From positions 23,759,127-23,823,126 of the forward strand of contig NC_088297.1 in the NCBI RefSeq assembly GCF_032854445.1: a DNA stretch of 64,000 nt. The letters are read 5' to 3'. A program made the translations under genes and the position numbers. Source of the stretch: Liolophura sinensis. Taxonomy: Eukaryota; Mollusca; Polyplacophora; Chitonida; Chitonidae. How positions within the stretch are numbered: the stretch's first letter is position 1; each line of letters begins with the position of its first letter. Shown in pieces: positions 1 through 64,000 of this stretch. The notes below the pieces were generated by a model that did no database searches, had not been told where the DNA came from, and saw only the letters and a program-made list of their open reading frames with translations.

Positions 1-1507
1 AGATTTGATACTGCAGAAGGGGTACCAGTAAGATACAGTACATCCTGTTGAGATTTGATACTGCAGAAGGGGTACCAGTAAGGTACAGTACATAATGTAC
101 ATATCTGATACTGCAGAAGGGGTACCAGTACGGTACTGTACATAATGTACATATCTGATACTGCAGAAGATGTACCAGTAAGATATAGTACACAATGTGG
201 AATTCTGACACAGCAGAAGGTGTACCAGTAAGATACAGTATATCATGTTGAGATTTGATACTGCTGGAGGCGTACCAGTAAGATACAGTACATCATGTTG
301 AGATTTGATACTGCAGAAGGCGTACCAGTAAGATATAGTACACAATGTGGATATCTGACAAAGCAGAAGGTGTACCAGTAAGATACAGAACATAATGTAG
401 ATATCAGATACTGCTGAAGGTGTACCAGTAAGATACAGTACATCATGTTGAGATTTGATACTGCGGAAGGGGTACCAGTAAGGTACTGTACATAATGTAC
501 ATATCTGATACTGCAGAAGATGTACCAGTAAGATACATAATGCAGATATCTGACACAGCAGAAGGTGTACCAGTAAGATGCAGTAAATAATGTAGATATC
601 TGACACAGCCGAAGGTGTACCGGTAAGACCCAGTACATAATGTAGATAGCAGATACTGCTGAAGGTGTACTGGTAAGATACAGTAGATAATGTAGATATC
701 AGATGCTGCAGAAGATGTACCGGTAAGACACAGTACATAATGTAGATAGCAGATACTGCAGAAGGTGAACTGGTAAGATACAGTACATAATGTAGATATC
801 AGATACTGCAGAAGGTGTACCGGTAAGACACAGTACATAATGTAGATATCAGATACTGCAGAAGGTGTACCGGTAAGACACAGTACATAATGTAGATATC
901 AGATACTGCAGAAGGTGTACCGGTAAGACACAGTACATAATGTAGATATCAGATACTGCAGAAGGTGTACCGGTAAGACACAGTACATAATGTAGATATC
1001 AGATACTGCAGAAGGTGTACCGGTAAGACACAGTACATAATGTAGATATCAGATACTGCAGAAGGTGTACCGGTAAGACACAATACATAATGTAGATATC
1101 AGATACTGCATAAGGTGTACCGGTAAGACACAGTACATAATGTAGATAGCAGATACTGCAGAAGGTGAACTGGTAAGATACAGTACATAATGTAGATAGC
1201 AGATACTGCTGAAGGTGTACTGGTAAGATACAATACATAATGTAGATATCAGATGCTGCAGAAGATGTACCGGTAAGACACAATGCATAATGTAGATACC
1301 AGATACTGCAGAAGGTGTACCGGTAAGACACAGTACATAATGTAGATATCAGATACTGCAGAAGGTGTACCGGTAAGACACGATACATAATGTAGATACC
1401 AGATACTGCAGAAGGTGAACTGGTAAGATACAGTACACAATAAGACACAATACATAATGTAGATACCAGATACTGCAGAAGGTGAACTGGTAAGATACAG
1501 TACACAA
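1..1507. repeat. 50-bp minisatellite array
   Basis: About thirty tandem copies of a 50-bp unit (core CAGAAGGTGTACCGGTAAGA). Units between about 830 and 1080 are nearly identical, while those at the left differ more, including GGGGTACCAGTA and TTGAGATTTG variants. The array begins before the window and decays at about 1,500. Open frames on the minus strand come from the repeat (50 is not a multiple of 3, so they cycle frames) and show no protein-like composition. Confidence 0.95.
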
Positions 1508-1699
1508 TATGACAATGCAAAAGATGTACAAAGTACATGATGAACGTACACTACAGGGTGGATGCTGTATATGCACTTCTTTGATAACAACTACCTACCT
1601 GTATCATCAGGAAAACAAAGCAGTATGTCTGTGTAATACACGTTAGCAGGCCTATGCCTAATGGAAGAAGTATACTATGCTAAGAATACTAACAACAAA

Positions 1700-1724
1700 C
1701 ATGCTGCTTACACACACACACACA
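1700..1724. repeat. short CA dinucleotide tract
   Basis: A simple (CA)n run in the spacer between two minisatellite arrays. Confidence 0.7.
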
Positions 1725-1815
1725 CGTTTCGCGCATTACTATAACCTTCAGCATACATTTGGCACAACAATGGCAAAGCCGACATTCCTTTGCATACTAT
1801 GGTACCTGTAGTACA

Positions 1816-2355
1816 CTAACCCTGATAGGCTGTTACTCCCACACAGGTAAGCTAACCCTGATAGACTGCTACTCCCACACAGGTAAGCCAACCTCGATAG
1901 ACTTGTACACCCACACAGGTAAGCCAACCCTGATAGATTGGTACACCCATACAGGTAAGCCAACCCTGATAGACTGGTACACCCATACAGGTAAGCCAAC
2001 CCTGATAGACTGGTACACCTACACAGGTAAGCCAACCCTGATAGACTGGTACACCCACACAGGTAAGCCAACCCTGATAGACTGGTACACCCACACAGGT
2101 AAGCCAACCCTGATAGACTGGTACACCCACACAGGTAAGCCAACCCTGATAGATTGGTACATCCACACAGGTAAGCCAACCTTGACAGACTGGCACATCC
2201 ACACAGGTAAGCCAACCCTGATAAACTGGTACACCCACACAGGTAAGCCAACCCTGATAGACTGGTACACCCACACAGGTAAGCTAACCCTGACAGACTG
2301 GTACACCCACACAGGTTAGCCAACACTGATGGACTGCTACTTCCACATAGGTAAA
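1816..2355. repeat. 36-bp minisatellite array with a splice-donor-like core
   Basis: About 14 copies of a 36-bp unit (ACCCTGATAGACTGGTACAC then CCACACAGGTAAGCCA). Because 36 is a multiple of 3, frames stay open on both strands and give a 12-residue repeat. Nearly every unit carries CACAG/GTAAG, which matches the 5' splice-site consensus. No gene was recognised here and I read it as non-coding. Confidence 0.9.
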
Positions 2356-3050
2356 CAAGCTGTATATGGGCTTAATTTTCATCTGAGTTGCCAAAAGCCA
2401 TGCCTCTAAGCCACGCTAGCATTCCCCAGGGGGCAATTGTTCAAAACTGTACTAAAAATTAAGCTCGGCTTAAATCTTAATACAAGGCCTGTCCAGACTT
2501 TTAACTTTATACCAAGCTTAATCCAAATACACTTTTGAACAACTAGACAAAATGGACGCCTTGCCCATGGGATCTGAAATGGGGGTAGCGGGAGGGTACA
2601 ACCAATGAAATATCATGTCATTTTAAGCAGTGGTGTGCTTGAATTTGATAGGCTTTAATTCAAGTCAAAAGTTAAAATACACTTTCTCAAGCGACTGTCT
2701 TCAATCTTACGAGCTAATGTTGCTTTACATGGCCACAGTGCACAATTGAAGCTTCTTTTGTTGGTATTTTTTTCTGCTGGCTGGGAGGCATCATTTTGTC
2801 GGACAGGCTCCAAAGTGTCATTCTATACTTAATTTGTGTGTTTTTTAGGAAATATAGGGGGATGTACAGAAACCAAAAGTCAAGCTTCGCCCACCTCTCG
2901 CTGGGTGATTTTGACCCCTATCAGCTGTTTGTCAATTTTGAAAACAATTTCATCTTCAGCCCCTATGAGAAATTCTGAGCAGTGAACTATTGGAGGACTA
3001 TCATTATCAGATGCGGAGCATTCGGGGCTAGCAGATTTAGATAAAGAGAG
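2356..3050. other. non-coding spacer with a small MITE-like hairpin
   Basis: No gene recognised. Positions 2435-2465 and 2514-2544 are imperfect inverted repeats (about 31 bp, AATTGTTCAAAA... against its complement), giving a palindromic unit of about 110 bp typical of a miniature inverted-repeat element. The rest is unremarkable AT-rich sequence. Confidence 0.55.
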
Positions 3051-3052
3051 TA

Positions 3053-3395
3053 TGGGGAGGTCAAAATTAATTATAGACTGTGGTATTAAAATACAGGGGC
3101 AGTTGGCAAAAATTAATTATAGACTGCAGTATTAAAATACAGGGGCAGTTGGCAAAAATTAATTATAGACTGCAGTATTAAAATACAGGGGCAGTTGGCA
3201 AAAACTAATTATAGACTGTGGTATTAAAATACAGGGGCAGTTGGCAAAAACTAATTATAGACTGTGGTATTAAAATACAGGGGCAGTTGGCAAAAACTAT
3301 TATAGACTGTGGTATTAAGATACAGGGGCAGTTGGCAAAAATTAATTATAGACTGTGGTATTAAAATACAGGGGCTGTTGGCAAAAATTAATTGT
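3053..3395. repeat. 46-bp tandem array
   Basis: About seven copies of a 46-bp unit (ATTAATTATAGACTGTGGTA then TTAAAATACAGGGGCAGTTGGCAAAA). The spacing is 46 where checked. The first and last copies are divergent. Confidence 0.9.
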
Positions 3396-6083
3396 GCACT
3401 GTGGCAATGCAAAAACATTTGGAAAGATCAAGCCTTTTTCCTTTCAAATGTTAAACAATGCAATAACAGATGTGCTGACATTATTTGGGTAACTACGTAC
3501 AGGATTATCGGCTAACAACATCTGACTGGTGTACATTCTCTGAAAATTTTTCACTTCTACAAAATAAAGCATCATGTTTATAGGTGTAGGAAATGTAAAC
3601 ACAGGTAGATGGTGAACTAGTCTTTCTCTTATTCATTATTATAGCTAAAATCCTTAATTGTCAGAATGCTGATTGGTGGCACATCCTACATAAACAGTCC
3701 TGCAGTGAATCCACGTCTATTAAAAAATTTGTATACAAATTGCTGCGTTTAAGAATCTGCTCCAATACAAAAATATTCTACCCCTCTTTGTGAAAGCAGG
3801 CCATACATGGGAGTATCCAGTGTATGTGAATTAGCTTGGAATATATCAAACAACAATATCTACTCTTACATATCTAAACAGTCTGTACAACATTATAGAT
3901 ACATGTCATACACATGATACATGTGTGCTACATTTACTTTGAAGTTGACCAACCAAAAAAAATGAAACAAAACAAGAACGGAGGCTATATGTAACATACA
4001 GTAAATCTGATTTCAAAGCAAATTCAGAATACACGCTAACTGACCGCTACACATGTCCACGAAGCTACATGTAGCTACTGCTGAATTACTGACACTGTGT
4101 GATAAATCAGTATGCACAGAAGTGTGCTCAGTGCAACAGATCTGACTGTGGTTTTCCACAGTTGTCTCCCTTTTCAGCCAAACAGCAAAAGTGAGCCACT
4201 GCTGAATTACTGACACTGTGTGATAAATAAGTATACTCAGAAGTGTGTTCTGTGAAACAGATTTAACCACGGGTCTTCCAAGGTTATCTCCCTTGTCAGT
4301 CAATATGCATTGGTTCAGCTCCTCTCTAAATATAATCACAGATTCATTTACAGAAACTTCAACACATGTACGTGAAGCACTGAACAGACAGATACTAAAC
4401 ATCAGTACATATACAACAGATTGAGCACTTAGAGACTGGTTTATAGCTTGGGTCCACGGCCAGTGAGCATTCAGCAAGGGCAATGATTAACAGTAACTAG
4501 TAAACTTTATGTGCGTATACAGATATACACTTTATGACAAGGCCCATCCGTCCTACTGTGTTCACGTCCAAGAAATCTGGACAGGATTTCATTAAAACTC
4601 CAAATGTCAACCAAAACCATTTATGCCTCTTTGTTATTTGAATATAAGAGGAAACATGTTAGAGTTTAATATCTACATGTATAAACATTATTGTCAGCTG
4701 TACTTTTCATTTGAACGGTCTACACATGTATGTTAATGTTGATATCAAAGCTTCTGGCATACCTGCTGCTGTATTTCTGTTCATGACTAAGTTACTCATC
4801 TTAACTGTTTTCAAGAGCTCTACTAATGGGTGTTTTGAGGTTTGCTCGAAGGCAGGATGAAAAGTAATTATGTTTCAGGAACTTACTTTGTTTCTACAAA
4901 ATGCACTCTGTGGGATGATTTGTATAGTGAAATACAGTATAATGTACAGTGTATGAAACCATACCCTGTAAGAATGATAAAGGGCATTTCCCCATATGCA
5001 GGCAGGTAAACTTCATTGTAACAAACATGCTTCACTGTCACGCTCCTACAGGTGTTCTTTGTGACAAGCAGGATTGTCAATGGAATGTTGTATCCTCTAT
5101 CACATTATCAAAACACATTTTCTTCTCATAGAATAGGATTGAGTCAAATCACGTACATGAAACCAGTGTGCCCATGAGTTTCCTTATGCAGGCATTTTGT
5201 AAATCTGGGTGGTCACAATTCTTGTTTTCTAATACGACCCATCAATGTATATGTAAATGAAACTAGCTTCAGAGACAAGGGGAGCAATATGTTGCTTCAG
5301 ATGAAAACATCAAACCACAGGACTTGTCATAAAATGTCTACTCTGTATAACGACTGAAGTTTACCGATTCAATGGCATGTTAAAAATGTTCATGTTCAAT
5401 AGCAATATATACATACATGATAAAAACTCCCCAGGCGGTTTACTTGTACTGACAACCTCGCATTAAACAGAATCATGTAACAACCGTGTCTCACACAAAT
5501 CTACAGGTTGACAGGAGGCAATGTTCATTAGCTGCTGTGAACACACAGGTAAGTACAGGTAAGTATGGCACAGTCTACTGCGGCTGCCACAGAGCAAACA
5601 CGTATAAATACACACTAACACCATAACACTAACACTATGCTAGACCACATTTGCTTTCTGTATCATATCCAGTAAACGACAGTCTGGCACAGAACTCCGT
5701 TTACAGTATCTACACGTACTTATACAGGGTGTGTACTGCGTAGTCTGAGCATCGGCATATTTTTTACTCGCCCAAAAAGGAAATGCAAAGTGGTCTCATC
5801 AATGACTGAGTTCTGTTCTTCGTTTTATGATTCCAACTTTCTCACTGTGTAACTTGGCTGAATATAACAACGTATATGTACTAAAGTAAATGTCGCACTT
5901 TTAACTGAAGAAGATTTATCAGGTGACAATTCACCTATGTGTTACATATTGGGAACCCTGTATGTGCAGCATCAGGCAGACATCCCCAGTCAATCATAAC
6001 CTTTCATAGCTCGGCCTGTTTCGTTAACAGCCAATCACAGTGTTTCACAGCTCTGCCTTTTTCTGTCTCGGTCAATCATAGTT
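3396..6083. other. intergenic DNA downstream of the PAG1-like gene
   Basis: No gene is supported. It contains a 121-bp direct tandem duplication (about 4,078-4,198 and 4,199-4,310, each starting CTGCTGAATTACTGACACTG). The part nearest 6,084 should contain the 3' UTR of the minus-strand adaptor gene; I did not find a clear poly(A) signal. Confidence 0.5.
4078..4310. repeat. 121-bp direct duplication
   Basis: Two adjacent copies both begin CTGCTGAATTACTGACACTG and differ by scattered substitutions, offset 121 bp. No coding potential is apparent. Confidence 0.75.
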
Positions 6084-9000
6084 TCACAGCTCCCTCTTCT
6101 TCTGCCTCTTTTGTTCTTCCTTCACATCAGTAATGTCCTCGTAACAATGGTTTTGTAACACACGCTTCTTCACGTCGTAAGCGCTCTCCTGGCTGTTCCT
6201 ATTTCTGACATCAGTCACCTCTTCATAATCATGAAGCCGTATTGGGCGCACCTGCCCCACGGCCGCACCATTACCCAGTTCCTGGGGAGGAACAGTTTTG
6301 GCTTCAGTGTTTAGAGCTTTTTTCTTTGTTTCCTCCACAGTTTCGTAGTTAGGATCAAAGTCCGACTCGTTTTCAATCTCGGGCACGTCCTTGACCATTT
6401 GGTAGCCAGGATCGATGGAGAGATCATGATCACTCTCTACAGTTGCGAGAGGTGCCGAGCGGCGGTGCTCCATCACACGGCTCTGCGACGTGGTCAGCCG
6501 TCGCGCCTCACCCACGCCAAGGTTCTCTCCCACAGACCACGATGCTGTCAAAGATAACAGCTGTTTTTCGTCTTTGCCACGAGCCCGTTTTGTAGATTGC
6601 AACACAAGGGCATACCCTTCCTCGTTATGGTCTGGCCCCACTGACTCCTCAATCCTTCGCTTGGCTTCACCCTGGTTGTCTCGCAGACGCAACTGGGGAA
6701 GGCTGTCCACAGGGGGCGGGGCAGGAATCATCTGGTAACTCCCTCCTGTCATACACAAAGTGGTCTACATTACATATAACCAACACCCTACAGAGATTTT
6801 GATTGATTTATTAATTTATTTGATTGGTGTTTTACGCCGTACTCAAGATTATTTCACTTATACTTAACCTCTGAGATAGTTATTAGACAAAACCTAAAAA
6901 ATATGTACCTGATACGACAGATCACAAGAATAATACACAGCAAATACATGCAGTTTTAAATATTGTTCTATCTACAGATGTAGATGTTTATAGTTTCTTA
7001 TCTGGTTGCTATACTACCAAACTGCTTGTCTACAGGGGACACATGAATGCCAAGCTCAATACATGATTACCTGATTACCTAAGTGGGGGTAGTTACACGT
7101 ATGAACAGGACTACCTGTTACCATTAAACTCAGGCACGCACAAGTTCAGATCATAGGCAAGATGTATGCTAAGTTTCATCAAAATCGGCAGGGTAGTTGA
7201 GGGTGAGATACATTGACAAAATGAGAATACATAGAATCACTACCTCATTTCTTCTCAAATTTGGGACACCTGGTCTGCTCATTTTAGCCAATATATATGT
7301 AATTCTAGCAGGAATATCGAGTTTCTTCTTTCTCACATGGTTAGACCATCAAATGAACAACATACTCATATCTTTACTTTCCAAAAGGCTGGTAAAGAAA
7401 TGTAATATTCTACTTTCAACACTACTCATATCTGTCCCAAATTTAGAAGAATTAGGGTATTACCCAAAATCCTAAAATGGAGGTAATTATGAAAATAATT
7501 AACCAATTGCCACTAAACTAAATTTTGTAATTAGGGGAAATTATTTGCTCACAGCACATTAATGATGGAATTTCATCCTTTCTATCTTTATGCCTAATAC
7601 AAGTACACTGTATGCAAAACTTGAGTCCTCACAGTTCTAGTTTAAAATGTACTTTTTTAGGCTATTCTGCATGGTTGCTTGCTTGAGGTTTAACATTGCT
7701 TTCAATATTTCGAATGCATCATTATGGAGCCTTCTTGCGGAGGGTTTGAGTGCTGCCTCACTGGAGTGCCATGCTGAAGACACCAGACACGAGGCCTCAC
7801 CCAGTCACATCATACTGACAAAGGTCCGACCAGTACCAGTTTGCTTTCTATTTATCCTAAAACCTGCGGCAAAGTGGCTAAAAACAAAAAACCCACACAA
7901 TTTGTCTGAGAAGAGTATCAAACAGGCCATTCTGTAAAAATTGATATACTTCCAAATATTCTGACTCATGTGTTGACCTATGTCCTCGCTCTCACCCTGT
8001 ACATGCGGCTAACCTACACAGTTCTCCCTGCCCTCACCTGAGGTGTTGATCTCTGAATACATCTCGCTGTTCCTGTTGGTGCCACCCTCTACATCCAAAG
8101 CTACTGCTCCCTGCGCTGAGAAAGCACCATCCCCAGAACTTCCGTCAACCTGCAACAGTCGTAAAAATCACCAGCCTGCATTAACACAGTTGTGAAACAA
8201 CCACCAGCCTGTAAAATAGTCAAACAACCATCAGCCTGTAAAACAATCATCAAACAACCATCAGCCTGTAAGACAGTCATCACACAACCATCAGCCTGTA
8301 AGACAATCATCATACAACCATCAGCGTGTAAGACAGTCATCATACAACCATCAGCGTGTAAGACAGTCATCACACAACCATCAGCGTGTAAAATAGTCAT
8401 CAAACAATCATCAGCCTGTAAACAGATGCCAAACAACATTTTGCCTGTAAGATAGTCATCAAAGATCTATCAGCCTGTAAGACATCCATCAAAAAACCAT
8501 CAGCCTGTAAAACAGTCATGAAACAACCATTAACCTGTCAGACAGTCAGAAAATAACCATCAACCCATCTGACAAACAGTCATACGTGTACAAATCCTCA
8601 GCCCGTCAAACAGTGAAACAAATCCTCAACATGTCAAACAGTGCCACAAATCCGCAGCCTGTAAAACAGTGGCACAAATCCTCAGCCTGTAAAACAGTGG
8701 CACAAATACTCAGCCTGTAAAACAGTGGCACAAATCCTCAGCCTGTAAAACAGTGCCACAAATCCTCAGCCTGTAAAACAGTGCCACAAATCCTCAGCCT
8801 GTAAAACAGTGCCACAAATCCTCAGTCTCAAACAGTCAGGCAATAATCCTGTGTCAAAAGTTTGCAACCTTTAAAAGACTTACACAAATGTTATCAAATA
8901 TACATGTACATGCATAAAGCCTGCAAAAGTGGAAACTTGTACACAGTTGTGAGACACACGCACGTACATGTATACAGCCAGCAAAGTAGAAACTCGTACA

Positions 9001-12000
9001 CAGTTGTGAGACACACACACGTACATGTATACAGCCAGCAAAAGTAGAAACTGGTACACAGTTGTGAGACACACGCACGTACATGTATACAGCCAGCAAA
9101 AGTAGAAACTGGTACACAGATGTGAGACACACGCACATACATGTATACAGCCAGCAAAAGTAGAAACTGGTACACAGTTGTGAGACTTCGCATGGACATG
9201 TATACAGCCAGCAAAAGTAGAGCTCGTACACAGTTGAGAGACACACGCACAAACATGTATACAGCCAGCAAAAGTAGAAACTCGTACACAGTTGTGAGAC
9301 ACATGCACAAACATGTATACAGCCAGCAAAAGTAGAAACTCGTACACAGTTGTGAGACAAACGCACAAACATGTATACAGCCAGCAAAAGTAGAGCTCGT
9401 ACACAGTTGTGAGACACACGCACGTACATGTATACAGCCAGCAAAAGTAGAAACTGGTACACAGTTGTGAGACACACGCACGTACATGTATACAGCCAGC
9501 AAAAGTAGAGCTCGTACACAGTTGTGAGACACACGCACATACATGTATACAGCCAGCAAAAGTAGAGCTCGTACACAGTTGAGAGACACACGCACGTACA
9601 TGTATACAGCCAGCAAAAGTAGAGCTCGTACACAGTTGAGAGACACACCCACGTACATGTATACAGCCAGCAAAAGTAGAGCTCGTACACAGTTGAGAGA
9701 CACACGCACGTACATGTATACAGCCAGCAAAAGTAGAGCTCGTACACACGCACGTACATGTATACAGCCAGCAAAAGTAGAGCTCGTACACAGTTGAGAG
9801 ACACACGCACGTACATGTATACAGCCAGCAAAGTAGAGCTCGTACACAGTTGTGAGACACACGCACAAACATGTATACAACCAGCAAAAGTAGAAACTCG
9901 TACACAGCTGTGAGACACATGCACGTACATGTATACAGGCTGCCAAAGTAGAAACTGCTACACAGTTGTGAGACACACGCACGTACATGTATACAGCCAG
10001 CAAAAGTAGAAACTGCTACACAGTTGTGAGACACATGCACGTACATGTATACAGCCAGCAAAAGTGGAAACTTGTACACAGTTGTGAGACTTCGCATGGA
10101 CATGTATACAGCCTGCAAAAGTGGAAACTCCTACACAGTTATACCCTTTATAGTATGTAAAACGGGGCCAATTCCATAAAGCCATTTCTGACTTCAAAAT
10201 TTACAACTTCTTCACTACACTTATTTTTGGGTACTGAAAGTTAACATTTTGACACATCTGTCTAAAGATAATACTGATGATGTGGCCAAAATTTTGATTT
10301 TTAAAGCTGAAAAATAAGTTTGAAAATCTAATATCAAATTAGAAGCCCAAGTTTACATACATATATTACCAGGGTACTATATATTACCCTTTCATAATAA
10401 AAGCCTACATACATATATTACCAGGGTACATACCCTTGCATAATAATTCTCCGGGAGATCTTTGAATGTCTCAAAGCCTGGAGCGGCAGCAGCAGCCCCT
10501 CCGCCTGATGCTAACGACACCTGGTTCTGTTGTCGTTGTTGCATGCTGGCTAAACTTTCCCGCGCTGTCACTTCCGTGTATGATGGCTGACGTCGCTTCT
10601 CTGAAACAGGGCGAGTGGCAACATACATGTTACATTGTATACATTTCACTGTGTGTCAGAGGACTAAATGTGAGGTTAGTGTTTTACGCCAAGCCGCAAT
10701 GTGCCTTGGGTATAAACTGGTCATGTTACCCTAATTCATCTCACTTTTAGGATAGTTATTAGTAGTGCTGAGAATTACAATTCTCTATGAGTGTTTCTGA
10801 AAAGTAAAGATATGAATACATTGTTCTTTAGATGGACAAAACAAGTGAAAAACAAGAAGATAAATATTCCTGCTACAATGTCATGTATATTGGCTGACAA
10901 AAGCAGGCTAGGTGTCCCAAGAATGAAAAAAATTAGGGTAGTACATGCAGATGAAATGACGGAAGAAATGTGAAATGCCAGTGAGAAACAACCAGAAACA
11001 TTACATTAATATTATTCCACTGTCCGCTGTGGAAGCTCACCATTGGTCGAAGTTGAGACATCATAACTAGTTTTGAAATTTACCCTTTTTTGACCTGTTC
11101 TGGTGTATTTTAGGTTTTCTGTCTACATTTGTAACTTTTTGATACTAAAAAAAATACCATTTAGATAAATAATTTCAATGGCCTGTAACTATGAAATCTA
11201 TGAAGGCTAGAAATCTGAAACTTGCACCAAATTGTAGTCTAAGACATGCTCTTTTTGCACAGTGAAACCTGATTTAAGCCACGAGCTTAACAATTTTCTC
11301 GCTTAAAGAGTTAAAGTGACACCACCATTTTTTTTTTTCAGAAATAGATCTTTAAGCCTATTGCTATATTAACAGGGGAACAAAAAATAAAAATCAGATG
11401 ACAGTCAGATGACAGAGCATGAAAACTTATTTGCAAATATGATCTTCAATATTTTTTCTCCTTTTTTTTAAAGGAGAAAAGTGCATTTGAAAATATTTTG
11501 TATGGTGGGTATTTAGGACCACCTTTTGGTATTTATCTCCACTGCATAATAATGATTTAACTAAGGATGTGATGCATTTATTTAAATGTAAAATTGCTGT
11601 TTATATCCATACATATGTATTTAATCTGAATTATGATAATATTTATGAATATAATGACAATATAAATATGACCAAAATCCATGTTAAACACTTTTATTAG
11701 CTGTAGAGATCAAATTCTAGTGCAAATATATTAAACATGTGTTACACCTTATTTATAACACAAAGATTACATATACCAAACGTCGGCTCCAAATACCCAC
11801 CATACAAAAATTATTTTTAAGTGTCTTTTTCCCTTTAAAGAAAAATTAAAAAAAAAAAAAAATCACATTTACCACCAACTTTTTGCATTCTTCCATCACA
11901 GCATTATGTAAGTTTTATGTTTTCTCCACCTTTAACATTGAGTCCGATGGCAAGTGGACGGATATGTACTCTGCTGGCCTGTTGGTTTCTTCTATGCTGT

Positions 12001-15000
12001 CCATGATTTCCCAAAGCGTTTTAAAGTGACCGTGTGATCAGGTATATATGTACATGTAGCTAGATCGTCTCCTAACTGACAGTGATAGTGATACAGTGAT
12101 AATGACGACAACAAATGAGGTGGACCTCAGCCGAAACTGCTTTCCAGTTCTAGTTGTATTTATTCCTCTTATAAATCTTTTACACTGTACTAAGGAAAAT
12201 GTTCAAATCTGAAGACAAGTTTACGGATGAAGAAACTTGCCAGGTTCCTGGAACACCTACAGGATGTAAGACCTCAGATGAAAAACTTATCTATTCATTT
12301 AAATGGTGTTTAATGTAACACTCCAAAAAGTTTCACTTATACAGCCATGGCCAGGTTTATGGGTGGAGGAAACCCGAGTGCATGAAACAGTCCAGTAAAC
12401 CACTGACCTCAAGTTTCTGAACCAGGTTCACGTTTCCATGAACATCGCAATTCGAACAGCAGGTCCAAATTCAAAACTTACGGCACACGACTGTTTCACA
12501 AACTGATACTACAACTTGAAATTTGATCTGACCCTCTCATTTTCAATGTTCTCCTAATTTCTCTATCTTCCCCTATGGTAATTTTGTTAGAATAGGGCGT
12601 CTCAAAGACACATGGCTAAACCTATGCCTACACGTACACATGTGTAACCACTGACAAAACTCAGGACTTTAAGGACTTGTTTATGAATTTGGGCCCTTCT
12701 AGCCAGCAAACCTTCAGACTTGAAAGACAGATGGGTTCGTTCCGTGTAGAAACGATCTGAAGCCATCAGTAGGATGTATCACGGAGATGAGCGTACTTAC
12801 TGTTGACTGTTGTTTCCTGTACGTTACTGTCGCCCGGGGATTGGGGGTCGGACATCTGGGCAGAGATCTGATGGTTACTACCTGAACCCGGCAGACTGCC
12901 CACTTCCTCAGGTTCGTAGCCACGGTCAGGCAGAGCAGGGGCTGTGGGCGTGCTCACCGGCTGAGGGGAGGTGCGGGGGCGGCTCACTACTGCATACATC
13001 TGACCGTCCTCGAACACGGTGGAGCTTCGCTCGGCATTTTCTGTGGAGGACGGAGCGACCGCTGGTGGAGATGCGTTGGCCGAGGCCGCTGCTGAAAAAT
13101 CCCCCTCCAGGCGGCTTTCGTTAGCAGCGACAACAAGCCGCGGGACTACTTTGTTGCCAGAGTCTATTCTGGCATAAGGATCGTACTCCGAGTCAACGGA
13201 GGCGTACACTTCGCTGGGGGCTCGGGATGCTTTGCTGGGGATCGTGGAGTAGTTCACATCCTCCTCACCAGATGGCATCGTGTAATCGTTCTCACGAATG
13301 CCAACGATCATACCGCTCCCACTGTCTGAAGGTTCGCCATTTGGAACAGCATAAATATTTTCCCTGACCGGCAACGAGGTGACAGTTGCTGCGACAACTG
13401 TCCCACTGCCACTGTCGGAGGACTCGCCGGTGGGAGTGGCGTAAATGTTCTCCCTGTTGCGTAAGCTAGTGGCACGCTGACTCGCCAGAACCCGCTGACT
13501 TTCCACATGGTCATAGCCAGGGTCGTCAACAAATACCGCCTTCGGCTGATGCAGTCGATCGTAGTCATCAACAGGAGCGTCACCATGGCTACTGTGGCTG
13601 GTGTTACTATTCCGCTGGTCGTTGGACCCCGTGCCCTGCACGTCACCAGCAGATGCCCCAGCGCCCATTTCCTTGGATACAGGAGGGTCTGGTAGCTGAC
13701 GACTCAATGTGGAAGAACATCTTGCTCCATTTGGACCATTCTCTCTGAGAAATCAATTTGGAGTTGTTTAGTTTTATAACAACATACAAAACTGAGGCTG
13801 ATTTATGATGTTTTGACCACCATACAAACAAATGCCAATGAGAAAAAATATTGAGTATGGCTCAATGGGCTATATCACTAGGTTTTTTTCCCCGAGACAG
13901 CATCCAGATTAGATGTGCAAGTCTTGGCCCTTACTTATTTATTTTTTTGATTGATGTTTTATGCCGTACTCAGGAATGCTTCACTTAGACGATGACGGCC
14001 AGCTTTATTTTGGGAGGAAACTGGACAGAGCCTGGGAGGGGGGGGTCTCACAACCATCTGCAGGTTGAAGACAGACGTTCTCACATAGAAAGAGAGGAAG
14101 CCAGCATGAGCTCCAGCGGCTTCGTTGGTGAAAGGCTCCTCGGGCATTGCACTACAGAGGCCCAAGTCTTGGTTCTTGAGCTATCTCTGTATTTAATGGA
14201 AAAGTTTGGAGTTGGACTCTTCAGTTGTCATAGGTAAAAATAGTCCTACTGACTCATGTGAATGGTGAAAAATGTTAGGCAACCTTTGTTGAAACTGCTT
14301 TAACCATCCCCTGTCTCACCCTTTCCCAGAGGCACAAATGCCGCCTATTTTTCTCCATCATTCCTCTGCTCTAAATTACTTTATATGACACTTTATGTAG
14401 ATGCCCATGTTATAGTCAATGTTGCATAGCAAATAGGTGCCTAGCATTTTTGACAGGTCACATGATACAGCTGAACTTTTTCTACTTTCGTCGATGAAAG
14501 AGTCTGAACTCGAAACTCACCTATTCTGGCTTTACTGTTAATACACTTGTCAATAAATGGCCCAAGATCATTCAAGAAATTGTTTATTTATTTTAACTGC
14601 TTGGTGTTCTATGCCATGCTCACAAATATTTCACTTATTTGCCGGTAGCCAGCATTACAGTGGGAGGAAATGTTACTCTGCTGTCGTGTGCACTGAGTTC
14701 CCACACTACATGTGCTTGTGTTTTGGAGATTTACTCTGCTTTACCAGGCAGGACCTTCTTTACATCTGACTGTACAAATCTACTATGAAAGTATGTGCAG
14801 ATATACACTACATCAGTTACTTTTAAAGTTTCACAGACCTCTTGTTCACCTCTCCCTGGGCCTCAGGGGATGGAGAGGTGAGAGAAGTGCGCACCCCAGT
14901 CTCTGTGGGCCAATCCCCAGGGATACTGACAGAAATGTGGTTACCAACAGGCTGTAAACATACAGGGCAACAATAATCAGCAGGCTGTAGCATACAGTGC

Positions 15001-16469
15001 AACAATGAGCAGGCCATAAACACACAGGGCAACAATGATCAACAGCCTGTAAACATACAGGGAAACAATGATCAGTCTATAGACATACAAGGCAACAATA
15101 TTTGGCAGGCCATAAACACACAGGCAACTTCAACAATGACCAGGATGTAAATATAAATGGCAACAACAGTCTTCAAATATACACGGCAACAAAAATGGCA
15201 ATAACAATCAGCAGGCTGTAAACATACATGACAATAACAATCAACAAATGTGGCAACAACAATCAGCAGACTGTAAACATACATGACAATAACAATCAAC
15301 CAATGTGGCAACAACAATCAGCAGGCTGTGAAGATACAGGGCAACAACAATGTACCAATCAGCAGATTGTAAACACATGTGGCAACAACAATCAGCAGGA
15401 TGTGAAGATACAGGACCACAACAATGTACCTGTGTGGCAACAACAATCAGCAAACAGTATATACATATTTTTCTACAAGCAGATCGTACTTGCTTTTCTA
15501 GACTTATAACATGCTTTTAATCTATCGTACTGTTTACATGTGTACCATGAGCAAAAGTTGCCTTGTGGGAACCTATGTGCTGCCTCATTTGCATGTTATA
15601 TTGTTGGGTAGAAAGTTTAGGCCAGTGAGGGATTTCCACTTATAATTCTCTTAATTGACACTTTTCCAAAAAACTGGGCCAAGGAGGTTTAGTAAGGAGT
15701 CCAATGCAGTTCATTTTTGTATTTAGCCGAACCAAAGCAAAAATTCTTAACTTCTTTCGGCGGTACAATGTATGTCCCTTTAATACCTTAGTTTAGAACA
15801 TTTCATTTTAACATACAGCAGTGGTCAGCTTTAGGAGAGGAGGAAACCGGACGGCAAAACCACGGCTGTTTTCCACATAAACCTAAAAACTGCACGACTT
15901 AAAGTTTCTGTGGAAAGTATACAGTTCAGTGAGAGGAAACACAAATTCTTTTAAACAATACGTTGTCATTCTCAGAAGAGAACAACAGCACTCACAATAA
16001 CAGATTACTAACAAGTTATAGAGCACAAGTCAAACTTTGTGCTGGGATTGGTGATCATACCTGAGCGGGAGCCGCATGGTTAGCTAGGCCGTCTATAGTT
16101 GGTTTCCTGGGGCTGATGGTTGTTAGCTGTGGACTACTGCTGTGAGAGCAAGCAAATTTTACAGCCATTAATGTTTAGTGGACTATGTACATGTAGTATA
16201 AACAGTCTGGTATACTAGTAAAGACTTGTATCCACAAAATGCTCTGGTCAACATTGTAAAATTCAAGCAGATATGAATCCAAAGAACATCACGACAACTT
16301 ACTTCTGGTTACAGACGCACATAGCCACGACAGCGATGATGACAATAACCATGGCCACCCCAGTGACAATGAGGGCGGAGCCTTGTAATGACAGCTCGTG
16401 TGACATGGGCAGGTTATCAGTGATGCTGAGCAGGGCCCTGCCCAGGCGCCCATGAACCTCTGCATCCAT
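6084..16469 (-). CDS. PAG1/Cbp-like transmembrane adaptor phosphoprotein, six coding exons
   Basis: Exons on the minus strand: 16469-16303, 16139-16061, 13695-12801, 10600-10434, 8149-8038 and 6745-6084. Every junction is GT/AG and all phases join to one 693-residue frame. Residues 1-30 are a short outside segment, 31-50 a hydrophobic membrane helix, and 51-53 Cys-Val-Cys is a likely palmitoylation site. The long tail is acidic and Ser/Pro-rich with at least 15 YxxPhi sites: YDRL, YDHV, YSTI, YASV, YARI, YAVV, YTEV, YSEI, YQMI, YALV, YQMV, YETV, YEEV, YEDI, plus YATP, YAVP and YTMP. This layout is that of raft adaptors such as PAG1/Cbp and LIME1, which are phosphorylated by Src-family kinases and recruit Csk or other SH2 proteins. 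EVYASV at the end of the tyrosine cluster in exon 3 is the best Csk-site candidate. The assignment rests on architecture and motif density. Upstream non-coding exons and extra small exons cannot be excluded. Introns carry arrays and SINE fragments. Confidence 0.65.
6806..6866 (-). mobile_element. SINE family 2 fragment
   Basis: Matches the tail region shared by many copies in the window (TTTGATTGGTGTTTTACGCC, then ...TACTCAAGATTATTTCACTTATAC). Truncated; lies in an intron of the adaptor gene. Confidence 0.75.
6867..8037. other. intron of the PAG1-like gene
   Basis: Between coding exons 8149-8038 and 6745-6084. No further gene or convincing repeat was recognised; short open frames here lack any family signature. 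Confidence 0.5.
8160..8845. repeat. two adjoining minisatellites, about 30 bp and 28 bp
   Basis: Left part to about 8,570: units of about 30 bp (CATCAGCCTGTAAGACAGTC...). Right part about 8,570-8,830: 28-bp units (CCTCAGCCTGTAAAACAGTG then CCACAAAT). Both share CAGCCTGTAA, so one probably arose from the other. Intronic. Confidence 0.9.
8925..10140. repeat. 58-bp minisatellite array
   Basis: About 21 copies of a 58-bp unit (AGCCAGCAAAAGTAGAAACT, CGTACACAGTTGTGAGACAC, ACGCACGTACATGTATAC). Occasional units are shortened (about 9,740) or have AGAGCTCG in place of AGAAACTCG. The long minus-strand open frames are a by-product of the period and not genes. Intronic to the adaptor gene. Confidence 0.95.
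10141..10433. other. intron sequence next to coding exon 10600-10434
   Basis: AT-rich, with a short duplicated motif CATACATATATTACCAGGGT at about 10,356 and 10,409. No gene. Confidence 0.5.
10605..12800. other. intron of the PAG1-like gene with a MITE-like inverted repeat
   Basis: No exon recognised. It contains the inverted repeat at 11,455-11,845 (listed separately) and a degraded SINE family 2 piece at about 12,303-12,395 (TTTCACTTATACAGCCATGG then GGTGGAGGAAACC). Confidence 0.5.
11455..11845. mobile_element. MITE-like element with inverted arms of about 60 bp
   Basis: Left arm 11,455-11,516 and right arm 11,788-11,845 are reverse complements with scattered mismatches; the inner part TTTGTATGGTGGGTATTT is perfect. 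The centre is AT-rich and non-coding. I could not define a target-site duplication. Confidence 0.6.
13933..14165 (-). mobile_element. SINE family 2, near full length
   Basis: Reads from the AT-rich tail (ATTTTTTTGATTGATGTTTT) through the body (GCCAGCTTTATTTTGGGAGG) to a tRNA-like head on the complementary strand ending GGGCCTCTGTAGTGCAATGC. The element is therefore in minus orientation with a tRNA-Leu-like head. Intronic. Confidence 0.75.
14166..14580. other. intron sequence, nothing recognised
   Basis: Unique-looking AT-rich sequence between two SINE copies, without exon signals that fit the adaptor gene. Confidence 0.4.
14584..14700 (-). mobile_element. degraded SINE family 2 copy
   Basis: TTTATTTATTTTAACTGCTT... 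with TATTTCACTTATT and AGCCAGCATTACAGTGGGAG; the body is diverged and the head is missing. Confidence 0.65.
14945..15465. repeat. irregular minisatellite, CAGCAGGCTGTAAACATACA-type
   Basis: Units of variable length (about 33-60 bp) built on GGCAACAACAATCAGCAGGC and TGTAAACATACA. Much less regular than the other arrays. Intronic. Confidence 0.8.
15466..16060. other. intron sequence with a SINE relic
   Basis: About 15,810-15,880 resembles a decayed SINE family 2 body (CAGCTTTAGGAGAGGAGGAA). Otherwise nothing recognised. Confidence 0.4.
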
Positions 16470-16499
16470 GATACAGCTTACAGATAGCTACCTGTGCAG

Positions 16500-17010
16500 A
16501 AAGGAACAGAAACACAGAGGTCATCACCGTCAGGAACAGAATGGGTTAGGTACGAGAGGAAAAGAAACACACAGGTCAGGGGTAAAAGGTCAGAAACACA
16601 CAGGTCAGCGGTCAGAAACACACAGGTTAGGGATCAAAAATGAGAGGAACAGAAACACACAAGTCAAGGGGTCAGAGGCAAGAGGACAAGGAACACACTA
16701 GTCAGTGTTCAGGGGTGAGAAAAGAAACACAGATGTCAGGGCTGAGAGGTCAGAAACACACAGGTCAGGATCACAGATGAGAGGAACAGAAACACAGGGG
16801 TGAGAGGAAAGAGAAACACAGGTCAGGGGTGAGAGGTCAGAAAAAAAACAGATCAGGGGTCAGAAACACACAGGTCAGGGGTCAGGAACACACAGGTAAG
16901 GGATCAGAGGTGAGAGGAACATAAACACAAAAGTCAGGGGTGAGGGGTCAGAAACGCACAGGTAAGGGGTGAGAGGTCAGAAACAAACAGGTCAGGGCTG
17001 AGAGATCACC
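16500..17010. repeat. irregular minisatellite, GAAACACACAGGTCAGGGGT-type
   Basis: Many short units of about 20-35 bp alternating CAGAAACACACAGGTCAGG with GGTGAGAGG. Lies just upstream of the start codon exon of the minus-strand adaptor gene, so in its 5' region or first intron. Confidence 0.85.
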
Positions 17011-17522
17011 CATATGTCTCGCAACATTAATAAGCATTTAGGTATTTCAAATGCAAGCCAGCTTTATAGGTGATAGTATAATTTAGAGAAAGAGGTCTTA
17101 ATGTGACTCACCTACATATGCAGTGCAGATATATACCTGCAACAACGCTACACTGCCATTAGCCAAAGTTCTGGAAGGTTAAGGTCTTTGCCAGCCCTGT
17201 CTGCTCCTCTGAAATGAATAAAATCCTTGTATTTTCATATTCATTTCACTGTAACTAAGAACTGAACTTGTACTCCGGATACTCGGTAAAGGAGTAACAC
17301 CTGACACAGATCTGTACGTTAACCGTACAGGATGAACAACTAAACCTTTTCAGGTAAACCTTATGGCAAACCTGCCCGAGCTCAATCTGAACACTTGAAC
17401 CTAAATATTAAATGCTTCTTATCAACTGATCTACACAACATCTAGCTCAGCTACTGAGAGCTCTTTACAAAAGTCCAATATACATATGAGATGATAAAGT
17501 GTTACATACCTACATACATCCA
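17011..17522. other. 5' flank of the PAG1-like gene
   Basis: Between the minisatellite and the DNA transposon. Any promoter or non-coding first exon of the adaptor gene could be here or beyond the transposon. No clear core promoter seen. Confidence 0.35.
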
Positions 17523-17550
17523 TACAGTACAGCCCACATCAAAACGGAAA
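17523..17550 (+). repeat. left terminal inverted repeat with TA duplication
   Basis: TA at 17,523-17,524, then 26 bp identical to the complement of 25,058-25,083. Confidence 0.9.
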
Positions 17551-18640
17551 TCTAACGCGTTAGACCCGCGGTAGATAGAGGATAGATAGTCGATAGACAC
17601 GCGGTAACAACGCGATATCTCGTGCAGAGAAAAGGGGATATCCCCCCCATTCGGCGGGCTCACGAGTACATCAATCGGTGAAAATGTAGTCCGGCTGTGC
17701 GTAGCCTGTGCTTACAGACTGCAACGCTCCACATGTGGTCCGACGGCGCACGATGAATCCACAAGTCGGGTTAACATGGCATACGGCCTACCGGTATGTC
17801 TGTCATCGGTCATTGCTAGATATTCTTCAGTCTCGCTTTCACTCATATACAGTAAAATTAAAAAGGATGTAAGGAAAGGACCAAAGGATATTGAACACGG
17901 CAGACGTAAACGAGTAATCTGCTTACCGCAGTAAGGATGACCTTGCAAAAGTCCTTGAATTTTTAAAGAGCCAAGTTTTCGGGTTTAAATCTACAAATAC
18001 AGTAGTGTATGAACATATTTACGTCAATTTTTAAATCTTGTCAATAAACCACCGGTTCTGTTTCAAATGAATGAAAATTTAAAATAAAACCTATTTCGGC
18101 AACTCGTATTTATACGTCCATATTATATCGCTCGAAAAAGGCCTAATCTACTTCAACAAATAAAGCAGAATGGACCGCATACGATTTGCAAATCTTTAAA
18201 AATATTGTAAGATGTCGACTGAATTTAATATAAACGCTACCCAATATGCGCTTCATAAATGTATTGAATTAAATTTTAAGGAGAGCGCATACATGTAGGC
18301 CTGTGTGTATTTGTATAGCAATACTTCATCTCGGATCTTGCATGTGAATCACGATTATATGTGTTAATAATGTTTTCTAGTTGTAAATTCATACAGAGGC
18401 AACCTACGAAGTAAAAGAGTGTTATAGAATAAATATACTTAAAGTCATCTTTTTGAAACCTACCGTGTTCAAATACATGCCTTCATTGTTTAGAGTTTTG
18501 AGAATGGCTTCAGTCCGCATTTTGGGCAACACGGCTCAAGTGTCACTCATGAAACCTTTGTATCGTTAATACTAATCCTATGGTATTTTAATCCACTGAC
18601 ACTGAGTAATGGAATACTGTCAGTGTAGTGAGCCTGATTC
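17551..18640. other. left non-coding arm of the transposon
   Basis: No gene recognised. Subterminal 17,570-17,606 holds GTAGATAGAGGATAGATAG then TCGATAGACACGCGG, echoed near the right end, which suggests binding sites for an element protein. 18,594-18,602 and 18,617-18,625 form a short inverted repeat (CACTGACA / TGTCAGTG) just upstream of the TATA box. Confidence 0.5.
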
Positions 18641-18641
18641 C

Positions 18642-18652
18642 TTTATATAAAG
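18642..18652 (+). promoter_or_regulatory. TATA box of the transposase gene
   Basis: TTTATATAAAG lies about 30-40 bp upstream of the transposase ATG (18,683), preceded by a CACTGACA/TGTCAGTG inverted repeat. Spacing implies a very short 5' UTR. Confidence 0.55.
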
Positions 18653-18682
18653 AGTGAAAAAGTTTAATTCACACAATCAAAC

Positions 18683-19966
18683 ATGGAGCCCCATAAGATA
18701 AAACGAATTTCCGAGTTTTATCGTGCGAGAATTGACGACCTGTACGCAGAGAATGTATCACCTCTGCTGATCCGAAAACGTCTCCTGGCTGAAAACAACG
18801 TGAGCATTAGCACACAGGCTATAAAGTTATATATAGCGAGAAGAGAACAGGAAATATCTACTGGAAAACGGCTGTCAGCAGTTAAACCACGGCCAGAGAA
18901 GCGAAAGTTGAACCCTGAGCATCTGGCCTTCATTGACAGATGCATTGAAGCCAACGATGAAGTAACAGCACCGGAGCTTCAGCGTAAACTGAATCAGCAG
19001 TTCGGCGTTGAAGTGTCTCGTTCTACAGTCAAGAGAGCCCGTCAGCAACTTGGATGGACAAGTGCAAGCTCGCGCTATTGTCAGATTGTACGGGATGTGA
19101 ACAAAGAAAAACGTAAGCTGTTCTGTCTAGACGTGATGGCCAATAAGGAACAATTTGACGATGTGATATTCACAGACGAGAGTACTGTAAAAATGCAGTC
19201 GCACGTCAGATTGTCATTCCGGCGCCAAGGAAAGCTACGCCGACTGAAAGGGATACCCAAACACCCGTATCAAGTAAGTTATTTCTTATTATTTGTGCTT
19301 AATACTACCCATCAACTTGCTTCTGTACCTCAAAGTAGTCGTATTCTAAATAGAGTTTCAAGTTAGAAGCACAGACTATATTCCTGATTTGACAATCCAA
19401 TTTTTGCAGGTCCATGTCTGGGCGGGCATATCACGGAGAGGAGCCACACAGATCGCCATCTTTACGGGAAAGTTGAAGAGTGACGGGTACCAAACAATTT
19501 TGGAAAAGTACTTATTGGTAAGCCGTCACATTTACGTAAAAGTGATTATCACTAATTTAAGATCTTGCAATTTTAGTTACCATTTTGTTTACGACTTTAT
19601 TGAAAATGATTTAAATTGTTACAGCCATTCGTCAGAGAGGTGTACCCCGACGGCTACAGACTCTACCAGGATAATGATCCGAAACACACCAGTAAATCAA
19701 CGAAAGCATGGTTAAATGAGAACAACATTAATGTGATGCCGGCTCCCCCTGAATCTCCGGACCTGAATCCCATAGAAATGATGTGGGCTTCGATGAAGTA
19801 CCACATTCGAAAGAATGTAAGACCAACCACCAAAGATCAGCTTACAGAAGGGATTGAGCAATTTTGGAATAACCTGAGTGCCGAAACATGCGAAAGGTAT
19901 ATTAACCACATTTATAAGGTTGTACCCGCTGTGATTGCTTTTGATGGGGCAGCCACAGGCTATTGA
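18683..19966 (+). CDS. Tc1/mariner (DD34E) transposase, three exons
   Basis: Exons 18,683-19,273, 19,410-19,517 and 19,625-19,966 are joined by introns of 136 and 107 bp, both phase 0 with GTAAG donors and CAG acceptors, giving 346 residues, the normal family length. Residues 1-125 are the paired-like helix-turn-helix DNA-binding part, with a basic stretch KPRPEKRK at about 68-75 as a nuclear-localisation candidate. Catalytic residues are D165 (FTDEST), D249 (YQDNDPKHTS) and E284 (LNPIEMMW); 34 residues lie between the last two, hence DD34E. VWAGIS at about 200-205 is also typical. The enzyme cuts at the inverted repeats and inserts at TA. Introns are unusual in this family, and reading through them gives stops, so splicing is needed for activity. 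AATAAA at 20,018 follows the stop. Confidence 0.92.
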
Positions 19967-20017
19967 TAATCTGATGTTTTCAAGTGCATATACGACTACC
20001 ATATACGTATTTCAAAG

Positions 20018-20055
20018 AATAAAGCAAGAATATTTATGAACAAATTTGTTTTATT
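20018..20055. terminator. paired poly(A) signals of the convergent genes
   Basis: AATAAA on the plus strand at 20,018-20,023 serves the transposase; its counterpart on the minus strand (TTTATT as read, 20,050-20,055) serves the BEN gene. The two transcripts should overlap or nearly overlap at their 3' ends. Confidence 0.6.
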
Positions 20056-20134
20056 GTTGTCATATTAACAATATTATATTAATTCATATAACAAAAATTA
20101 TTACAAATATAAACATATAAATTCACTGAAAACA

Positions 20135-22700
20135 CTATAATCTGGTAAACAATCTATCGAGTGGAAGCCACGCGTGACGCAGGCGCTGATTCCATAGGTA
20201 GCGTATAGCAGAGTTTAAGGACGTGGCTACTTTTTTCTCTATGTTTTCTTCTTTGTAGTGCAGCCGCACAACATCGACGATTCTCTTCATCTTCACTTCG
20301 TTTAGGGGTTCTTTGTGTCGGCCACCAAAGTTTATGCCGGAAGCATTCCTGCCGTACAGTTCCCCCAAACTGAAACCGGCAAACAACAAATTCTTGGCAA
20401 GATGGGCAGGCCCATGTGAAACTTTCAAAATCTTTCCTAGCTCTGGCCCGTCAGTGGCAATACCAGGCTCAGGTGATCCGTCTATAATGTCGTCAATCAG
20501 CGTTGCGAGGCGTCGAGGTGTGACTTTGTCACCGTCGAGCTGACAAGGCCTCAGTTGCCAGAACCTGACGTCAGTGAATTCCGGTACAGGTAAGTCCACC
20601 GGCGACGGGCTGGCATCCTTGTCTGTTGGGTCATCGACGGTAGACAGGCTCTGTACAGGCTCTGGTTCGGGTCTCAACCGAGGTTCTGCATCTGTCTGAG
20701 TCCCAAACGACCTGGTTTCGACTAGGGGGCGATTGTTGGGGTAACTTTCACAAGCATGCTTGCATTTAAGACCGTCCACCTGACATAGGAAAAATATATG
20801 TTTTCTATTGTAAAGGAAGTTCGAAAAACTGAACAGAAAGTCTCAAATGAATCTTTTTCGTTAACACGTATTATAAATCAATGAATATACTAAATGAATA
20901 CCTTTGATTCAAGTCTTCGAACGTGGTCGAGCAGTTCGTCAAACTTGGCTAAGAATATATCTAGGCCATGGGAAGGTCCATTGTTGGGGAGAATTGCATG
21001 GTCGCTGGTCGGAGGAGTTACGGAGGAGGGAGGAGGAGTTACAGAGAAGGGAAGAGGATCAGTGGGTGAGCCGGTGGTTAGTTCACACGTATCCATGTTA
21101 AAGAGAGTAGGGCGGTCAGAGGTGGGTAAGTTGACGGAAAAGTCTGAGGATGTTAACAGTGATAGAAAGGGTGACGGTTGGTTATCTGAAGGGAGATCCG
21201 AGGTGGGGGAGAGAACAGGAAACACAGGTGGGGACGAAGAGGCAGGAGTAGGAGTGGGTAAGATAGTGGAGGAAGGTGTGACAGAAGGGGAAGTCAGCCG
21301 CGTTAGAGTAGAAGGAGCGGAGTCAATAGGAGAGGTGAAAGTTTGTGCAGGAGGGTCAGTAGAGGGTGGAGATGAGAGAGTTGTGCTTGGCGATAGGTTA
21401 GTATAGCAACCTGACCGGGTTTTCTCCACCAGACGCTGGACTTTGTCCACCATATCTCCTGTTAAACGGCTAAAGTCAAAGGCATGCGGCTTGGTCTTGG
21501 ATGGCACTGATGGAGATGGCCTGTTCAGTTTGTTAGGATGGAAGACAATTTCCTGTATACAAGAAAAAAAAAAATTAAGCCAATGTTCAGTAAAACATGC
21601 CGGTGTGGTAGTGAAGGTTAGATGTAAGACGTAAAATCACTATTTAAAAGGAGAAACTTGCACAAACATACTAACCTGTGTTGCTTTTCTTTTCAACCGG
21701 TCTTTAATAGTAATTGTTTTCCTGGCAATGTTTCTTTTCAGCGGGCGAGCAGCTGGTAGACGAGTACATGTACCTGAAGAGCGGTAAAAGAGAAATGTTC
21801 ACGTACACAAAGGTTGAACATAAGATAGGAGACGCCTGTCATCCCATACCTGACACAAAAAAAATCGTTTGCATACAAAAACTTGAACATGAGAGTTAAT
21901 GTCGAACTAGCAGGCGTGGCTGTATACAGTGTATATCTGGCAAGTTTCAAGACACTACACACAAGTACTTTGTTGATATATTTATGGAATTCTACAATTT
22001 AATATAAAGTTTGAACTAAATAACTTACCCTCTGTTTGTTTTGAAGCGGTTTTCGTTTTCAAGGATTTCATATACTTCCTCTCAATATCCGTAAGAATTG
22101 TTGGGTCGTCTGTGTAAAATAAATTGGGTATTAAGTCATTGGTGGTATATCGCAATGTAGTATTCGTTTTTTACTCCCGACGGGAATACTTCGTTACAAA
22201 AATAGAGAAAACATTCCAAAAAATACATTTTCAGAATTTCGGTTAATATACGTGAACAATATTTAAGGTCTCCGGAGACAAATACCCACCAGATAATCCC
22301 AGTATTGTTGCCAACAGAAGTTTATTTTCCCAAGGCGCTTTCACTTCCAAATTCACTGCTAATGGGTATTCTGATACCAGGTCTTTCGTCTTGGTCTGCA
22401 AAGTCTTGCCGTCACAAGCAAACTTTATAAAAGCGTACTTAGGAACTGGAAAGAAAGGTTTACGTACGTGTAAAGGATACATGGTCATCACAATGGAAAG
22501 CAAAACTAAGAAAGTGACAAATATCAATATATGCAGTAAAATTATGGATTAATGGATAAACACATGCAGTTCTTGTGCGAGTGAATAAATAACTAGAACA
22601 GATGTGCTTACATTATTTCAATAAACGATGTTAACGTCGGAACATGCCTTTTAAAGCCAAAACACATATGCTTACCTTTAAGTTCGTTACGGCGAGACAT
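20135..22700 (-). CDS. BEN-domain protein (BEND5-like layout), six exons, carried by the transposon
   Basis: Exons on the minus strand: 22700-22676, 22445-22290, 22109-22029, 21752-21676, 21552-20902 and 20779-20135. All have GT/AG borders and compatible phases and sum to 1,635 nt, 544 residues. Residues 10-60 start PKYAFIKFACDG, like the N-terminal small domain of BEND5. Residues 62-113 are very basic (candidate nuclear-localisation signal). Residues 125-300 are low-complexity Ser/Thr/Pro. Residues about 305-340 form a likely short coiled coil (LAKFDELLDHVRRLESK). A BEN domain lies at about 443-508 (HLAKNLLFAGFSLGELYGRN ... LNEVKMKRIVDVVRLHY). BEN domains bind DNA or chromatin proteins. Its position between the inverted repeats and tail-to-tail with the transposase suggests a role in element regulation, end binding or target choice; that is inference. 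A possible TATA element (TATAAAAA, minus strand) is at 22,884-22,891. Confidence 0.8.
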
Positions 22701-22883
22701 TTTCAGTCCTGGATGGATACTGCTAAGACGAACTAGAGGGTAAAGGGGATTTCGTCAAAGTGCACGATGTCAAAAAACTGTCCTCGGTATGTAGCTAAAT
22801 CCGCAAAACGTAGTGGTGTAAGGCAGGGTATGAGTCAAGGCAAGAGCAAGAGAAATTATGATGTCTTCTTCTTTGGACTGCAC

Positions 22884-22891
22884 TTTTTATA
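22884..22891 (-). promoter_or_regulatory. possible TATA box of the BEN gene
   Basis: TATAAAAA on the minus strand about 185 bp upstream of the ATG. No independent support. Confidence 0.35.
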
Positions 22892-22900
22892 TTATTCCTC

Positions 22901-23499
22901 TTGAAAGACGCTGTTGTTTTGCTTTAAGATCCAGGAGTCCCACAGTGACTTGGTGTACATCCAACTGTGCTCAATTAGCCCGGATAATTAGCCACGCTTG
23001 ATCATTTGACTTAGCTTTTGTAAACGGAATCGTTGTTATCAAATTGTTGCACCCTCCCCCATCTCACCCTCCCCCATCTCACCCACCACAAATGAAGTAC
23101 TTGTATTTTAAAGGCAAATCATTAAATCGCTGACAAACATATTGCACTATACACAGAAATTTGGTGAATATGTATACCGCAGCTTTGGAAGACTTACACG
23201 TTTATGAAACAGAAGGCTAGTTTAAACTACAGATAACAGGTGTAAAGGTTTGCCTAATGCGGACAAATTGATTCCAGAAGATGGCAAAGCATATACTATA
23301 AGTCGTGTTGCCAGAAAAGATCGTTTAACTATTTCCATTTCAATGGAAATAGTTATGAACACGAAATATATCCGGCATTTGGGGGAGAAACGACACTGGA
23401 GTGGTGTTTTCGTTTTTACCTCGGTGCAAATAAAGAGAGTTTTATTGTAGGCCTACAGATATTTGGAAATCAAAAGGAAAAAACATCGGAGAATGCACA
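22901..23499. other. right non-coding arm of the transposon, first part
   Basis: Contains a tandem CACCCTCCCCCATCT pair at about 23,048 and an imperfect hairpin around 23,328-23,352 (TTTCCATTTCAATGGAAA). No gene recognised. Confidence 0.45.
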
Positions 23500-24820
23500 T
23501 AGACCTAAGCCGTTGTGAAATCTATTAAATCTATCTTGCATGCACATGTTTTGCATTCACCAACATGACGTAAAGATGTAGTAATGAGAAAATTCTGGAA
23601 TAATAGTCTTGTGTTTTGAGTACCGATAATAAGGGATAATCCATCTAAATAAGGCCTCCGCTCCATGCAGTAATCCACAGCATCGCCAGTAATCCTCCAG
23701 TTTACAGGAACACGGCATGATGTCGTCTCCGAACTCAAGAATATACTTACCACCAACGAATCAGAAAATATATACAAACATTTCATATCCACAAAACCTT
23801 TACTAAAAATGTACAACAGTTACCAAGACAAACGTTTGGAATGCATCAGGCTAACTTTAACGGCCATTATTCACCTTTGTCTTTGGCGATCCTTAAAATG
23901 CCAAAAGTTTTGATGAATATTGCATTTATTAATTACGTGAAACTGTAAAGCACAGATTATTAGTTTGGTAATCACAAAGATGGTTCGGATATTTTCCTAT
24001 TTGGAAGAGTTCTGAACTTCAAACGCATCCCCTATATATATATATATATATAACAGAATGGGTACGGAAAGGCCGTTAATCCACCGGCGATAGCTGATAT
24101 CTATAAATTGTTATTCAATGTTATTTTTATCGTCAATTCGGATCAAAGAGTAATTTACCGTATAGATTTTTGGAATGAGAAAACCAACAGAAATGTTCAA
24201 AGAGAATTTCTTTATAAGACGTTGTGAAAGTTATTAAAACAATCTTGTATGTACATGTTTTGCGTTCACCAACATACAAGTAATGGGTATACAGTGTAGT
24301 AATAAGAAAAAATCTGAAATAAAGTCTTGTTTTGAGTACTGATAGTAAGATATAATCCGTCTAAATAAGGCCTCCGCTCCATGCAGTAATCCACAGCATC
24401 GCCAGTAATCCTCCAGTTTACAGGAACACGGCATGATGTCGTCTTCGAACTCAAGAATATACTTACCACCTACAAATCAGAAAATATATACAAGCATTTC
24501 ATATCCACAAAACCTTTACTAAAAATGTACAACAGTTACCGAGACAAACGTTTGGAATGCATCAGGCTAACTTTAACGGCCATTATTCACCTTTGTCTTT
24601 GGCGATCCTTAAAATGCCAAAAGTTTTGATGAATATTGCATTTATTAATTACGTGAAACTGTAAAGCACAGATTATTAGTTTGGTAATCACAAAGATGGT
24701 TCGGATATTTTCCTATTTAGAAGAGTTCTGAACTTTAAACGCATTCCCTATATATATATATATATACAGTATATATATATAACATATTGGGTACGGAAAG
24801 GCCGTTAATCCACCGGCGAT
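23500..24820. repeat. 590-bp direct duplication inside the transposon
   Basis: Copy A (about 23,500-24,090) and copy B (about 24,217-24,820) are near-identical over most of their length. For example AAGGCCTCCGCTCCATGCAG starts at 23,651 and 24,367. Each ends in a (TA)n tract followed by GGGTACGGAAAGGCCGTTAA. About 125 bp separate them. Open frames in the two copies are not conserved in phase, so it is probably non-coding. Confidence 0.85.
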
Positions 24821-24824
24821 AGAT

Positions 24825-25057
24825 CGGCGATAGACCTGCGATAGACCTGTCGATAGATAGCATGCTAGGCTTACACGGTGTGCTCCCGGGACTATGTTGG
24901 CGTCTCGGACCGCCCCTAACCTCCCCACCCCATGACGGTAAACAGTCCCGGTGATTAGGCTGGCGGGGGTGGGGGGAAAAACGCGATAACAACGCGAGAG
25001 AAAGCCGAGAGAGAGTCGAGAGACACCCGATAGATACGCGAAAGAAAACCCGATAAC
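24825..25057. promoter_or_regulatory. right subterminal region with GATAGA motifs
   Basis: CGATAGATCGGCGATAGACC, then GCGATAGACC and TCGATAGATAG, and further out CCGATAGATACGCG beside the inverted repeat. The left end has the same GATAGA/GATAGT words and both have CGCGRTAACAACGCG. I infer protein-binding sites near both ends. Confidence 0.5.
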
Positions 25058-25085
25058 TTTCCGTTTTGATGTGGGCTGTACTGTA
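25058..25085 (-). repeat. right terminal inverted repeat with TA duplication
   Basis: 26 bp complementary to 17,525-17,550, followed by TA at 25,084-25,085. Confidence 0.9.
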
Positions 25086-25257
25086 CATGTGTATAAGCTG
25101 TTCAAACCAGGCTTTTCATTTGTCATGAAACTTTCTCAACAAATATGACTTTCTTACTTCATAATATTGTTGGCATGGGTCGAAATAACGCATGTCTATC
25201 TCTTGCAACAGGCAATTTTTATCAGCGAGAGGTTCATCTGTCACAGCGGCTGGTTGG

Positions 25258-25412
25258 CCATTAATTTATTTATTTATTTGATTGGTGTTTTACGCCGTAC
25301 TCAAAAATGCTTCACTTATACGAGGGCGGCCTATGATGGGTGGCAACCCGGCAGAGCCCGGGGGAAACCCACGACAATCAGCAGGTTGCTGACAGGTGGT
25401 TGGCCCAGTAAG
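25258..25412 (-). mobile_element. SINE family 2 copy
   Basis: TTTATTTATTTGATTGGTGT then TTTACGCCGTACTCAAAAAT, body GGCAACCCGGCAGAGCCCGG and CAGGTTGCTGACAGG. Lacks the tRNA-like head. Confidence 0.8.
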
Positions 25413-26500
25413 ATTACAATCAAGTTGAAGTCAATATCCATGCATGTCCATGTTTGTGAACTTCGTCATTTTCGGCCTGAACACGGTTGTGACCTCGTAT
25501 AGTGGACACAGCCGTCGTCAACCAACCTATCATATTCACACTTTCAATTCCAAGACCAAACATGCCTTCAACGTTGAAGAACGTGCTTCGGTTTTCATAG
25601 TAATGCCAAATTAGATCTGAAAGAATGCTTTCCTTAACACTGTTTAGCGAGAGTCCACAGCTATAACGGAATGTACAGCGTCAGTCATCCTGAACTAGAG
25701 GATAGTCAATGCAGAGCAGTGCATCAATCAAACATTGAAGTGAAACGCACGACTCAGTAGGTCTCTCAACACTGCATACATGGTCGGTGTGAGCTGCTGG
25801 CCACTGTCACATATACATGTATCTTCTTGAGTGCAGCGTGAAACACCAGTCAAATAAATAAAAATAATAAAATGTCAAGTTAATATTTATTGTCCGGGCC
25901 TCTTCCTATCGCACAAAAGTGTACAGTTTTAGGACCGCATTTCTAACATTTCTTGCTCGAGGACTATGCGTGGTGTAGCACAAGTTAACGGGAGCAACTC
26001 AAAACACAAGCATGTACACATAAATGCATATAGACTCAGCTGTTTCCCTTGAATGCGTACACAAGTACACACTGAACTCCCACCAGTGAGTTTCGGTTTA
26101 ATAATCGACTGTACCGACGGCCCGGTCACGATAGAACATTGAATCAGAAGGGAAATACTCCTGAAACCAAATATTCTTGTAACACAGTAGATTGATATTG
26201 CGCGCCAAGGTGGCAATGTTGATGAAAAATAATTTTGCCAAACTGAAATCATATGTTCGCAGAATGCGACAATGGTGATCCGTAGTGCAAGCTCAGAATA
26301 GACTAAAATGTAGATATCTGTAGGTGACAGGTACAACAAAAATCTACCGGTCTCTACCACAGGTGGTTTTAAAAAAACATTTCTACCCCTAGTTGGGCTT
26401 TTCTTTCCACTAGTCTACTTTGGTTTTTTTTTTTTTTTTTATCTAATGGCTGTAAGGCAAAGTTTTCGTATTGTGGAATTCACGGAGAGCTAAGGGAAAT
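25413..26500. other. intergenic DNA
   Basis: No gene supported. A plus-orientation SINE family 2 tail (TTGAGTGCAGCGTGAAACAC then CAGTCAAATAAATAAA) is at about 25,818-25,872. The 143-codon open frame on the minus strand at 25,929-26,360 has no family signature and I do not call it. Confidence 0.45.
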
Positions 26501-26512
26501 CCCCTTCAACAA

Positions 26513-26737
26513 TGGTAAATCACCTAAAATTTCGCCCCAAAAGTGCACTTTCACAGGTAAACAAAAATCATGAAATTTTACATTTGGTGTTGAAATGTAC
26601 ATTTTCCCAGTGGGATAGATAGGATATACATGTCCCAAATCATTCAATCTTTCAAACAAACCCACTTTGTAACACCAATAGAAGACAAGATGTACAATGG
26701 ACGGTTGTCTTGAACACAACTTTAGGTGATTTACACC
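26513..26737. mobile_element. possible MITE, 225 bp
   Basis: GTAAATCACCTAAA at 26,516 is repeated inverted at about 26,722-26,736 (TTTAGGTGATTTAC). The arms are only about 15 bp and no target duplication is clear, so this is tentative. Confidence 0.35.
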
Positions 26738-27596
26738 CTTCAGAGCAACAACTTAAATAAACTCTAAGTTTGCTTAACACAAAGTATGACAATTATCTAA
26801 TCTGTTTGATGACCTACAATGTAACAAACAGGACATAAGGTGTTCAGATACTGTTACCTCACTGTTAACTCAATAGCCCTGGCAGCGCTTTTAGTGATAT
26901 GAATTATGTGTACATATACAACTCGTGTTGATTTCACCTTGGCAGCTCATCTCTAATTGGCTGAATGGCACCCAATGAAAAGGTTATGAATTTTGCTGGA
27001 AGTGTAGGTTGCTTGAAGTTTTGACTGTGTATCCAGTCTTCCTTATGAAGCATTTCTCCTTTTATATCCCTCAAGTCAGGCTCGTTCTCTAGGGCCCTCT
27101 ATAATCCCGATATGACACATGATCAACACTAATTGTGTACTGAAGGTGCACGGCATTGATTATCAAATACCATTCCATGCACCCTTCGGCCTTCCTCTAT
27201 GAGGCTAGGGTTTACATACAGGCACATGTATGAATGTACAACTGTCTCCCTTGACCTTGAAAAAAAATAACCAAGGTCACAAAAAAAAATTGTTTGCAAA
27301 GCTACCTGAAAGTTTGGACTTTGCACTGCTGTGAGACACATGAAGACAAAAATTCAGCGAACAAAGTACGTCCATAAACAAGTAATATTACACACATTAT
27401 ACCTTCGCTCTGATACTTCATGACAGCCATCATGAAATATTGGAGCAAATGCCAGAGGTATGCAGGAGAAGTACATGTATGTGGCATAACTCCTGATGTA
27501 CAGCTACACTGAAGAGCCAGCCTTGCCCAAAATTTCACAACCTTTTTGCATATTAAAGAGCAACTTTCAGCGCATTTTATGCACGTTATTTACAGG
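26738..27596. other. intergenic DNA, nothing recognised
   Basis: No gene, array or clear element seen. Confidence 0.4.
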
Positions 27597-28318
27597 TTAT
27601 TTACACAAGAAATTTTCACCTCTGTTGATCTCTTCAATCGGAAACTTATAATTTCACAACTTTTTTGCATATTAAAGATTTATTTATTTATTTGATTGGT
27701 GTTTTACACCATACTCAAGAATATTTCACCAATACGACGGCGGCCAGCATTTTGGTGGGAGGAAACCGGGCAGAGCCTGGGCAAAACCCACAACCTGCAT
27801 ATTAAAGAGCAACTTTCAGCGCAATTTATGCACATTTTATCAGTCTACACAGAATAATGCCTTCTGAATATGGTTGAATAAAGACCTTGCAAACACGTGG
27901 AAGGTTGAGGAATTAGAGTAGATTTAATGACAGTGAATGTTCCTACACACAGCACACAGCACGATTTACTGGTATACTACAGAACTGGTGCAGGAGGAAG
28001 CAATGTACAATGTACCAGAATGGCACAGGTGTGGTTATTAAACCGTTCCTTCTGTCAGCCTGCAAAGCTCACTCATCCCCAAACAGCCATCTTAAAAGCA
28101 TGTCAAGTATGAAGCCTAGTACAAATGGGAATTGATTTAAAAGCCCAGACATACCCAGGCAATATGGCATGAAAATCTACACATGTACTTCACACCCAGG
28201 GAAAACTTGGTTAGAATCTTACCAAAAATTGGTTATTTACTCCTGGCATTCTGGGTTTTCCTCACCAATTATTAAAATGAAAGCCATCAACATAGGTGAA
28301 AATTTCTTGTGTAAATAA
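27597..28318. mobile_element. inverted-repeat element, 722 bp, with a SINE inserted
   Basis: Arms 27,597-27,629 and 28,286-28,318 are reverse complements over 33 bp with one mismatch (TTATTTACACAAGAAATTTT...). The interior holds a SINE copy with its own target duplication. No transposase frame is present, so this is non-autonomous if it is an element. Confidence 0.55.
27678..27795 (-). mobile_element. SINE family 2 copy with target-site duplication
   Basis: Body TTTATTTGATTGGTGTTTTA ... GGAGGAAACCGGGCAGAGCC. It is flanked by TGCATATTAAAG at 27,666-27,677 and 27,796-27,807, a 12-bp duplication that shows insertion by retroposition. Confidence 0.88.
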
Positions 28319-28714
28319 GTAACACCCACGCTTCTTTCTTCCTGTGCCTTAAAAACACATTATTATACAGTACATGCAAAATACAACTATACATATCAAA
28401 TTATCCACTAAGTATTACTTGTAAAATACGAATTATGACCTCTAGAATGTCTGTACAATGTTAACTCACATATGTAAACCTGCAAATCCTCTGCCAGGGC
28501 AAGACAGAGATAAAGACACAGCTGTAGAAACTTGAAGATCTCCACTCAAGTACAAAAAGATAGGCTAGTCCTCTTTTTTTTTTCCCCCCGCTGCTATCAA
28601 TTACACACCTACTGTGAACCGTGCTTGACAAACAAGAAATAGAACAGGCTAGGATGCCTGGATATTAGACAGGTTACCATGCAGGGCTTTTCTGTAATAC
28701 GGTATATGTTGACT
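28319..28714. other. intergenic DNA, nothing recognised
   Basis: AT-rich sequence ahead of the 62-bp array, with no exon or element signals. Confidence 0.4.
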
Positions 28715-29855
28715 AACACTCTACTGTGCTCAGACTTTGTCTATTCATGGAAGTGTGCTCATTATTTGCAGTTTCTCCACACCTACTGTCCTCAGACTTT
28801 GTCGATTCCAGGAAGTGTGCTCATTATTAGCAGTTTCTCCACACCTACTGTGCTCAGACTTTGTCTATTCAGGGAAGTGTGCTCATTATTAGTAGTTTCT
28901 CCACACCTACTGTGCTCAAACTTTGTCTATTCAGGGAAGTGTGCTCATTATTAGCAGTTTCTCCAGACTCTACTGTGCTCAAACTTTGTCTATTCACGGA
29001 AGTGTGCTCATTATTAATAGTTTCTCCACACCTAGTGTCCTCAGACCTTGTCTATTCACCGAAGTGTGCTCATTATTAGCAGTTTCTCCACACTCTGCTG
29101 TGCTCAGACTTTGTCTATTCATGGAGGTGTGCTCATTATTAGCAGTTTCTCCACACCTACTGTCCTCAGACTTTGTCTACTCACGGAAGTGTGCCCATTA
29201 TTAGCAGTTTCTCCACACCTACTGTCCTCAGACCTTGTCTATTCACCGAAGTGTGCTCATTATTAGTAGTTTCTCCACACCTACTGTCCTCAGACCTTGT
29301 CTATTCACCAAAGTGTGCCCATTATTAGCAGTTTCTCCACACTCTGCTGTGCCCAGACTTTGTCTATTCATGGAGGTGTGCTCATTATTAGCAGTTTCTC
29401 CACACCTACTGTCCTCAGACTTTGTCTATTCACGGAAGTGTGCCCATTATTAGCAGTTTCTCCACACCTACTGTCCTCAGACCTTGTCTATTCACCGAAG
29501 TGTGCTCATTATTAGTAGTTTCTCCACACCTACTGTCCTCAGACCTTGTCTATTCACCAAAGTGTGCTCATTATTAGCAGTTTCTCCACACTCTGCTGTG
29601 CTCAGATTTTGTCTATTCATGGAGGTGTGCTCATTATTAGCAGTTTCTCCACACCTACTGTCCTCAAACTTTGTCTATTCACGGAAGTGTGCCCATTATT
29701 AGCAGTTTTTCCACACCTACTGTCCTCAGACTTTGTCTATTCATGGAAGTGTGCTCATTATTAGCAGTTTCTGCACACCTACTGTCCTCAGACTTTGTCT
29801 ATTCATGGAAGTGTGCTCATTATTAGCAGTTTCTGCACACCTATGCCTATGAATT
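28715..29855. repeat. 62-bp minisatellite array
   Basis: About 18 copies of a 62-bp unit (CTCAGACTTTGTCTATTCA, TGGAAGTGTGCTCATTATTA, GCAGTTTCTCCACACC). Variant units (ACCTTG, CACTCTGCTGTG) recur in blocks: a set of about four units is repeated with a spacing near 249 bp (compare 29,040, 29,290 and 29,540), a higher-order pattern. Confidence 0.93.
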
Positions 29856-29934
29856 TCAACTGTCAGTCAAAACACAGAGCAGAGATCTTGAGGAACTGAA
29901 TAATCATGCACGTTTTCTCTTCTGCAGTGCCCGC

Positions 29935-30125
29935 TGTTGTGCATAAAATACATGTATCGGCTGTAGCCTATAAAATACATGTATCGGCTATAGCCTATAA
30001 AATACATGTATCGGCTGTAGCCCATAAAATACATGTATCGGCTGTAGCCTATAAAATACATGTATGGGCTGTAGCCTATAAAATACATGTATGGGCTGTA
30101 GCCTATAAAATACATGTATCGGCTC
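29935..30125. repeat. 27-bp tandem array
   Basis: Seven copies of GTAGCCTATAAAATACATGT-ATCGGCT, with GGGCT replacing CGGCT in two units. Confidence 0.92.
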
Positions 30126-30454
30126 AGACTGGAGGTACAGCTTGTAGAAGGAAAACCTACCGCATATGTAAGCCTAAGACCATTTTAGCCATGCATATAC
30201 ACTGTAAATGTAACACCATGACCAGGGCTGGTATATATCATAGCATTTTTATACCCAAATAAAAAAAAAAGGTACATGTATTAATTTTTCCTATACAATA
30301 TCAGGGCATTCATTATCCTTTGGACCATAAGATTACCCTGAAAAATTAGCCAGCTATTTAACAGAGAATTAAATGATGTGAACTAGCAGTTTGGTTGACG
30401 TAGGTGGCTACATGTAGCTGCTTAAGGTTTAACAAATGGAGCAGGCTGCAGGCA
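30126..30454. other. spacer between arrays
   Basis: No gene; AT-rich with scattered ACATGTA words. Confidence 0.4.
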
Positions 30455-32215
30455 CATGTACATGTAGGTGATGTCTGCCATTCCAGTAAGCCCTGTGCAG
30501 TATGTACATGTAGGTGATGTCTGCCATTCCAGTGAGCCCTGTGCAGTATGTACATGTAGGTGATGTCTGCCATTCCAGTGAGCCCTGTGCAGTATGTACA
30601 TGTAGGTGATGTCTGCCATTCCAGTGAGCCCTGTGCAGTATGTACATGTAGGCAGTATATCTACCATTCCAGTAAGCCCTGTGCAGTATGTACATGTAGG
30701 TGATGTCTGCCATTCCAGTGAGCCCTGTGCAGTATGTACATGTAGGTGATGTTTGCCATTCCAGTGAGCCCTGTGCAGTATGTACATGTAGGTGATGTCT
30801 GCCATTCCAGTGAGCCCTGTGCAGTATGTACATGTAGGTGATGTCTGCCATTCCAGTGAGCCCTGTGAAGTATGTACATGTAGGCAGTATATCTACCATT
30901 CCAGTAAGCCCTGTGCAGTATGTACATGTAGGTGATGTCTGCCATTCCAGTGAGCCCTGTGAAGTATGTACATGTAGGCAGTATATCTACCATTCCAGTG
31001 AGCCCTCTGCAGTAGGTACATGTAGGCAGTATATCTACCATTCCAGTGAGCCCTCTGCAGTAGGTACATGCAGGCAGTATATCTACCAGTGAGCCCAGTG
31101 CAGCATGTACATGTAGGCAGTATATCTACCATTCCAGTGAGCCCTGTGTAGTATGTACATGTAGGCAGTATATCTACCATTCCAGTGAGCCCTGTGCAGT
31201 ATGCACATGTAGGCAGTACATCCACCATTCCAGTGAGCCCTGTGCAGTATGTACATGCAGGCAGTATATCTACCATTCCAGTGAGCCCTCTGCAGTATGT
31301 ACATGTAGGCAGTATATCTACCATTCCAGTAAACCCTGTGCAGTATGTACATGTAGGCAGTATATCTACCATTCCAGTGAGCCATGTGCAGTATGTACAT
31401 GTAGGCAGTATATCTACCATTCCAGTGAGCCCTCTGCAGTATGTACATGTAGGCAGTATATCTACCATTCCAGTAAACCCTGTGCAGTATGTACATGTAG
31501 GCAGTACATCCACCATTCCAGTGAGCCCTCTGCAGTATGTACATGTAGGCAGTATATCTACCATTCCAGTGAGCCATGTGCAGTATGTACATGTAGGCAG
31601 TATATCTACCATTCCAGTGAACCCTGTGCAGTATGTACATGCAGGAAGTATATCTACCATTCCAGTAAACCCTGTGCAGTATGTACATGTAGGCAGTATA
31701 TCTACCATTCCAGTGAGCCCTCTGCAGTAGGTACATGTAGGCAGTATATCTACCATTCCAGTGAGCCCTGTGCAGTATGTACATGTAGGAAGTATATCTA
31801 CCATTCCAGTGAGCCCTGTGCAGTGAGCCCTGTGCAGTATGTACATGCAGGCAGTATATCTACCATTCCAGTAAACCCTGTGCAGTATGTACATGTAGGC
31901 AGTACATCCACCATTCCAGTGAGCCCTGTGCAGTATGTACATGTAGGCAGTATATCTACCATTCCAGTGAGCCCTGTGCAGTATGTACATGTAGGCAGTA
32001 TATCTACCATTCCAGTGAACCCTGTGCAGTATGTACATGCAGGAAGTATATCTACCATTCCAGTAAACCCTGTGCAGTATGTACATGTAGGCAGTATATC
32101 TACCATTCCAGTGAGCCCTCTGCAGTATGTACATGTAGGCAGTATATCTACCATTCCAGTAAATCCTGTGCAGTATGTACATGCAGGCGGTATATCTGTC
32201 ATTCCAGTAAACCCA
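30455..32215. repeat. 46/48-bp two-variant minisatellite array
   Basis: About 37 units sharing CCATTCCAGTGAGCCCTGTG then CAGTATGTACATGTAGG. The unit is 46 bp with GTGATGTCTG and 48 bp with CAGTATATCTA. The 46-bp form dominates from 30,455 to about 30,990 and the 48-bp form fills the rest, with a few intermixed units at the border. The 48-bp form gives long false open frames because it is a multiple of 3. Confidence 0.95.
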
Positions 32216-32639
32216 CCATGATAAAGCGTCTCAAGACACTAAATATTAAAACACCTCCATTGTCTGAACGCAAGAAATAAAATTACTGTACATCTCAAAT
32301 GCATGTAAATGTAACTAGAGCTATATCTAGGGCCAATTTAGCTCCGGAAAACATTTGGGCTCCCGAACTGTTAGCTGCACAAACCATTTATGATGTATTA
32401 AAACTAACCCAACTACGAATGAAAAGTTAAGATTTCACACAAACTTCTTTCATGCAGACTTAATTTACAGCTTTCAGAAAGCATCATTTTGAGGTGGATT
32501 TGTAAATTTTCTCTTTCAATGGTCACAAAGGCACTACTGTCATAAAGTTTGGGATCATAACAGGTAACAGTGTATTATCACAGCACACAAAACCACGTGA
32601 TTTAAATTTATCTATTTGATATTTCTTTTAAGCTAAAGT
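32216..32639. other. intergenic DNA, nothing recognised
   Basis: AT-rich sequence after the array with no gene signals. Confidence 0.4.
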
Positions 32640-32725
32640 TAAAAATATTTCACTTTATGGTAGCCAGCATTATGGTGGGAAGAAATCGAGCAAAACCGGA
32701 GGGGAAACACTTGACCATCCACACA
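32640..32725 (-). mobile_element. SINE family 2 fragment
   Basis: AATATTTCACTTTATGGTAG then CCAGCATTATGGTGGGAAG and a degraded GGGGAAACAC. Confidence 0.7.
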
Positions 32726-32756
32726 TTCGTGTACTTTTATTTATATATTTATTTGA

Positions 32757-32919
32757 TTGGTTGCTGGCTTCCTCTCCGGGCGTAAGTGGGAAGGTCTGCC
32801 AGCACCCTGCGGATGGCCGTGGGTTTCCCCCGGGCTGTGCCCGGTTTCCACCTACCATAATGCTGGCCGCCGTCGTATAAGTGAAATATTCTTGAGAACG
32901 GCGTAAAACACCAATCAAA

Positions 32920-32932
<13 letters not shown>
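32757..32932 (+). mobile_element. SINE family 2 copy, plus orientation
   Basis: GCTGGCTTCCTCTCCGGGCG, GGTTTCCCCCGGGCTGTGCC, then ATAAGTGAAATATTCTTGAG and the A-rich tail. The oriented tail defines the element's 3' end. Confidence 0.85.
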
Positions 32933-32958
<26 letters not shown>

Positions 32959-33014
32959 ACAAACAAACAAATAAATAAACAAACAAATAAATAAACAAAC
33001 AAACAAACAAATAA
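32918..33014. repeat. expanded (AAAT)n/(AAAC)n tail
   Basis: The SINE tail has grown to about 95 bp of AAATA and AAACA units, joining a second SINE copy in the opposite orientation. Leu/Phe/Tyr-rich open frames here are artefacts. Confidence 0.9.
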
Positions 33015-33120
33015 ATTTGATTTGTGTTTTACGCCATACTCAAGAATATTTCACTTATATGACGGCAGCCAGCATTATGGCGGGAAAACCACGACCATCC
33101 ACAGATTGCTGGCTCATGTA
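33014..33120 (-). mobile_element. SINE family 2 copy
   Basis: TTTGATTTGTGTTTTACGCC, ACTCAAGAATATTTCACTTA and CCAGCATTATGGCGGG; truncated. It forms a tail-to-tail pair with the copy at 32,757-32,932. Confidence 0.8.
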
Positions 33121-33159
33121 CTTTAAAGCCTAAGCAATAGCTATACATACACATACATG

Positions 33160-33305
33160 CACTGTTACACCTGGCTGCACATTATGCATGTACTGTCCCA
33201 CCTGCCTGTGCTTTCTGCATGTACTGTCACACCTGGCTGCGCTTTATGCATGTACTGTCCCACCTGCCTGCGCTTTGTGCATGTACTGTCGCATCTGGCT
33301 GTGCT
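33160..33305. repeat. 31-bp short tandem array
   Basis: Four to five copies of CATGTACTGTCACACCTGGC-TGCGCTTTATG. Confidence 0.8.
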
Positions 33306-33592
33306 TAGGGGACTAGAGTCTGAAGGGTCCCTTACAGAGAAGTACAGGAAATACATGTATAACAATGTACATGATGTCTTTTTGATCACAACATTCCAAC
33401 AAGACGGTTTCCTCCCTCCAAGCCCCCCAAGTTGTACATCTAGCTACATGCGTTACCACAACATGAACAATGGGAGACTCGAGGACGAGTTACACACAAT
33501 GTCCAAATGACAGTAGAATGTATCGGTTTCTTCTGTGAGGTAGAAGTGTGTGTCTACATCATATGTGTTTTATGGGCACACATACACCGAGT

Positions 33593-33955
33593 GAGTGAGT
33601 GCTTGGCGTTTAACGTTGTACTTAACAATTTTTCAGTCATTTGACGACCAAGGAGTCCTTAGAGTGCATGTAATGTGGCTCTTTGTTGCAGGACGGATTT
33701 CCACCTCTCTTTTATCTAGTGCTGCTTCACTGAGAAGCCTTAACTGCTTCACTGAAGGCAAGTAAGCCGCCCCGCCTGAGCCATTACAATGATATGGGCC
33801 AACCAGTTGTTGCACTATCCCCTGCATGCTGAATGCTGAAAACGACAAAGTTGCAACTTCCACTTTTAATTTCTTAGGTGTGACTCCACCAAGGATTGAA
33901 CCTGGATCTGCTGCTTCTCGAACCGGATGCTCTACCAACTATGCCATCGAGGCCA
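33593..33955 (-). mobile_element. SINE family 1, full length
   Basis: Begins GAGTGAGTGAGTGCTTGGCG and ends at a tRNA-like head when read on the minus strand: box A-like GGCATAGTTGGTAGAGC and box B-like GGTTCAATCC. The orientation is therefore minus, with pol III promoter boxes at the high-coordinate end. Confidence 0.88.
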
Positions 33956-35845
33956 GTCATGTACACTGGTAATTGTGACGCAATAAAGGAAAGAACAAAT
34001 GAGCTCACAGCTTTTGACAGTCTTGATACAGGAGCAGAGGAGTTTTCACGAGTTCCCCATTAGATGGACGACAACAACCATCCAGGATGACGGGGAAAAA
34101 CAAAAACTGATACACAAACATCATCACAAAAATGATAAGGCACCTCTTACATGTGAAAACAATCCCTCTGATCTTGTTTCAATATGAATGTATGGTACAT
34201 ATGGAAGAGCTTTAAAAGATGAAAAGGAGTTAGAATATATGTAGATGGGCGATGACAACCATGCTGGATACTGCAGAGAAACACAATGTAAACCTAATCA
34301 TGCCCTCAACAACGACAAGGCACTGACCAAGTTTCAAATCAATTCATTTCAAACTATGTATGCACATGTTCGTAGTCCTGAGAATGGGTAAGTCATAGGC
34401 AGATGAATGAGAAATTAATAATATCAGATGGCCGACAGTCGCCATATTGGATGACAGAAAGCATATTAAAGGATCACCTAAGGATAGAGAGAAAGACAGC
34501 AACATTTTCCATGTCCCTATTCAGACAATTAAATTGTACATTCAGGGGACAAAAATGTACGGAGATCACACATTTTGTAGAGAATACATATATATATGCA
34601 TGAGTACATATGCAAGATTACTATACATCTACACATGGTAATTACATGTATATATACATGTCCATTTATGTTGCAAATTTTCCCAGGCACACTCCAGTCC
34701 TGAAGACAGACACCAGAGAAGATTCAACAAGAGAGAATATGTAAAACGGATTTTGTCCCATCAACACCCCCACCAATTTCACCCTGCTATGCTGATTTTG
34801 GCCGAGGGAGGGTATAATGCAATAAGCTTGTGACCCCCAGACTTGTAAAATCTGTGTCTTATTCCGTGACATGCTTGAAGAGCACAGGGCTGCATGGTGA
34901 GAGTTTACTACTGTTTATGTCTGCATGTACAGTCTGTCACAGAAGAACATGTACTCAAGCTAAAAGCTCAAATTGATTTTCCTTCCGTCTCTTGACAACA
35001 CTGGTTCAGTAACACTCCTGGGCAAAAGCTTTCAGGGCAGACACTAATTGGAGGAGACTCCAAGTGGAAACTAAATAAGCCCTGACTGCTGGCTGTCTGT
35101 GGAGTGATACATGGAAATTGGCTTTGGGTGTCGGACCACCATTACCCCTCAAGCTGGGTTGGTCATTACCTCCCTCCCTGTGTGGTACTAAGCCATACAT
35201 GTAATTATGCCTGGAATCTTATGCCTAGTCAGACTGACCTAAAGACAGGTGCTTGGTCCACAGAATACAACCAGACATCTAGTGTATTAATGTCCTCTCA
35301 CTCGTCCCGTACATACTGTAATTGTTCAACCTTTTCGCATGTTTGCAAGGTGTTTTTTCACTTGAAGGTAATATTCTGTGTTGAGTGATATAATTACACT
35401 TTTTGTGAAGCCGTGAAATTGGAAAATTCAATCAATGGATATTTGTGTCCAAAATCAAATCAAAATTGTGCATAAATTGTTCTTTCACATGCGAAATGTT
35501 GAGAAATTAGGGTACTTGCACGTTATTTATTTAGATCGTATTTTATGCCATATTAAAGATTTACATCATACATATTATCGTATCTAATAAATTCTACATT
35601 GGCTAGAATAACTTAAAGCTTTAGCCAAAGTAGCAGGAACTGTAACTTGTGATTAATGAGGTCACAGGTTCAAATCCAGCATCTGTTTTGGTTTTTTACT
35701 ACACCTTCTAGGACACAAAAAATGCCTTACATGAAATGACAATAAGCACTTGACCACGCATGTCTTCCACCACTATGGTGAGCAGATCTGTTCGTCACAA
35801 ATGAGGAAGTTTGTCAGAAACTTGCCAGGTACCAGGCGGTGTTAG
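33956..35845. other. intergenic DNA
   Basis: No gene supported. A weak duplication links about 34,058-34,150 with 34,245-34,330 (GATGGACGACAACAACCAT / GATGGGCGATGACAACCAT). A possible decayed tRNA-like stretch with box B-like GGTTCAAATCC is at about 35,669. A SINE family 2 tail relic is at about 35,524-35,560. Confidence 0.4.
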
Positions 35846-36068
35846 ATTGGATTTATTTGATTGCCGCTTTACGCCACTCAAGAATATTTCACTCATATGA
35901 CAGTGGCCAGCATTATGGTGGGAGAAAACCGAGCAGAGCTCTGAATGTAAGGAGGTTGGAAAGGAGGCCAGAATGAGATGGACATGAACCCAAAGCAACT
36001 GCATTGGTGGGAAGTTCCCAGATCATTGCGCTGTGCTAGCGTGTTAACTCCCTCAGCCACAGGGGCCC
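35846..36068 (-). mobile_element. SINE family 2, near full length with tRNA-like head
   Basis: Tail ATTTATTTGATTGCCGCTTT, body AGCATTATGGTGGGAG, and on the minus strand a head beginning GGGGCCCCTGTGGCTGAGGG then AGTTAACACGC, which resembles the 5' part of tRNA-Leu. Confidence 0.8.
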
Positions 36069-36204
36069 CAGGTAGCTTTAGATAACTATCCCACCCAAAA
36101 ACCCTTACCGAATACCAAAATCCAGTACATGTTCATGATACTACATGTTAGTTAGAGGGTTTGGACACTTTTTCCTACCCAAAAATCAAGAACGGCTGTG
36201 GCTG

Positions 36205-37090
36205 ATACGCAGAATATACATTGGGGGACTTTTACAGGTCAACATGCCTCAAACAGAATATACATTGGGGGACTTTTACAGGTCAACACCTCAAACAGAA
36301 TATACATTGGGGGACTTTTACAGGTCAACACACCTCAAACAGAATATACATTGGGGGACTTTTACAGGTCAACACACCTCAAACAGAATATACATTGGGG
36401 GCTTTTACAGGTCAACACACCTCAAACAGAATATACATTGGGGGACTTTTACAGGTCAACACACCTCAAACAGAATATACATTGGGGGACTTTTACAGGT
36501 GAACACAACTGAAACAGAATATACATTGGGGGACTTTTACAGGTCAACACAACTCAAACAGAATATACATTGCGAGACTTCAACAGGTCAACACATGTCA
36601 AACAGAATATACATTGGGGGACTTTTACAGGTCAACACCTCAAACAGAATATACATTGCGGGACTTTTACAGGTCAACACGCCTCAAACAAAATATACAT
36701 TGGGGGACTTTTACAGGTAAACACGCTTCAAACAGAATATACATTGGGGGACTTTTACAGGTCAACACAACTCAAACAGAATATACAATGCGGGACTTTA
36801 ACAGGTCAACACACCTCAAACAGAATATACATTGGGGGACTTTTACAGGTCAACACACCTCAAACAGAATATACATTGGGGGACTTTTACAGGTCAACAC
36901 ACCTCAAACAGAATATACAATGCGGGACTTTTACAGGTGAACACACCTTAGACAGAATATACATTGCAGGACTTTTACAGGTGAACACAACTCAAACAGA
37001 ATATACATTGGGGGACTTTTACAGGTCAACACAACTCAAACAGAACATACATTGTGGGACTTCTACAGGTCAACACAACTCAAAATTTCT
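36205..37090. repeat. 44-bp minisatellite array
   Basis: About 20 copies of a 44-bp unit (CCTCAAACAGAATATACATT, GGGGGACTTTTACAGGTCAA, CACA). Units with TGCGGGACTT recur. Confidence 0.95.
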
Positions 37091-37734
37091 CCAATATTCT
37101 CCTGACACTTTCTCCTGACATAGGAACTAATACTCTATTTAACAACAAACCAAAATGATCCTAATACGACTCCAAATTATGCGTTTACACTTTACACTAT
37201 ATAAATAGCAAGCCATGACAAACTAAACACGACATCAACAAAGCATACAAACCAGCCCATTGTCAGGTCCTAGTCTAGCGGTGTTGTTACCAGCATGATG
37301 TGCTCTTGTCAGGTTCTAGTCTAGTGGTAGTGTTAACAGCATGATGTGCTCCTGTTTCAATTAACCAGGAAGTTTCTGCGCTATCATGTACAATATATAT
37401 TTTATAATAGAAAGCAGTGACTCATCCATGTGGTTTAACTGTTTATTGGTTTAAGGATTTCATCTTGAAAACTTGATTTTAAACAAGCTGCTCTCTGTGT
37501 TAGATTGAAAATTATCAAATGAACTTCTTAAAAAAAGAACAATCAAATTAAATAAGTAAAGAAGAGTAGTATAATACTTGGAACTTAATAAACTACATTG
37601 GTTGGACTGGCTAGTGTCAGGGCTTCACAAAAAATGTCATATTATCAGTCAACAAAGAATAATGCCAAGAGAATATGCTGGAACAAACACCTCTCAAACA
37701 TGCCAAAAGGTTGAAGAATTACCGTACATGAAGA
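37091..37734. other. spacer with a dispersed repeat copy
   Basis: 37,583-37,730 (CTACATTGGTTGGACTGGCT ... GGTTGAAGAATTAC) matches 40,478-40,612 and part of 27,833-27,915, a dispersed family of about 135 bp. A short duplicated motif (CAGGTCCTAGTCTAGCGGT / CAGGTTCTAGTCTAGTGGT) is at about 37,264 and 37,310. Confidence 0.55.
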
Positions 37735-38680
37735 ACACACCACACACAAACAGTATGTACATGGTCATGTCAGGCATGGACAGTACAGTACTACTTTACA
37801 CTCTGACCACAAAATACAGTACATGAAGTACACACCGCACACAAACAGTATGTACAAGGTCATGTCAGGCATGGACAGTACAGTACTACTTTACACTCTG
37901 ACCACAATACACAGTATATAAAGTACACACCGCACACAAACAGTATGTACAAGGTCATGTCAGGCATGGACAGTACAGTACTACTTTACACTCTGACCAC
38001 AATATACAGTATATAAAGTACACACCGCACACAAACAGTACGTACAAGGTCATGTCAGGCATGGACAGTACAGTACTACTTTACACTCTGACCACAATAT
38101 ACAGTATATAAAGTACACACCGCACACAAACAGTACGTACAAGGTCATGTCAGGCATGGACAGTACAGTACTACTTTACACTCTGACCACAAAATACAGT
38201 ACATGATGTACACACCGCACACAAACAGTATGTACAAGGTCATGTCAGGCATGGACAGTACAGTACTACTTTACACTCTGACCACAATATACAGTATATA
38301 AAGTACACACCGCACACAAACAATACGTACAAGGTCATGTCAGGCATGGACAGTAGAGTACTACTTTACACTCTGACCACAATATACAGTATATAAAGTA
38401 CACACCGCACACAAACAGTATATACATGGTCATGTTAGGCATGGACAGTAGAGTACTACTTTACACTCTGACCACAATATACAGTACATGAAGTACACAC
38501 CCCAAACAAACAGTATGTACATGGTCATGTCAGGCATGCACAGTACAGTACTACTTTACACTCTGACCACAATATACATTATACAAAGTACACACCGCAC
38601 ACAAACAGTATGTACATGGTCATGTCAGGCATGGACAGTGGAGTACTACTTTACACTCTGACCACAATACACAGAGCACA
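37735..38680. repeat. 95-bp minisatellite array
   Basis: Ten copies of a 95-bp unit (CAGTATGTACAAGGTCATGT, CAGGCATGGACAGTACAGTA, CTACTTTACACTCTGACCAC...). Copies start for example at 37,751 and 37,846. Confidence 0.95.
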
Positions 38681-41132
38681 TACACTATATATATATGCTA
38701 TACAGAGGTTAAAATAAGCTCGTACAGGTTACGCATCGGTTGCCGACATACTAAATGTGAAGAACAATTATCCATAAAAATAAATAAATATATTTTAAAA
38801 ATCTGCTACAAGATGGCAACCATGAATTTCGCGCATTCTTGTATCACTGGCATTGACTGAAACAACCTCCAAAGACAGAAGAGTTCCCCGTGTTATCAGG
38901 GCAACATTCACGATTTACTTGTCAAGATGGCAAAAATCAGCGAGACAAAGACTGTTTAATGATTCGAATATGTCATTAACACATAATACCAACGATGTCA
39001 ACACATGGCGAAATGGTCACAATGAAAACACTCAAATCGTGGAATTTCCATGGTGACGTTATTTATGACTTGAATAAGAAGAATAATTCTCAGAACATAT
39101 CGCCAACATCTGCCCAGAAGCCAGGCTTGGAATTACATGGTAAAGTATTGAGGCACATCAAATCAGGGTCACCACTAGTCCATCTAGATGGGCTCAGAGT
39201 GGTAATTTAAAACTCTAACATTTATCGTATTTCATGATACAGTCCTTTGACGCCTCTCAAACTAATCGCCGCGCACAGATCTCCGAAATTCAACTCGATC
39301 TGAGACAGATTTCAGTGAAGTCTGCAACAATGGCCTGAAAGCCTCCAGCAGTAAAAACATAACTTCTTTTTTATGCCGTTCAGGATTGAATTACGAAGGT
39401 TGAAGTTGTTTTTGCAGATGGCAATCAAAATATAATACTTCTCTCCATGATTTCAATGTCAAAGCTTATTTGCATTTCAAACCCAGAAGTAGGTCACGCG
39501 ACACTTCAAAATGGCTGTAGATGGCGAGGTTCTCGGTACTATCACAGTTCCAGCAGTCACTGTGACCACCAAGAAACAAGTTAATTAGTTTCACAGGTGA
39601 GGTTAGTAAATTAAGATACTATAATTATACAACAATGCCGACAGAAACACTTCCGTAAAAATAACACTTAAGTTTAATCGTGAACACATATTATTATGAA
39701 CAAATGAACACTTTTACTTTGTTTTGGACAAAGAATAGGCCAACTTATCTAACAATGAGAAAAAAACAAACAGCATATTTTTTTATAAGAGTTTTTTTGC
39801 ATTGTCAGTGAAAGTTGAAGTAAATAATCAAGTCATGTATGTCCACAAAATAAAAAAAAAGAAACATTGCACAAAGGGAGAAGTTGTTTCAAAATTTTGT
39901 GGGATTTCACATCTGGACAGGGAGCACAGGTTTGAATGTAAACAGCAGTGGTGAATTACAATAAGGAATACAAAATATCACGAACAGGTTTGTGATTGTG
40001 ATCAGAGACTGGCAATAAACTTTTGCTTTCCTATTTGGCTGCACGGACGACAACGCGTGGTAACCTTTTTCTGTAAATGGGTTCCCAACTACCAGGAAGT
40101 GGTAACCTGCACATGGGTTAGCATAACCGAACATTGTAGAGAACATTGTCATGAATGTTGATTAATAGTGACTTCAATAATACCTGTGTTTAGTTCACCT
40201 GCTGAATTGAGATGATTCAACTGCAACCATCAACATTTTCTTCATTTCATTTTCATTGTAAAAAATGTAGGGAATGTATTCAGCCTGAGCATCCTGTCAG
40301 GGCATTCAAACCAGGTATCCTATTACAATAACGAGAGTGTCACTGGGTCACTGATATATGATTCCTATATACATGTTCACACATACACATGTACACATAT
40401 ACATACCCTAATTCCTACACCTTCCTGCATATGAATAATTAACTTTTGGCACAATTTATAATTAGATTTTTGAGGTAAAACTACATTGGTTGGAATGGAT
40501 AATTTTAGGCCTTCCCAAAAAGTATAATTTTATCAATCTACATAAAATAATGTCTTCAGAAAATGCTTGAATGAACAAATTGGAAACAAGCGAAAATCTT
40601 GAAGAATTACACGTACATGTATCTGGTTGGGGATGGAGCTGTCATTAGTATGGTAACAATACAACAGCTGTATCACTGTACTCGAGTTAACTTAAACCGA
40701 CAGTCCCAGATAACTTCCCACATCAAGATCCATATAAACACTTTGTGATGTTCTTACATCAGACCTAGAAATAATGTCTAAGTTGGTGCTGAACATAATG
40801 GCAAATCTTCCAGGTTTATAATGTAGTACTCACATTTAATCATCAAAAAGTTTTTGTCCAAGATATGAAACATTTGGCCCCTGTCAAAACACTACATGAC
40901 ACAAGACACTGTCCTAGTTGCCCTGCTTATTTCCAGGCTTGTTGATGGATGTACATGTACAATGTTCATAGGTATATACATAAATGTGTACCATATCAAA
41001 TTTTTCTCCTCGCTGTTAATTATTTTCATTTTATAAAGTCCACCTTACAAACTGGCAAATCACAAAATACAAGACTCGCATATTTAAATCACCTTCATAT
41101 CATATGATGCTATCAAAATTGCTCCTGACCTG
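38681..41132. other. intergenic or intronic DNA
   Basis: No gene is assigned. 39,512-39,589 is a short ATG-initiated frame of 25 codons in a more mixed-composition stretch and could be a first exon, but no partner exon was found. 40,478-40,612 is the third copy of the dispersed repeat of about 135 bp. Confidence 0.35.
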
Positions 41133-42402
41133 CTGGGCTCGAAATTAGCGCTGGTCCGGTAGTCCGAGGCCAGTGGATTTTCTGTTGGACCAGTTGAGTT
41201 TGCGAAACACTGGTCCGACGGGCCAGTAGAAAATACAACCACTTCCAGGGATAAGCCTTTGTCTTATTTAGAAATCGGGACGTGAAAGTTTTTTTCCATA
41301 CATCGGCGGCATAAATGTCGCTCATACATGGAGTGCGGTTTGCTGAAAAACAGCAGTCGCCTTGTCAGATGATTACGGGTTTCTGTTCCACACTGATTGC
41401 AGTTTGGTACACGGAAACACCCGAATAGTCTAAGAAGAGTTCCGGTCGACATCATTATGAAAAGGAAGTTTGAAATGCTGAAACCTACGAGCGATGTATT
41501 GGGCGTGTCGGAGAGGTGATCTGATCGGAAGGTGAGCACAGTCTATAAGAAACAGCCTCTCTCATAGCACGTATATTGTATCATGTACACACGCCCTGTA
41601 TAAATTATCGATCTGTTTGTCTCTAACCGCAGCAATAAATCGACTACAACGTCGCAACGTGGCGATACTTAGACGGAGCCTCCTTAAAAGAAAGCAAGAT
41701 TAACTGACGATCAATTAAGTAGACTAATGTAGCACAAATGTTGTGTGTTGTGACTGTGCATATTTAGGGTGAAAATAAAGGCATCCATTAACTGACATTT
41801 AGTGACTGACCAGTCACCATAAGGTTATCCAATTAAACCTGAATGACCAGCAGCTCACTGTCTGCTGTCATAACTGAAGTATTGCGCTTACAGTTACTGC
41901 TAATACATTAGCGCTTGTTATGGATTTCTCATTGTTTTAATTAATCAAAGCAAAACAATTGCTTTGCTGATCAGGAAAAATCAACAACATGTATTACTGG
42001 ATCTTTCAAGAATTTTTCAAGTGACACATTTTGCCTGGTTGTGATTCATTTACACACCTTTTATGGCCAGTTTAAGAATTTTTGTGTAAAGTTTGATTAT
42101 CATCAAAAGAGTCACTTTAAGGTTTCTCCATTGTATATACCAAAGATGAGACTTAAGATGAACTACAGTACTTATGAGCTCATGTAATTTGTAAATGTAA
42201 ACTTAGGAATTATTTTGTTTTAAGCAAGACCCAATGATTCGTTTCCAAAGAATGACCTGTTTTAGTAAAGTGCTTGTTATGGCAGTATCAAGCATGTCCT
42301 GTTCATTCTGTCTTGACCAATAAACTTATGGTCAGACCAGGAGAACTCTGAGAATACTAGTCCTGCTGGCCAGTTAGACTTTCTGCTTAAATTCTAGCCC
42401 TG
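41133..42402. mobile_element. candidate non-autonomous DNA transposon, 1.27 kb
   Basis: Ends CTGGGCTCGAAATTA (41,133-41,147) and the complement of CAGGGCTAGAATTTA (42,388-42,402) match at 12 of 15 positions. Just inside both ends are repeated CTGGTCC, GGACCAG and CTGGCCAG words. A target duplication is not visible. It resembles hAT-type termini only loosely. Confidence 0.4.
41264..41455 (-). CDS. small zinc-ribbon-like open frame, unknown
   Basis: 63 codons from an ATG-ATG start. Cys13, then C19-x2-C22 and C49-x2-C52, form a CxxC-x26-CxxC pattern like a zinc ribbon. It lies inside the candidate inverted-repeat element. It may be an exon or chance; no family recognised. Confidence 0.25.
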   Translation of the reverse strand: MMSTGTLLRLFGCFRVPNCNQCGTETRNHLTRRLLFFSKPHSMYERHLCRRCMEKNFHVPISK

Positions 42403-43592
42403 ACTTGTGTCAGTTTCAGGACTCACAAGTGATCCCCAACTTATAGATAGCCAGAGGGTGAGTAATGTCAGTAAACAAACAACAATATAAAAGCCAGTTG
42501 TTCGGCTAACAAGGAAGCAACAAAGAGTGATTTTGAAAGGAGTCCTTCATTAGGTCAAGTTCAATAAATTATTGAAATGATTTTATTGCCCACGGAATGA
42601 CTGTGATACACAGTATACCTTGTCAGACGATGTTCAAAAATCTTCTTTCACACGAGCTAAAATTGTTTACATCTACTTGTTAACTGTTTATTTTAGCGAA
42701 CTCTGGGTCCTCTGATTTATACAGTGTACCACGACTTCTGCAATTTAGAAGTAAGTGTTTCTTTTTTTTTTGATTCATTGAACACTCGTGTAGTTACATG
42801 CAAGTTAATACCCTGGCAACCAAAAGTGAAGACAGAAAGTTCCCATGGTAGTACTAGTAGATGTAGTGATAAGGAAGTTTTTTGCCAAGGACCTGAGGGC
42901 TGTCTGTATATATGTAATATGAAGTTTTAACATTTAACACACTTAATACAACATTCACGTGACTGCATCAAAAAAGTCATACGCTTAAGTGAGTGAGTGC
43001 TTGGGGTTTAACATCGTACTCAACAATTTTTCAGTCATATGAGTGAGTGAGTGAGTGCTTGGGGTTTAACGTTGTACTTTTATACGCTTAACTGCTGCAC
43101 TACAAACTCTGTGTACAGTGATACATTCACACGTACATATATACAAGTAAAGAAATTCAGATTTATATGCCTGGGCCATGGGATACTGATAGTTTCAACC
43201 ATGCATTTCCATAATCATCAGTTACAACTGAAAAAGTATAAGTTTATATATAACTCCTGTATCTCCACAACATGGACCCTTGCAAAAAATATGCCGTATA
43301 TTCATCTAGTGATAATTTTAGTACAGTAGAACGAAACAAAAGTAAAATGGCAAGAAATTCAGTTTGAAAATACATGCCCAGTGACAATCGAAAGTCAGAT
43401 GTGAAACTTGTAGATGAGTAGCCCCAAAAAGCAGTCTACTATTAGGCTATTACTATTTATGCCTACCAAATAAAATAATTAAAAGAGTTCAACGTTCGGA
43501 ATACAAAGATCAATCATAAATTCAAAAGAACCATACGTTTCAAAATTTTACAACAGTAAAACAACTGACAATTCCAAACAGAAAAAGCATAC
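42403..43592. other. non-coding stretch with truncated SINEs
   Basis: Includes the SINE family 1 pieces at 42,988-43,081. 42,698-42,751 is a 54-nt open segment with good AG/GTAAGT borders that I could not link to a gene. Confidence 0.35.
42988..43081 (-). mobile_element. two truncated SINE family 1 copies within one target duplication
   Basis: Two consecutive GAGTGAGTGCTTGGGGTTTA starts (42,990 and 43,047), the first cut after TTTTTCAGTCATAT. The pair is flanked by ATACGCTTA at 42,979-42,987 and 43,082-43,090, so it entered as one unit or by repeated use of one site. Confidence 0.75.
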
Positions 43593-43740
43593 CTATAACC
43601 ATGGAGATGGGGCTGGCATCCAGGCCATCGTTTTCACTTTCAGTAGGATCCCCGCGTACGTTGTTGTTGTTCTTAGTCTTGTCATTTACATTTCGTATAC
43701 AAAAATGACTCTTTCGCACCGGCAGAGATCGCTTTATCAT
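43593..43740 (-). CDS. probable first coding exon of an unidentified minus-strand gene (partial)
   Basis: From ATG at 43,740-43,738 the frame runs 49 codons, basic at first (MIKRSLPVRK) then acidic/Asn-rich, to a GTATGC donor after SPISMVI (43,593). It leaves one base for the next exon. The region is more GC-balanced than its surroundings and faces the FAM8A1 start. No downstream exon was located and I do not recognise the protein. The frame is also open upstream without an ATG to about 43,863. Confidence 0.35.
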
Positions 43741-43863
43741 CTGGGCGCGTAACCTACTATCAACATCTCTCCCCAGCCGTGTCAGTGTCAGAGAAAAGAG
43801 GTGAATCCTTCCAAAATGTATGGCAACAACCGAAAAATCTGTCTTTTCCGCCTCTCTCGGCAA

Positions 43864-44317
43864 GAAAGATGGCCACCGATTAGCCTAACATAGCAGCCCC
43901 ATTAAATTAAAATGCGAGCCATAAAAATGACGACCTGGGAAGTAATCCCGAAAAACTGATTATTCTCGTGGTTGTCGACAAGGAAGGGGCGTGTGGAGAG
44001 AACTGAATGAGCAGAGCTGGGCTGCCAAGTTTTCTGTGCGAAATTTTAATGCACAAAATCAAGTTCTGCATGAAGAAGTGTACTATTTCGGGTCAGTTCA
44101 TGACGAATAGCTTCCCTTGAAAAATTCCACGCGTCCTACCACTAGGGGTCAGCACTTGAGGCTCTTACCGTGTGGGTTTCTTCGCTGACAAATGCGGAAT
44201 ATGTCCGAGTAGACGAATGTTCTGTGCAACTTTCGTGATATTTACCTTCGATCTTATTTAGACGTTTTGTGCAGTTTTTCTTGCTACGTGTGCTACTAGT
44301 TTATTGTCTCAATCAAC
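43864..44317. promoter_or_regulatory. putative bidirectional promoter region
   Basis: About 450-580 bp between the divergent start codons of the unknown minus-strand exon and FAM8A1. It has more CpG than the flanks and no TATA box seen, as for housekeeping promoters. Confidence 0.4.
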
Positions 44318-47300
44318 ATGGCGTCTAACGACAAAGCAGAGATGAAAACAGGCGATCAACAACAACAACAACAACGTACCAGTGAACGTTTTGACATTTC
44401 GTCTGCTAGCAACATGGCAAATATGAAGAGTGCTGAGCAAAGACGATACAATAGTGTGCAAGAGTATTCGAGGACATTACAACATTGGTTGTGGAACTAT
44501 CATTGCATGGCGTCTGCCAGCAGTTTTTATTCAATGATGCCGTTGTACATGGCAGGTGCATTACCCCCAGGCGTTGTCAGTCCACAAAGCACAGTGAATG
44601 GACCGACGCAAGGCACACGACACGGTGCGCAGCAGGCATCAAATCTGACTGACCAGCATACAGGTTAATTCTGGGTTTCATACAGCCCACTGTACTTTGC
44701 TTAAGTTAAATGGTTTACTAAAGTCCAGCCTCTTCAGGGTCGGCATTTTAGAAATCTCGCGAGTTCATGCAGGATGAGATGAGACAAGATGAGGGCTCTT
44801 GTGATCTAAAACGGCTAAGGCTTCGTTAGGCTGACAGGCCCGTCTATGCAAGATGTGTGTTCAATGTAGCAATTACAGTAAAATCTGGCCTTTTAGCTGC
44901 ATTAGTTTGCGAGAGCCCCAACTGAGTCTCGTTCATTTCTTTGTGATCTTGCAGGGCTCCTGAAATGCCGACTCGGCTTATTGGGATAAGTTTCGATATT
45001 GGTTTTCATGTTTGCTCTGTGGCAAGTACCATGACACTTTATCTGACTTGACTAGACACACTGCATCATCAAAATTTTCTGACATTATAATTGGTGGCGC
45101 ATATCCTTACATTAAAAATATTAGATCAACTATTGCTTTCAAGATAGTTTTCAATCATCATACTGCCCAAGAAGGAAATAAAGCATAATTTATTTGAGGT
45201 TGCACACGACAGGCAGGAGAGTGATTCTCCAAAATCAGACTGAGTGTTATAAATAAAAGGAGCTGGCATATTAATCATGTCAGCATCATGTTAAAACATG
45301 TTGATGTCACACTGTACCTTAAGTTGACACAGGTATCTGTCGTGATTCGTGGAGCACTTGTAAACCACTCAAAGGATTTTAAAACACCTGTTTCTGTGTC
45401 ATTTATCAATAAGTTAGGCGAAAATCAAGTAGTGGCCATTGCTGGCTGAGCCTTGAAACAACCTACTCCAAGACATGAGTAGTCAGATTTTTCAGGTACC
45501 TATTGAGAGATGGTGGGCTCTTATCAGTTTCCTTGGGGCACTGCTTGGTTTCCTTCATGGCTTTGTCCTTTGTGGGCATGTAAAATGTCATGACTCTATA
45601 TTAAAGCTTTAAGCGTGACATGTTCTACCTGTATCATAAGCTGTATATTCACATACATGGATCTGTGTGTATATGTACATATATGTATATTTAGGCCTAT
45701 GTAAAAAATTTGTCCAGGGATACAAAGGCAAATTCATAGATCACAAATAAACCTGCCTGTTTGGATTAGCTGCAGCATTCTATAGTTTTCGATAGCCTGT
45801 TATCATTACACCACTCATACATGGAATACTGTCCTCTGTCATATGAATGATATATTCTTGAATGTGGTTTAAATTGCTGATCTAAGGAAATAAACACCTT
45901 TATAGCGATTATATTAAGTTTTTTTTTTATTATTGTAGGTACAGAATACACATTACCCTCGGTGTGGAAGAGATTAGCTGCTGAAGTGATAGATTTTTTC
46001 ATCTTATTTTACATCAAGCTGATAGTTTCGATTGGAATCATGCGGCAAATGGGAATTCTGTAAGTAAACATTGCTGCTTTATCTCAGTGCTCAGTAAAAG
46101 CCCACTGCTCCAGATAAATATATTTTTGTGGCAGTACAGTACTCCTCCAAATTTGAGCAGAGGTACTGGCTTATATCTTAGGAGCACTGGCTTGTATCTT
46201 AGGAGTACTGGCTTATACATGTATCTTAGGAGCACTGGCTTATATCTTAGGAGTACTGCTTAATCATAGAAAACCATTCAGTCTGTTCTTTGTTATCAGC
46301 TTTGTCCTCATGATTTTGATCCTCAGTATTCTAAAATTGGCATAACTACATTATAAGTGATGTCAGGTAAAGGTATTCAGTGGAGTGACAGGCCATTTTG
46401 AGTGGGCCCTAAGAAAATTTAATTTTTCTTTTTTTTGCTTTTCTCCTTTGGACAAATTTAAACTTGTGTTACATGTTTATAAACATTTGAATATATGTAA
46501 TGTTTCAAACTATGAAGAGGAAATCTTCTTCACCGAAGAGATGCTCTTAGAGTATTAAGTAGGTAAATTGTGACCTGTCAGGGCCATATCTAGACAAAAA
46601 CATGAATATCCTGCTTGCAACTGTAGAGTACAGTTACTGGTACCAGTGCTGAATAAATGTTCAGATTACTACTAGCTAGACCAAAACTATTTCAGGTCAC
46701 ATGCTTCATGTGACCTGACAATGTTCACTGGATTTTTTTTCATCTACTAATGAAAGAAAATTTATAATTTTTGATGGGCTCAAATTACTATGATGCACTT
46801 GTTGCAGTTGGCACTGTTTCAGGAAAACAGTCTCATATTTATGAAAATAAATAAATAAGCAGTGCACCTGAAAAGCTTAGGGATGGTTTGTATGCAAGTG
46901 ACCACATATAGCAGTGTTCAACAACAACATGCTCTTTGGAGGAATTCGTGAAGGTTTACAGAGATCTGGATTTTCCATACAGGTCCAGCCTGTCATTGTT
47001 TGTTTGTTGCTGCTTTTGGGTACCACATCTTCCTGGAAAATCTCATCAAAGGTCTCAAAAGTTTGGCATCCTTTCACTTGACAATTTGTGCGACTCGTAC
47101 TTTGCCAGTCATTTATAATCAGTGCAAGTTTCCAGACAGTGTATGAGTCAAGTGGGAAGTTTTGTGACTTTGCACAGTTTTACCCATGCTATTACTTACA
47201 TGGTTTATAATACTGAGGGATAGGATACTCAAATATACAGTATGGTGTCAATAATCTTCATGTTGAGTGAGATGTTAGTGCAGAAGACCGATGTAGGCCT

Positions 47301-50300
47301 ATAGCTGTCAATCCCTTCAGCGATGTGACCATTGTATTCACAACACAACAAAGATAACCTACTTAGCAGATACATTTGACGTCTTCTGCAGGATTCTAGA
47401 ATATACCTGTAACCTCCTTGATCGTTGTTGTCCAATGAAAAGCGGAGTATTTTGTCTGATGTGGGATAAAAAGGTATCTCTTATTTTCAAGGGATTCTGC
47501 CTATCAACACGAAATAACATGTTCATGCGTGTTAAGAAACTCATGCATATCTTAATTTTGCGTAGTGTTTTTGTTACTCCTATTTTGTCTCTTATATGCG
47601 TATTGTACAGGTAATTAGGGTAACACAAACAATCCAGGAAAAAGTTGGAAATTTGTGAATAACCCAATAGGCACATATTATGTACTTAAGACTAGAACAT
47701 GCAGTTATCGGAGAAACAGTGAGAAAGCTGATTTTTGCCCATTGAAATATGTCGTAATATTCTTTTGCATATTCTATGGAGGGAGGGAAATGGAATAGCT
47801 CTGGCTATCATGAATGGTCGAGAGGCAGACCTGGCTTTTGATTATAGTTAGTCTCTTTCACATGTGTAATTTGTTCTCAAAATGTCAGATTTAACCGGGG
47901 TGTAAACTCAGTATGTACAAAAAGTATGGTGGAAATAAGTATGGTAGAAACTATATATCTGTGACAAAGATATGTCTTGTCTGAGTAGTTGACCTCTGAT
48001 TTGAAGTAATTGTTAACCTCCTCACGACCACCTTGACTTATTATGTAAATGATGACTGCACTGTTTACAGGATTTTACAGGAAGTTCACTGGAGATAGGG
48101 TGCCTCTCACCACTAAGACACCTGAGAAAGTTTCTCCAAGGACCTGAGAAAGGCCATTCGTTTCTTACACTTGGTGCTCAGGTTTCCTCCACCCATAAAC
48201 ATGATGAAATTGGCATCCATTTTACAGGTGAAAACAACTTGATGCTGTTAGACAACACGCGAGTCAACAGGTATTTTTTGTCTTTCCAGTGAGACAGACC
48301 ATGTGGAGCTGGAGGCTTTCTACCAGAGCATGATTCTCTCCCCTGATGATGTGGATCTGGACAAGGTCTTTGCTCTCACCTCAGAGATCATAGCCCTGGA
48401 AGTTGTTAACAGAATCTGTATCACAATCGTGGAGGTAATAAGCACATATAGGTATTTGTGAATTCAAACTGAGACCTGTCAAAAACATAAAGAATACCAA
48501 TACATATCCAGTTTTTAAGAATATACTTGTTGCACAAAACTATTTTTTGTCCAGTTTTATTCACAATACTCCCATCCTCAGACCATGTGCTTTTTGTCTG
48601 GAAGTTGTGGATGGGCTATATACATTTAAATCGCTCTGCATTGACAGATTAGTCTGAATTCTGTTCTAGCTATCTACTATAAACTAATGATCCTGTCTGT
48701 CGGCAACCTGTGGATGGGTGTGTGCTTCCCCTGGGCTCTGTCCGGTTTCCTCCCACCATAATGCTGACCTCCGGTGTATAAGTGAAATATTCTTGAGTGC
48801 AGCATAAGAAAAAAAACATTCAAATAAATAAATAATTAACCCACCACTTTTAAATACGACAATTTGAGGGGAAAAATTATGGCATCTATCCATATGTTCA
48901 CAGTAATAAACACTGAGGTGAAAGCTCTTCTTGATGTTATTAGCATGAAAAATGTTTAGCAGTAAGACATATCCTAGGAAATGAGGGAGTAATAATATTG
49001 TTAATTTCACAGACGTTATGTTTGCGTCGAGGCATCGGGGTTGTCGGAGGTTCAACACCAGGCAAGAGGATTCTGGGATTGTGTGTGGTGTCATGTCAAG
49101 ACGTTGTGGATCTGGGGAATGGAAAGGTTCGTGTAAGGCCTGCAGAGAACATTGGTCTTAAGAGGTGAGATTTTATATTCAGAAAGCAACATTAAGAAAG
49201 ATTCCATCTAATACTCGGCTGTACGAGTTAGTCGTGCAGAAAACTTAGGTCTTAAGATTTCATAATGAGAACGCAACATGAGGTAAGATTTCATCTTATG
49301 TGCCTGTGCTGCTTAGACAGCGATAGAGATGCTTCTGTCAGCTGAAATGTAGTTATCATTGTGGCCCCAAAGCCAACTCTGGCTGGTTGGAGTGAGTGAG
49401 TGAGTGAGTGCATGGGGTTTAACGTAGTACTGAACAATTTTTCAGTCATATGACGGCAAACGAATCCTTAGGGTGTACGTAATGTGCCCCCTTGTCGCAG
49501 GACGGATTTCCACCGCTGTTTTATCTAGTGTTGCTTCACTGAGACGACTTACCGAAGGCAAGTAAGCTGCCCCGCCTGAGCCATTATACTGATACGGGTC
49601 AACCAGTCATTGCACTATCTCCTTTATGCTGAACTGGCTGGTTGGACAGTGTTTTTTCAGGAGTGTTATCAGGTACTGGTATATGTAAGGGTAATGGCCT
49701 CACACACACACACCACCACCATGCAGAACAGGAAACATTCATAGTTTCTAACCTTCCAGTTATAAATATATGTGATTAAATTCATTTCAAGTGTGTTTGT
49801 CATATGTGACATTTTTCACTCAGGCACTGTGTAGCACTTTGGCGAGAGACCTAGAAACACTGACAGCTTTGTAATCTCATCAGGTGTTTGAACGTATCAT
49901 AATGCGTCTTCTCTTTGTGGCAGAAAACTTCTGTGGTACATAGCCAGAGTGCTGTAGTTTTCTGAGCTTCATTCAGTTTCCTTAATACTCATAAATCTCC
50001 ATGTAACTATCTTTAACACAAGTTTATGCTCTCTGTATATAACCTAAAATATCACTAGTGCTTCTGGCTGATTCTGAAAGCGACACCTATTTTCATCTTT
50101 CAGTCATGTTGTATGGTTTTGTTTGGAAAGTATGGTGAGACCTTATTGGAGTTTTATCATCAAAAGAAATATTTTATGATTTTATTTGCCACTAACAATG
50201 TGGTTTTTTTTTGTTTTTTTGTGTGGATTTTAGGGCAAGTATGCTAAACTGGCATGCAGATTAATGCTCGCTATTGTATTCTAACATTTACTTTGTAATG

Positions 50301-50480
50301 GGACATGTGTCTTTCTGTAATTTCAGAGCCCTCGTCCGATCAGTCATCAAGAACTTCACACTGGCATTTTTCTTCCCAGCATGTCTCACCATATTCTTCT
50401 TTCATCATAACCGTGCGGCATATGATGTCATCGCGGGAACAATTGTTGTGCAAAATGTGGAAAACCAAGAACATCGATAG
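44318..50480 (+). CDS. FAM8A1: FAM8A1, RDD-domain ER membrane protein, five exons
   Basis: Exons 44,318-44,663, 45,939-46,059, 48,290-48,434, 49,013-49,164 and 50,327-50,480, with GT/AG borders and matching phases, sum to 918 nt, 305 residues. FAM8A1 is a cofactor of the HRD1-SEL1L ubiquitin ligase in ER-associated degradation. Residues 1-115 are polar and cytosolic with a six-Gln run (14-19). The RDD domain starts at about 125: WKRLAAEVIDFFILFYIKL carries the Arg and Asp of the name within the first membrane helix. A second hydrophobic region lies at about 190-205, GGSTPGKRILGL at 216-227 is the conserved G-x-TPGK loop, and the last helix is FTLAFFFPACLTIFFF, followed by NRAAYDVIAGTIVV near the end. 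All signatures of the family are present; it is shorter than the human protein in the disordered N terminus. Introns hold two SINEs. Confidence 0.92.
44664..45938. other. FAM8A1 intron 1
   Basis: No exon. 44,725-44,990 contains a loose inverted repeat (GGGTCGGCATTTTAGAAATC and, inverted, GCTCCTGAAATGCCGACTCG), possibly a decayed MITE of about 260 bp. Confidence 0.4.
46060..48289. other. FAM8A1 intron 2
   Basis: 46,170-46,260 has about four tandem copies of CTTAGGAGCACTGGCTTATAT (about 21-27 bp spacing). 47,285-47,470 is a copy of a dispersed repeat also present at 53,091-53,240 (see findings). No coding sequence. Confidence 0.45.
48688..48840 (+). mobile_element. SINE family 2 copy in FAM8A1 intron 3
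   Basis: GGTTTCCTCCCACCATAATG, TATAAGTGAAATATTCTTGA and an AAATAAATAAATAATT tail; the 5' head is missing. Confidence 0.8.
49391..49633 (-). mobile_element. SINE family 1 copy, head-truncated, in FAM8A1 intron 4
   Basis: AGTGAGTGAGTGAGTGCATG ... TGATACGGGTCAACCAGTCA. It is flanked by CTGGCTGGTTGG at 49,379-49,390 and 49,634-49,645, a 12-bp target duplication. The tRNA-like part is absent, as expected for 5' truncation on insertion. Confidence 0.9.
49646..50326. other. remaining FAM8A1 intron 4
   Basis: No exon or further element recognised; ends in a polypyrimidine-poor TTTCAG acceptor at 50,321-50,326. Confidence 0.4.
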
Positions 50481-51540
50481 CCAGGTGTGAGGGTTCTGTG
50501 TTTTAACCACAAGACAATGAGACAAAAGTCACTGAAGGAAACATGTTTAATGAGTAAAGATGTCTGTTAATATTTTGTGTACTAGTCCTTTATGTGTCAG
50601 ACAAGAGAGATTTTAGTCTGTGGAAGCATTTGGAAATCTAAAAAAATCCCACAAAGTTGCCTCCCTTGTTCTGTTCAGCTGAGGAACTGAATTGTTTTGT
50701 ATGAGCTTGTTTTACATATTAATGAAACCTGTGAATATTAGATACTCACCCGTGTGTTGATTTATGATTTCAATATGTGAGTATATTAACACAGCATTTA
50801 CTCCAGTATGAAATAGACCCCTGTTACTCAAGAATAATAAGACAAGAAGAGACATGTGCACGTTTTTTCTTAATAATACAGAAGGTCTTTGAAGCTTGAA
50901 AACTGCACGTACATGTAGATACACCTGCATGAAGCCGTCATGATGTAACAAGTTCATGGCTGCCATAATGGGCCATGGTGGTGCCTACAGTCCAGACATT
51001 GCTACTTGCCGTAGTTGTCGCCTGCTTGTAATGCTAAGTTGGTTTCATACAGGTGGTCATGAAAGATTCATTGTTGGGGTGGCATCAGTCAGTAACCTCG
51101 AGTTTTGAGGTTGTTAGTCATCGGTCACATAACCTATTAAGTTTGTATAAACTCCCTGATGCAAAACATTTGTCTAAGGTCAGTGTTCTAATTATTTCAA
51201 GACCTTGGCACTGTACACAAACTCTGTACTGTAGTTTTACATAGTCAATACATCGCTCACTCAGTCTGTCACCTTAGGACTTTTCATTATTTGTATGGCC
51301 ATTTGAGTGCCTCATATGTGCGCTAGATTCTCACCCCCATCCTCCTCCTTGTAATATCCCACACTGATGGTAATATAAGATACATTTTTCTTCAGCCATA
51401 CCTTTTGCTTTACATCTCTGCCATCAATAGACAAGCTTGACCTTTGGAGCCTGTGACAGACACATAGGCTTGTTTAGCCTGAGCCTCATCAATGTGTCCT
51501 ACTGTGGAACTATTTAATCAGCATTCATCAATAAAACTGT
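50481..51540 (+). other. FAM8A1 3' UTR
   Basis: A long untranslated region is likely: the first convincing AATAAA after the stop is at 51,530-51,535, followed by a GT-rich stretch. Confidence 0.45.
51530..51535 (+). terminator. candidate poly(A) signal of FAM8A1
   Basis: AATAAA about 1.05 kb after the stop, with downstream TGTTTTTGGTTTTG. Confidence 0.5.
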
Positions 51541-52919
51541 TTTTGGTTTTGCAAGAATCATGTTGTACATCCTCTAGACAAAGAGAATGCATCTGTATGA
51601 AGTATTATTAGAGAGAAAAATTGAGCCATATTGTTTGCATTTTCTGACATCACTTCCTGTCTCATCAACGGGATCTCGGCGTTGTTCAAGATTTCTGTGC
51701 AAAATTTGCTATCGGTGGCAGCGATGTGAAGCAAAAGGTAGAGAGTAACGCCTGGGCTGTCACTCGCCTGCCCTCTTCTATCCATTTTTCATGAGCACAG
51801 TGTAAGATGTGACCCTTATTTAATACTCTCCATGAATATACCTCCCTATTCACCCCACCCCCAACCATGCAAACTGGTTTAACCCTTCCGTCTTTTGTAG
51901 TACCTATAGTGAGTAATTTTACAATATTTCTAAATGGAGTGTGAATCGGCTCTTATCTGAATGAGTTTGGGTTTGGAGTACCAAGCTTGGGTAGATATTC
52001 TGATAAATCCAGTTTCTGATATCCAACAAGTTGGCTGCTCTTGTATCCCAGTACAGATTTACGTGTAAATGACAGTCAAGTCATTATAAGGTAAATAAAG
52101 CTTAATAAATTAAAGATCTTTCTGGTTAATCCACTGAATAGCTTTGCATAGTAAATATGCAAAGTGTTCAACACTGAATAAATTCATTGTGACGATCTCA
52201 ATATTTCAGCATTAATTAAGTCGTCATCAGAACTGATGATTACTTAATTAATATATGTGTAATATATTTTATATTTTTTTTACTCTGAATTTCTGACTCT
52301 GTATCCACACTATAAGCTAGATCAGAGTCTTGCACTGTTTTTTCTGACTCTGTATCCACTGTACAAGCTAGATCAGAGTCTTGCACTGTGTTTTCTGACT
52401 ATCCACAATACAAGCTTGATCTGAGTCTTACACTGTATTTTCTGGCTGCTGCTCATTGTTTTTCAATATGTGGTGTATGGGACGTATCAAAACGAAATTT
52501 ATAGGAAATAAATGAACTATGGTTACTTTCCGGGACCGGTTAAACACAAGAAGACTGTCACGTTACGTTAGTTCCCACCTTTTTCTCTAAGAGTATAGTC
52601 ACCCTCCCAGGCCGAGCGTTACCCTGGTTAAACCAGCATTGTGTGATATTATTTTCATTTTGTTAGAGTGTTGGCACCGGTCTGGTGTTTCGCTCGTTGG
52701 ATTTTCCTGGGTACAAGCACATTATATTTACAAAATGCAGAAGGATGAGTTGAAACGAGTGTTTTGTTTCGCCATTTCCAAGGCATAGACAATGTTACCC
52801 AACCAGCTAAGTTCGTATAATGTATTGAATAAACAATTTAATAAATATTGTTGAATAATCTGTTCAGAAAACATTGGTTTGTGTTTGGGAAGGTTTGACT
52901 GTGGTGTTCAGCGTGGCGC
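51541..52919. other. intergenic DNA with a short 3-unit repeat
   Basis: 52,275-52,440 has three units of about 48-58 bp (TTTCTGACTCTGTATCCACA, AGCTAGATCAGAGTCTTGCA). No gene recognised. Confidence 0.5.
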
Positions 52920-53080
52920 CATCATTCATCAATGCGGTCGCTGTGAGTTCATGCTGGTTTTCTTTCCGGACATACAGTACGTGGGAATATCTGTCAGCAT
53001 CCTGTATAGGGTGGCGGATTTCCCCCGGCAGGCCCGTCGTATAAGTGATATATTGTTTAGCACGGCCTAAAACACCAACC
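52920..53080 (+). mobile_element. degraded SINE family 2 copy
   Basis: CAATGCGGTCGCTGTGAGTT (box B-like part of the head), then a decayed body and GTATAAGTGATATATTGTTT, AAAACACCAACCAGATAAAC. Confidence 0.7.
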
Positions 53081-53514
53081 AGATAAACTCTCGAATCCCG
53101 CAGACGACGTCAAGTGCGTCTGTTTAGTAGGTTATCTCACTTTGTTAGGGTCTAACGATGGTCACATCGCTGAAATATGAGTACCCAACGTGGCCATTGT
53201 CCAATGAAAAGCGGAGTATTTTGTGTGATGCGTGATAAATAAACAAATAAATGCCGGACACATTGGTTTGTGTTTGTGTTTCGGCAAAACCCTGTTCACA
53301 TGGCGCGTAGTGTCGTAGCTACTGACAGAATTTTACAAAAATGAAAAGTGTGAATTCGCCTGCTAGTATTTCATGAAAATCGCATTGTGTGAATGTACTT
53401 TTCATTTGGAGAGAGAGAGAAAAGATGAAAAGACTTTGTTATGCGCCTTGTGTAAGGTCCACGAAAAGTTGTAGCTGAGAAAGAAGTCACCAAGGTAATC
53501 TTACTTGACGTAAA

Positions 53515-55237
53515 GCTTCCAAAGTTTTGTACAACGGGCTAAGCCAACGTAGGTAAGACCTACATGGACATCACTATGGTAAACGTGCTTGAGGGAATGC
53601 TCCAACAGCTTTGTACAACGGAGTAAGACAAAGTGGGTAAGACGTACATGGACGTCACCACGGTAAAAGTGCTTGAGGGAACGCTGCGACAGCTTTGAAC
53701 AACGGACTAAGACAACGTCTACAGGTAAGACGTACGTGGACGTCACCATGGTAAACATGCTTGAGGGAACGCTATGACAGCTTTGTTCAACGGATTAAAA
53801 TATCGTAGGTAAGACGTACGTGGACGTCACCATGATAAACATGCTCGAGGGAACTCTACGACAGCTTTGTACAACGGACTAAGACAACGTGGGTAAGACG
53901 TACATGGACGTCACCATGCTTGAGGGAACGCTACGACAGCTTTGTACAACGGACTAAGACAACGTCGGTGAGACGTACATGTACGCCACAATGCTTGAGG
54001 GAATGTTACGACAGCTTTGTACAGCGGATTAAGATAACGCAGGCAAGACGTACATGGACGTCACCATGTTAAGCATGCTTGAGAGAACGCCACGACAGCT
54101 TTGTACAACGGACTAAGACAAGGTCGGTAAGACGTACATGGGCGTCACCATGCTTGAGGGAACGCTACGACAGCTTTGTACAACGTACTAAGACAACGCC
54201 TACAGGTAAGACGTACGTGGACGTCACCATGATAAACATGCTTAAGGGAACGCTACGACAGCTTTGAACAAAGGACTAAGAACGTCTTCAGGTAAGTCGT
54301 GCATGGACGTCACCATGGTAAACATGCTTGAGGGAACTCTACGACAGCTTTGAACAAAGGACTAAGAACGTCTACAGGTAAGACGTACGTGGACGTCACC
54401 ATGGTAAACGTGCTTGAGAGAACGCTACGACTGCTTTGTACAACGGACTAAGACAACATCAACAGGTAAGACGTACATGTACGTCACCATGGTAAACATG
54501 CTTGAGGGAACTCTACGACAGCTTTGAACAAAGGACTAAGAACGTCTACAGGTAAGACGTACATGGATGTCATCATGGTAAACATGCTTGAGGGAACGTC
54601 ACGAAAGCTTTGTACAACGGACTAAGACAACATCGGTAAGACGTACGTGGACGTCACCATGGTAAACGTGCTTGAGAGAACGCTACGACTGCTCTGTACA
54701 ACGGACTAAGACAACATCAACAGGTAAGACGTACATGTACGTCACCATGGTAAACATGCTTGAGGGAACGCCACGACAGGTTGTTCAACGGATTAAGATA
54801 ACGTCTACAGGTAAGAAGTACATGTACGTTACCATGGTAAACATGCTTGAGGGAACGCCACGACAGCTTTGTTCAACGTACTAACACAACGTCTACAGGT
54901 AAAACGTACGTGGACGTCACCATGGTAAACGTGCTTGAGGAAACGCAACGACAGCTTTGAACAACGAACTAACACAACGTTTACGGGCAAGGCGTACGTG
55001 GACGTAACCATGGGAAACATGCTTGAGGGAACGCCACGACAGCTTTGTACAACGCACTAAGACAACGTAGGTAAGACGCACATAGACGTCACCATGCTTG
55101 AGGGAACGCTACGACAGCTTTGTACAACGTACTAAGACAACGTCTACAGGTAAGACGTACGTGGACGTCACCATGCTAAACATGGTTGAGGGAACGTTAC
55201 GACTGTTTGTTCAACGGATTAAGATAATGTAGGTAAA
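53515..55237. repeat. ACGT-rich minisatellite, left part (units about 80-88 bp)
   Basis: About 21 units of GTAAGACGTACATGGACGTC, ACCATGGTAAACATGCTTGA, GGGAACGCTACGACAGCTTT, GTACAACGGACTAAGACAAC with optional GTCTACAG. Units vary in length. The same array resumes at 59,020 after the Penelope-like element. It is rich in CpG, unlike most of the window. Confidence 0.93.
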
Positions 55238-55240
55238 TTT

Positions 55241-55423
55241 AAGCGTCAAGTCCGACATTCCTATACCATTCGTAGTCCGTAAAGGGCGTTCCAAGTCGAT
55301 AATCGCAAGATCCATTTCCACAACAACGTTTAACACTAACTCCCGACGACAAAGGTATGTAAGAAATTATACAAATAAGAAATAAAGCCGGTAACACACA
55401 ATAGAGAAGCGGTCATCAGTTTT
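55241..55423 (-). repeat. pseudo-LTR of the Penelope-like element (3' copy)
   Basis: Nearly identical to 58,832-59,017; differs at a handful of positions (e.g. AACGTTTAAC against AACATTTAAC). Confidence 0.88.
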
Positions 55424-55815
55424 CAATGATGCCGGGCAGACAATGAATATTCCAGGCACGAATTCCATATCAAAGTTCAAATTCGTAGTCCGTGAACGAG
55501 TTCCATGTCAAATAACAGCTAAGCACGTATCTCAGTCGCGCTTTCATTGCAACTGTTCATAAAGGCATCAGGCTGATGTAATTAGCATGGCTACCTTTAC
55601 GGCCCCTAGCCCCAGGTTAAGCGGTATTAGATACAGTTTGAAAATGACGAGCGTTACAGACCCTAACCGATTAGAGTATGATTCAAAAGTAACGGACGAT
55701 TACGTCTTTCCCGTTAATATGTAAAGATCTCATGCTGCAAGAGGCGACATCAATGATGTTACACATGACATACAAGATAGACGGTTACACTGGGCAACCA
55801 GCGCCATCTATGTTG
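55424..55815 (-). other. 3' non-coding part of the Penelope-like element
   Basis: Between the RT frame and the 3' pseudo-LTR. It contains a repeated segment (about 55,785-55,815 and 55,840-55,875, AGCGCCATCTATGTTGTT / AGCGCCGTCTATGTGGTT). It shares similarity with the decayed copy at 60,960-61,080. Confidence 0.5.
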
Positions 55816-57560
55816 TTAAATACCATGTACGTGATAGATATGTACATAGGGATAACAGCGCCGTCTATGTGGTTGATCACAATGCAGATCGCCAGAGATT
55901 CTGAACGCTCTGTCCATACCTGCCAACGAGAGTGTTATACTCATTGTAAGAATGAGGGCGTTTGATGGAGTATCCTTGACAAACTTTTTTTGAAGTAGCA
56001 ACTTGTGACGCAGATTAAAGTCATCACAATTAACGCAAAATCTGACAAATGCTACAATGCGAGATATGTATACGCCATATGCAGGACCCTTTGGTATATT
56101 GCTATCTAAATAAGGATAATTTACAATATCAACATTGAAATTATCCCTTTTGTCGTAAAGGCGGCGTGAAAGGAGACCTTGTCCGTTTTTGTACAGATAT
56201 AGATCCAAATAAGATGTACCATCAGGACTATCTGTTGTCTCCTTTAAATCCAATGAAGAAGGATAGATTTCCTTCACCGCTTCAGCAATATGGGGATTAT
56301 TTAACGCCAATAGATCATCAATATACCGCTTGGTAAATGAAAAGGATCGAGCTTTAATGATATTACTTTTAAGTAATTTCTGCATATAGTCGTATTCATA
56401 TGAAAACAGGTATAGGTCTGTCAAAAGAGGCGCACAATTGGTACCCATTGGAATACCTATGCACTGTTGGTAAATGGTATCTCCGAATTTCACATAGATG
56501 TTATTAATGAGAAATTCAAGTAATTCCATAAATAATGTAACATCCCATGAGTGGTAACCTTTATAAAGGGTAGAACTAAAGAAAGCCTTATTGCTTCTGA
56601 CGTTAATGTAACGGTGACCTGTTTTAGTAAATACCGAGACAATTAACGACGATATTCTTTCAATAAGATCTTTGTGAGGAATCGTAGTATAGAGAGTAGA
56701 GAAATCCCATGTGGATACGTCTTTGTACGGTATATGCATATGAGCATCGAGTTCTTCTGTAAGACGTTTGGAGTTGTTAAGAATCCACATGCAGTTGACA
56801 CCTGAATTTTTTTGTTATGGCACAACAATACTTATTCCAAAATGACTTTACTTCTTGTAACGCTCTCGTAAGTAGGGTTGACAAGAGTTTGGTGGTACAG
56901 CTTCTTGAACCTGCAATAAATCGAGTCTTGTATGGGGATTTATGCATTTTAGGGATCCAGTAAAGTTGTGGTATTTCTGTGTGACGGTTAGGTATATTTA
57001 TGCGCCTTTCTTTAAGAAAGGTTTTGTGTTTGTTAAATAGTTCTTCTAGAGTACATGTAGTAGCAGAATACATGGATGTCGTTGTAGATGCACATAGCTC
57101 CTGAACAAGAATTTGATAATAATAATTCTTGCAAATAAACATGACATTATTAGGAGCCTTGTCTGCTACAGTGATGACAAATTTACTATGAAGGTCAGCG
57201 AGTGTTTCTTGCACAGTGGGATCCTTCAGAACCTGTTTAACTTTAGGTAGAGCATCAATGTCTAGACGGTGTATAGTTAAACTAACTTTCTTTTTGACAA
57301 TCTCAAGCCAATCGTTAAGTACCGAAGAATCCACTTTCTCCCGTTTTGACCATATTTTTAACATACTCCTCAAGTGCCGAGATGATATTTTTTTGTTTGA
57401 TCGAATGTTGACATTTCTCTTTTGTCTATACTTAAGACCCCTCACAAAGAGATTCTTTAAATCATGATTCTTAATAATATTAAGGTCACCAGTCAGGACA
57501 TGTTTACACTTGTCGTAGGTGAAAACTGAGGATTCACAATCACAGTTATAGCCACCAGAA
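55816..57560 (-). pseudogene. reverse transcriptase region of the Penelope-like element
   Basis: Two overlapping frames (57,445-56,777, readable upstream to about 57,560, then 56,790-55,816) encode an RT split by a frameshift near 56,780. Seen in order: HVLTGDL and KNLFVRGLKYR (entry part of Penelope RTs), IPQLYWIPKMHKSPYKTRFI (RT2), DVSTWDFSTLYTTIPH (RT3), GIPMGTNCAPLLTDLYLF (RT4), TKRYIDDLL with the catalytic Asp pair (RT5), and SYLDLYLY (RT6-7). The C-terminal FVRFCVNCDDFNLR is a conserved tail. The catalytic residues are intact but the frame is not. Confidence 0.88.
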
Positions 57561-57665
57561 GTATGCGTCGCCTAATCGAACTCCTTGATGGCCTGGGAAT
57601 AATTGAAAATTTTGGAAGCGATAGGCTTTGTATACTCATAGGATATGCAAGGTGGCTCTTGGATA

Positions 57666-58635
57666 TTAAAAACTACGAACAACAGGTTCATTAAAGATGC
57701 GTGGTAGGTTAATTAAATCAAGGCCACTGTCTAAATACTTTATCTTCAGAAAGAGTCGATTGTGTTGAGTTTCAATTGTAGTTACAGGGCGATACAATCC
57801 AAAATACGATATGTCTTGACACAGACGTACAAGGTGAGGTGGAACATTAAAATTGTGTATGTTATTGGATACGTCTTGAACTACCTGTTTTAGCAAGTTC
57901 GATGGCAGTGCATATAATACTGTACGTAGGGCATGCATGCTATTGGTGTCATACGACAATCCTACTAAATAGCTAACTGTAACGTGTTTGTGAATCATGT
58001 TTCTGTTGAACTCCCTCCTACCATGACTGCGAGGTCTACGTTTATGGTATTTGAATAAATTTGTTACCATGGAGTCATATGGTTGGCTAGATGTTACATT
58101 GCCGATTCCCATAACGTTATCATTTAACCCATATGGGAAGACTGAACCAATCTCTAGCATCCAGAAAAGCTCACGGTCACGGATTTTACATTTCAAATTC
58201 GACATCAGTCTCATTTGTTGATGGATAAACCGATTCTATTATTTGAATGCTGAAATGGTCCCAGTCATGGTTGGAGGCAGAGAAATGCTTGCCTATTAGC
58301 AATTGTTTCTTGCGCACGGACTTACGGTGCCCGTTCACCCGTAAATGTAGTTTCTGGGTGGTCTTCCCAACATACTGCTGACCACACTTCTTGCATGTTA
58401 CCAAGTAAATACAATTGGACGCAATACAACTTAAGTTAACGTAGGAATTAACAGAATAACATTTACCAGTCAGTGAGGAAATAAAAGTGGCAGATGTATC
58501 AAATGATGGACATGTAAGACAATTGGTATGTCCACATTTGGAAATAGTTAAATGTTTGCTTTGGGAATTCAATGTCAAACAATCGTTCGGTTGGATAGAA
58601 CACGGTTTGGTGGAAATACCATGTTTAATGCTCAC
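57666..58635 (-). pseudogene. N-terminal GIY-YIG endonuclease region and linker of the Penelope-like element
   Basis: Frame 58,635-58,186 has a Cys motif (CGHTNCLTC), then the GIY-YIG core NCIYLVTCKKCGQQYVGKTT, with HLRVNGHRKSV carrying the conserved Arg/His region. A frame change at about 58,190-58,210 leads to 58,214-57,666: RDRELFWMLEIGSVFPYGLN and a less conserved stretch. In the permuted clade this module precedes the RT and nicks the target DNA. Confidence 0.82.
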
Positions 58636-58831
58636 AAATATATCCGGTATTTGGATGGAAATGGGTCTTAGTGCAAACGATTCATTTATTGACTCGCCCT
58701 GGGAACATGCACCACTATTCCCAGCGTTAGTCAGTATTTTTGTAGTTCATAGTTATTGGTATAATTGTGCAGAGGCCTCGCCTCGGGGTCAAAAACCACC
58801 AGCAGAATCGGGGCATGCACAGGTTATAAAT

Positions 58832-59017
58832 ATAAGCGTCAAGTCCGACATTCCTATACCATTCGTAGTCCGTAAAGGGCGTTCCAAGTCGATAATCGCA
58901 AGATCCATTTCCACAACAACATTTAACACTAACTCCCGAAGACAAAGGTATGTAAGAAATTATACAAATAAGAAATAAAGCCGGTAACACACAAGAGAGA
59001 AGCGGTCATCAGTTTTC
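58832..59017 (-). repeat. pseudo-LTR of the Penelope-like element (5' copy)
   Basis: Direct repeat of 55,241-55,423. It ends at TCAGTTTTCA, after which the minisatellite unit resumes at GACGTACGTGGACG. Confidence 0.88.
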
Positions 59018-59019
59018 AA

Positions 59020-59660
59020 GACGTACGTGGACGCTACAATGGTAAACATGCTTGAGGGAGCGCTACGACAGCTTTGTACAACGGACTTAGACAACGTCTG
59101 CAGGTAAGACGTGCGTGGACGTCACCATGGTAAACATGCTTGAGAGAACGCTACGACAGCTTTGTACAACGGATTAAGACAACGTCGGTAAGACGTACAT
59201 GGACGGCGCCACGGTAAACGTGTTTTAGGGAATACTACGACAGTTTTGTGGAACGGACTAAGACAACATAGGTAAGACGTACATGGACGTCACAATGGTA
59301 AATGTGCATGAGGAAACCTACGACAGCTTTGTACAACGGACTAAGACAACGTCGGTAAGACGTACATGGACGTTGCCATGGTAAAAGTGTCCAAGGGAAC
59401 TTGACGACAGTTTTGTACAACGGACTAAGACCACGTCAGTAATATGTACATGGACGTTGCCATGGTAAACGTGCTTAGGAGAACGCTACGACAGCTTTGT
59501 AAAATGAACTAAGACAACATAGGTAAGAAGTACGTGGACGTCATTATGCTAAATGTTCTTAAGAGAACGCTACAATAGCTTTGTACAACGAACCAAGACA
59601 ACGTAGGTAAGACGCACATGTCACCATGGTAAATGTGCTCAAGGGAACGCTACGAAATAG
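59020..59660. repeat. ACGT-rich minisatellite, right part
   Basis: About eight further units of the array at 53,515-55,237, more diverged (e.g. AATGTGCATGAGGAAACC). Confidence 0.9.
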
Positions 59661-60380
59661 GCGTGAAATCGAAGTCAATTCGAATGGGAGTGGTGTGCGA
59701 CGCTTGACTTCCTGTTAATATGCACAGTTCACTTTCCTTGCTCAGAAACTGGTTTGTGATACTTTTGTTGAGTGATCTATAGGTGTAATAGTTTTATGGG
59801 TGGAGGAATCATGGGTGTTTGGCAAGTTACTGACAAACTTTGTCCCATGTGACATACAGATATATACAAGTATTTACATTAAACTGTACAATCAGTCACG
59901 TAAGCTTCGTCGCCGATTGCCACCATCTTGACCAAAGCAAATGCATAAATAGTAGCAAATTACACAAATCGGCATTCCAGGGTCTCGGGCGTTCACGCAG
60001 ATTTAGCCGATACAAGGTGGGGCTCTAACAAATTACCGCAGCAAAAAGACCTCATTTAACGTTTTTTGTACATATCTTGGTGGTTTCTGGGCGTACATGT
60101 AGATGTGATCAGGGCCCAGTGTCATGAAGCTCACTTGGCTAACAAACACCTTAACTAATCTGACAAAGTATGTTGTAGTTGTAAAGTACACTTACCTAAG
60201 GCTTACTGTTTTGTGTTGTTTTGGGTTGTTTCCTGACAGATCGGTTCTGTGTGCACTGAGTGTTTGGCAACACGGGACAGCACGTACTATAGGTTACACA
60301 TGCGCAATTCAACCAGTTGGATCTGTGCGTCAAAACAGACATCCGTATACCAGTCGTCAACCAGTGTGAACATTGAAGGT
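59661..60380. other. intergenic DNA, nothing recognised
   Basis: No gene or clear element. Confidence 0.4.
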
Positions 60381-60384
60381 CAAT

Positions 60385-61350
60385 AAGCTCAAGGCCAATT
60401 CGCCAAAACGACGAATAACACATACCACTAAAGAACTAAGAAAGTATATGAAGTAGGAAGATAAGACGGAATCGTGCAAAGCAGTTATCGGTTTTCAGTT
60501 ATGTTGGAAAGACGCAAGGTATGCTCCAGGCGACAGAGTGAAATCAGTGCTCAAATTGTGTACCATGCTAGAGTGAGTGAGTGAGTGCTTGGGGTTTAAC
60601 GTCGTACTCAACAATTTTTCAGTCATATGACGGCGAAGGAATCATTAGGGTGCATGCACGTGTAATGTGCCTCCTTGTTGCAGGACGGATTTCCACCGCT
60701 CTTTTATTTAGTGCTGCATCACTGAGACGACTTACCGAAGGCAAGTAAGCCGCCCCGCCCGATCCATTATACTGATACGGGTCAACCAGTCGTTGCACTA
60801 TCCCCTTCATGCTGAACGCCAAGCGAGGAAGTTACAACTTCCTCTTTTAAAGTCTTAGGTGTGACTCGACCAAGGATTGATCCTGGATCTACCGGTCCCG
60901 AAGCGGACGCTCTACCAACTGTGCTATCCAGGCCGGTTGTATGTACCATGCTAGAATATCAGTTGTCGATAACAAAACATGCATCTCAGCTGTGCTTTGA
61001 TTAGAACTGTTCATATACAACTAGGCGATCAAATTCAACACAATGAATATACTGCCCATGGCCCTGGGTTAAGCGGAATTAGACACAGTCATGAAGCAAA
61101 GCGTCAGAAATTCTGCACGGCCTGTCCATATTTATTTTTTACACGAGTATTATGCTCATTGTGAAACTTGGAATGAAGGCGTTTGATGGCATAACCTTGA
61201 CATGCAAGTTTTTGCATTAACTTGTCACGTTGGGTGAAATCGTCACACAACACGCAGGGCCTAACAAATGTTACAAGGCGAGACGTACACGCCACGTGCA
61301 GGACCTTTCGGTACATTGCATTCCGAGCAATGACAACCCGCAATGTCAAA
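60385..61350 (-). mobile_element. decayed second Penelope-like copy, interrupted by a SINE
   Basis: 60,475-60,535 (CGGTTTTCAGTTATGTTGG...) matches the pseudo-LTR edge at about 55,410-55,460, and 61,349-61,104 encodes SRLVTFVRPCVLCDDFTQRD, a diverged copy of the RT C-terminal tail, on the same strand. The RT core is missing. A SINE sits between the two parts. Confidence 0.65.
60572..60941 (-). mobile_element. SINE family 1, full length, with target-site duplication
   Basis: From GAGTGAGTGAGTGCTTGGGG to the tRNA-like head (on the minus strand: GGATAGCACAGTTGGTAGAG and a GGATCAATCC box B-like site). Duplicated target TGTACCATGCTAG at 60,559-60,571 and 60,942-60,954. Inserted inside the decayed Penelope copy, so it is younger than that copy. 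Confidence 0.92.
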
Positions 61351-61730
61351 ACCAGTCAAATGTTGGAGTCGAAAACTGAAGGGGCATACATTGAATGATA
61401 ATACCACTAACTAGGCATGTGGAGTTCTACAAGACACACAAATATGATAATGTCAGCTCGTGAACTCATTTGCAACACACGTGAGTTTTGCTCGTGTGAA
61501 AAGAAAAGGTGGTCTGGTCACTCACAAACCCCGCCAATTAACCCAAGAACATGGTGATTAGACGCCATGACCTCATTTCCATCAGTTGTAATTCATATTA
61601 AGGTGGTCAACCTATACTGAGATTTTGATATGTTGTATCCAAATGGATCCGCAACAAAGCACAAGTAAGTCTTTATTCCAGGAGAAAGTTTGTGAACATA
61701 GCTTTTTCAATCTGAACCTGGGGAAATTAC
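61351..61730. other. intergenic DNA, nothing recognised
   Basis: No gene or element. Confidence 0.4.
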
Positions 61731-61734
61731 GAGC

Positions 61735-61812
61735 TGTACGTAAAACTAGCTGTACATAAAACTAGCTGTACATAAAACTAGCTGTACATAAAACTAACTG
61801 TACATAAAACAT
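61735..61812. repeat. 16-bp tandem repeat
   Basis: Five copies of TGTACATAAAACTAGC with small changes. Confidence 0.88.
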
Positions 61813-62194
61813 ATATTCACATTTTAAACTGTCCTGAGCAAACACTTTATTTGTAGCTATGTATACATTTTGGATTTAAGTCTTAAGACGTTAGATAATA
61901 TGGTCCCCTGTTTTCACTCTCCATGTTGTGATGTTCATCAACCTTTACGACTACAGGTTAGGCTGCACTTAGTCCTAAAGAAAGCTCGTGAAAATGCGTG
62001 ACCCGTAATCGGCAGGCTAATCCATCGAAAACCATTCCTCTGAAAACCCATCAATACACACTGGAAGCTTGCCCTCAAGAAAATTCTTCTACAAGATCCG
62101 TTCCTTGAATGATGAGGAATTGTATTTTCGTCGATTTGACGAAATTTAATCCATCAATGCCTATGGTGTGGATTCATGACATTAAGGACCAATG

Positions 62195-62360
62195 AAACAA
62201 ACAAAAAGGCCAAAAAAACAAACAAAAAAAAACAACAACAACAAAAAACAAATAAAAAAAACACCAAAAACAAACAAACAAACAAAAAAAGAAAACAAAA
62301 AAAAAATAAAAAAATAATACAAAAAAACAACAAAAAACAAAAGAAACAAACAAGCAAAAT
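62195..62360. repeat. A-rich simple repeat (AAACAAA)n
   Basis: Low-complexity A/C tract; the Lys/Asn/Gln or Phe/Leu open frames across it are artefacts. It abuts a SINE family 1 fragment. Confidence 0.9.
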
Positions 62361-62369
62361 TTTGCTTCG

Positions 62370-62594
62370 TAATTAACAATTTTTTTTAGTCATATGACGA
62401 GGAAGGAGTGCTTAGAGTGTACGTAATGTGCCTCCTTGATGCAGGACTCTTTTATCTAGTGCTGCTACACTGATGCGGGTCAACCAGACGTTGTACTTCC
62501 CCTTAATGCTGAAGGCCAAGCACCTTCCTCTTTTAAGGTCTTAGTTGTGATCCGACACAGAAGCGGACGCTCTACCAACTGAGCCATCGGGGCC
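62370..62594 (-). mobile_element. SINE family 1 copy with internal deletions
   Basis: TTAGTCATATGACGAGGAAG ... GAAGCGGACGCTCTACCAAC then TGAGCCATCGGGGCC. The box A-like region is kept (minus strand GGCTCAGTTGGTAGAGC) but box B is partly deleted. Confidence 0.85.
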
Positions 62595-62799
62595 TGTTAC
62601 AAAATTTGACTGGTGAATAGGAATATTCACAGTGATATATCATAGTCTTCTCCTATATTTTATTTCGACCGTTAACGATGCTTTAACAAGGAAATAGTGA
62701 AGAAAACGAAAGAAGGAAATTACTTAAATGACTCACTATTTCGTCATTTCCGGGCACGCGGTACAGTAACAGTTAAGCCATTTGGAATATCTCATGAGG

Positions 62800-64000
62800 T
62801 GGCAGTGTACCGTGTGAGGTGTCAGTATACGTTGTGAGCTGTCAGGGTACCTTGTAATCCGCCCGAGTGTCTTGTGAACTGTCACAGTACAGTTTGAACT
62901 GTCACAGTACAGTTTGAACTATCAGCGTACCTTGTGATCTGTCAGTGTACCTTGTGATCTGTCAGTGTACCTTGTGATCTGTCAGTGTACCTTGTGATCT
63001 GTCAGTGTACCTTGTGAACTGTTAAAGTATCTTGTGAACTGTTAAAGTATCTTGTGAACTGTCAGAGTACATTGTGAACTTTCTTTTGATCTGCCAGTGT
63101 AATTTGTGAACAGCCATAGTATATTGTGGACTGTTAGAGTATCTTGTGAACTGTCAGGGTACCTTGTGAACTGTCAGAGTACAGCCTGAACTGTCAGTGT
63201 ACCTCGTAAACAGATAAAGTACCTTGTGAACTGTCAGAGTATCTTGTGAACTGTCAGAGTACCTTGTGAACTGTCAGTGTACCTTGTAAACTGTCAGAGT
63301 GTTTTGTGAACTGCTAAAGTATCTTGTGAACTGTCAGTGTGTCTTGTGAACTTTAAAAGTATCTTGTGAACTCTCAGTGTGTCTTGTGAACTTTAAAAGT
63401 ATCTTGTGAACTCTCAGTGTACCTTGTGAACTGTCAGAGTATCTTGTGAACTCTCAGTGTACCTTGTGAACTGTCAGAGTATCTTGTTGACTGTCAGAGT
63501 ATCTTGTGAACTGTCAGTCTACCTTGAGAACTGTCAGTCTATCTTGTGAACTGTGAGTTTACCTTGTGAACTGCTAAAGTATCTTGTGAACTCTCAGTGT
63601 ACCTTGTGAACTGTCAGAGTATCTTGTGAACTCTCAGTGTACCTTGTGAACTGTCAGAGTATCATTGTGAACTGTCAGAGTATCTTGTGAATTGTCAGTG
63701 TACCTTGAGAACTGTCAGTCTATCTTGTGAACTGCTAAAGTATCTTGTGAACTGTCAGAGTATCATTGTGAACTGTTAGAGTATCTTGTGAATTGTCAGT
63801 GTACCTTGAGAACTGTCAGTCTATCTTGTGAACTGTGAGTTTACCTTGTGAACTGTGAGTTTACCTTGTGAACTGCTAAAGTATCTCGTGAACTGTCCAA
63901 GTATCATTGTGAACTGTCAGAGTATCTTGTGAACTGTCAGAGTACCTTTTGAACTGTCAGCATATTTGGTGAACTATCAGAGTACCTTGTGATCTGTCAG
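62800..64000. repeat. 20-bp minisatellite running off the window
   Basis: About 60 copies of CTGTCAGAGTATCTTGTGAA with variants (GTGTACCTTG, TTAAAGTATC). Continues past base 64,000. Confidence 0.95.

Follow-up and report, generated by a model that had tools for sequence, protein, structure and literature searches.

Can a Tc1/mariner transposon encode, next to its transposase, a second protein that acts on the ends of the element? Tc1/mariner elements usually measure 1-2 kb and are the textbook one-protein transposons. The question was raised by a locus of the chiton Liolophura sinensis (assembly GCF_032854445.1, NC_088297.1, positions 23,759,127-23,823,126 of the forward strand; these 64,000 nt, the whole stretch of DNA analyzed, are referred to as the window). 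This locus carries an apparently intact copy of an oversized two-gene DD34E IS630-Tc1-mariner transposon, designated family A, with the following features in window coordinates.

17525..25083, unstranded: whole element (family A), 7,559 bp, with copies elsewhere in the genome
17523..17524, unstranded: left TA target-site duplication, from the sequence
17525..17550, plus strand: left terminal inverted repeat, 26 bp
17551..17622, plus strand: left subterminal array of CG-rich, CGCGGTAGA-like units in 11-bp phase, about six in all, borders by eye
18683..19273, plus strand: transposase exon 1, encoding the HTH and the first D of the catalytic triad
19410..19517, plus strand: transposase exon 2
19625..19966, plus strand: transposase exon 3, in which a spacing of 34 separates the second D from the E
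20135..20779, minus strand: BEN gene exon 6, which encodes the BEN domain
20902..21552, minus strand: BEN gene exon 5, a linker of low complexity that by eye ends like a coiled coil
21676..21773, minus strand: BEN gene exon 4
22029..22109, minus strand: BEN gene exon 3
22290..22445, minus strand: BEN gene exon 2, N-terminal domain
22676..22700, minus strand: BEN gene exon 1, start
23506..24093, unstranded: internal non-coding tandem duplication, first copy, period of about 716 bp
24215..24822, unstranded: second copy of this duplication, 97% identity over the best 300 bp
24817..24857, plus strand: a further array at the right end, with CGATAGA repeated four times at a spacing of 11-12 bp (element positions 7293, 7304, 7315 and 7327)
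24982..25057, plus strand: right subterminal array, 11-bp-phased units, CGCGATAAC/CGCGAGAGA-like, borders by eye
25058..25083, minus strand: right terminal inverted repeat, 26 bp
25084..25085, unstranded: right TA target-site duplication, from the sequence

The terminal inverted repeats start with CAGT, were identical at 26/26 bp and were bordered by TA on both sides, as the original prediction had it. Between them, the transposase gene on the plus strand and the BEN gene on the minus strand lie tail-to-tail, both free of stop codons. The transposase, likewise announced as complete, comprises 346 aa in three exons, and the spacing of 34 residues from the second D to the E was read by eye on the translations of both family A and the second family described below. 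It scored 69.6 bits with PF13358 DDE_3 (cut-off 28.6) and 121.7 with the NCBIfam IS630 model NF033545 (cut-off 100). In the PDB its best solved relative was SB100X (4.6e-22, and 8.4e-29 with a profile of both families), far ahead of Mos1. This gene product is an IS630-Tc1-mariner transposase of the DD34E type, and its dN/dS was 0.25-0.41 in five family A pairs. Outside this genome, viral_contigs were scanned with the transposase alignment; of the 162 sequences that matched the pattern, none was confirmed as a relative.

The second gene was modeled from the DNA alone between 22700 and 20135, with six exons, five GT..AG introns and a predicted product of 551 aa. The gene was thus open as foreseen, its product being 551 instead of 544 residues long in this model, and the name BEN is weak for the window protein taken by itself. 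The whole protein found no match in Pfam and unrelated weak matches only in a single-sequence PDB search, and PF10523 gave 13.3-15.7 bits, below the Pfam cut-off of 23.2. The same model gave 24.9 and 27.2 bits, above this cut-off, on the BEN proteins of the second family (family B). With a profile of one family A and four family B sequences, BANP was the sole PDB match up to E 10, as three distinct sequences with weak E values of 0.07-0.12. We therefore base the name on the homologous family B domain over the cut-off and on the weak profile match to BANP. The base-contacting Arg316 of BANP corresponds to an arginine both in family B and in the window copy, and Ser313 to a serine in family A; the arginine was missing from two of the four other readable family A copies. 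Two AlphaFold models had low mean pLDDT values of 44.1 and 55.4; a BEN domain is characterized by five helices and two strands at the N terminus, and the low-confidence model of the window exon 6 contained two 2-residue strand stretches and helices of 12, 9, 12, 14 and 20 residues plus two of four residues. Since the confidence of these models is low, the BEN assignment rests on sequence.

That the two genes belong to one element is indicated by the other copies in the genome. The transposase search, which scored 117 of 1443 candidates so that more distant copies may be missing, yielded six loci with a close transposase relative; all six also held the BEN gene and were colinear by blastn. Conversely, the 14 genome matches to BEN exon 6 at E <=0.001 were confined to six loci, all with a close transposase match, and none lay outside element loci at this threshold. 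TA preceded 24/24 of the TIR-like ends found in the window and in the other loci that were read; as TA was outside the search pattern for these ends, the copies exclude chance. No intact family A element was found whose inverted repeats enclose the transposase only, a case that had been named as speaking against a single unit. Two old deletion derivatives (L013 and L014) retain a transposase remnant of about 190 bp from intron 2/exon 3 and showed no BEN match. A further derivative, L009, has no coding capacity and has kept its subterminal arrays. A 153-bp MITE has retained only about 67 bp of each element end, and most of the array may therefore be dispensable in cis.

Movement was evident in a second, distant family. 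The family B transposase is 46% identical to that of family A over 274 aa, is also of the DD34E type, and has an intron placed as in A, before VHVWAG (by eye); its gene and the BEN gene are again tail-to-tail. At least two families of the two-gene design are thus present in Liolophura sinensis. Two 10.8-kb copies of family B, on scaffolds C8 and C2, were 99.945% identical over 10,825 aligned columns, had unrelated flanks and carried TA at all four borders, from which it follows that the whole two-gene unit moved recently. An assembly duplication was rejected as the origin of this pair, because identity stops no more than 5 bp from the inverted repeats and the flanks differ. The 23-bp terminal repeat used as query had no mismatch at both ends of the two copies, and all six B ends found were preceded by TA. 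A BEN match lay within 6 kb of eight of the nine B transposase loci, convergent in 8/8; at the ninth (L050) an internal deletion took the BEN gene out. In addition, there were at least nine places with a B-like BEN sequence and no scored transposase match nearby. The original claim of one mobile unit is thus supported, both by the six family A loci and by the equal layout of family B with its near-identical copies.

The empty sites proposed as proof of mobility did not turn up. TA was present on both sides in the window, in L009 and in the C8 and C2 copies, among others. Flanks were joined for seven insertions, these four and L018, L019 and L020; the genome search covered the first four, and every flank matched over its whole length solely at its own locus. 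Very common words were skipped in this search, and the C2 flank was 6 letters short. Repeat matches touched the L009 left flank, one match adjoined the C2 flank, and no junction was crossed. One may still ask whether a host BEN gene and an independent transposase came to lie by chance between two transposon ends that have nothing to do with each other. The sole point for such a coincidence is that nested insertions are common, and we regard it as practically negligible: a host BEN gene between stray ends is ruled out by the six colinear two-gene A loci and by the two near-identical B copies with matching ends.

Whether the BEN gene serves the element was addressed by the substitution pattern, which differed between pairs. 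In the two deepest family A pairs, dN/dS of the BEN exon was 0.26 and 0.28 as compared to 0.80-1.80 in shifted frames, with 35/61 and 42/68 changes at third positions. In the three remaining of five A pairs it was 0.48-0.64, not clearly under the shifted frames. For exons 2-4, four pairs ranged between 0.33 and 1.03 and the coding frame did not stand out clearly; the linker exon gave 0.56-0.88, and exons were no less diverged than introns. In family B, values were 0.58-1.91 in six shallower pairs with changes and 0.50 and 0.53 in the two deepest. The little constraint in some A pairs, the linker values and the absent frame signal in exons 2-4 would suit a captured host gene that is a passenger useless to the element. 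Against this stand the low dN/dS and third-position excess of the deepest A pairs, the retention of the gene pair in two families whose transposases are 46% identical, and the failure to find the BEN exon outside element loci at E <=0.001; we therefore consider a passenger improbable.

The likely targets of the BEN protein are the subterminal arrays, which are CpG-rich and lie directly beside the inverted repeats at both ends. Self-identity at lag 11 was 0.45 in the left and 0.60 in the right array, each equaled by none of 2000 shuffles, and by eye both arrays have equal orientation on the plus strand. The 11-bp periodicity is clear in A and weak in B; 5/22 A ends did not show it (p > 0.1). 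Seven of the ten CGCG sites of family A were inside the terminal 330+330 bp. The family B array is a CACGCGTG palindrome, terminal in 6/6 cases, and ACACGCGTGT was inside the terminal 330+330 bp in 6/6 cases in family B, with no occurrence in the 56,437 bp of the window outside the A element. Taken together, these features are best explained by a two-protein Tc1/mariner lineage whose BEN partner would bind the subterminal arrays, a reading to which we assign a probability of roughly 70%. The transposase would bind and cut the terminal inverted repeats, and insertion at TA would proceed by cut-and-paste. The BEN protein may act as the DNA-binding partner, oligomerizing via its putative coiled coil and possibly binding the CG-rich arrays as BANP does CGCG, and might thereby help to join or mark the two distant ends, allowing the transposase to act.

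A tentative alternative gives the same protein another task. It would be an element-encoded regulator outside the cutting complex that binds the CG-rich repeats and keeps methylation off or switches the genes on or off, much as the anti-silencing VANC proteins do in Mutator-like elements of plants. The CpG-rich composition of the arrays agrees with such a role, as does the predicted start of the B transposase, apparently within about 400 bp of the left end (by eye). According to PMC11472053, BANP and BEND3 are CpG-island binders repelled by methylation. A regulator does not account well for arrays at both ends that abut the inverted repeats, for a right array in A that is about 2.3 kb from the nearest modeled start codon, or for the arrays retained in non-coding derivatives such as L009. 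CpG methylation blocks binding by BANP, and the preferred end-binding partner could therefore also, speculatively, make mobility depend on the methylation state of the element itself. In its strongest form, which we consider doubtful, a giant animal Tc1/mariner lineage would need a dedicated BEN partner resembling BANP, which would recognize CGCG sites in helical phase beside the inverted repeats while they are unmethylated, with transposition gated by CpG methylation of its own ends. If so, BEN regulators and such transposon partners would share a history, like HARBI1/NAIF1 with Harbinger.

To our knowledge, a two-protein design with BEN is not known for Tc1/mariner in animals. In open-licence PubMed Central, BEN and Tc1/mariner did not occur together in the titles or abstract openings of the matches listed, including PMC5704228 and PMC11075544, and no paper on a two-ORF mariner was found there. 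With a second, probably DNA-binding protein in two divergent families and recent movement as 10.8-kb units, the elements show that a two-protein strategy like that of Harbinger is also open to the Tc1/mariner superfamily. They offer a natural setting for asking about BEN-domain roles beyond host gene regulation, could supply hosts with new BEN genes, and make a link between CpG methylation and transposition testable. Five of the nine BEN domains above the Pfam cut-off in this genome lie inside these elements, so that some of the BEN genes counted in invertebrates may belong to transposons.

Among known systems, Tc1-like DD34E elements such as Sleeping Beauty share the Pfam/NCBIfam transposase, the DD34E signature, the TA target, the CAGT ends and the SB100X match; the chiton elements differ in their size of 7.6 and 10.8 kb, transposase introns, second gene and long subterminal arrays. 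PIF/Harbinger elements also combine a transposase with a separate DNA-binding partner, there Myb-like and acting on a 9-bp subterminal motif, but belong to another transposase superfamily with another partner domain. Their target is 3 bp, whereas the chiton elements have a TA target and a DDE_3/IS630 transposase. BANP and BEND3 share the BEN domain, CGCG-type sites, a coiled coil (BANP) and the arginine that matches Arg316 in family B and the window copy; they are host regulators and not transposon genes, and overall similarity is weak. The Tn3 transposase binds end repeats via a domain with a BEN-like fold and DNA-binding surface (PMC9579193, in excerpt); this comparison is by description, and the bacterial domain is inside the transposase itself. 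Bracovirus Ben genes have the BEN domain in their last exon and are carried by mobile DNA that integrates into other genomes, but reside on viral circles with the N-terminal domain PHA02737, and the excerpted text mentions no transposase partner (PMC4574769). Comparable in design are the ciliate TBE, Paramecium and Euplotes Tec elements, in which a Tc1/mariner transposase and extra genes share one element: excerpts describe three ORFs under purifying selection in Oxytricha TBE, one opposite in orientation (PMC4724952), and several ORFs in Paramecium elements (PMC5405496). As described there, their extra genes (an unknown 22 kD protein, a zinc-finger/kinase protein, and an ORF2 that is unknown or a tyrosine recombinase) are not BEN, and the hosts are ciliates, not animals. 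The 22 kD and 57 kD (zinc finger, kinase) companions of the TBE type were not seen in the window element; the parts of its one companion gene matched BEN, below the cut-off, and no other Pfam family. Because these ciliate elements carry several genes, the original statement that Tc1/mariner elements normally have a single gene was too strong, and the BEN-partner elements are an addition to the multi-gene Tc1/mariner designs already known from ciliates.

The element in the window, which is situated on scaffold C3, was recovered with the parts that the original prediction had assigned to it. Perfect 26-bp inverted ends (CAGTACAGCCCACATCAAAACGGAAA), bordered on both sides by TA, enclose two genes that lie tail to tail in the predicted models:

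17525-25083: whole family A element, 7,559 bp
18683-19273, 19410-19517, 19625-19966, plus strand: transposase gene, 3 exons, 346 aa, stop-free
22700 to 20135, minus strand, tail-to-tail with the transposase: BEN gene, 6 exons, 551 aa in the predicted model

The transposase showed DDE_3 and an HTH family (HTH_32) above the Pfam cut-offs and the NCBIfam IS630 model above its own. Its closest solved relative was Sleeping Beauty SB100X (4.6e-22; SETMAR 0.035, Mos1 0.13), and counting by eye gave a catalytic spacing of DD34E, as predicted. All five introns of the predicted BEN gene model are GT..AG. In its non-coding right portion, the element contains a tandem duplication (23506-24822) with a period of about 716 bp and up to 97% identity, and several family A copies align to both units of this duplication.

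Searches of the genome (609,464,459 bases, 632 contigs) with the two family A ends gave 13 and 21 matches. Loci were taken around most of these (L009-L025) and around one transposase match (L026), with the end matches at C1:52.20 and C12:14.53, 14.57 and 14.62 Mb outside the set of loci read. Exon 6 of the BEN gene, which carries the BEN domain, gave 14 matches confined to six loci, all of which also carry transposase matches of at least 71% identity (117 of 1443 candidates scored). Five of them are colinear with the window over both genes in blastn, namely L010 (91-95%), L011 (mostly 87-91%), L012 (88-96%), L023 (81-84%) and L026 (92.5%), the last being a fragment without ends. None of the six family A loci with transposase matches at this threshold has a transposase without BEN, and inverted repeats around the transposase only, an arrangement that the original prediction had set against a single mobile unit, were not seen among them. 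Copies other than that of the window contain stop codons, frame breaks or absent stretches. Shorter derivatives were also found: L009 is an internal-deletion derivative of 2.8 kb with ends 95-99% identical, and L014-L016, L018 and L019 are older ones that measure about 1.6-3.4 kb and whose ends are 65-86% alike. No transposase protein match was found in these older loci or in L013, the partner of L014; L013 and L014 retain about 190 bp of DNA resembling transposase intron 2/exon 3. The left ends of this pair (C1:82443277 and C1:82450934) have identical eight flank letters and lie 7,657 bp apart, which suggests a tandem duplication of the locus. TA precedes 24 of 24 family A ends (up to 6 mismatches; L009-L026 and window). 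The smallest end-sequence set observed is a 153-bp miniature (L020, 1035-1187), which keeps about 67 bp of each family A end with TA on both sides.

A second family of the same layout, family B, provides direct evidence for movement of a two-gene unit. Searching the genome with the Pfam BEN model returned 13 places, of which 9 exceed the cut-off; the places on C2 and C8 adjoin distant matches to the family A transposase. The element on C8 measures 10,816 bp and has the ends CAGTACAACAAAAAAGTGACCAC. It is 99.945% identical to the C2 copy over 10,825 aligned columns; the identity stops at most 5 bp from the inverted repeats, the two copies have unrelated flanks, and TA is present at all four borders. 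The whole family B unit has therefore moved recently. Its transposase, likewise DD34E, shares 46% identity with that of family A over 274 aa and, as judged by eye, an intron before VHVWAG, with additional introns in B. Family B transposase of at least 78% identity was found at nine loci, and nine more B-like BEN places had no scored transposase match nearby (135 of 1443 candidates scored in both cases):

C8:50.40, C2:27.38, C6:1.87, C4:17.79, C4:10.41, C4:9.87, C6:44.20, C4:1.10, C8:50.34 Mb: B transposase loci
C4:1.077, 1.085, 1.144, 1.172; C1:83.02; C2:10.10; C8:6.58; C11:12.57; C10:21.12 Mb: B-like BEN places without scored transposase

A convergent BEN match accompanies the transposase at eight of the nine loci, no more than 3 kb away at seven of these and no more than 6 kb away at C4:1.10. 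The remaining locus, L050, read without its left end, is missing element positions 4131-9214, BEN included. Reading of the nine BEN places without a scored transposase match covered pieces of three (L051-L053); their transposases may have decayed or may have been absent from the outset. Three B BEN matches on C4 (1077377, 1084803 and 1092225) lie about 7.4 kb apart, an arrangement resembling a tandem array, and a B transposase in convergent orientation follows about 6 kb past the third.

The BEN domain of the window alone scored 13.3-15.7 bits, below the Pfam cut-off of 23.2, and the B BEN exon scored 24.9 bits, above it; the window protein aligned to four B sequences at 26-27% identity. With an E limit of 10, a profile of both families, mostly B, matched three different PDB sequences (E 0.068-0.12), all of them the BEN domain of BANP. 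In the BANP-DNA structure, Arg316 and Ser313 make base contacts (PMC11472053, excerpt), and these positions were placed on the transposon proteins by reading of alignments. The Arg316 counterpart is Arg in the window, in B on C8 and in 7/7 other readable B copies; of the four other readable A copies, L010 and L026 keep it, and L011 and L023 have a different residue. The Ser313 counterpart is Ser in the window and in 4/4 other readable A copies, and Cys in B. AlphaFold models of the BEN domains were of low confidence; in that of B, residues 33-75 form a long helix that precedes the BEN domain and is a candidate coiled coil. Elsewhere in the genome, L037 (1363-1644, plus strand, C9:19265605) gave a BEN match of 24.7 bits, slightly above the cut-off, in a frame very close by eye to the BANP sequence, and is probably the BANP gene of the chiton itself. 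The highest-scoring BEN domain in the genome (L029, 1501-1713, minus strand, 38.3 bits) is broken by a stop; about 1 kb away is a fragment at 225-464 (plus strand) that we take to resemble a PIF/Harbinger transposase; the frame beside this domain, judged by eye, is presumably RNase H-like, and one further relative lies at C3:6.90 Mb.

When each family A copy was compared with the window (five pairs), the transposase had a dN/dS of 0.25-0.41 and the BEN protein one of 0.42-0.58. For the BEN exon, the two deepest pairs gave 0.26 and 0.28 (shifted frames 0.80-1.80), and the three shallow pairs gave 0.48-0.64, overlapped by the shifted frames (0.42-1.02). BEN exons 2-4 gave 0.36, 1.03, 0.33 and 0.61 in four pairs, with an unclear frame signal. 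The divergence of A exons was not below that of introns, as expected if most changes post-date insertion. For the B BEN exon, six shallow pairs gave 0.58-1.91 and the two deepest pairs gave 0.50 and 0.53; C8 and C2 do not differ in this exon. Thus the deep pairs, though not every pair, support selection on the BEN domain.

Over the 100 bp that follow each family A inverted repeat, self-identity at a lag of 11 bp was 0.45 (left) and 0.60 (right), values reached in 0/2000 single-base shuffles for either end. Among 22 A ends, which are not independent because the copies are related, p was below 0.01 in 14, 0.011-0.019 in 3 and above 0.1 in 5; the period is weak in B (p 0.015-0.18, four ends). By eye, the A arrays at 17551-17622 and 24982-25057 apparently have the same plus-strand orientation, despite the inverted terminal repeats. 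The terminal 330+330 bp of the A element hold 7/10 of its CGCG and 6/7 of its TCTATCG, and all six occurrences of ACACGCGTGT in B lie inside the corresponding 330+330 bp; this motif has 0 occurrences in the 56,437 bp of the window outside the A element. CGCG is the site recognised by BANP and BEND3, one CGCG being common to two BANP BEN domains, and BANP binding becomes methylation-sensitive through oligomerisation (PMC11472053, excerpt). The probable chiton BANP, a host protein, could read the same CGCG sites. We propose that the BEN protein would coat the arrays beside the two inverted repeats and may assist the transposase in finding and pairing ends 7.6 or 10.8 kb apart. The Tn3 transposase shows that a BEN-like fold can act at transposon ends: its DBD1 is similar to BEN domains and is bound to the inverted repeat (PMC9579193, excerpt). 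The main alternative is that the protein acts as a regulator or anti-silencing factor at the same subterminal sites, and both roles could hold.

Tc1/mariner elements with several genes have been described from ciliates: TBE has three ORFs (PMC4724952, excerpt), and Paramecium elements have up to 4, a tyrosine recombinase among these (PMC5405496, excerpt). No report of a Tc1/mariner element with a BEN protein as separate partner was found among the open-licence PubMed Central papers listed, including excerpts of PMC5704228, PMC11075544, PMC4574769 and PMC9579193, in line with the original prediction, which knew of no such described family. The two-gene element is real and unusual; the role of its second protein is a proposal. 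The parallel we put forward for its probable mode of action is PIF/Harbinger, a two-protein system with a DNA-binding partner, in which a Myb-like protein binds a 9-bp subterminal motif, contacts the transposase and is required for transposition (PMC9710019, excerpt).
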